From: a virus
Length of the DNA stretch: 26,036 nucleotides
IMG/VR virus record: IMGVR_UViG_3300042881_001351
Location: 1-26,036 of that record
Reading direction: 5' to 3' (one strand)
The position numbers were made by a program, and so were the translations under genes. The notes under the pieces are model-generated. The model was given only the letters and a program-made list of their open reading frames with translations. It was not told where the DNA came from and searched no databases. Positions 1 to 26,036 of the stretch are shown here, in pieces. Position 1 is the stretch's first letter; each line of letters starts with the position of its first letter.

Positions 1-1
1 C

Positions 2-1258
2 GTAGCTAACCCTAAGTTTGCCGCGTTGATTGATGCAACCGAAGGTCGTGGCCAAGCAATCGTTAACGCCCTGCGCAATTACGATGAATACGTAGCCGGC
101 GGTCAGCCTACAGCAGCGGTAGCGGCCTCGCCCGTTGGATCGACAAAATACGCTGCGTTACAGCAAGAAGTGGCTGACCGCACTATGCCGACCGAATACC
201 GCGAGCGCGATATTGCCAATAAAGCCGCCCGCGAAAAAGCGTTGGGAACTATTGCGCAAGACGACGTTGCAATGGCCGCAGCAGTAAAAGGCAGAAAAGA
301 TGTGTCTGACCCGCTTTACAAAGCCGCTGAACAGGGTGTGGCAGACGTTAGCGGCGTGGTGAAAGTTGTAGACGACTTAATCGCAAAAAACCCAGGCAAT
401 ACCGAACTGTTGCGCGAAATGCGCGAGATTCGGCGCGGTTTGGTTGCGGATAGAAAGACGGGCACGCTGCGCACAGACGCCAAGGAAATTACATCGGTTA
501 TTGACGGCATTAAAGCTCGTCTGGCAAAAGAAGACAACAAGTTTATTAAAGGGCAGCTGAAAGAAGTTCGTGAATTGTTGGTTGACGCCGTGCCGGGCTA
601 CCGCACTGCGCAGGAGGCGTTTGGCCAGGCAAGCAAGCCGATCAACATCATGCAGGTTGGTCAGTACCTTGAAGGCAAGCTCAAACCAGCGGTAGAGACG
701 CCGGTGGCGGAAAGCGCGGGTATCTTTTCCCAAGCACTAAAAGAAGCCCCAACCACCATAAAGCGTTCTACAGGTCAGAGTCGGTTTACGCAGCTGTCCG
801 AAATATTGACGCCTGACCAAGTTAAAGTGGTTGAAGGCATTCGTAAAGACTTGGCGCGTGAAGCTGAAACTACCTCTCAAGCGCGGGCGGGCGCTAAAAG
901 CGGCAAAGCGGTGCCTGCTACCGAATTGTCTAAATCACCTGCGTTTTTTAGTAAGATTGCAACGCTTGCCAATACCATCATAGACAAGCTACAGGGTAAG
1001 ATTAACGAAAAGGTGGCGCTAGAGTTAGCGACCGAAATGCTTGACCCTAAACTAGCCGCCGACGTACTTGAAAAAGCGTTGGCTCGGCAGGCTAAAGGTG
1101 AACGGATGGCAGACCCGTTTGTGCGCGCAGGCAAAGGCGCGTCGCGTATGATGCGCGGTGAGACTGGTCTGGGTTTGCGCTCGCCGTTGACACTAGGCGG
1201 CGTGCAAGTAAACAACGCCTTGGCGCCGGAAAACCAAAACAATCTTAATCGTAGGTGA
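2..1258 (+). CDS. Large virion-associated protein, C-terminal part (5' truncated by window edge)
   Basis: The reading frame is open from base 2, with no stop before the window edge, so this is the last ~418 residues of a longer protein and the TTG at 26 is not a real start. The visible part is rich in Ala, Lys, Glu and Arg, contains long predicted helices and no membrane segment, and ends in a Gly/Asn-rich tail. I recognise no catalytic motif. It ends four bases before the first tail-fibre gene. In podovirus-type phages this place is commonly occupied by very large internal or ejected virion proteins that are packaged in the head and pass into the cell with the DNA. That role is inferred from position and composition only. 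A structural or tail-associated protein of another type is the alternative. Confidence 0.75.
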   Translation, partial: VANPKFAALIDATEGRGQAIVNALRNYDEYVAGGQPTAAVAASPVGSTKYAALQQEVADRTMPTEYRERDIANKAAREKALGTIAQDDVAMAAAVKGRKDVSDPLYKAAEQGVADVSGVVKVVDDLIAKNPGNTELLREMREIRRGLVADRKTGTLRTDAKEITSVIDGIKARLAKEDNKFIKGQLKEVRELLVDAVPGYRTAQEAFGQASKPINIMQVGQYLEGKLKPAVETPVAESAGIFSQALKEAPTTIKRSTGQSRFTQLSEILTPDQVKVVEGIRKDLAREAETTSQARAGAKSGKAVPATELSKSPAFFSKIATLANTIIDKLQGKINEKVALELATEMLDPKLAADVLEKALARQAKGERMADPFVRAGKGASRMMRGETGLGLRSPLTLGGVQVNNALAPENQNNLNRR

Positions 1259-1261
1259 TAA

Positions 1262-2152
1262 ATGGCATCCCTAACTCCAACACCCAAGCAGCAGTTCTTC
1301 GATGCCAACGGCAACCCGCTGGTAGCCGGTAAGGTCTACACCTACGCCGGCGGCACGACGACACCGATTGCAACCTTTACTGACCAGGCAGGTGGTACGG
1401 CCAACACCAACCCGATCATCCTTGATTCGCGTGGTATGGCCAACATCTGGCTGCAGCCAACGATCGCGTACAAGTTCCTAATCACCGACAGCAACGACGT
1501 CACGCAGTACACCACGGACAATATCCTAGTGCCTGTGGACAACCTGTCGTTCGGCTCGCCACCCCCGATCGGTGACGTGTCGCCCGATACTGGCGCGTTC
1601 ACAACGCTGTCGGCCACGGGTGACGTGACCTTCTCCGGCTTTGGCTACGTGCAGATGCCCGTGGGGGCAACGACTGACCGGCCCGCCGTGCCAACCGAGG
1701 GCATGTTCCGCTACAACAGCACGCTGGACGTCTTTGAGGGCTTTAGCAATAACGCCTGGGGCCAAGTGGGCGGCGATGCAGGCGCTACGGGTGGTGGTAA
1801 CAACGAGGTGTTCATCGAGAACGACCAGACGGTCACAATCAGCTACACGATTCCAGCGACCAAGAACGCCATGACCACCGGCCCGATCACGTTAGATGCT
1901 GGCTTCATTGGCACCGGTAGTATTGCAGCCACGACGCTAACGATTGACACAGCAACCTCCGGCGAGCTGGGTGTTGGGTCTATAATTCTGGGCACAAGCA
2001 TCGCACTGGGCACGAAGATCGTAACGCTGGGCACCGGCACCGGCGGCATTGGTACCTACGAAGTGGACATCTCGCAGTCGGTGTCGCTGGACGCGATCAC
2101 CGCGCCAGTGGTTGTCACCGTCCCATCCGGCAGCCGTTGGGTTGTAATTTAA
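1262..2152 (+). CDS. Tail fibre / tailspike-type protein with head-binding N-terminus
   Basis: This 296-residue protein probably attaches to the virion and forms a receptor-contacting appendage. Residues ~8-95 match the recurrent podovirus head-binding module (FFDANGNPLVAGKVYTYAGG, then TANTNPIILDSRGMANIWL, YKFLITDS). Residues ~96-120 carry the phage-tail repeat with PDTGAFTTLSATGD. Residues ~130-168 hold the RPAVPTEGMFRYNS...FEGFSNNAWG motif usual in phage fibres. The C-terminus ends VTVPSGSRWVVI, a standard fibre ending. About 70 residues of Thr/Gly/Ile-rich sequence (about 214-283) are inserted just before that ending. The ATG follows an AGGTG site and lies four bases after the preceding stop. 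It heads a run of four fibre genes. The fibre role is confident; the receptor is unknown. Confidence 0.9.
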   Translation: MASLTPTPKQQFFDANGNPLVAGKVYTYAGGTTTPIATFTDQAGGTANTNPIILDSRGMANIWLQPTIAYKFLITDSNDVTQYTTDNILVPVDNLSFGSPPPIGDVSPDTGAFTTLSATGDVTFSGFGYVQMPVGATTDRPAVPTEGMFRYNSTLDVFEGFSNNAWGQVGGDAGATGGGNNEVFIENDQTVTISYTIPATKNAMTTGPITLDAGFIGTGSIAATTLTIDTATSGELGVGSIILGTSIALGTKIVTLGTGTGGIGTYEVDISQSVSLDAITAPVVVTVPSGSRWVVI

Positions 2153-2161
2153 GGAGTAATC

Positions 2162-2743
2162 ATGGCATCTTTAGTTCTCTCAGGCGACACCAGCGGATCG
2201 GTTACGTTAGCGGCCCCTGCTGTTGCGGGTAGCACAACGCAGACACTGGTGAATGTCACTGGTACGTTAGCGCCTGTCGTGTCTGGTACGGCTGTTGCAT
2301 CTACCAGCGGAACCAGCATTGACTTTACGGGCATCCCATCATGGGTCAAGCGGATTACGGTGATGTTGAGTGGCGTTAGTACAAATGGCACGTCACCTAT
2401 CATTTGCCGAATTGGATCGGGAGGTTCAGTTTCTACGTCTGGATATGTTGGAAATAGAGCAACCATAACAAATGCTTCATCCGTCAGTATTATTGATGTA
2501 AGTACTGCTTTGCATATTTCTTCTTCCCCAACAACAACAGCTCAGTGTGCTGCAACAGTTGTTTGGTTAAAAGTGACCGAAAATACATGGGTTGGGACAA
2601 GCTCATCGAGAGATGCTGGAACGGTAACATCAACATGTAATTCAACACTTGATCTAGCTGGTGCGCTAGATATTGTGCGCGTTACTACCAACAACGGCAC
2701 CGACACCTTTGACGCTGGCACCATTAACATTCTCTACGAATAA
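2162..2743 (+). CDS. Tail fibre-like protein, paralogue A
   Basis: A 193-residue Ser/Thr/Gly-rich beta-type protein with no cysteine-based or catalytic motif. The N-terminal ~85 residues (LVLSGDTSGSVTLAAPAVAG, then TQTLVNVTGTLAPVV, then DFTGIPSWVKRITVMLSGVS) and the C-terminal ~20 (VRVTTNNGTDTFDAGTINIL) are shared with the fibre-like protein at 3783-4406. The middle ~90 residues differ almost completely. It starts at ATG 2162 after a strong AAGGAG site and follows the first fibre gene by nine bases. A distal fibre or receptor-binding subunit is likely from family resemblance and neighbours. Which part of the appendage it forms cannot be told from sequence. Confidence 0.85.
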   Translation: MASLVLSGDTSGSVTLAAPAVAGSTTQTLVNVTGTLAPVVSGTAVASTSGTSIDFTGIPSWVKRITVMLSGVSTNGTSPIICRIGSGGSVSTSGYVGNRATITNASSVSIIDVSTALHISSSPTTTAQCAATVVWLKVTENTWVGTSSSRDAGTVTSTCNSTLDLAGALDIVRVTTNNGTDTFDAGTINILYE

Positions 2744-2752
2744 GAGGACATC

Positions 2753-3268
2753 ATGGCTGGAACTATCGTAGCAGATACCATACAAGCAGCAGCGACGAGT
2801 ACGCTGCGTATTCAGACGGGTAATGGCGCGCCAACTACCGCTATTACCGTTAGCCCAACGCAAAATGTTACGGTTGCGGGCACAACTACCTTAACCGGCG
2901 GCGTGGTGGGCGACCTCAAGTTTAATTCCGGCTACGGCTCTATTGCCACGGCCTACGGTTGCAGAGCATGGGTCAACTTTAACGGCACAGGTACAGTCGC
3001 TATCAGAGCTAGTGCAAATGTGACCAGTGTTTCTGACGGCGGTGTCGGTGTTTACACAATCAATTTTACAAATGCCATGCCGGACGCTAATTTTTCGTGG
3101 GCTGGTTCTGCAAATACCGCATCAACAAACACGCAGATTAGGGCTACAGTGCAGCAGAAGTCGAATCAATCAAATACGACACTTACGCTACCAATTACTA
3201 CAATGGACGGCACTGCCAGCACAACTAGCTTTGATTCCCCTGAAATTTGTGTCTCAGTATTTCGTTAA
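2753..3268 (+). CDS. Tail fibre-like protein with YGCRAWVNFNGTG domain
   Basis: A 171-residue protein. The N-terminus (MAGTIVADTIQAAATSTLRI) and a VTVAGTTTLTG repeat are typical of phage fibre shafts. The C-terminal half carries YGCRAWVNFNGTGTVAIRAS and INFTNAMPDANFSWAGSA, a domain found at the ends of many phage fibres and likely an oligomerised beta domain that forms a tip or receptor contact. An AGAGGA ribosome-binding site precedes the ATG. It sits between fibre paralogue A and the small chaperone-like genes, so it is probably co-translated with the other appendage components. The exact role is inferred. Confidence 0.87.
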   Translation: MAGTIVADTIQAAATSTLRIQTGNGAPTTAITVSPTQNVTVAGTTTLTGGVVGDLKFNSGYGSIATAYGCRAWVNFNGTGTVAIRASANVTSVSDGGVGVYTINFTNAMPDANFSWAGSANTASTNTQIRATVQQKSNQSNTTLTLPITTMDGTASTTSFDSPEICVSVFR

Positions 3269-3277
3269 GGGCTAAAC

Positions 3278-3526
3278 ATGAACCAACGAATAATTTACCC
3301 AACTGATGACGGCGGTGTTGTTGTTGTCGTTCCAGCCGTTGAGTGTGGTTTAACCATTGAAGAGATTGCGGCTAAAGACGTACCACCTATCGTCGTGTAC
3401 GGGCCAGAACAGTCTGTTGTGTCTTCATCGCCTCGCCCGTTTAAGATCGTTGACGCTGCTGACATCCCTGCTGACCGTGAGTTCCGTGACGCTTGGACGG
3501 CTGATTTTACTGAGGTGACCGAATGA
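3278..3526 (+). CDS. Small tail-fibre-region protein, possible assembly chaperone part 1
   Basis: An 82-residue acidic protein beginning MNQRIIYPTDDGGVVVVVPA and containing GLTIEEIAAKDVP and VDAADIPADREFRDAW. This pattern recurs in small proteins encoded beside phage fibre genes, where the PxDRxFRxAW segment resembles the region before the C-terminal part of tail-assembly chaperones. It overlaps the next gene by the ATGA stop/start pair at 3523-3526, so the two are translationally coupled. Together they look like a two-gene version of one fibre-assembly chaperone. That function is inference from position and motif; it could be a minor virion protein. Confidence 0.75.
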   Translation: MNQRIIYPTDDGGVVVVVPAVECGLTIEEIAAKDVPPIVVYGPEQSVVSSSPRPFKIVDAADIPADREFRDAWTADFTEVTE

Positions 3527-3783
3527 TTACGATCGACTTTTCGAAGGCGCAAGCCATTACCAAAGATCGGCTACGTGCTGAACGCTCACCGCTCTTGGCA
3601 GCTCTTGATGTCGCATTCCAACGTGCGCTGGAGTCGGGTGGCGATACAGCAGCGATTGTGGCGGAGAAGCAGCGTCTGCGTGACGTAACAAGTCAGGTGG
3701 ATGCTTGCACGACAACCGATGAATTGCGCGCGCTGTCTTGCGCTGCGCCTGTGGCAGAACCCGCACCTGAAGGAGAGGCATAA
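3523..3783 (+). CDS. Small tail-fibre-region protein, possible assembly chaperone part 2
   Basis: An 86-residue, probably all-helical protein. The pattern IDFSKAQAITKDRLRAERSPLL, then LDVAFQRALESG, IVAEKQRLRDVT and TTDELRAL matches the C-terminal helical region seen in many phage tail-assembly chaperone-like proteins (helix, R-x-x-R-x-P-x-L, D-x-x-F/Y-x-R-A, K-Q-x-L-R-D). It is coupled to the previous gene by ATGA, and its stop TAA shares one base with the ATG of the next fibre gene (TAATG at 3781). The arrangement suggests stoichiometric production with fibre paralogue B. It is probably not a virion structural protein, but no direct proof is visible. Confidence 0.78.
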   Translation: MITIDFSKAQAITKDRLRAERSPLLAALDVAFQRALESGGDTAAIVAEKQRLRDVTSQVDACTTTDELRALSCAAPVAEPAPEGEA

Positions 3784-4406
3784 TGCCAGTAACTATTGAC
3801 GGCACCAACGGCATTGTATCGCCCGGCGTAGACTCGACTAACCTAGTCCTTGACGGGTCAACATCCGGTAGCATCACCATGCTCGCGCCAGCTGTAGCGG
3901 GAACCAACACCCAAACGCTAGTTGCAGTTACAGGCACATTAGCCCCTGTGGTTAGAGCTACTGCCATTACTGTTTCAGGTACTACCGTTGACTTTACGTC
4001 AATTCCTAGCTGGGTCAAGAAAATTACGGTGATGCTTAGCGGGGTAAGCACAAGTGGTACAAGTAACATTATTGTTCAACTTGGGGATAGTGGTGGGGTA
4101 GAAACAACTAGCTATTCCGGCGCAGTTGTTAATCAGGCCGGTAGTCAAGCTATAAATTTTTCGACAGGCTTTGCGCTGACTCCAACGGTGGCGGCTGCGG
4201 ATGTTCAATCCGGCAATTGCTACATCACAAATTTGTCCGACAATATTTGGACTGAGACATCTGCTCTAGCCACCCACGCTGCTGCGGGGATGAGACACGG
4301 TGCAGGCACTAAAACTCTCTCCGACACACTCACCCAAGTCCGCATCACCACAGTCAACGGCACAGACACCTTTGACGCTGGCACTATTAACATCATCTAT
4401 GAGTGA
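3783..4406 (+). CDS. Tail fibre-like protein, paralogue B
   Basis: A 207-residue protein paralogous to that at 2162-2743. It shares LVLDGSTSGSITMLAPAVAG, then TQTLVAVTGTLAPVV and DFTSIPSWVKKITVMLSGVS near the N-terminus, and TVNGTDTFDAGTINIIYE at the end. The centre (~95-180) is unrelated to paralogue A. It has an extra N-terminal ~20 residues (MPVTIDGTNGIVSPGV) that resemble fibre attachment leaders in other phages. Its start overlaps the preceding stop by one base. It is the last appendage gene before the lysis region. Likely a second version of a fibre tip with a different central domain, perhaps to recognise another receptor; that is inference. Confidence 0.85.
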   Translation: MPVTIDGTNGIVSPGVDSTNLVLDGSTSGSITMLAPAVAGTNTQTLVAVTGTLAPVVRATAITVSGTTVDFTSIPSWVKKITVMLSGVSTSGTSNIIVQLGDSGGVETTSYSGAVVNQAGSQAINFSTGFALTPTVAAADVQSGNCYITNLSDNIWTETSALATHAAAGMRHGAGTKTLSDTLTQVRITTVNGTDTFDAGTINIIYE

Positions 4407-4409
4407 CGC

Positions 4410-4631
4410 ATGGACTCGCAAGTTCTTTTCAATATAGCAGTCGCCATTGCCGGATTCTTCGGCGGCTGGATACTAAACAACATTCACCGGTCTATCGAAC
4501 GGCTGGACACGGACGTGCGCGCCATGCCGCACACGTACGTCAGCCGTGAGGACTACAAGGATGACATGCGCGATGTCAAAGAAATGCTGGGCAAGATTTT
4601 TGATCGGCTAGAGGCCAAGCAAGACAAGTGA
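4410..4631 (+). CDS. Small membrane-anchored protein upstream of lysis genes
   Basis: A 73-residue protein with one N-terminal hydrophobic segment (about residues 5-23, FNIAVAIAGFFGGWIL) followed by a charged helical tail with heptad character (HRSIERLDTDVRAMPHTYVS, then MRDVKEMLGKIFDRLEAK). The topology suggests an inner-membrane anchor with a short soluble coiled coil. It starts three bases after the fibre stop. Small proteins of this type commonly sit between fibre and lysis genes in podovirus-like phages. A lysis accessory role (antiholin-like or holin-associated) is possible but not shown. Confidence 0.8.
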   Translation: MDSQVLFNIAVAIAGFFGGWILNNIHRSIERLDTDVRAMPHTYVSREDYKDDMRDVKEMLGKIFDRLEAKQDK

Positions 4632-4632
4632 G

Positions 4633-5343
4633 GTGGACCCGCTAACCCTACTTGCTGCCGCCAATGCTGCCGTCAGTGCGGTAAAGGCCGGTTGTAAACT
4701 TTACAAGGATATTAAGGGAGCAGCCGGGAACGTCAAAGAAGTATTAGATGACCTAAAGTCGCAGTTTCAGAAGATACCGAATCCGAGTAACGCGCAGAAG
4801 ATTCAGTACAACGAAGAAGTGCAGCGGGTGCAGGAAATTGCCAAGGCTGACCCGAACGACGTGTTCCTGCGAATCGGCAACGATCTTGGCGCGTTGATGG
4901 ATGCGTACGATGCGATTGGTAAAGCGTTTATCCAGCAAGAAGCACAGGCAAAGGAAGTCTACTCAGGCACAGATTCGATTGGCAAGCGGGCGTTAAACCG
5001 TGTGATTATCCGCGCCAGACTTGACGCCATGATTGTAGAGCTGCGCGAGGCAATGATTTATAGGGCGCCTCCAGAGCTTGGCGATTTGTGGACGCGCTAT
5101 GAAAAGATGTGGAAGCAGATTGTTGTTGAGCAGGATGAGGCGCATAAGCGTGAGACGGCAAAGATACAAATAGAAGCGGCGCAAAGACGCAGGCGGCTAA
5201 GAAAAAGGAAAGAAGAAGCGGTATGGGTTGGAGCAATCCTTTTCGTCGTGGTGTGGTACGCAGGAGTACTAATAATGCTGCGGATGAGCCAGACGTACCG
5301 TGGGCACTACTCGTCGCCGTGGTGGTCTTGTGTTTTGTGCTGA
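4633..5343 (+). CDS. Conserved phage protein with C-terminal TM segment
   Basis: A 236-residue protein starting at GTG 4633, one base after the preceding stop. It opens MDPLTLLAAANAAVSAVKAG, then KDIKGAAGNVKEVLDDLKSQ, a helical pattern seen in several phage proteins beside lysis genes. A long basic stretch (QRRRRLRKRKEE, ~182-195) precedes one strongly hydrophobic segment (VWVGAILFVVVWYAGVLIML, ~196-215), so it is likely tail-anchored with the N-terminal domain in the cytoplasm. The last 40 codons overlap out of frame with the next gene. Function unknown; membrane and lysis association is inferred. The start codon is not certain, but no better ATG lies near it. Confidence 0.75.
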   Translation: MDPLTLLAAANAAVSAVKAGCKLYKDIKGAAGNVKEVLDDLKSQFQKIPNPSNAQKIQYNEEVQRVQEIAKADPNDVFLRIGNDLGALMDAYDAIGKAFIQQEAQAKEVYSGTDSIGKRALNRVIIRARLDAMIVELREAMIYRAPPELGDLWTRYEKMWKQIVVEQDEAHKRETAKIQIEAAQRRRRLRKRKEEAVWVGAILFVVVWYAGVLIMLRMSQTYRGHYSSPWWSCVLC

Positions 5344-5474
5344 TGATCGCGCTGCCCGTCATGGGTGTGATGTACATGGACATGAACAACGCACTGCACC
5401 GCGCGGCGGAAGAGACCCGCAAAATGAAGGATTTGCGGTTAAAGGTTTTACGTGAAATGAGGGGTGAAGAATGA
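5223..5474 (+). CDS. Small TM protein overlapping the previous gene
   Basis: An 83-residue protein with one central hydrophobic span (WALLVAVVVLCFVLMIALPV, ~26-47) followed by a charged helix (NALHRAAEETRKMKDLRLKV). Its first 121 bases lie inside the 3' end of the upstream gene in another frame, so that stretch encodes parts of two membrane proteins. Its stop overlaps the holin ATG by ATGA (5471-5474), which supports real expression. A site GAAAGAAGAAG lies upstream of the ATG. It may be a lysis regulator or antiholin by place and topology; no family is recognised. Confidence 0.7.
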   Translation: MGWSNPFRRGVVRRSTNNAADEPDVPWALLVAVVVLCFVLMIALPVMGVMYMDMNNALHRAAEETRKMKDLRLKVLREMRGEE

Positions 5475-5755
5475 ACGATGCAACTGATTGGATGACGACC
5501 AAGTGGCGCCCTATGATGGCGATCACCTACATGGCGATCTGCCTGTGTGACTTCGTGCTGTTCCCCGTCATGTGGACGATCGTCCAGTTCTGGGAGACGC
5601 AAGCTGCCAACGATGCGTTCCGCGCATGGACGTCGTTGACGCTCCAGTCGGGCGGCTTCATTCACATCACCTTCATGGCCATCCTTGGCATCTCTGCCTG
5701 GACACGCGGGCAGGAGAAGATCGAATCCATCAAAGCAGGTAAAGAAGATGCCTAG
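5471..5755 (+). CDS. Holin, three-TM family (GTA_holin_3TM type)
   Basis: A 94-residue membrane protein that would form the inner-membrane lesions triggering lysis. WRPMMAITYMAICLCDFVLF, a second hydrophobic stretch around MWTIVQFW, and a third segment (SGGFIHITFMAILGISAW) before TRGQEKIESI match the 3-TM holin family known from gene-transfer agents and many phages (Pfam GTA_holin_3TM). The Trp-Arg-Pro near the N-terminus and the final W-x-R-G-Q-E-K are characteristic. It is coupled by ATGA to the gene before and overlaps the spanin gene by eight bases. The family assignment is by recalled motif, and the neighbouring spanins and endolysin support it. Confidence 0.88.
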   Translation: MNDATDWMTTKWRPMMAITYMAICLCDFVLFPVMWTIVQFWETQAANDAFRAWTSLTLQSGGFIHITFMAILGISAWTRGQEKIESIKAGKEDA

Positions 5756-6248
5756 CCCCTACGTGATCGTTGGTGCGCTGGTGCTGGTCATCTGCTCGTA
5801 CTTCTACGGCCACCACACCGGCGTTCAAGTCACCAAGGCGGACTGGGAGGCTGAGAAGGCCACCGCCGCCATTGAAGCAGGCAAGGCGCTGGACAAAGCG
5901 AATAAGGAAGTGCGGGAACTTGAACACCTGCTGGCTAACGCGCAAACTAAAGTGGAGAAGGTCTATGTTGATAAGGTTAGAACCGTGGAAGTGGAGCGTC
6001 GGCAGCTTGTTGATGTTGCTCGTACTGACGGGCTGTTCATCGACGCCGCGTGTCCAGACAATAGTAACCCCGTGCCCAGTGCTGCCGCCAGTCCCGGCGG
6101 CGATCATGGAGGAACGAAAGCCCGACTTTCAGGAGAGGCTGCGGAAGCTCTTATCGCCATCGCAGCAGACGCCGACGAAATCACCCACCAACTAACTGCC
6201 TGTCAGGAGATATTGAGAAATGAAAGAGAACTTCGACGAAGCCCTTAA
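5748..6248 (+). CDS. Rz: Inner-membrane spanin (Rz-like)
   Basis: A 166-residue protein with an uncleaved N-terminal signal anchor (YVIVGALVLVICSYFYG, residues ~5-21) followed by a long periplasmic coiled coil (about 28-95, with KADWEAEKATAAIEAGKAL). This is the standard i-spanin layout. It would span the periplasm, pair with the outer-membrane lipoprotein Rz1 and fuse the membranes at the end of lysis. I chose ATG 5748, preceded by AAAGAAG, rather than an upstream in-frame ATG at 5685 that lies deep in the holin. A second gene (Rz1) is nested in the +1 frame at 5965-6195, as in lambda. The 3' end overlaps the endolysin gene by 29 bases. Confidence 0.88.
   Translation: MPSPYVIVGALVLVICSYFYGHHTGVQVTKADWEAEKATAAIEAGKALDKANKEVRELEHLLANAQTKVEKVYVDKVRTVEVERRQLVDVARTDGLFIDAACPDNSNPVPSAAASPGGDHGGTKARLSGEAAEALIAIAADADEITHQLTACQEILRNERELRRSP
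5965..6195 (+). CDS. Rz1: Outer-membrane spanin lipoprotein (Rz1-like), nested in Rz
   Basis: A 76-residue protein entirely inside the Rz gene in another frame. Residues 1-24 form a lipoprotein signal peptide: MLIRLEPWKW, a hydrophobic core, and the lipobox LTGC with the lipidated Cys at 24. The mature part begins SSTPRVQTIV and has the Pro-rich CPVLPPVPAA segment typical of o-spanins, then a short charged C-terminus. The ATG at 5965 is preceded by GTGGAGAAGG at good spacing. The open frame extends upstream to 5770, but only the 5965 start gives a signal peptide at the N-terminus. It would be processed by signal peptidase II and anchored in the outer membrane. Confidence 0.88.
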   Translation: MLIRLEPWKWSVGSLLMLLVLTGCSSTPRVQTIVTPCPVLPPVPAAIMEERKPDFQERLRKLLSPSQQTPTKSPTN

Positions 6249-6732
6249 AGCGATCCTGAAACATGAAGGCGGTTTCGTAAATCACCCCAAAGACCCTGGC
6301 GGCATGACCAACCTGGGTGTGACGAAGAAAGTGTGGGAAGCATGGGTCGGCAAAGCTGTTGGCGAAAAAGAGATGCGCGAGTTGACCCCGGCTACAGTGG
6401 CGCCGCTGTACAAGAGGCAGTACTGGGATGCGGTCAAGGCCGACGAGCTGCCTGCGGGTCTGGACTATCTGATGTTCGACTTTGCGATCAATGCAGGGCC
6501 AGGACGCGCGATCAAGACCATGCAGAAAGCGATCGGAACAACGCCTGATGGCGCCATCGGCCCCAAGACCATGGCAGCATTGAAGGCAGCAGATCCAGCG
6601 GACTTAATCGCTAAGTTCAGCATGGAGAAGGAGCTGTTCTACAAGGCGCTGCCAACGTTCGCAACGTTCGGCAAAGGCTGGCTGCGCCGTGTCGATGAGG
6701 CCAAGTCACATGCGGTGACGATGCTGGCGTAA
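6220..6732 (+). CDS. Endolysin, glycosyl hydrolase family 108 (N-acetylmuramidase)
   Basis: A 170-residue cell-wall hydrolase. The N-terminal motif ILKHEGGFVNHPKDPGGMTN, then LGVTKKVWEAW, matches GH108; Glu16 in K-H-E-G-G is the predicted catalytic acid. The second half (YLMFDFAINAGPGRAIKTMQ, then TPDGAIGPKTMAAL) matches the peptidoglycan-binding domain usually fused to GH108 (PG_binding_3). There is no signal peptide or TM segment, so release depends on the holin at 5471. An AGGAG site precedes the ATG. It is the last rightward gene of the lysis block; its 3' end overlaps the convergent leftward gene at 6706-6900 by 27 bases. Confidence 0.93.
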   Translation: MKENFDEALKAILKHEGGFVNHPKDPGGMTNLGVTKKVWEAWVGKAVGEKEMRELTPATVAPLYKRQYWDAVKADELPAGLDYLMFDFAINAGPGRAIKTMQKAIGTTPDGAIGPKTMAALKAADPADLIAKFSMEKELFYKALPTFATFGKGWLRRVDEAKSHAVTMLA

Positions 6733-6900
6733 TTGGCGGCACACCTCGCGGTCGCGTGGCGTAATATCGGGCGATATTTCAGCCACGCTGCACTGCTCTG
6801 GCGTGGGGCGTGGGCGGTCTGGTACGGTGGGAGCCACAATGAGAAACGTAATGGTGGCCACCGCAATCACGGCGTAGTAAGCAAACGCAAGGTCTTTCAT
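6706..6900 (-). CDS. Small single-TM protein, end of leftward operon I
   Basis: A 64-residue protein with an N-terminal hydrophobic segment (FAYYAVIAVATITFLIVA, ~5-22) followed by a Pro/Arg-rich soluble tail with two cysteines (C37, C55). Its ATG overlaps the stop of the upstream leftward gene (ATGA, 6897-6900), and its own ribosome-binding site is poor, so expression probably depends on translational coupling. It is convergent with the endolysin and overlaps its end. No family is recognised; an inner-membrane or secreted accessory is possible. Confidence 0.6.
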   Translation of the reverse strand: MKDLAFAYYAVIAVATITFLIVAPTVPDRPRPTPEQCSVAEISPDITPRDREVCRQLRQHRHRM

Positions 6901-7079
6901 ATACTTAGCAGCCGACCAAACAGTTTAGCCAGCGGCGACTCGTCGCTCGGTCGGTTGCCCAGCACGATGTCTTGCACCATCCGCTCTTCAGGCGTTGAAG
7001 GCCGCGAGTAAAACTGCGGTACGTAATGCGCGCCAATTCTCGGTAGCTCTTCCTGAATAAAATGTCCGTCACGAAGCAT
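6897..7079 (-). CDS. Small phage protein of unknown function
   Basis: A 60-residue protein (MLRDGHFIQEELPRIGAHYV start, end LAKLFGRLLSI) with no TM or metal-binding motif. I chose the ATG at 7079, because GGAGGAAAGACA directly precedes it, over the in-frame ATG at 7121 inside the neighbouring gene, which would overlap by 53 bases. With this start the overlap with the gene before is 11 bases and the next gene follows by ATGA. The PSTPEERMVQDIVLGNRP segment is likely helical. Function not recognised. Confidence 0.65.
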   Translation of the reverse strand: MLRDGHFIQEELPRIGAHYVPQFYSRPSTPEERMVQDIVLGNRPSDESPLAKLFGRLLSI

Positions 7080-7314
7080 TGTCTTTCCTCCTATCTTCAT
7101 TTGCTCGGCGGGCGTCGACACCTTTCTTTTTTATCAACGCCACCTCATCAGTAGTATAAATCGATTTTCCCACCATTACGTTACCGGCTATCCACACCTC
7201 GGCTGAGTAGGCATTGTTCTTGCATGAGTCACACTTGCGCTGCCGCCGGATGCCGCCTGGCTGCTGCGTGGTGTTGACCACGAACGTCTTTGACCCGCAA
7301 AGTTGGCATTTCAT
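7069..7314 (-). CDS. Zinc-ribbon protein, NrdR-N-terminal-like (second of pair)
   Basis: An 81-residue protein beginning MKCQLCGSKTFVVNTTQQPG, then RRQRKCDSCKNNAYSAEVWI. The CxxC...RRxRxCxxC pattern resembles the N-terminal zinc ribbon of the ribonucleotide-reductase repressor NrdR, but the ATP-cone domain is absent. The ATG at 7314 overlaps the upstream stop (ATGA 7311-7314) and has AGGTGG upstream, which is better than the in-frame GTG at 7326. It is a tandem paralogue of the gene at 7311-7523. It may bind nucleic acid or mimic a host zinc-ribbon regulator; this is inference. Confidence 0.8.
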   Translation of the reverse strand: MKCQLCGSKTFVVNTTQQPGGIRRQRKCDSCKNNAYSAEVWIAGNVMVGKSIYTTDEVALIKKKGVDARRANEDRRKDNAS

Positions 7315-7523
7315 TTTGTCGTCCACCTTTTCACCCGGTTTTCCTGTAAAAGTTCTTTTAGGTTTTCCACCCCAACTTTTTGTCGCGCGCCAATACGATA
7401 AATAGTTTCCATAGTGGAAAACCGCCCTTCACAGGAAGTGCATTCCCAACGGCGATTGGTATAAAGGTCGCTACCGTCCGTGTGAACTACTTTTGCTTTT
7501 TCACCACATAAAGGACATTTCAC
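7311..7523 (-). CDS. Zinc-ribbon protein, NrdR-N-terminal-like (first of pair)
   Basis: A 70-residue protein: MKCPLCGEKAKVVHTDGSDL, then RRWECTSCEGRFSTMETIY. This is very close to the zinc-ribbon part of NrdR (CPxCG, RRRxEC, CxxRFxTxE) in cysteine spacing and the RF-T-E exit, but the protein stops shortly after, without the ATP-cone. Cys3, Cys6, Cys29 and Cys32 would bind one zinc ion. It is coupled by ATGA to genes on both sides. Standalone zinc ribbons of this kind occur in phages without known roles. Whether it touches nrd regulation is unproved, and no nrd gene is in the window. Confidence 0.82.
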   Translation of the reverse strand: MKCPLCGEKAKVVHTDGSDLYTNRRWECTSCEGRFSTMETIYRIGARQKVGVENLKELLQENRVKRWTTK

Positions 7524-7714
7524 GGTTTGATTGCCCCCGACATAATCTCGACGCGCTCGCGGGCGTCACGCAGGGCGCAGTACCGCTGGTGCAGGCGCTG
7601 CAGGTGGGACGAGCGGCGCTCGTTCAACTGCTCCTCAGTCAGTAGCGCAAACACCTCGGCTTCCGATAGCGTGGCTATTCGGTCATTTAGGGCGCGCCAA
7701 CTTAGCTTTTTCAT
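7520..7714 (-). CDS. Small helical phage protein
   Basis: A 64-residue, probably all-helical protein (MKKLSWRALNDRIATLSEAE, then LLTEEQLNERRSSHLQRLHQ, RYCALRDARERVEIM). The pattern S-W-R-x-L-N-D-x-I-A-x-L-S-E-x-E-V, then R-L-H-Q-R-Y, resembles small proteins from other phages and may form a helical hairpin. It is coupled by ATGA (7520-7523) to the zinc-ribbon gene and starts inside the 3' end of the previous gene (overlap 32 bases). Function unknown. Confidence 0.75.
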   Translation of the reverse strand: MKKLSWRALNDRIATLSEAEVFALLTEEQLNERRSSHLQRLHQRYCALRDARERVEIMSGAIKP

Positions 7715-7856
7715 CGTCTATCCTTTGTTGTATTTCTGCAACCTGTTCAACCGCGCGCTCAAATGCTCGGGCCATCTGGTTTAGTTCCTTCTGGCGTATG
7801 CGCTCCTCTGCCTGCGCGCCAGGCAGTTTGGCTTTCCAGTAGTCAAGTCTTCGCAC
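7683..7856 (-). CDS. Small helical protein, GTG start
   Basis: A 57-residue basic helical protein (RRLDYWKAKLPGAQAEERIR, then ELNQMARAFERAVEQVAEIQ). I chose GTG 7856 because GGAGG lies nine bases upstream and because it leaves only a 14-base overlap with the preceding gene. The longer frame to 7907 would bury the start deep in that gene. A coiled coil is likely over the last 45 residues. No family is recognised. Confidence 0.62.
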   Translation of the reverse strand: MRRLDYWKAKLPGAQAEERIRQKELNQMARAFERAVEQVAEIQQRIDDEKAKLARPK

Positions 7857-7989
7857 GGCGCTCAGCCTCCATCTCGCGCAAGTCCATGGCGACGTCCGCC
7901 ACACCATGCCAGTCGCACCGGGCGATCATGACCTGCAGGTATTCAATCAGAATTTCGCGTTGGATTTCTGGGTCTTTAAAGTCCGTCAT
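7843..7989 (-). CDS. Small phage protein (48 aa) with DWHGVADVAMDLRE motif
   Basis: A 48-residue gene: MTDFKDPEIQREILIEYLQV, then DWHGVADVAMDLREMEAERR. It has a strong AAGGAGG site, overlaps the preceding stop by ATGA (7986-7989), and its end overlaps the next gene by 14 bases. The sequence resembles small helical proteins often found in phage accessory operons, where an acidic D-W-H-G-V-A-D-A/V-A-M-D-L-R-E core recurs. Single-domain, soluble, function unknown. The coupling and ribosome-binding site make it credible despite its size. Confidence 0.75.
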   Translation of the reverse strand: MTDFKDPEIQREILIEYLQVMIARCDWHGVADVAMDLREMEAERRAKT

Positions 7990-8264
7990 TTTGCTGCCTC
8001 CTTGGGTTTAGAAAATCTTGCGAGTGGAATAATACGACGACTGCCGTCTAACATCTCAATATGCACGAAGCCCTGCGAGACTGCCCAGCAGCCGTAATAC
8101 GCCCGCTGCAGCCCGTCGATGTCAAAGGCCATCTTCAAGCCGTGGCACCAGCTGGGTTGGTCAGTGGTTAGCACCGTCTGGACGCTGATGTCGTTGGTAT
8201 ACGTCAGGTAGTTTGGCTCGGCGGCAAGCGCAGGCGCTGCCAATAGTAGTAACAGGTATCTCAT
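7986..8264 (-). CDS. Secreted/periplasmic small protein with signal peptide
   Basis: A 92-residue protein starting MRYLLLLLAAPALAAEPNYL. This is a short, classic Sec signal peptide with a likely signal-peptidase cut after ALA (about residue 15), leaving a mature domain of ~77 residues with two cysteines (C39, C58) that could form a disulphide in the periplasm. ATG 8264 has GGAG upstream and overlaps the previous stop by ATGA, so the longer frame to 8303 is rejected. A cell-surface or superinfection-related role is one possibility among many. No family is recognised. Confidence 0.78.
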   Translation of the reverse strand: MRYLLLLLAAPALAAEPNYLTYTNDISVQTVLTTDQPSWCHGLKMAFDIDGLQRAYYGCWAVSQGFVHIEMLDGSRRIIPLARFSKPKEAAK

Positions 8265-8491
8265 GTGTTCTTCTCCTTCAGCTTGGCTTCGATGGCGCGG
8301 CACGTTTTTTCAATACTCATATACAGGCAGTCTTTAATGTCCTCATCCGTCAGCCCAACCCATTCTTTCTTTGTCTCAACATGCTCAACGACTTTAGGGT
8401 TTATTGCCCCCTGTGGATTTAAACGATCAAATATCTTTTTGCCTAAATCATAAAAATCTTTATTTTTACCCGTGACGTTGTCTTTAGTCAT
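8261..8491 (-). CDS. Small protein with EWxGLTDED...AIEAKLKEKNT tail, duplicated module
   Basis: A 76-residue protein. Its last ~35 residues (EWVGLTDEDIKDCLYMSIEK, ending AIEAKLKEKNT) are paralogous to the end of the upstream gene (8488-9006), and the DNA of the 3' end plus the next ribosome-binding site and start is 33/36 identical in the two places. The N-terminal half (MTKDNVTGKNKDFYDLGKKI) is unrelated. Start 8491 has AAGGAG and overlaps the previous stop by ATGA. Proteins ending in a W-x-G-L-T-D-E-x module are common in phages without known function. Confidence 0.8.
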   Translation of the reverse strand: MTKDNVTGKNKDFYDLGKKIFDRLNPQGAINPKVVEHVETKKEWVGLTDEDIKDCLYMSIEKTCRAIEAKLKEKNT

Positions 8492-9006
8492 GTGTTCTTC
8501 TCCTTTAGTTTTGCTTCGATGGCTTTTGCGTATTCCAACGTATCAAAATAACAGTCTGTAACGTGATCTTCTGCCATTGCTTCGTATTCCTCATCCGTCA
8601 GCCCTTGCCATTCGCGCTGTGGTGGGGCGGTGTAGAGCGGAACAACCAGATGCGAAGGTTCTGGCTCGTCCAACGTGACCATCATTAAAGATTGCTTCTC
8701 TGTCGGTCGAGTGTTTGCAATTCCCCACGCCGCCGGCTGTTGCTCTGGCTGCGGTAAATGCCGCGCATCACACGCAACGCATCCAGAACCATCGCAGTTC
8801 TGACACTTACCATCTTGCTCCTGCTCTGGCTGCGGTGGGGGCGGTTCGCAGTCTTCTGCTTCCATTATTTCTCGCATCGTCATAATGCGGCCACCATGTT
8901 GATGCGGCTCCGGTTCTGCGCACCGCTCACACTTTCCGCCGATGCACTGGCTCCCGGTTTTGCAGGGTGGTTCAGGCTTCTGGTATTGGTTATGGTCGCC
9001 GCTCAT
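8488..9006 (-). CDS. Cys-rich phage protein with LYTAPP/GLTDEE module
   Basis: A 172-residue protein in three parts. Residues ~14-33 and ~67-80 hold CxxC-type clusters (CIGGKCERC; CQNCDGSGCVAC, like a DnaJ-type CxxCxGxGCxxC), probably zinc-binding. The middle is Pro/Glu/Gln-rich and probably disordered. The C-terminal ~80 residues carry QQPAAWGIANT, VVPLYTAPPQREWQGLTDEE and end AIEAKLKEKNT. The QQPxAW...LYTxPP element also occurs in the rightward gene at 10803. The ATG overlaps the helicase stop (ATGA 9003-9006). Function unknown; a zinc-binding early accessory is the best description. Confidence 0.8.
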   Translation of the reverse strand: MSGDHNQYQKPEPPCKTGSQCIGGKCERCAEPEPHQHGGRIMTMREIMEAEDCEPPPPQPEQEQDGKCQNCDGSGCVACDARHLPQPEQQPAAWGIANTRPTEKQSLMMVTLDEPEPSHLVVPLYTAPPQREWQGLTDEEYEAMAEDHVTDCYFDTLEYAKAIEAKLKEKNT

Positions 9007-10355
9007 TTCAGTGCCTCCATCGCTATGTCGGAAATTGCTCGTTTGTCGTGCAGGGCTGCGAAGATTTTTTCGTCAACTGTCTTGTCGGCGAGTAGGATAT
9101 AGACCCAGACATCTCGCACTTGACCGGAACGATGGAGCCTGCCGACAGTTTGTTCGTAGAGTTCCAACGACCACGGCAACGACAGAAAGACCAAGTGACA
9201 TCCCCCAAATTGAAGGTTAAGGCCATGTCCTGCGGACTTTGGATGCACAGCGAGTAGCTCGATTTGTCCGGCGTTCCATCGCTCGATGGCCCGCTCGTCG
9301 TCGAGGGTGGCAAGTTTCGGATAGCGGCGACGAAGTTCTGCCACCTCTTCCTGAAACTGGTAAACCAATAGGGTGTTCGCATGCTGATTCTCCTCTAGTA
9401 GTTCATCTAGTCGATCAAACTTGTGGCTGCTAAACCACACTGCCGCTTTGCTGTTGGTAAATTGACCCGGCACGTCGGACGCTACGCGTTCGCTGGCGTA
9501 CACAAAGCCGGACGCCATCTGTTGCAACTTTGATGTAACGGCTGCAGCGTTGGCCGCCAGTATCTCGGCTGTTGGAAACTGCACCACGAAGTCGCGCTTC
9601 ATCTTCTCGTACGGGCCACGGTCGTCCAACTGACAGCGCAGCTCGACCACATGGCACTCGGGCAGCTTGTCTTTGTACTCGCCTGGCTCCAAGACGTACG
9701 TCGCCGGCTTGATGCGCTCCATGACCAGCGGTAGCGCGCCTGGGCGTGGCAGCCACTCGCCGAAGTCGCGGTTCATGCAGACGAAATACTGCTGCAGGAA
9801 GGCGCCCTTGGCGCGGCCCAGCAGCTTCTCGTCGACGATCTTGCACTGGCCGAACACGTCTTCCAGACCGTTGCTGGTAAACGACCCAGTCAAACCCCAG
9901 CGTATCTTGAACTGGTCAATCACCTTGTGCAGAGCTTTGAAGCGCGTGCCGGAGGGGTTCTTCAGTTTGGTCAGCTCGTCAAACACGATGGCGTCGTACA
10001 CAATCCCGTCAAATCCTGACGCAGCAAAATCGCACAGCCATTGGATGTTGTCGTAGTTGATGACGACGACATCCGCTGCACCGGCAAGCGCTGCTTCTCG
10101 TTGCGCCGGGGTGCCAACCGCCACGTTAAGGTTTAACTCTGGCGCCCACTTCGGCGCTTCGACAGGCCAGACGTCCGTACACACGCGTTTGGGCGCCAGC
10201 ACCAGAAAGCGCGACGCGTAGCCACCCTTAATCATCGCTTGCATCGCCGTCAGCGTAATCGCGGTCTTGCCTGCACCCACGGGTGCTAAGATCATCGCCC
10301 GGTCGCGCTCGTACAGGAAGTCAGCCGCTTCATCCTGATAAGGTCTAAGTTGCAT
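9003..10355 (-). CDS. SNF2/SF2-type DNA helicase
   Basis: A 450-residue superfamily 2 helicase/translocase. Visible motifs: Q-type start LRPYQDEA (3-10), Walker A PVGAGKT (25-31), motif Ia LVLAPKRV, motif II DEL-TK (D126 E127) in VFDELTKLKN, motif III LTGSF (155-159), motif V AGHGLNLQ, and motif VI QTVGRLHRSGQ with the arginine finger. This is the SNF2-like pattern of compact phage helicases. It lies one gene downstream of the VRR-NUC nuclease. In many phages these two are neighbours and are thought to process branched or recombining DNA. ATG 10355 is chosen over TTG 10367 because of GGGG upstream. Function is solid; the substrate is inferred. Confidence 0.93.
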   Translation of the reverse strand: MQLRPYQDEAADFLYERDRAMILAPVGAGKTAITLTAMQAMIKGGYASRFLVLAPKRVCTDVWPVEAPKWAPELNLNVAVGTPAQREAALAGAADVVVINYDNIQWLCDFAASGFDGIVYDAIVFDELTKLKNPSGTRFKALHKVIDQFKIRWGLTGSFTSNGLEDVFGQCKIVDEKLLGRAKGAFLQQYFVCMNRDFGEWLPRPGALPLVMERIKPATYVLEPGEYKDKLPECHVVELRCQLDDRGPYEKMKRDFVVQFPTAEILAANAAAVTSKLQQMASGFVYASERVASDVPGQFTNSKAAVWFSSHKFDRLDELLEENQHANTLLVYQFQEEVAELRRRYPKLATLDDERAIERWNAGQIELLAVHPKSAGHGLNLQFGGCHLVFLSLPWSLELYEQTVGRLHRSGQVRDVWVYILLADKTVDEKIFAALHDKRAISDIAMEALK

Positions 10356-10434
10356 CGCGTGCCCCAAAAAGTGTCGTGTAGTTTACGGTGTAGGTTCTTT
10401 TCATATTCGACTGCTGCTTCCTCTCGTAGCCGTT

Positions 10435-10713
10435 TTAACCTGACTGCTTTCTTACCCATTCATCCACCATCTCCTTTGACCATAAACAGGCGTAGTTTTG
10501 TTTCAGTTGCAACACGTCGTTGCGGAATATCTTTTGCAGCTCGGACAGCCTGCCGCTTTTGGTTTTCAATTCGACAAACCATGTGGTGCCATCAGGCATA
10601 CAAGCGATGCGGTCACTCACTCCGCGCTGGTTGACTGACCTGAACTTGTAGGTCTTGCCACCAGCGCGTTCGACCGTCCAGACAAAGTAGTTTTCAATTT
10701 CTTTTTCAAGCAT
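10435..10713 (-). CDS. VRR-NUC domain nuclease
   Basis: A 92-residue nuclease of the VRR-NUC family (PD-(D/E)xK fold). The pattern is MLEKEIENYFVWTVERAGGK, then KFRSVNQRGVSDRIACMPDG, with D46 in G-V-S-D-R, and FVELKTKSGRLSELQ with E59 and K61. This matches the standalone phage VRR-NUC proteins that are predicted to cut branched DNA such as Holliday junctions. The start has no Shine-Dalgarno site, but a TATATT box ends six bases before the ATG, so a leaderless mRNA is predicted. It is the first gene of leftward operon I; the helicase follows after 79 bases. The catalytic assignment is by family motif. Confidence 0.9.
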   Translation of the reverse strand: MLEKEIENYFVWTVERAGGKTYKFRSVNQRGVSDRIACMPDGTTWFVELKTKSGRLSELQKIFRNDVLQLKQNYACLWSKEMVDEWVRKQSG

Positions 10714-10718
10714 GGCCG

Positions 10719-10771
10719 AAATATAACACCCTAAAAAAGTATTTGACAAGAATTATTTGCGGGGGTACAGT
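10719..10771. promoter_or_regulatory. Divergent sigma-70-type promoters with overlapping -35 boxes
   Basis: Rightward: TTGACA at 10743-10748, a 17-bp spacer and TACAGT at 10766-10771, about 30 bases before ATG 10803. Leftward: TTGTCA (10749 down to 10744), an 18-bp spacer and TATATT (10725 down to 10720), ending six bases before the ATG at 10713. The two -35 boxes share five bases within the palindromic core TTGACAA. RNA polymerase could hardly occupy both at once, so the two operons may compete. Seen in sequence; activity is inferred. Confidence 0.6.
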
Positions 10772-10802
10772 CGAGGCTCAAAACACTAAAGGAGCGTACA
10801 TT

Positions 10803-11363
10803 ATGGGGTTGGAAAACACACCGGAAGCCCGGTCGTATATAGACAAAATATACTCAGCGGTGATAGCGGACAACGAAGCTTTAGAAGACGCCAAGATGAC
10901 GTTAGAGGTCATTATGAAAACTGATCCGGGCGTTTACGATGAAATGATTAACGACACGCTTTCTTTGATTCGCAAAGCACTGAGCAGTTCTATCCTTGGA
11001 ATTGCCGATAGATTGGTAGACCCAGACCAACAACCCGTAGCGTGGATGCATACATCAGCAGTAGGTAACGTGTACTTTCGCAAAAAACCCCACGACAAAG
11101 TATTTAACCCGCAACCTGTTTATACCAACCCACCACTATTGTTAGCGTGGGAAAAATTAGTAGAGTCTGTGCGCCAGATGCGTGATGTGCAGGGCATGGA
11201 CGGTAATTGGAATTATGACCCTTATATGCACGGACTTTTTAATGGGCTTGAGTTTTCTCTTTCATTGCTTGAGGTACGAGAACCACAGTTTAGGGACGCG
11301 CCCGAAAAGTGGCTATGCGATCTTCCAAAGCCGCGGATTTTTTCGTCGGAGGAAAATATATGA
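10803..11363 (+). CDS. Early phage protein with QPVAW/YTNPP module
   Basis: A 186-residue protein, the first gene of the rightward replication operon. The first ~75 residues are an acidic helical domain (SYIDKIYSAVIADNEALEDA). The centre has DQQPVAWMHTSAVGNV and QPVYTNPPLLLAWEKLVESV. The end has a DPYMHGLFNGLEFSLSLLEV pattern and DAPEKWLCDLP, seen in other phage proteins of unknown role. AAAGGAG stands eight bases before ATG 10803, which rules out the upstream frame to 10743. It overlaps the next gene by ATGA (11360-11363). Possibly a host-takeover or DNA-metabolism accessory; not established. Confidence 0.82.
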   Translation: MGLENTPEARSYIDKIYSAVIADNEALEDAKMTLEVIMKTDPGVYDEMINDTLSLIRKALSSSILGIADRLVDPDQQPVAWMHTSAVGNVYFRKKPHDKVFNPQPVYTNPPLLLAWEKLVESVRQMRDVQGMDGNWNYDPYMHGLFNGLEFSLSLLEVREPQFRDAPEKWLCDLPKPRIFSSEENI

Positions 11364-12484
11364 ATCACTCTAATATCGTCGGCGGCTCAACCGCCAAGCG
11401 CGTCATCAACTGTCCGGCGTCGGTCAAGCTGGTGCAACAGATGCCACCCAAGCCGTCAAGCGAACACGCAGACCGCGGCACGCTCTTACACAATGTGATT
11501 GCCGAACTGCTTGAGTTCGACAAGACGCCAGAGCAGTGCATCGGCGCCACCTACAAAGGTCAGGTTTTAACGCAGGAGTTACTTGATGAGAAGATTATTT
11601 CCGCTCTTGAAGCACTCGACGAGATCGACCCCGACAAAACGATGGAGTACATGGTTGAAACCCGAGTTGCCTTTGGCGATTTTCTGCCTGGTGTCTTTGG
11701 TAGCACTGACTTACTTGGGCGTAAAGGTAAACGCGCCGTCGTTCTTGATTGGAAATTTGGCGATGGCGTATCTGTGGCTGCTGAAAACAACCCTCAGCTA
11801 TTATTTTACGCAGCAGCAGCGATGAGAACACCAGCGGCCAGCTGGGTGTTTGAAGGCGTGGACGAGATCGAGTGCGTGATTGTCCAGCCGCCGATGGTGC
11901 GTCGTTGGGTCACGACACCCGCACGCGTCAAAGAGTTTGAGCAAGAGCTGCTGTACGCGGTGCGTCTGTCCTCATGGCCCGAGCCGCCCATGCAGACCGG
12001 TGACCACTGCCGTTGGTGTGCTGCAAAACCGGTGTGCCCGGCCATGACTGGACAAGTCGAGCGTGCCTTAAAGGCGCAGCTCGCAGCATTGCCGGTGGAG
12101 CAGATCGCCATGCAGCTGGAGCAAGCCGACGCGATCGAGAGCTACCTGACTGACCTGCGGGCGTTGGCGTTCCAGATGCTTGAGAGCGGTCAGCCTGTGC
12201 CAGGTTACAAGCTGGTTGCCAAGCAATCGCGCCGCCAGTGGGTCGACAAGGCGAAGATCGAGGCGTGGGTGGACGCCAACGGTATCGAAGACGCATACGA
12301 GCCGGTGACAATTAAATCACCTGCGCAGCTTGAGAAAGTCTTGAAAAAGGCTAAAATAGAATTTCCCGCTGACATGGTCGTATCAGTGTCGTCGGGCGAT
12401 ACGTTGGCGCGTGAGTCTGACCCACGCCCAGCGGTGCTTCAAATCGGTCGTCAACTGACGGCTGCATTAAATAAACTCCAATAA
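11360..12484 (+). CDS. DUF2800-family Cas4/AddB-like exonuclease
   Basis: A 374-residue PD-(D/E)xK nuclease of the phage DUF2800 type. Nuclease residues are D117 in GSTDLL, D130-x-K132 in VLDWKFG and Q146...Y150 in NPQLLFYA. H44 in R-G-T-L-L-H fits the motif I histidine of RecB-type nucleases. C18 together with C217-x2-C220-x5-C226 forms the one-plus-three Cys pattern that holds the 4Fe-4S cluster in AddB and Cas4. It would resect DNA ends for phage replication and recombination. ATG 11360 has GGAGG upstream and overlaps the preceding stop. The next gene probably encodes its single-strand DNA partner. Confidence 0.92.
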   Translation: MNHSNIVGGSTAKRVINCPASVKLVQQMPPKPSSEHADRGTLLHNVIAELLEFDKTPEQCIGATYKGQVLTQELLDEKIISALEALDEIDPDKTMEYMVETRVAFGDFLPGVFGSTDLLGRKGKRAVVLDWKFGDGVSVAAENNPQLLFYAAAAMRTPAASWVFEGVDEIECVIVQPPMVRRWVTTPARVKEFEQELLYAVRLSSWPEPPMQTGDHCRWCAAKPVCPAMTGQVERALKAQLAALPVEQIAMQLEQADAIESYLTDLRALAFQMLESGQPVPGYKLVAKQSRRQWVDKAKIEAWVDANGIEDAYEPVTIKSPAQLEKVLKKAKIEFPADMVVSVSSGDTLARESDPRPAVLQIGRQLTAALNKLQ

Positions 12485-12495
12485 GGAAAACAGTC

Positions 12496-13140
12496 ATGTC
12501 AAATCTCGTTACTTTTAAAGGCGCAAACCTTCCTGCCGTATCATCCCTGACTACCGCGTTGCGCTCACTTGAGAGCGTTGCTGGCCCTGCCGGCACCGTC
12601 ATCATCAAGATGGACAAGACCGGCCACTGGGTGTTCGGCGCTGACCAGACCGACGTTGAAGAAGATTCGACTTGGGCGGTCAATCCGTTCTCGTTCGTGC
12701 ACGGTTACATCGCATGGGGCGACGGCGAAGTGCTGGCCGAGAAGATGGTGTCGGTTACCGAGCCGCTGCCAGAGATGGAGGCAGCACCGCCCGGCGCCAA
12801 GAAGGGTTGGGAGGCGCAAGTCGGCCTGTCGATGAAGTGCATCTCCGGCGAAGACAAGGGCATGGAAGCTCGCTATACCGTAACATCGGTGGGCGGCAAG
12901 AAGGCCGTGCAGGCACTGGCCGTTGCAATCGCCGAGCAGGTCGAGAAGGATCAGACCAAGCCCGTGCCTGTCGTGCATCTGAAGAAAGATCACTACACGC
13001 ACAAGTCGTATGGCCGCATCTACACACCGGTCTTTGAAGTCGTCGAGTTCGTCTCGATGAACGGTGAAGCCGATGAGCCAGCAGCAGAAGCTGAGGCGCC
13101 CGCCGCCGAAGCAGCACCCGCACGTCGTCGTCGCGGGTAA
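12496..13140 (+). CDS. Probable ssDNA-binding / recombination partner protein
   Basis: A 214-residue soluble protein with a beta-rich core (NLVTFKGANLPAVSSLTTAL, then KMDKTGHWVFGADQ, WEAQVGLSMKCISGEDKGME, RIYTPVFEVVEFVSM) and a low-complexity tail of Ala/Glu repeats ending ARRRRG. It sits directly between a Cas4-like nuclease and the DNA polymerase, the usual place of a phage ssDNA-binding protein. An acidic, flexible tail is typical of such proteins, although the last four arginines are not. AAGGA precedes the ATG. Family not recognised by name; the role is inferred from position and composition. Confidence 0.78.
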   Translation: MSNLVTFKGANLPAVSSLTTALRSLESVAGPAGTVIIKMDKTGHWVFGADQTDVEEDSTWAVNPFSFVHGYIAWGDGEVLAEKMVSVTEPLPEMEAAPPGAKKGWEAQVGLSMKCISGEDKGMEARYTVTSVGGKKAVQALAVAIAEQVEKDQTKPVPVVHLKKDHYTHKSYGRIYTPVFEVVEFVSMNGEADEPAAEAEAPAAEAAPARRRRG

Positions 13141-13331
13141 GTAGCACGGGGGAAAGCGGATGCTGTGCGGGTGTCAGGTCGCGGTGCAACTCCGCCCCGC
13201 TTTGCAATCACAGACGCAGCGAGTACCCCACCTTTCAATGGCACCGGTTACCTAATCATCAGGCTCTTCCTTGGTCGGTTCGACCTGATGCTGCCACGGT
13301 AACCGGGGCCACCCTCTCTAAAATAAAAACT
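13141..13331 (+). promoter_or_regulatory. Structured leader / candidate non-coding RNA upstream of DNA polymerase
   Basis: This 191-base gap has no ORF of note but contains two folded parts. Part A (13153-13203): AAAGCGG pairs with CCGCTTT, and directly inside its 3' strand GCGG-TGCAACT-CCGC forms an arm, a geometry like a tRNA acceptor/T-arm minihelix. Part B (13240-13310): a 13-bp stem with one A-G mismatch (GGCACCGGTTACC with GGTAACCGGGGCC) encloses CATCAG/CTGATG and GTCG/CGAC stems, an extended 71-base hairpin. The polymerase ATG 22 bases later lacks a Shine-Dalgarno site. It may control polymerase expression or serve replication. Confidence 0.55.
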
Positions 13332-15299
13332 ATGTCTATTCTTTGGGGTGATTTCGAAACGAGAAGTCGCTGCGATTTACCGTCGCGCGGCGGCTATAAC
13401 TACAGCTTGGACGCAAGCACATCAATCCTGTGCTTCTCTTACGCTTTTGGAGACGACGATGTACAGACATGGACGCCAGATCAACCATTCCCTGAATCAA
13501 TATCAGAACACATTCGCGCTGGTAAACAACTGCGGTTTCATAACGCCGGTTTTGATCGTCAGATCTTTTGGAATGTCTTATGCCAAGATTTTGGCGTACC
13601 CAAGCCTGCGCTTCACCAGTTCTACTGCACCGCTACACAAGCGCGTGCTAACTGCTTACCTGGCAGCCTTGAAGACGTCGGACGCGCCATCAGTAGCAAC
13701 ATGCGCAAAGACCACCGAGGCGCGCAACTTATTCGTGCGTTGTCTATCCCTCGAGCAGATGGATCGTTTAATGAAGACCCCAAACTGGTAGCTGAGATGA
13801 TCGCCTACTGCGAGCAGGACGTGCGCGTCATGCGCGAGATCAGCAAGGCCATGCGCCCGCTGTCCGATCAAGAGCTGGCCGACTACCACACGAACGAGCG
13901 CATTAACGACCGGGGCGTGCTGCTTGACCTGCCGCTGGCCAAAGCCGCCATCGAGTACGCATCCGTTGAGCTGGAAGAGATTGAGACGTTAGTCGCCGAC
14001 CTGACACAGGGCGAGATTAAGTCGGTGCGCAGCGCGCGCATGAAGCAGTGGGTCATGGACCGTGTCGGGCCGCAGGCATTAAAGATGATGGAGGTCTACA
14101 AGGACGGCAACTTGAAGTACAGTATCGATAAGTCAGTGCGCGCCAACCTGTTAATTTTTGCCGAGGAGAACCCTGATGAGATTCCGGCCCATGTTGCGGA
14201 CGTCATTCAATGCGCGGACGACCTCTGGGCGTCGTCGGTTGCGAAGTTCAGCCGCCTTGCAGGCTTGGCGGACGAAGACGATCATCGAGTACGAGGTGCT
14301 TTTGTCTTCGCTGGTGGATCAGCTACCGGACGAGCTTCAAGCTATGGTGCGCAAGTCCACAACTTCACGCGCAAGTGCGCCAAAGAACCCGAAGATGTTA
14401 GGCACGCTATGGTCAGAGGCCACAGCATCACCCCAAGATTTGGAAAACGCGTTACAGATGTTCTCAAGGGAATGCTCCGGCCCGCATTGATCCCCGCGCC
14501 CGGCAAGCAGTTCGTGGTCGCCGACTGGTCGGCAGTCGAGGCCCGTGTCACTGCATGGGCGTCCGCCGACCCACAAGCCGACGAGGTGCTGCAGGTGTTC
14601 CGCGAGGGCCGTGACATCTACAAACGTGAGGCGGCGGGCATCTACCGGGTGCCCGAGGCGTCGGTCGACAGCGAGCAGCGCCAGATCGGCAAGGTCGCGA
14701 TTTTGTCGCTCGGCTTCGGCGGCTCGATCGGCGCGTTCTCCGCGATGGGCCGCAACTACGGCGTCATCATGCCCGAGTCCGACTCCCGCCGGATTGTCGA
14801 CGCTTGGCGTCGCGCGAATGCGTGGGCGGTACGCTACTGGGGCAAGCTCGAAGACGCCTACACGCGGGCGCTACGCAACCCCGGGCGTGAGTTCTCAGCC
14901 GGGCGGGTGACGTACCTGTACGACGGTCAGCACCTCTGGTACGCGCTGCCGTCCGGTCGCATCTTGTGCTACCCGTTTGCTAAGTTTGAGGGTGATGAGA
15001 TCACTTACGTCAAGGCGGCATGGAAGCCGGCAGCGGATGCAAAGGAATGGCCACGGGCGCGCTTGTGGCGAGGGCTGGCTTGTGAGAACATAACGCAGGC
15101 GGTCGCCAACGATCTGCTACGGCATGCTTTACGCCAGCTTCCCGACGTGGTGCTGCATGTCCATGATGAGATCGTTCTGGAGACGTCTGACCCTGATGCA
15201 CCCAATACCCTAAAGCAAGTGATGTGTACGCCGCCTGACTGGGCGGCTGGACTGCCTTTGTCCGCAGAAGTCGAAGTAATGAATCGTTACGGCAAATAA
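13332..15299 (+). CDS. Family A DNA polymerase with 3'-5' exonuclease domain
   Basis: A 655-residue replicative polymerase. Exonuclease motifs: DFE (D7, E9), HNAGFD (D75) and YCEQD (Y159, D163). Polymerase motif A is VADWSAVEARV (D398, E403), motif B RQIGKVAILSLGFG (R450, K454, F462) and motif C LHVHDEIV (D612). There is no 5'-3' exonuclease domain. At the position equal to E. coli Pol I Phe762 it has Leu (L458), and at Tyr766 it has Phe. The start fits the family (ILWGDFETRS at the N-terminus), yet no ribosome-binding site precedes it. A TAAAAT box ends seven bases upstream, and a structured segment lies further upstream. It pairs with the primase-helicase gene that follows. Confidence 0.96.
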   Translation: MSILWGDFETRSRCDLPSRGGYNYSLDASTSILCFSYAFGDDDVQTWTPDQPFPESISEHIRAGKQLRFHNAGFDRQIFWNVLCQDFGVPKPALHQFYCTATQARANCLPGSLEDVGRAISSNMRKDHRGAQLIRALSIPRADGSFNEDPKLVAEMIAYCEQDVRVMREISKAMRPLSDQELADYHTNERINDRGVLLDLPLAKAAIEYASVELEEIETLVADLTQGEIKSVRSARMKQWVMDRVGPQALKMMEVYKDGNLKYSIDKSVRANLLIFAEENPDEIPAHVADVIQCADDLWASSVAKFSRLAGLADEDDHRVRGAFVFAGGSATGRASSYGAQVHNFTRKCAKEPEDVRHAMVRGHSITPRFGKRVTDVLKGMLRPALIPAPGKQFVVADWSAVEARVTAWASADPQADEVLQVFREGRDIYKREAAGIYRVPEASVDSEQRQIGKVAILSLGFGGSIGAFSAMGRNYGVIMPESDSRRIVDAWRRANAWAVRYWGKLEDAYTRALRNPGREFSAGRVTYLYDGQHLWYALPSGRILCYPFAKFEGDEITYVKAAWKPAADAKEWPRARLWRGLACENITQAVANDLLRHALRQLPDVVLHVHDEIVLETSDPDAPNTLKQVMCTPPDWAAGLPLSAEVEVMNRYGK

Positions 15300-15302
15300 A
15301 AA

Positions 15303-15322
15303 AGCCGCCTGGCAGGGCGGCT
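15303..15322 (+). terminator. Hairpin after DNA polymerase gene (weak terminator)
   Basis: AGCCGCC (15303-15309) and GGCGGCT (15316-15322) form a 7-bp GC-rich stem with a six-base loop, four bases after the polymerase stop. Only CTTTC follows on the plus strand, while an A-rich run precedes. It would therefore terminate rightward transcripts weakly and leftward read-through better. It may attenuate expression of the primase-helicase relative to the polymerase. Confidence 0.5.
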
Positions 15323-15343
15323 CTTTCAACTACAAGGACTGCA

Positions 15344-17653
15344 ATGGAATTCCTCGAATTTTATACCAAATTGGCACCACAGGGTGAGACGGCGTTGATT
15401 GTGCGCCAAAAGCCACAGCTGAAAGACCGTGAGCTGCAATTCCACGCCGACGGCGCAATCAAGTGTACTTGGCCGGCTTACCTGCCCACGCACCCCATTG
15501 GCGCTGACTGGGCCATCTACGGCAATACGGCGTCGTTTATCATCGACCGGTTCAAGGACGGCAAGCCGGGTGCGAGTGCGGCGAATGCCGACTACGTGCT
15601 GGTGATGGTGTTGGACGACGTGGGCGACCCCAAGAAGGCGCCGAACCTGCCGCCGCTTGCGCCCACATGGATCATCGAGACGTCTGCCGGGTCGTTCCAA
15701 TGGGGTTACGCATTCAAAGACCAACCCACCACCGGCGAATACGCTGCAGCCATTCGCGCCATTGCCGACGCCGGCTACACGGATCCCGGTGCCTGCAACC
15801 CGGTGCGCAACTGGCGTTTGCCCGGCTCGATCAACCTAAAACCCGGCAAGAACCGGTTCGCTGCCCGTTTGGCTGAGTTTCACCCCGAGCGGGAATACAC
15901 GCTGACCGAAATCTGCGACGCGCTTGCGGTGACGCCAGCGCCTGCTGAGTCATTGACGGTGCGCCCGATCCGGCTCTCGGACGATGGCGCGGACGACGTC
16001 ATGGCGTGGCTCTCTGGTGCGGGTCTGTTGCTCTCGAACCCCAACCCGCAGGGGTGGGCCGGGGTCATCTGCCCCAACTCGGGCGAGCATACCGACGGCA
16101 ACCCCGAAGGGCGCTACAACCCATCGACCCGGTCTTACTGCTGCCTGCACTCGCACTGCATCGACTTGGACTCGCACACGTTCTTGGACTGGGTCGCCGC
16201 GCAGGGCGGCCCGAAACACGCGCCAGGTTTGCGTGACGAGCTGCTGGCCGCTGTGATGGATCACACGCTATCGAAACTGCAGCCGACCGAGGCGTTCCCC
16301 GACAAGGGCGCGGAGATCATTGCGGAAGTCGAGAAAAAACAACTGGATAGGGTCACGAAAGAGGGTTGGTATGAGCGCTTTGCCTACATTCAAAACGAAG
16401 ATTCATTCTTTGATACATTGGATCGACGCGAGATTGACCGCCGCACTTTTAACGCACTCTTTCGACACGTGTCGTGTCACTCGATCCATAGCACCGGTAA
16501 AAACACGCGCCGAATTGAGGCGTCTGTATGCTTTGACGAGAACCGCCAGAAAAAGGGCGCGCTGACCATTGCAGGCATCACCTACGCCGCAGGCGAGACC
16601 ATGCTCGTGTCGCGTGAGGGTCAGGTGTTCGGCAACCGTTGGGTCAATCACCGGCCCGTGGCCACAACCGGCAACCCGCGCGTCTGGCTCGAGCACGTCG
16701 AGCGGATGATTCCCGATGACGTCGAGCGCAACCATGTGCTGGACGTCATGGCGTTCAAGCTCCAGCACCCGAACCGCAAGATCAACCACGCGGTGCTACA
16801 CATCGGCTTCCCTGGAAGCGGCAAAGATACGATGTGGCAGCCGTTCTTGTGGGGCATTGGCGGTGAATCGCTCTCAAACGTGTCAATCGTGCGCAATGAA
16901 GAGATTCAGTCGCAGTGGGGCTACGCGATGGAGTCCGAGGTCATGGTGTTCGAGGAACTCCGGCAGGCCGAGGCGAAAGACCGCCGCGCGATGGAAAACC
17001 ACCTAAAGCCCATCATCGCCGCGCCGCCTGAGTTCCTGACCGTCAACCGTAAGGGCTTGCACCCGTATCAGGCACTAAACCGCATCTTCGTTCTTGCATT
17101 TTCAAACGAGCGCGTGCCGCTGTCGCTGGCCGGGGATGACCGGCGATGGTTCGTCACCTATTCGGAAGCGGAGCGCATGACGCAGCCTGCCGCGCAGGCG
17201 ATCTGGGACTGGTACGCGGCAGGCGGTGTGGCGGCTGCGGCTGGCTGGCTGTACCAGCGTGACGTGTCGCGGTTCAACCCCGGTGCGACCCCACCATTGA
17301 CTGAGGCGAAAATTATCATGGTCGAGCAGGGCCGGAGCGCTGGCGAGTCGTATCTGGTCGACATGATGGAGCGTCGACTGGGTGAATTTGCGTCCGGTGT
17401 GATCGGCGGCCCGTTCCATGCCCTGTGCGACCGCCTGCAGGGCGGAGCAGGCGCCGCCAAGGTGTACCAGCAGGCGCTCTTGCATGCCTTGCGTGAGGCG
17501 GGCTGGGTGGACATGGGGCGGCTCGCGTCGCGTGAGTTCACCACGAAGAAACACATCTTTTGCGCGCCTGACATGGCCGGTGCCAGCAAATCAGAACTGC
17601 GCCGCATGGTCGAGGAAACCCCGGCCCCTGCAGCCGTGCGCCTGGTCAAGTAG
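15344..17653 (+). CDS. Primase-helicase (RepB/AEP-type primase plus DUF5906-type helicase)
   Basis: A 769-residue two-domain replication protein. The N-terminal ~200 residues look like a phage/plasmid AEP primase: YVLVMVLDDVGD (84-95) with acidic residues for metal binding, and WRLPGSINLKPGK (157-169). A linker has Cys/His residues (C243, C266, C267, H269, H271, C272), possibly zinc-binding. The C-terminal part is a helicase of the DUF5906/SF3-like group: Walker A GFPGSGKDT (488-496), Walker B VMVFEEL (533-539), and SNERVPLSLAGDDRRWF (587-603) with the sensor/arginine region. AAGGA precedes the ATG. It would unwind and prime DNA for the family A polymerase upstream. Confidence 0.93.
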   Translation: MEFLEFYTKLAPQGETALIVRQKPQLKDRELQFHADGAIKCTWPAYLPTHPIGADWAIYGNTASFIIDRFKDGKPGASAANADYVLVMVLDDVGDPKKAPNLPPLAPTWIIETSAGSFQWGYAFKDQPTTGEYAAAIRAIADAGYTDPGACNPVRNWRLPGSINLKPGKNRFAARLAEFHPEREYTLTEICDALAVTPAPAESLTVRPIRLSDDGADDVMAWLSGAGLLLSNPNPQGWAGVICPNSGEHTDGNPEGRYNPSTRSYCCLHSHCIDLDSHTFLDWVAAQGGPKHAPGLRDELLAAVMDHTLSKLQPTEAFPDKGAEIIAEVEKKQLDRVTKEGWYERFAYIQNEDSFFDTLDRREIDRRTFNALFRHVSCHSIHSTGKNTRRIEASVCFDENRQKKGALTIAGITYAAGETMLVSREGQVFGNRWVNHRPVATTGNPRVWLEHVERMIPDDVERNHVLDVMAFKLQHPNRKINHAVLHIGFPGSGKDTMWQPFLWGIGGESLSNVSIVRNEEIQSQWGYAMESEVMVFEELRQAEAKDRRAMENHLKPIIAAPPEFLTVNRKGLHPYQALNRIFVLAFSNERVPLSLAGDDRRWFVTYSEAERMTQPAAQAIWDWYAAGGVAAAAGWLYQRDVSRFNPGATPPLTEAKIIMVEQGRSAGESYLVDMMERRLGEFASGVIGGPFHALCDRLQGGAGAAKVYQQALLHALREAGWVDMGRLASREFTTKKHIFCAPDMAGASKSELRRMVEETPAPAAVRLVK

Positions 17654-17663
17654 GCGTAAAAAA

Positions 17664-17686
17664 GCCCCAGGTGTTTAGCCTGGGGC
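17664..17686 (-). terminator. Intrinsic terminator for leftward operon II
   Basis: GCCCCAGG (17664-17671) pairs with CCTGGGGC (17679-17686) around a 7-base loop. Read leftward it is followed by six T (complement of 17658-17663), which makes a standard rho-independent terminator just past the last leftward gene. Read rightward there is no T run, so it should not end the primase-helicase transcript efficiently. Confidence 0.85.
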
Positions 17687-17690
17687 AAGT

Positions 17691-17706
17691 CCGGCGGGGG
17701 CGCCGG
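17691..17706. other. Second hairpin beside the terminator
   Basis: CCGGCG (17691-17696) and CGCCGG (17701-17706) form a perfect 6-bp stem with a GGGG loop, four bases from the terminator stem. Neither direction has a T run after it. Together the two hairpins occupy the convergent gap between the replication operon and leftward operon II, and they may protect 3' ends or assist termination of rightward transcripts. Confidence 0.45.
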
Positions 17707-17730
17707 AAGACTCAAACGCGAAAACGCGCG

Positions 17731-17790
17731 TCACAATCCTAACAGAATCGCGAGCATGGCGGCCAAAATCAATCCGATGACAGCGAACAT
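17731..17790 (-). CDS. Hydrophobic 19-residue micro-ORF (possible)
   Basis: MFAVIGLILAAMLAILLGL would be one membrane-spanning helix with no charged residues. GGAGG lies four bases before the ATG, inside the 3' end of the upstream gene, and the overlap is 22 bases. It is the last leftward frame before the terminator at 17664-17686. Size alone cannot prove it, but the ribosome-binding site, the pure hydrophobicity and the place in the operon are suggestive. Membrane micro-proteins in phages can regulate lysis or exclusion; any role here is a guess. Confidence 0.35.
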   Translation of the reverse strand: MFAVIGLILAAMLAILLGL

Positions 17791-18017
17791 GCGGCCTCCG
17801 CTTCAATATCCTTCACAATGGCATCTTTGAGCAGGTCGCGCACGTCAACCCCACCGGCGTAGGCGTGAACTAGCCAAGCATTGGCCGCATAGCCCACCAA
17901 TCGATCGCCGGGTTCAAAATCCAAAAAGCAGAGCAATTCGGTATCGCCGTGGGTGTAGGTGTACGGCCACAAGTGCTGCGGCCAATGGGGCGCGGATAGG
18001 TCAATTGTCGTTTTCAT
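17769..18017 (-). CDS. Small phage protein, unknown
   Basis: An 82-residue acidic protein (MKTTIDLSAPHWPQHLWPYT, then TELLCFLDFEPGDRLVGYAA, DVRDLLKDAIVKDIEAEAAC). A mixed alpha/beta fold is likely; there is no TM or metal motif. Start 18017 is preceded by GAGGAAAT and overlaps the preceding stop by ATGA (18014-18017). It belongs to leftward operon II with other small unknown genes. No family is recognised. Confidence 0.75.
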   Translation of the reverse strand: MKTTIDLSAPHWPQHLWPYTYTHGDTELLCFLDFEPGDRLVGYAANAWLVHAYAGGVDVRDLLKDAIVKDIEAEAACSLSSD

Positions 18018-18289
18018 TCTGTTATTTCCTCGAGTAGCGGAATTGTCGGGTCATATTGCGCGGCCGTTTCAGCGCTTGCGCCGATATAGTCAACGGATTG
18101 AAGGAAATTCAAGGCATCAAACCGGCGGATGTAATCGGCCGTTGATACAACCGGCGTCCAAATAGGAAATTTCCGAATGTCTTTCGGCTTTTTCGGCTTA
18201 TAGGGCTTGCGGGCCGCTTTCGCCCATTCGATCGGGCATTTGTCGAATTTCAATGTGTACGTGGTGCCATCAATTTTTAGAATTTGCAT
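18014..18289 (-). CDS. Small basic phage protein, unknown
   Basis: A 91-residue protein with a basic central segment (AKAARKPYKPKKPKDIRKFP, ~24-43) and a C-terminal acidic helix (ending LLEEITE). The Lys/Pro-rich stretch may contact nucleic acid. An AAGG site precedes ATG 18289, which lies two bases after the preceding stop, and its own stop overlaps the next ATG. No family is recognised; DNA binding is only a compositional guess. Confidence 0.75.
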   Translation of the reverse strand: MQILKIDGTTYTLKFDKCPIEWAKAARKPYKPKKPKDIRKFPIWTPVVSTADYIRRFDALNFLQSVDYIGASAETAAQYDPTIPLLEEITE

Positions 18290-18291
18290 AA

Positions 18292-18525
18292 TTAAGCCTT
18301 TTCCAAGTGTATGCGGTCAGCCCGCGTTAAATTTGACGTCAATACCTTGGCCGATATGCCTGGCCGGTTCCATTCGATTGTCGCAATGTCCAGGCCGTTA
18401 GACACCGGCGAGAGACTGATAATGCGGCCAGTGGCATGCGGCACGTCGCCGGCCAGCTGGCCAGTCGAGCGGAGCCATTGGCGCGCGTATTGCACGCGGT
18501 CACCGATTTTAAAAATAGTCACCAT
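18292..18525 (-). CDS. Small SH3/KOW-like beta protein
   Basis: A 77-residue protein: MVTIFKIGDRVQYARQWLRS, then GDVPHATGRIISLSPVSNGL, DIATIEWNRPGISAKVLTSN. Alternating beta strands with the F-K-I-G-D-R-V opening and a P-H-A-T-G-R-I-I turn suggest a small beta-barrel of SH3 type. The start at ATG 18525 is fixed by GGAGGG four bases upstream; the longer frame to 18624 lacks such a site. It overlaps the preceding gene by seven bases. Such barrels often bind nucleic acid or protein tails; function unknown. Confidence 0.75.
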   Translation of the reverse strand: MVTIFKIGDRVQYARQWLRSTGQLAGDVPHATGRIISLSPVSNGLDIATIEWNRPGISAKVLTSNLTRADRIHLEKA

Positions 18526-18677
18526 AATGCCCTCCCATGCGTTTCGATTGTAGGTGTGACGCGTGCGGCCAGTGGCACGCGCCGTGTGATATACCGGCCA
18601 GTGGCCGGCGGATAGTCTTGCCACTGGATCACTTCATCGAAGCAATCCAGGCGGCCGTACTGCAGGCGGTATCTCAT
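18519..18677 (-). CDS. Small phage protein (52 aa)
   Basis: A 52-residue gene: MRYRLQYGRLDCFDEVIQWQ, then DYPPATGRYITRRVPLAARV, ending IETHGRALW. It overlaps the GP88-like gene's stop by ATGA (18674-18677) and the next start by seven bases, so translational coupling supports it. Its own ribosome-binding site is weak. It shares a P-x-A-T-G-R-x-I motif with the neighbouring SH3-like protein, perhaps by chance. No family is recognised. Confidence 0.62.
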   Translation of the reverse strand: MRYRLQYGRLDCFDEVIQWQDYPPATGRYITRRVPLAARVTPTIETHGRALW

Positions 18678-19318
18678 GCCGCCAATTTAATGCGGATTAC
18701 TTTGCTCATTTTCTGGCCATGGGCCGGATAGGCGATTACTTTGATTTTCTTGTCGTAACAGGCACGGCATGGGCCGCATGCGCCGCCGTTATCGTATGCG
18801 CCGCATAATGTCATGCCGCGTTTTGCATCGGCCGGTGTGGGCACGATAACGCTGCCGTGCAAGCCCTTTGTGTACTGGCCGGTGACGCTATCGGATGAGA
18901 AACGCACGCAAACATTCTTGAGCGCTTGCATTTCTGTTAATACTTGACGGAATTTCGGAAATTTGTGCATTCTTGTGGGCAGCCAATGTTTTACCCACGG
19001 CGTGCGACGCATGACTTCAAGAATCTTTTCGGCCAGCGCGAGCGTATACATGTCACCCGAATCGAACCAGCGAAAATGCGTATCTTTGGCCAATTCGGCG
19101 ACCATATCGTCGCACCATGCCATGCGCTGCCAGTCTTCGCGATTGTGGCGCCGTGGTGCTTTGACATTCTCGAAACGATAGTTGCCTGTAGTTGCATAGC
19201 AGCCGGCGCATGCGTCAACGAGCACGCCTGGTGCCGCGATTGATCCTGGGCACGTCTCAAGGGCTTGCAAAGACCATGAGCGCACGCCGTCAAGTTTTGA
19301 AGTGACAGAGATTTTCAT
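18674..19318 (-). CDS. GP88-family phage protein
   Basis: A 214-residue protein with the hallmarks of the phage GP88 family (named after mycobacteriophage L5 gp88): CPGSIAAPGVLVDACAGCYA (C23, C37, C40), NYRFENVKAPRRHN, FRWFDSGDMYT, TPWVKHWLPTRMHKFPKF, NVCVRFSSDSVTGQY and a C-terminal cluster C172, C181, C184, C187 (CGPCRACY). The conserved cysteines could bind a metal or iron-sulphur cluster. The biochemical role of the family is not known to me. ATG 19318 is preceded by GGGGG and overlaps the preceding stop by ATGA. It is the largest gene of leftward operon II. Confidence 0.88.
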   Translation of the reverse strand: MKISVTSKLDGVRSWSLQALETCPGSIAAPGVLVDACAGCYATTGNYRFENVKAPRRHNREDWQRMAWCDDMVAELAKDTHFRWFDSGDMYTLALAEKILEVMRRTPWVKHWLPTRMHKFPKFRQVLTEMQALKNVCVRFSSDSVTGQYTKGLHGSVIVPTPADAKRGMTLCGAYDNGGACGPCRACYDKKIKVIAYPAHGQKMSKVIRIKLAA

Positions 19319-19614
19319 ATCGCCCCCGCATTGATCAGGTTTTCGACAATGTTCGGTGTGTAGCAGTAATAAGAGCGAATTTTTGATTGTTTTTCGCGTG
19401 CTACACGTGAGCGGAGTTTCGGATCAGTGCCGAAACGAGCGTTAAAGGCATTAAAGAATCGAGCGGCATCGCAATCCTCTTCAAGATACGCAAAGCCGTC
19501 GCGGTAATAAGAATAACTGCTAATTTCGCCTGCGATGCCAAGGTCAACCAAAAGCTTAACAGGCGTTTTGATCCAGCCGTGGCCTGGATCCTGAATGTAA
19601 TCGAATGTTTTCAT
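19315..19614 (-). CDS. Conserved phage protein (FDYIQDPGHGW)
   Basis: A 99-residue protein: MKTFDYIQDPGHGWIKTPVK, then LLVDLGIAGEISSYSYYRDG, AYLEEDCDAARFFNAF, SKIRSYYCYTP. The D-P-G-H-G-W-I-K opening, the Y-L-E-E-D-C-D box and the R-x-S-K-I-R-S-Y ending occur in small proteins of many phages and plasmids. No catalytic role is known to me. ATG 19614 has AAGGGAA upstream and is preferred to the ATG-like frame start at 19683. It is coupled to the GP88-like gene by ATGA. Cytosolic. Confidence 0.8.
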   Translation of the reverse strand: MKTFDYIQDPGHGWIKTPVKLLVDLGIAGEISSYSYYRDGFAYLEEDCDAARFFNAFNARFGTDPKLRSRVAREKQSKIRSYYCYTPNIVENLINAGAI

Positions 19615-19636
19615 GGCCGGTTCCCTTATCAAGTTA

Positions 19637-19801
19637 TTAAATGTCAGAATCGTTTGTGACGACGTGCGCGGCGCCGCATGCAAGCCACATAAAAGTCCAC
19701 ATGATCGTTTCGGCGCTATCGAATACGCCGGTGGCCGTGCCGATAACGATCAGCGCGCCGAGTGCGGCCAGTGCCAGCGATTGAATTGTTTTGAGTTTCA
19801 T
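19637..19801 (-). CDS. Small membrane protein, first gene of leftward operon II (54 aa)
   Basis: A 54-residue protein (MKLKTIQSLALAALGALIVI, then TATGVFDSAETIMWTFMWLA, ending HVVTNDSDI) with two hydrophobic segments (~7-24 and ~33-48). The ATG at 19801 is preceded by AAAGGGGG and stands ~58 bases after the predicted transcription start of the strong promoter at 19866-19893. The next gene follows after 22 bases. A helical hairpin in the inner membrane is likely. Immediate-early phage membrane proteins often alter host entry or signalling; that is only a possibility here. Confidence 0.75.
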   Translation of the reverse strand: MKLKTIQSLALAALGALIVIGTATGVFDSAETIMWTFMWLACGAAHVVTNDSDI

Positions 19802-19845
19802 TTTTACCCCCTTTGCTTAAAAATTAGGCAGTTATTTTGCTACAC

Positions 19846-19903
19846 AATCTTTTGCTGCTGAATTCATTGTAACAGAATCTTTTATAGTGTCAAGAAATCT
19901 TTT
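19846..19903 (-). repeat. Three phased AAAAGATT repeats on the leftward promoter
   Basis: Plus-strand AATCTTTT occurs at 19846-19853, 19876-19883 and 19896-19903. The starts are 30 and 20 bases apart, near three and two turns of DNA, so all three face the same side. The middle copy is in the spacer of the promoter, one is upstream of the -35 and one just after the start site. It looks like an operator set for a phage or host protein. Confidence 0.55.
19866..19893 (-). promoter_or_regulatory. Strong sigma-70 promoter for leftward operon II
   Basis: Read leftward, TTGACA (19893 down to 19888) is a full consensus -35, followed by a 16-bp spacer and TACAAT (19871 down to 19866), five of six bases of the -10 consensus. 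Start of transcription is expected near 19859, about 58 bases before ATG 19801. One AATCTTTT repeat lies in the spacer and others flank the promoter, so control by a bound repressor is likely. Confidence 0.85.
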
Positions 19904-20187
19904 ACATTTATTTGCGTTGCTATTTGTCAGCGGTCTAAGCAAATTGTTGGCGGTTTTTTGGGCGCGTTTTGCTTACACGGATTCGAGCATGCGCGCGGCG
20001 TTTGGGGCGGTGTAGGCTATATTGTCATTTAATTTATCTAAACTTAAAAAATCAAAATTTGATATCTATATGGCAATAGAATACAGTCGTCAGGCGTGCC
20101 GTCAGCCGCGCGCACGTTTTCGCAGCGATTTTGTAGGCGTGACAACATTGCCTACATTGCCTACATAGCTTTTTGACAAGAAAAAAG

Positions 20188-20196
20188 TTATCCACA
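20188..20196 (+). promoter_or_regulatory. Consensus DnaA box
   Basis: TTATCCACA is a perfect match to the E. coli DnaA-box consensus TTATNCACA. It follows an AT-rich stretch and the TTGCCTACA tandem repeats. Host DnaA binding here would fit a replication origin, although single boxes also occur by chance. Confidence 0.55.
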
Positions 20197-20230
20197 GATT
20201 TAGTAACAAAAAGGCAACACAATAACGTCC

Positions 20231-20248
20231 CGTGAAACATGTTTCACG
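20231..20248. promoter_or_regulatory. 18-bp perfect palindrome made of parS-like half sites
   Basis: CGTGAAACATGTTTCACG is a perfect inverted repeat. Its halves GTGAAACA and TGTTTCAC are the same as those of the chromosomal parS consensus (TGTTTCACGTGAAACA) but in reverse order. It could bind a dimeric regulator or, less surely, host ParB. It lies 35 bp after the DnaA box. Confidence 0.5.
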
Positions 20249-20312
20249 CACGCATGGCCGGCGGTATTTGTTGGCGGTTTATTTTGCCTACATTCTATTT
20301 TGGCAACGTGCT

Positions 20313-20391
20313 GTTAGTGAGCGCTCACTAACCAGGATGCAGTTAGTGAGTACTCACTAACCTAGCAGCTTGTAAGTGAGCGCTCACTAAC
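20313..20391. promoter_or_regulatory. Array of three 20-bp palindromic operators
   Basis: GTTAGTGAGCGCTCACTAAC (20313-20332), GTTAGTGAGTACTCACTAAC (20342-20361) and GTAAGTGAGCGCTCACTAAC (20372-20391) occur at 29- and 30-base spacing with 9-10-base linkers. The first two are perfect palindromes; the third has one mismatch. The central two or four bases vary while the arms are kept. This is typical of tandem operators for a dimeric repressor, positioned ~95 bp upstream of terS. No cognate repressor gene is in the window. Confidence 0.75.
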
Positions 20392-20472
20392 CTGGGGGGT
20401 GGGGGGCCGGTGGCCGACCGGTCGCGTCCACGGAGGTTCCACAAACAATTTTTTATTTTTTTAAAAATCCGC

Positions 20473-20478
20473 TACTAT
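20473..20478 (+). promoter_or_regulatory. -10-like box immediately before terS
   Basis: TACTAT ends six bases before the terS ATG, where no usable Shine-Dalgarno exists (AAGG is only one base from the ATG). Transcription would begin at the A of the start codon, giving a leaderless mRNA. The -35 region (TTTTTA) is poor but lies in A/T tracts that could act as an UP-like element. Confidence 0.4.
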
Positions 20479-20484
20479 TAAGGC

Positions 20485-20934
20485 ATGTTCAAATCTATCC
20501 CGTTCACCCCGCGCAAGGTCGAGGCGACAGAGGCACGTCTGCAGGCGATCTATGACGCAGCGGCTCTAGGCTTGAAGGGTGACTCGCTCGCCTTGGCGGC
20601 GGGCATGCTGCCCACCGAGTTCAGGCAGCTGTGCGAGCTTGACCCAGCAGCCGACATGGCCGTGCTTAAAGGACGCGCTGACTCCGAGATCGAGGCCAGC
20701 GCGCACCTGCGGGAGGCCGCCCGTGCTGGCGACAGTAAGGCAGCGCTGGCTATCCTGCAGCACGTCCACGGCTGGACAGCGCGTCAGGAGATCAGTGTCG
20801 ACATCACCAACAAGATCAGCATCACGCAGGCGCTGCAGCAGGCACAAGAGCGCGTCATCGACGGTCTGATTACGGAACAACAACCCCAACGACTACCTAC
20901 TAAAGTGACGAATGGCGCAACAGCCGATCTATGA
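20485..20934 (+). CDS. terS: Terminase small subunit
   Basis: A 149-residue, mostly helical protein. Residues ~15-50 (ATEARLQAIYDAAALGLKGD, then LALAAGMLPTEFRQLC) form the helix-turn-helix-like DNA-recognition domain usual in TerS, followed by a central oligomerisation helix (ADSEIEASAHLREAARAGDS) and HVHGWTARQEISVDITN before the C-terminal tail that contacts the large subunit. It would recognise the packaging site and form a ring on DNA. It overlaps terL by 23 bases. The start has no ribosome-binding site (see the -10-like box). The assignment rests on fold pattern and place before terL. Confidence 0.88.
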   Translation: MFKSIPFTPRKVEATEARLQAIYDAAALGLKGDSLALAAGMLPTEFRQLCELDPAADMAVLKGRADSEIEASAHLREAARAGDSKAALAILQHVHGWTARQEISVDITNKISITQALQQAQERVIDGLITEQQPQRLPTKVTNGATADL

Positions 20935-22450
20935 CGCCGAGGGCGAGCAGCTCCTAATGACCCGGCTGTGGTCACCCACAGTCGCGGACGACCCCGAGGC
21001 GTTCGTGTTGTTTGCGTTCCCGTGGGGGCAACCCAACACACCGCTGGCCAAGTTCAAAGGCCCGCGCACCTGGCAGCGCAAGATACTGCGCAGGATCGGC
21101 AACCACATCAAGAACAACCGGGGTCAGATCGACATGGACGCGCTGAGAACAGCCGTTGCGTCTGGCCGGGGTATTGGTAAGTCCGCGCTGGTCGCCTGGC
21201 TCATCCTGTGGATGTTGTCTACCCGCATCGGGTCTAGTGTGATCGTCAGCGCCAACTCGGAAGCGCAGCTCCGGTCGGTCACATGGGGTGAGCTGACCAA
21301 GTGGCAGGCGATGGTGATTAACAGCCACTGGTGGGAGATCAGCGCAACCAAGCTAGTTCCCGCCAAGTGGATCACGGAGTTGGTCGAGCGCGACTTGAAG
21401 AAGGGTACGCGCTACTGGGCAGCGGAAGGTAAGCTCTGGTCGGAGGAGAATCCGGACAGCTACGCCGGTGTCCACAACCACGACGGCATGATGCTGATCT
21501 TTGATGAGGCGTCAGGTATTCCGGACGCCATCTGGTCGGTCGGTGCGGGCTTCTTTACGGAACCCGTCTTAGACCGGTATTGGTTTGCGTTCTCTAACCC
21601 CCGACGCAACTCAGGCTACTTCTATGAGTGCTTCAACGCCAAGCGGGCGTTCTGGCACACGGAGAACATCGACTCGCGAACGGTCGAGGACACGGACAAG
21701 CAAATCTATGAGCAGATCATTGCGGAATATGGCGAGGATTCGCCACAGGCTCGGGTTGAGGTCTACGGAGAGTTTCCATCAGCTGGCGAAGATCAGTTTA
21801 TTGGTGCGAGTACTGTCGACGACGCCGCCAATCGGCCAAAATACAAGGATGAGACGGCGCCAATTGTTGTCGGCGTTGACCCAGCTAGAGGCGGCGCGGA
21901 CGCAACCGTCATCGTCGTGCGACAAGGACGGGATCTAATTGCAATCAAGCGGTACCACGGTGAGGACACCATGACGACCGTAGGCCGGGTGATCGACGCG
22001 ATTGAGGAGTACCGGCCAGCACTGACCGTGATCGACGAGGGCGGGCTGGGCTACGGGATACTTGACAGATTAAAAGAACAGCGATACAAGGTGCGGGGAG
22101 TGAACTTCGGTTGGAAGTCGTCCAAACCGGTCATGTACGGCAACAAGCGGGCAGAGATTTGGGGTGCGATGAAGGACTGGTTGAAGACCGCCAGCATCCC
22201 GAACGATCGGCAGCTGAAGGCCGACCTGACTGGCCCCATGAAGAAGCCCGACTCGTCGGGTACGATCTACTTGGAAGGCAAGAAAGAGATGAAGTCGCGC
22301 GGTCTGGCGTCACCAGACGCAGCCGACGCTCTAGCGGTGACGTTCGCGTTCCCGATGGCGAGCCGAGAATCGAGTTTTGAGCGTGCAGCCCGTCGCAGCG
22401 ACGGCTACACGCAGCGGCCAGTCGCTGCAACAGGATGGATGGGGGCGTGA
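20912..22450 (+). CDS. terL: Terminase large subunit (ATPase and nuclease)
   Basis: A 512-residue packaging motor. The ATPase has the Walker A variant SGRGIGKS (84-91), Walker B MLIFDEA (194-200; D198, E199) and the coupling motif FSNP (227-230). The C-terminal RNase H-like nuclease has VGVDPARGG (D323), VIDEGG (D375) and SPDAADAL (D469, D472) as metal ligands. It would pump DNA through the portal and cut at headful or cos sites. It overlaps the terS end. Its stop TGA shares one base with the ATG of the next gene. Length and motif spacing are those of a complete terminase. Confidence 0.97.
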   Translation: MAQQPIYDAEGEQLLMTRLWSPTVADDPEAFVLFAFPWGQPNTPLAKFKGPRTWQRKILRRIGNHIKNNRGQIDMDALRTAVASGRGIGKSALVAWLILWMLSTRIGSSVIVSANSEAQLRSVTWGELTKWQAMVINSHWWEISATKLVPAKWITELVERDLKKGTRYWAAEGKLWSEENPDSYAGVHNHDGMMLIFDEASGIPDAIWSVGAGFFTEPVLDRYWFAFSNPRRNSGYFYECFNAKRAFWHTENIDSRTVEDTDKQIYEQIIAEYGEDSPQARVEVYGEFPSAGEDQFIGASTVDDAANRPKYKDETAPIVVGVDPARGGADATVIVVRQGRDLIAIKRYHGEDTMTTVGRVIDAIEEYRPALTVIDEGGLGYGILDRLKEQRYKVRGVNFGWKSSKPVMYGNKRAEIWGAMKDWLKTASIPNDRQLKADLTGPMKKPDSSGTIYLEGKKEMKSRGLASPDAADALAVTFAFPMASRESSFERAARRSDGYTQRPVAATGWMGA

Positions 22451-22707
22451 TGGCTAAGAAAGGTGTGTCATTAAGTGTCGGACGGGGTGAGAAGCTGCCC
22501 GTATCCAAGGGCGCGGGGCTGACTGCCAAGGGTCGCGAGAAGTATAATCGCGAGACAGGCAGCAACTTGAAGGCGCCGGCACCGCACCCGAAGACGAAGG
22601 CGGACGAAGGACGTAAAAAATCCTTTTGCGCCCGTATGGGTGCCGTTGCGGCAAGCGCCAAAGATGGTGAACGCGCCAAAGCGGCGCTCAAACGATGGAA
22701 GTGCTAA
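22450..22707 (+). CDS. Small basic phage protein (DUF6321-like)
   Basis: An 85-residue Lys/Arg-rich protein: MAKKGVSLSVGRGEKLPVSK, then GLTAKGREKYNRETGSNLKA, RKKSFCARMGAV, ending KAALKRWKC. The G-L-T-A-K-G-R-x-K-Y-N-R-x-T-G-S-N-L-K-A-P core and the later K-S-F-C-A-R-M are shared by a widespread phage family (I recall it as DUF6321). It starts at ATG 22450 on the terL stop (TGATG). Such proteins sit between terminase and portal and may be small DNA-binding or packaging factors. Not proven. Confidence 0.85.
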   Translation: MAKKGVSLSVGRGEKLPVSKGAGLTAKGREKYNRETGSNLKAPAPHPKTKADEGRKKSFCARMGAVAASAKDGERAKAALKRWKC

Positions 22708-22710
22708 AAA

Positions 22711-22875
22711 ATGGCGACTAAACCAGGACTGTACGCAAACATTCACGCAAAACGTGAGCGCATTAAGGCCGGCAGCGGCGAGAAGATGAGGAAACCCGGC
22801 ACTGCCGGCGCGCCGACGTCCAAAGACTTTAAAGAGTCGGCCAAAACAGCCAAGCCAGCTAAAAAAGGGAAGTGA
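22711..22875 (+). CDS. Small Lys-rich phage protein (54 aa)
   Basis: MATKPGLYANIHAKRERIKA, then GSGEKMRKPGTAGAPTSKDF, ending AKPAKKGK. A strongly basic, probably unfolded or DNA-bound protein. The K-P-G-L-Y-A-N-I-x-A-K-R-x-R-I-x-A-G-S-G-E-K-M-R-K-P-G pattern is common between terminase and portal genes of phages. It begins three bases after the preceding stop, with no strong ribosome-binding site, so coupling is likely. It may coat or condense DNA or assist packaging; that is inference. Confidence 0.85.
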   Translation: MATKPGLYANIHAKRERIKAGSGEKMRKPGTAGAPTSKDFKESAKTAKPAKKGK

Positions 22876-22876
22876 C

Positions 22877-23023
22877 ATGCCACTAAAAAAGTCAGCTTCT
22901 GCAAAAGCGTTTAAAGAAAACATACGCGCCGAGGTAAAATCGGGCAAACCGGTCAAACAGGCCGTGGCGATTGCGTATGCAACCAAGCGCGCAGCGTCAA
23001 AACCCGCGAAAAAGATGAAATAA
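22877..23023 (+). CDS. Small basic phage protein (48 aa)
   Basis: MPLKKSASAKAFKENIRAEV, then KSGKPVKQAVAIAYATKRAA, ending SKPAKKMK. Two basic helices; the F-K-x-N-I-R-x-E-x-x-x-G-K-P-x-K-Q-A-V-A-I-A-Y core is a very common small phage motif. It follows the previous gene by one base, and GGGAAG stands before its ATG. It ends directly at the portal ATG. Third member of a row of three basic small proteins, suggesting a common DNA- or packaging-related role. Confidence 0.85.
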   Translation: MPLKKSASAKAFKENIRAEVKSGKPVKQAVAIAYATKRAASKPAKKMK

Positions 23024-25312
23024 ATGGACTATACCGGCATAAATAAGGCAGCAAAAGTCGCCGATATTGGCGGTAATCCACCGCCCGACGACATCAAGAA
23101 AGACACGCAAGACGTCCTCGCGACCATGCGAAAACGGCTGACTATGGCCATTTCTGCGCTGTCTGAGAGCCGGGAAGACGAACTGGACGACCTGCGTTTT
23201 TATGCCGGATCGCCCGATAATCACTGGCAGTGGCCAGCGGATGTGTTGGCAACCCGTGGTGCGGTGCAAGGTCAGACGATCAATGCACGCCCGACGCTGA
23301 CAATTAACAAGCTGCCGCAACACGTAAGACAGGTCACCAATGACCAAAGACAAAACCGTCCGAGCGGCAAAGTTATACCCGCTGACGACAACGCCGACCC
23401 AGAAGTCGCCGAAATCTACAACGGCATGGTCAGGCACATCGAGTACATCTCGGATGCCGACGTTGCCTACGACACCGCCTGCGAGAACCAGGTCAGCTAC
23501 GGCGAAGGTTACATCCGAATCCTGACCGAGTACTGCGACGACGACACGTTCGATCAGGACATCAAGATCGCGCGCATCCGCAACAGCTTCTCTGTTTACA
23601 TGGATCCGACGATCCAAGACCCGTGCGGGTCTGACGCCAAGTGGTGCTTTGTGACCGAAGACCTGCAGCGTGCGGACTACGAGCGCATGTTCCCTAATGC
23701 CAGCCCGATCTCGACATTGCAGTCGCAAGGCGTGGGCGACCAGTCGATCTCGGTCTGGATCAATCAGGATACCGTCCGTATCGCCGAGTACTATTACATC
23801 GAGTACGAGAAGGCGACGCTCCATCTCTACCCCGGCAACATCACGGCTTTCGAGGGATCACCCGAGGCTAAACAGATGAAGCAGATGGGCATTAAGCCCA
23901 TCCGCACCCGTCAAGTGGACGCCAAGCGGGTCAAGTGGTGCAAGACCAACGGCTACGAGATGCTGGAAGAGAACGACTGGGCAGGCAAGTACATCCCGAT
24001 CGTGCGCGTTGTAGGTAACGAGTTTGAGGTTGACGGTAAGCTGTACGTCTCAGGTCTGGTGCGTAATGCCAAGGACGCGCAGCGCATGTACAACTACTGG
24101 ACGAGCCAAGAAGCCGAGATGCTGGCTCTGGCACCCAAAGCGCCGTTCATTGGCTACGGTGGCCAGTTTGAAGGCTACGAGATGCAGTGGAAGACGGCCA
24201 ACACGCAGAACTGGCCGTACTTGGAGGTCAATCCGGACGTGACTGACGGCTCGGGTGCTGTACTGCCGCTGCCACAACGCGCCGCGCCGCCGCTGCCGCA
24301 GACCGGTCTGATTCAGGCCAAGATGGGTGCCTCGGACGACATCAAGTCGACCACGGGGCAGTACGACACCAGCTTGGGAGCGACATCCAATGAGCGTTCG
24401 GGCAAGGCAATTATGGCGCGCGAGCGTCAGTCTGACACTGGCACTTATCATTACGTGGACAATCTGGCACGCGCTGTTCGGCACGTAACGCGCCAGCTGG
24501 TCGACCTGATTCCGAAGATTTACGATACCCAGCGCGTGGCTCGCGTGATTGGTCTGGATGGTGAGACTGACATGGCCAAGCTCGACCCGACACAGCAAGA
24601 GCCTGTGCGCGAAATCCGCGACCAGAACAACATCGTCATCGACAAGATTTACAATCCTAACGTCGGTAAGTACGACGTGGTGGTGACCACCGGCCCGTCC
24701 TACATGACCAAGCGTCAGGAGGCACTGGACGCGATGGGCATGATTCTGCAATCCAACCCGCAGCTCTGGCAAGTGGCTGGCGACCTGTTCATCAAGAACA
24801 TGGACTGGCCAGGCGCCCAAGAGATGGCGGCACGCTTTGCCAAGATCATCGATCCGAAGATCATGGCCGACAGCGACGAGTCGCCCGAGATGCAGATGGC
24901 CAAGCAGCAGATGGAGGCCATGTCGCAGGAGATGGATCAGCTGCACCAGATGCTGCAAAGCGTCAATCAGTCGGTCGAAGTCCAAGACATGGAGCGCAAG
25001 AACTTCGAAGCCGAGATCAAGGCGTACCAAGCCGAGACTCAACGCCTCTCGCTCATCGGGGCTGCTATGTCGCCCGACCAAGTGCAAGACGTTGTCATGC
25101 AGACGCTGCGCGACGTCATGTCGACCGGCGACTTGGCCATGAGCGAGGGTGGGCTGGAGCTGCCGGGCGAAATGCCCATGATGGGGGAAGAAATGGGCAT
25201 GATGCCCCAAGAAATGCAGCAAATGCCCCAAGAAATGGGTATGATTCCGCCAAGTGGCGCTGAAATGCCGCCGGAAATGATGAATATGCCGCCCGAGGAG
25301 CCGATGGCATGA
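23024..25312 (+). CDS. Portal protein, P22-type
   Basis: A 762-residue portal of the P22 family. Typical parts: RETLDDLRFYAGSPDNHWQW-like region (ELDDLRFYAGSPDN, ~52-65), PTLTINKLPQHVRQVTNDQR (~89-108), a core with YGEGYIRILTEY and FSVYMDPTIQDPCGSDAKWC, and LGATSNERSGKAIMAR (clip/crown). Residues ~600-690 form long helices (crown/barrel), and the last ~45 residues are a Met/Pro/Glu-rich tail (GMMPQEMQQMPQEMG). It forms the twelve-fold ring for DNA entry and exit. It begins on the previous gene's stop and overlaps the next by ATGA. Confidence 0.95.
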   Translation: MDYTGINKAAKVADIGGNPPPDDIKKDTQDVLATMRKRLTMAISALSESREDELDDLRFYAGSPDNHWQWPADVLATRGAVQGQTINARPTLTINKLPQHVRQVTNDQRQNRPSGKVIPADDNADPEVAEIYNGMVRHIEYISDADVAYDTACENQVSYGEGYIRILTEYCDDDTFDQDIKIARIRNSFSVYMDPTIQDPCGSDAKWCFVTEDLQRADYERMFPNASPISTLQSQGVGDQSISVWINQDTVRIAEYYYIEYEKATLHLYPGNITAFEGSPEAKQMKQMGIKPIRTRQVDAKRVKWCKTNGYEMLEENDWAGKYIPIVRVVGNEFEVDGKLYVSGLVRNAKDAQRMYNYWTSQEAEMLALAPKAPFIGYGGQFEGYEMQWKTANTQNWPYLEVNPDVTDGSGAVLPLPQRAAPPLPQTGLIQAKMGASDDIKSTTGQYDTSLGATSNERSGKAIMARERQSDTGTYHYVDNLARAVRHVTRQLVDLIPKIYDTQRVARVIGLDGETDMAKLDPTQQEPVREIRDQNNIVIDKIYNPNVGKYDVVVTTGPSYMTKRQEALDAMGMILQSNPQLWQVAGDLFIKNMDWPGAQEMAARFAKIIDPKIMADSDESPEMQMAKQQMEAMSQEMDQLHQMLQSVNQSVEVQDMERKNFEAEIKAYQAETQRLSLIGAAMSPDQVQDVVMQTLRDVMSTGDLAMSEGGLELPGEMPMMGEEMGMMPQEMQQMPQEMGMIPPSGAEMPPEMMNMPPEEPMA

Positions 25313-25671
25313 GCTGCGCAAACTTTGTAGGGATACTGTTTTTGGGCCGAGATGTGGCCCATTCAGTGCATCTGAACACCCGCAGCTATGCCAAACACAA
25401 GGCGTTGCAGAAGTTTTACAACGGCGTGGTGGATTTGGCGGACAAGTTTGCGGAAGCCTACCAAGGCCGGCACGGTCTGATTGGCGCGATTTCGCTGCAG
25501 TCGACCAAGAAGCCAGGCAACATTTTGGAGTTTCTGCAGGCGCAGGTCGAAGAGATTGAAGCAATGCGGTACAAGGTAGTGGACAAGGCAGACAGCCCAC
25601 TACAGAACATTATTGATGAGATCGTGGGGTTGTACCTCTCGACGATTTACAAACTGAAGTTTCTCGCTTGA
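25309..25671 (+). CDS. DUF5856-like helical phage protein
   Basis: A 120-residue helical protein: FLGRDVAHSVHLNTRSYAKH, then KALQKFYNGVVDLADKFAEA, YQGRHGLIG, ending IVGLYLSTIYKLKFLA. The R-D-V-A-H-x-x-H-L-x-T-x-S-Y-A-x-H-K-A-L-x-x-F-Y pattern is that of a phage family I recall as DUF5856, whose helical bundle with conserved His/Asp/Glu recalls ferritin/Dps-like proteins; metal binding is possible. It is coupled to the portal by ATGA (25309-25312). Its place in the head module suggests a virion or DNA-protective protein. Function is not known. Confidence 0.85.
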   Translation: MSCANFVGILFLGRDVAHSVHLNTRSYAKHKALQKFYNGVVDLADKFAEAYQGRHGLIGAISLQSTKKPGNILEFLQAQVEEIEAMRYKVVDKADSPLQNIIDEIVGLYLSTIYKLKFLA

Positions 25672-25679
25672 GGTAGATC

Positions 25680-25946
25680 ATGGCAAATTACACCGCAATT
25701 TCCGCAACCGCCAACATTAAGCCAATGGCGGGTAAGCTCAAAGGCATTTTTGTTAGCTCGGCGTCTAGCACACCGACTATCACTGTTTACGACTCCGCAG
25801 CCGCTACAACGACCAGCGTGATCTTGGCGACTTTTACGCCTGCCGCTGCCACGTCGTATCTGCTGCCGCTTGACGGCGCGTATGCTAAAAATGGCATTTA
25901 TGTAGTCATTGGTGGTACAGTTTCTGCAACCGTACTCTACGAATAA
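25680..25946 (+). CDS. Small head decoration-like protein
   Basis: An 88-residue beta-rich protein: MANYTAISATANIKPMAGKL, then KGIFVSSASSTPTITVYDSA, LATFTPAAATSYLLPL, IYVVIGGTVSATVLYE. The K-G-I-F-V-S-S-A-S-S-T-P-T-I-T-V-Y-D-S-A pattern is shared by small phage proteins in head modules, possibly decoration or minor capsid proteins. GAGGTAGATC precedes the ATG. It sits between the DUF5856-like gene and the probable scaffold gene. The structural role is inferred. Confidence 0.83.
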   Translation: MANYTAISATANIKPMAGKLKGIFVSSASSTPTITVYDSAAATTTSVILATFTPAAATSYLLPLDGAYAKNGIYVVIGGTVSATVLYE

Positions 25947-25955
25947 TTTTTGCAT

Positions 25956-25995
25956 TACCGTACTGACGCGGTACGTCAGGGATTCTTTAGGAATC
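25956..25995 (+). promoter_or_regulatory. Hairpins before the probable scaffold gene
   Basis: CTGACG (25963-25968) pairs with CGTCAG (25974-25979) around a CGGTA loop. That loop can instead pair with TACCG (25956-25960). GATTC (25981-25985) pairs with GAATC (25991-25995) and includes part of the AGGA ribosome-binding site of the gene starting at 26000. It may tune expression of scaffold and coat. Confidence 0.4.
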
Positions 25996-25999
25996 GACA

Positions 26000-26036
26000 A
26001 TGTCTGATGAAGTACAAAACGAGTTAGCGGAAGTAC
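26000..26036 (+). CDS. Start of probable scaffolding protein (cut by window edge)
   Basis: Only 12 codons are visible: MSDEVQNELAEV. An AGGA site lies seven bases before the ATG. An acidic, helical start in the position after the portal and before the coat gene is usual for a scaffolding protein. Too little is visible to confirm it. Confidence 0.45.
   Translation, partial: MSDEVQNELAEV

Follow-up and report, generated by a model that had tools for sequence, protein, structure and literature searches.

The window analysed here is a stretch of 26,036 nucleotides of viral DNA (IMG/VR record IMGVR_UViG_3300042881_001351), in which a gene for a family-A DNA polymerase is preceded by a gap of 191 bases, extending from the stop of the upstream ORF to the polymerase ATG (Table 1). 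The ORF coordinates bear out the initial annotation, made by a model from the sequence alone, which had noted these free bases; its observation that the polymerase ATG lacks a ribosome-binding site also holds, as no Shine-Dalgarno-like run is present 5' of it. A DUF2815-type identity of the upstream ORF was dropped in view of the missing Pfam match and the assignment to phrog_9528. Directly 3' of the polymerase stop, at 15303–15328, a hairpin AGCCGCCTGGCAGGGCGGCT is followed by CTTTC and possibly represents a weak terminator.

Judged by its folding energy, the gap is unremarkable (z-score of −0.93, with 33 of 200 shuffles folding as well), and since the energy alone is unexceptional, relatives must decide whether the gap is structured. 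The search against Rfam that had been suggested in the initial annotation returned no match for the window at the gathering threshold and chance-level matches only at relaxed thresholds (Histone3 with 16 bits, SCARNA17 and mir-207), so that a known Rfam family was rejected for the gap, whereas covariation across related loci, as detailed below, speaks for a structured RNA. ARAGORN detected no tRNA in the window, and when 601 nt spanning the gap were compared with INPHARED by Blast, all matches were short and unrelated.

Table 1 Features of the polymerase locus in the window.
Feature	Position	Strand	Description
Upstream ORF	12496–13140	+	PHROG 9528, annotated as a nucleotidyltransferase; without Pfam match
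Part A, stalk-and-head RNA element	13148–13229	+	R1 covariance-model match plus relatives
P1, 5' strand GGGG	13148–13151	+	pairs with 13226–13229 (CCCC)
Constant 5' core GAAAGCGGATG	13152–13162	+	loop strand GAAA, P2 strand GC, GGA, P3 strand TG
Exchangeable head, 51 nt	13163–13213	+	closing stem 13163–13167/13209–13213, covarying
T-arm-like hairpin GCGG/CCGC, loop TGCAACT	13181–13195	+	4 bp, inside head
Constant 3' core GCAGCGAGTA	13216–13225	+	P3 and P2 strands, internal-loop strand GAGTA
P1, 3' strand CCCC	13226–13229	+	partner of 13148–13151
Part B, extended hairpin	13240–13310	+	lineage-specific; separate from part A
Family-A DNA polymerase gene	13332–15299	+	Pfam PF00476, PHROG 17

Using the polymerase protein as a query, we collected 80 IMG/VR loci with 69–96% identity. 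In these loci (designated by L numbers, as are all others below) the gap is modular. Directly behind the upstream stop, which in the window ends 7 nt 5' of P1, a variable part is bordered by GGGG-GAAAGCGGATG on its 5' side and by GACGCAGCGAGTA-CCCC-ACC on its 3' side, and this part A is followed in most relatives by part B, after which the polymerase ATG comes directly or is preceded by an inserted gene. Inserts of this kind, HNH-like or DNA methylase-like as judged by eye, separate part B from the polymerase gene in L007, L010, L017, L021, L028, L039 and L066. Part A occurs without part B in four loci (L043, L055, L058, L060), the gap of L054 holds a plain GC hairpin, and four further loci (L067, L072, L074, L079) contain no element, their flanking genes being joined by a stop/start overlap. 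In more distant polymerase relatives, the same slot is occupied by other structured elements with GGGG...CCCC-type stems (L069, L076, L080; L070, L077; L054; L056), and those of L056, L069, L070 and L080 had no match in Rfam.

The 13-bp outer stem described for part B in the initial annotation is present (13240–13252/13298–13310), and the proposed comparison of relatives confirmed part B as a hairpin by covariation: both partners have changed with pairing preserved in 10 of its 24 pairs (16 variants, 73 columns, counted without shuffles). Part B occurs only in loci of this polymerase lineage, where it follows part A, and because of this confinement it is regarded as a local addition and rejected as a general feature. 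At the base of part B and 8 bases 3' of part A, a 5-codon ORF starts (13238–13255, MAPVT followed by a stop). Many relatives possess a similar ORF, but in L039 the ATG is changed to ACG, and the ORF was rejected as a gene.

Fold and spread of the stalk

Part A is composed of a stalk, which comprises P1, the internal loop GAAA/GAGTA and the invariant strings AAAGCGGATG and GCAGCGAGTA, and of an apical, exchangeable head. The R1 covariance model matches the window at 13146–13231 with 58.1 bits over the whole model in the default run; with filters off the match is partial (16.1 bits), which is attributed to the long head of the window, and we relied on the default run and the sequence letters. 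The 5' core GAAAGCGGATG is near-invariant among 227 unique elements, an invariance to which the search patterns themselves contribute; these patterns also fix P2 and P3 in the alignment. Among the loci retrieved via the polymerase, P2 is replaced in L056 and L058, where GC/GC is changed to GAC/GTC.

P1, the pairing of which was not selected for, is paired in 852 of 872 cells, compared to a mean of 588 and a maximum of 618 after shuffling, and all four of its pairs show changes on both sides. In an alignment of 60 sequences with trimmed heads, 95.3% of the cells pair versus 75.1% in shuffles, and cells changed on both sides amount to 147 versus 43 in shuffles (0/500; score 0.521 versus 0.147). 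Both P1 and the closing stem of the head covary strongly, and the covariation signal of part A is lost when the partner strand is slid. With compensatory changes exceeding both the shuffled and the slid controls, part A qualifies as a structured RNA family, and the structured non-coding RNA initially proposed for the gap is strongly supported by the very comparison of related loci suggested at the time. On the sense strand, G-U pairs (68) exceed A-C mismatches (13), from which we conclude that selection acts on this strand as RNA. No intrinsic terminator is recognizable, as P1 is followed in most copies by ACC and mixed sequence with no U run. A short coding ORF through part A was rejected, since the ORFs from the ATG at 13160 terminate early in many relatives and are not conserved.

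The stalk extends far beyond the polymerase lineage. The exact 20-mer GACGCAGCGAGTACCCCACC is found in at least 119 IMG/VR contigs, and a search with P1 left free gave at least 120 IMG/VR matches. The parsed set comprises at least 322 elements from 319 loci; 227 of the elements are unique, their apical arms (9–111 nt) take 210 distinct forms, and there is an enlarged IMG/VR set of at least 340 elements with 219 arms. Across the entire collection of bacterial and archaeal species, the 20-mer is matched exactly once, on a MAG contig, and plasmids contain marginal half-length matches only. Consensus queries against INPHARED produced weak matches in four Manatee Spring phage records, three of which are confirmed by R1 (MW202879.1, MW202462.1, MW202710.1). 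When R1 was applied to 30 large viral records (19–91 kb), exactly one copy was detected in 28 of them, and the other two carry long-headed copies that R1 missed and that are seen in the sequence. Against Rfam 15, the stalk scores below the gathering threshold in the window and in 13 other loci scanned whole, and no description of such an RNA was found in the open literature searched. As far as can be judged from sequence comparison, the stalk-and-head RNA is a large, undescribed phage family of structured RNAs. In L408, L412, L413 and L417, a second stalk subclass stands in tandem just 3' of part A; it reads GGGC-GAAAGCGG...GGACGAACGTT-AGTA-GCCC and retains GAAA/AGTA, while its inner part differs.

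Exchangeable heads and genomic placement

The initial annotation had interpreted part A as a tRNA minihelix with a 7-bp acceptor-like stem (AAAGCGG at 13153–13159 with CCGCTTT at 13197–13203) stacked on a T-like arm. This stem does not withstand comparison as a functional fold, since most relatives lack the partner CCGCTTT, among them L009, whose upstream DNA is 96.5% identical to that of the window. AAAGCGG belongs to the invariant stalk strand and CCGCTTT to the exchangeable head; the two can pair, and enforcing this pairing gives −23.3 kcal/mol, compared to −28.1 kcal/mol for the conserved stalk fold. It is P1 that forms the base of part A, and it encloses the invariant core. The acceptor-plus-T-arm geometry is thus wrong for the window, the presumed acceptor strand being constant stalk with an unconserved partner, and a tRNA minihelix was rejected for its part A, also in view of the negative ARAGORN and Rfam searches. 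The hairpin with the T-arm-like loop TGCAACT, on the other hand, is present as described and is kept in the head type of the window, with a compensatory change from C-G to T-A in L094.

A tRNA theme recurs in other heads. T-loop hairpins are enriched, occurring in 8 of 134 head types compared to 0.8 in shuffles. The head of L404 corresponds to a tRNA body with D, anticodon and T arms (RF00005, 31.4 bits versus a gathering threshold of 29, E-value of 9e-5), in which the acceptor positions are occupied by stalk bases that are mostly unpaired in the RF00005 model. Pieces resembling a D arm or a T arm are also carried by L109, L166, L396 and L399; L109 was not scored as a tRNA in the Rfam search.

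Clustering of the heads from the copies collected resulted in 134 types in 84 flank families, i.e. unrelated DNA contexts, with 33 types present in at least two of them, and the Chao1 estimate is about 379 head types. In 74 pairs the upstream DNA is at least 95% identical, and 41 of these pairs have heads that are less than 65% identical, as exemplified by the closely related L009, the head of which is unrelated to that of the window. Conversely, 82 pairs share a head at 90% identity or more without detectable upstream similarity. The 51-nt head of the window is carried, with hardly any change, by 13 other contigs, in each case within the same stalk, and P1 around this head type has five different sequences (GGGG, GGCC, AGCC, AGGC or TTGG). 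Another head of 83 nt is identical in unrelated phages and occurs only inside the stalk, and a 24-mer taken from it is found nowhere else in IMG/VR. These comparisons of viral sequences show that heads are exchanged horizontally between unrelated phages. Compared to dinucleotide shuffles, the heads fold moderately better than chance (mean z-score of −1.23; −0.76 for the inner part).

Among the copies collected, a sense-strand ORF ends just upstream of the element in 241 of 268 non-redundant contexts, and the distance from the stop to P1 is 5–9 nt in 201 of the 268, most commonly 7. The upstream proteins fall into about 49 unrelated clusters, and there is no common downstream gene. Upstream genes include those for ssDNA-binding proteins (SSB, Enc34-type, gp2.5-like and DUF669-containing), Gam-like proteins, ribonucleotide reductase and exonuclease; downstream genes are equally varied (RusA-like resolvase, Cas4-like exonuclease, MazG, primase), and ParB-like genes are also among the neighbours of part A. 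By eye, the copies in L322, L344 and L354 lie directly behind tRNA genes. In L320, L340 and L368, a TATAAT-like box ends a few bases 5' of the element, which, as read from the sequence, suggests that a transcript of its own can begin at the element. Given these varied contexts, the element is not tied to the polymerase. No linked phage partner protein was found, as comparison of the collected flanking DNA revealed no protein family in more than 16 of the 84 loci, which makes a host factor or a self-sufficient RNA likelier than such a partner.

Two further observations concern the DNA directly 3' of part A. In L089, L091, L121 and L160, a strong sigma-70-like promoter (TTGACA...TATAAT) is found there together with a conserved non-coding stretch. 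One lineage (L082, L100, L118, L287) carries another conserved, structured-looking stretch, CCGGAGGTGGCGCTAATAACACCGGCAGCGGGGGC...GTGACCCCGC.

Possible roles of the element

The comparisons show a predicted sense-strand RNA with a conserved stalk and structured heads, usually present once per genome. In our preferred reading, which we hold tentatively and at less than an even chance, the element is a phage RNA, and its head engages a host factor that varies. The RNA would be transcribed with early or replication genes and would act as RNA, probably in trans. The stalk could confer stability or offer a docking site to some widespread host factor. The head would act on a target that varies from host to host, possibly a tRNA-related enzyme or an RNA-targeting defence, by binding, mimicking or titrating it. 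Such a host-variable target would account for heads being swapped like specificity alleles. Located 5–9 nt behind a stop, the RNA would fold just ahead of the terminating ribosome without being unwound, a placement that would also permit insertion into packed operons. However, the strict post-stop position fits a role in cis equally well and therefore counts against the trans model, and identical heads could stem from very recent recombination rather than from a selected function. The more specific idea, namely that an RNA chassis common to unrelated phages displays interchangeable heads, including acceptor-less tRNA bodies, which are swapped to counter or hijack host RNA-directed machinery, is conceivable, though less likely than not.

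Because of the strict placement, a cis-acting intercistronic element is nearly as likely as an RNA acting in trans, and is to be taken equally tentatively. It could function in mRNA processing, 3' protection, antitermination or translational coupling, with the head as a tolerated filler that closes the hairpin. This reading draws on the sense-strand position 5–9 nt behind a stop in the 201 of 268 contexts and on the relatives lacking part A, which couple their genes by stop/start overlap. Furthermore, hairpins A and B would shorten the distance from the stop to the polymerase ATG with its missing Shine-Dalgarno sequence, and several contexts follow genes for ssDNA-binding proteins, which are usually required in excess. 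It is difficult to reconcile with the diversity of the upstream protein clusters, the lack of a shared downstream gene and the copies that lie behind tRNA genes or a likely promoter instead of between two cistrons, and a pure filler would be unlikely to beat shuffles in folding, to be rich in T-loops and to recur as types. The initial annotation had left open a new cis-regulatory RNA, a tRNA mimic or a replication element; the structured RNA and, for some heads, the tRNA theme have stood, whereas a role specific to replication or in polymerase control is unsupported, since the same RNA occurs in 84 unrelated contexts, most of them without an adjacent polymerase. A replication signal, i.e. an RNA primer or origin transcript in the replication module whose hypervariable loops set the compatibility between phages, would match the usually single copy and the frequent proximity to ssDNA-binding protein and polymerase genes, but in view of contexts with tRNA genes or ribonucleotide reductase, ParB-like and MazG neighbours we consider it very improbable.

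The movement of heads between unrelated genomes, bordered by constant strands of 16–20 nt, and the recombination genes among the neighbours could also point to a mobile element, that is, a selfish RNA or DNA cassette or a landing pad at which phage recombinases exchange the sequence between the constant strands. The usual single copy per genome and the strand bias disfavour a selfish repeat; copies are on the sense strand behind a gene or promoter and not scattered, the tolerance of G-U pairs indicates selection on RNA, and no transposase or endonuclease family is common across loci, which together make this reading unlikely. A guide or antisense RNA, the head of which would base-pair with a nucleic-acid target as in VIPR vrRNAs or CRISPR RNAs, is equally unlikely, even though a constant and a variable part in a phage RNA recall the two-part logic of vrRNAs (PMC13142463). 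The heads are internally paired hairpins devoid of YNNGG repeats, and probes from two heads, an 18-mer in the case of the window and a 24-mer in the other, have matches in IMG/VR inside the stalk only, apart from one stray coding match; the hairpin heads and the lack of viral targets in IMG/VR for these two probes disfavour the guide reading.

If the reading of a head that engages a host factor is true, one RNA part would be common to many otherwise unrelated phage genomes, which is rare for phage features, and the head swaps among near-identical phages would have the look of an arms race or of host matching in which RNA takes the place of protein. The two invariant strings of 10 nt provide an easy handle for counting and expressing these RNAs as well as for pull-downs and swaps. 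The plainest reading is still that of a new, strongly supported RNA family that has been overlooked by annotation.

Comparison with known systems

The internal loop GAAA/GAGTA at the base of the stalk appears to resemble the bulged-G (sarcin-ricin) module, a likeness read from the sequence; the module is a common one and does not define a family. With respect to tRNAs (RF00005) and tRNA-like structures, the head of L404 equals a tRNA body and that of the window contains a T-loop hairpin; however, the stalk-and-head RNA has no acceptor stem or CCA, the stalk taking the place of the acceptor, and most heads are not tRNA-like. Type III toxin-antitoxin RNAs and their phage mimics are comparable in that an RNA head could likewise neutralise an RNA-targeting defence. 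This likeness is restricted to the proposed mode of action, as the stalk-and-head RNA lacks tandem repeats and a linked toxin. The putRNA of HK022 is also a short structured RNA in early phage transcripts that needs no protein partner (PMC9378689); compared by description, it differs in being a known cis antiterminator, and its title and abstract describe no exchangeable head. VIPR vrRNAs are phage RNA guides with 9–16 YNNGG tandem repeats carrying GGY motifs and with linked vipr and vap genes (PMC13142463). Measured against this published description, no YNNGG tandem repeats are visible by eye in the listed heads, the variable part of the stalk-and-head RNA is a folded head and not a guide tract, and no protein family was common to more than 16 of the 84 loci; yet as phage-encoded RNAs that combine structurally constant with hypervariable parts, vrRNAs represent the nearest published parallel in logic.
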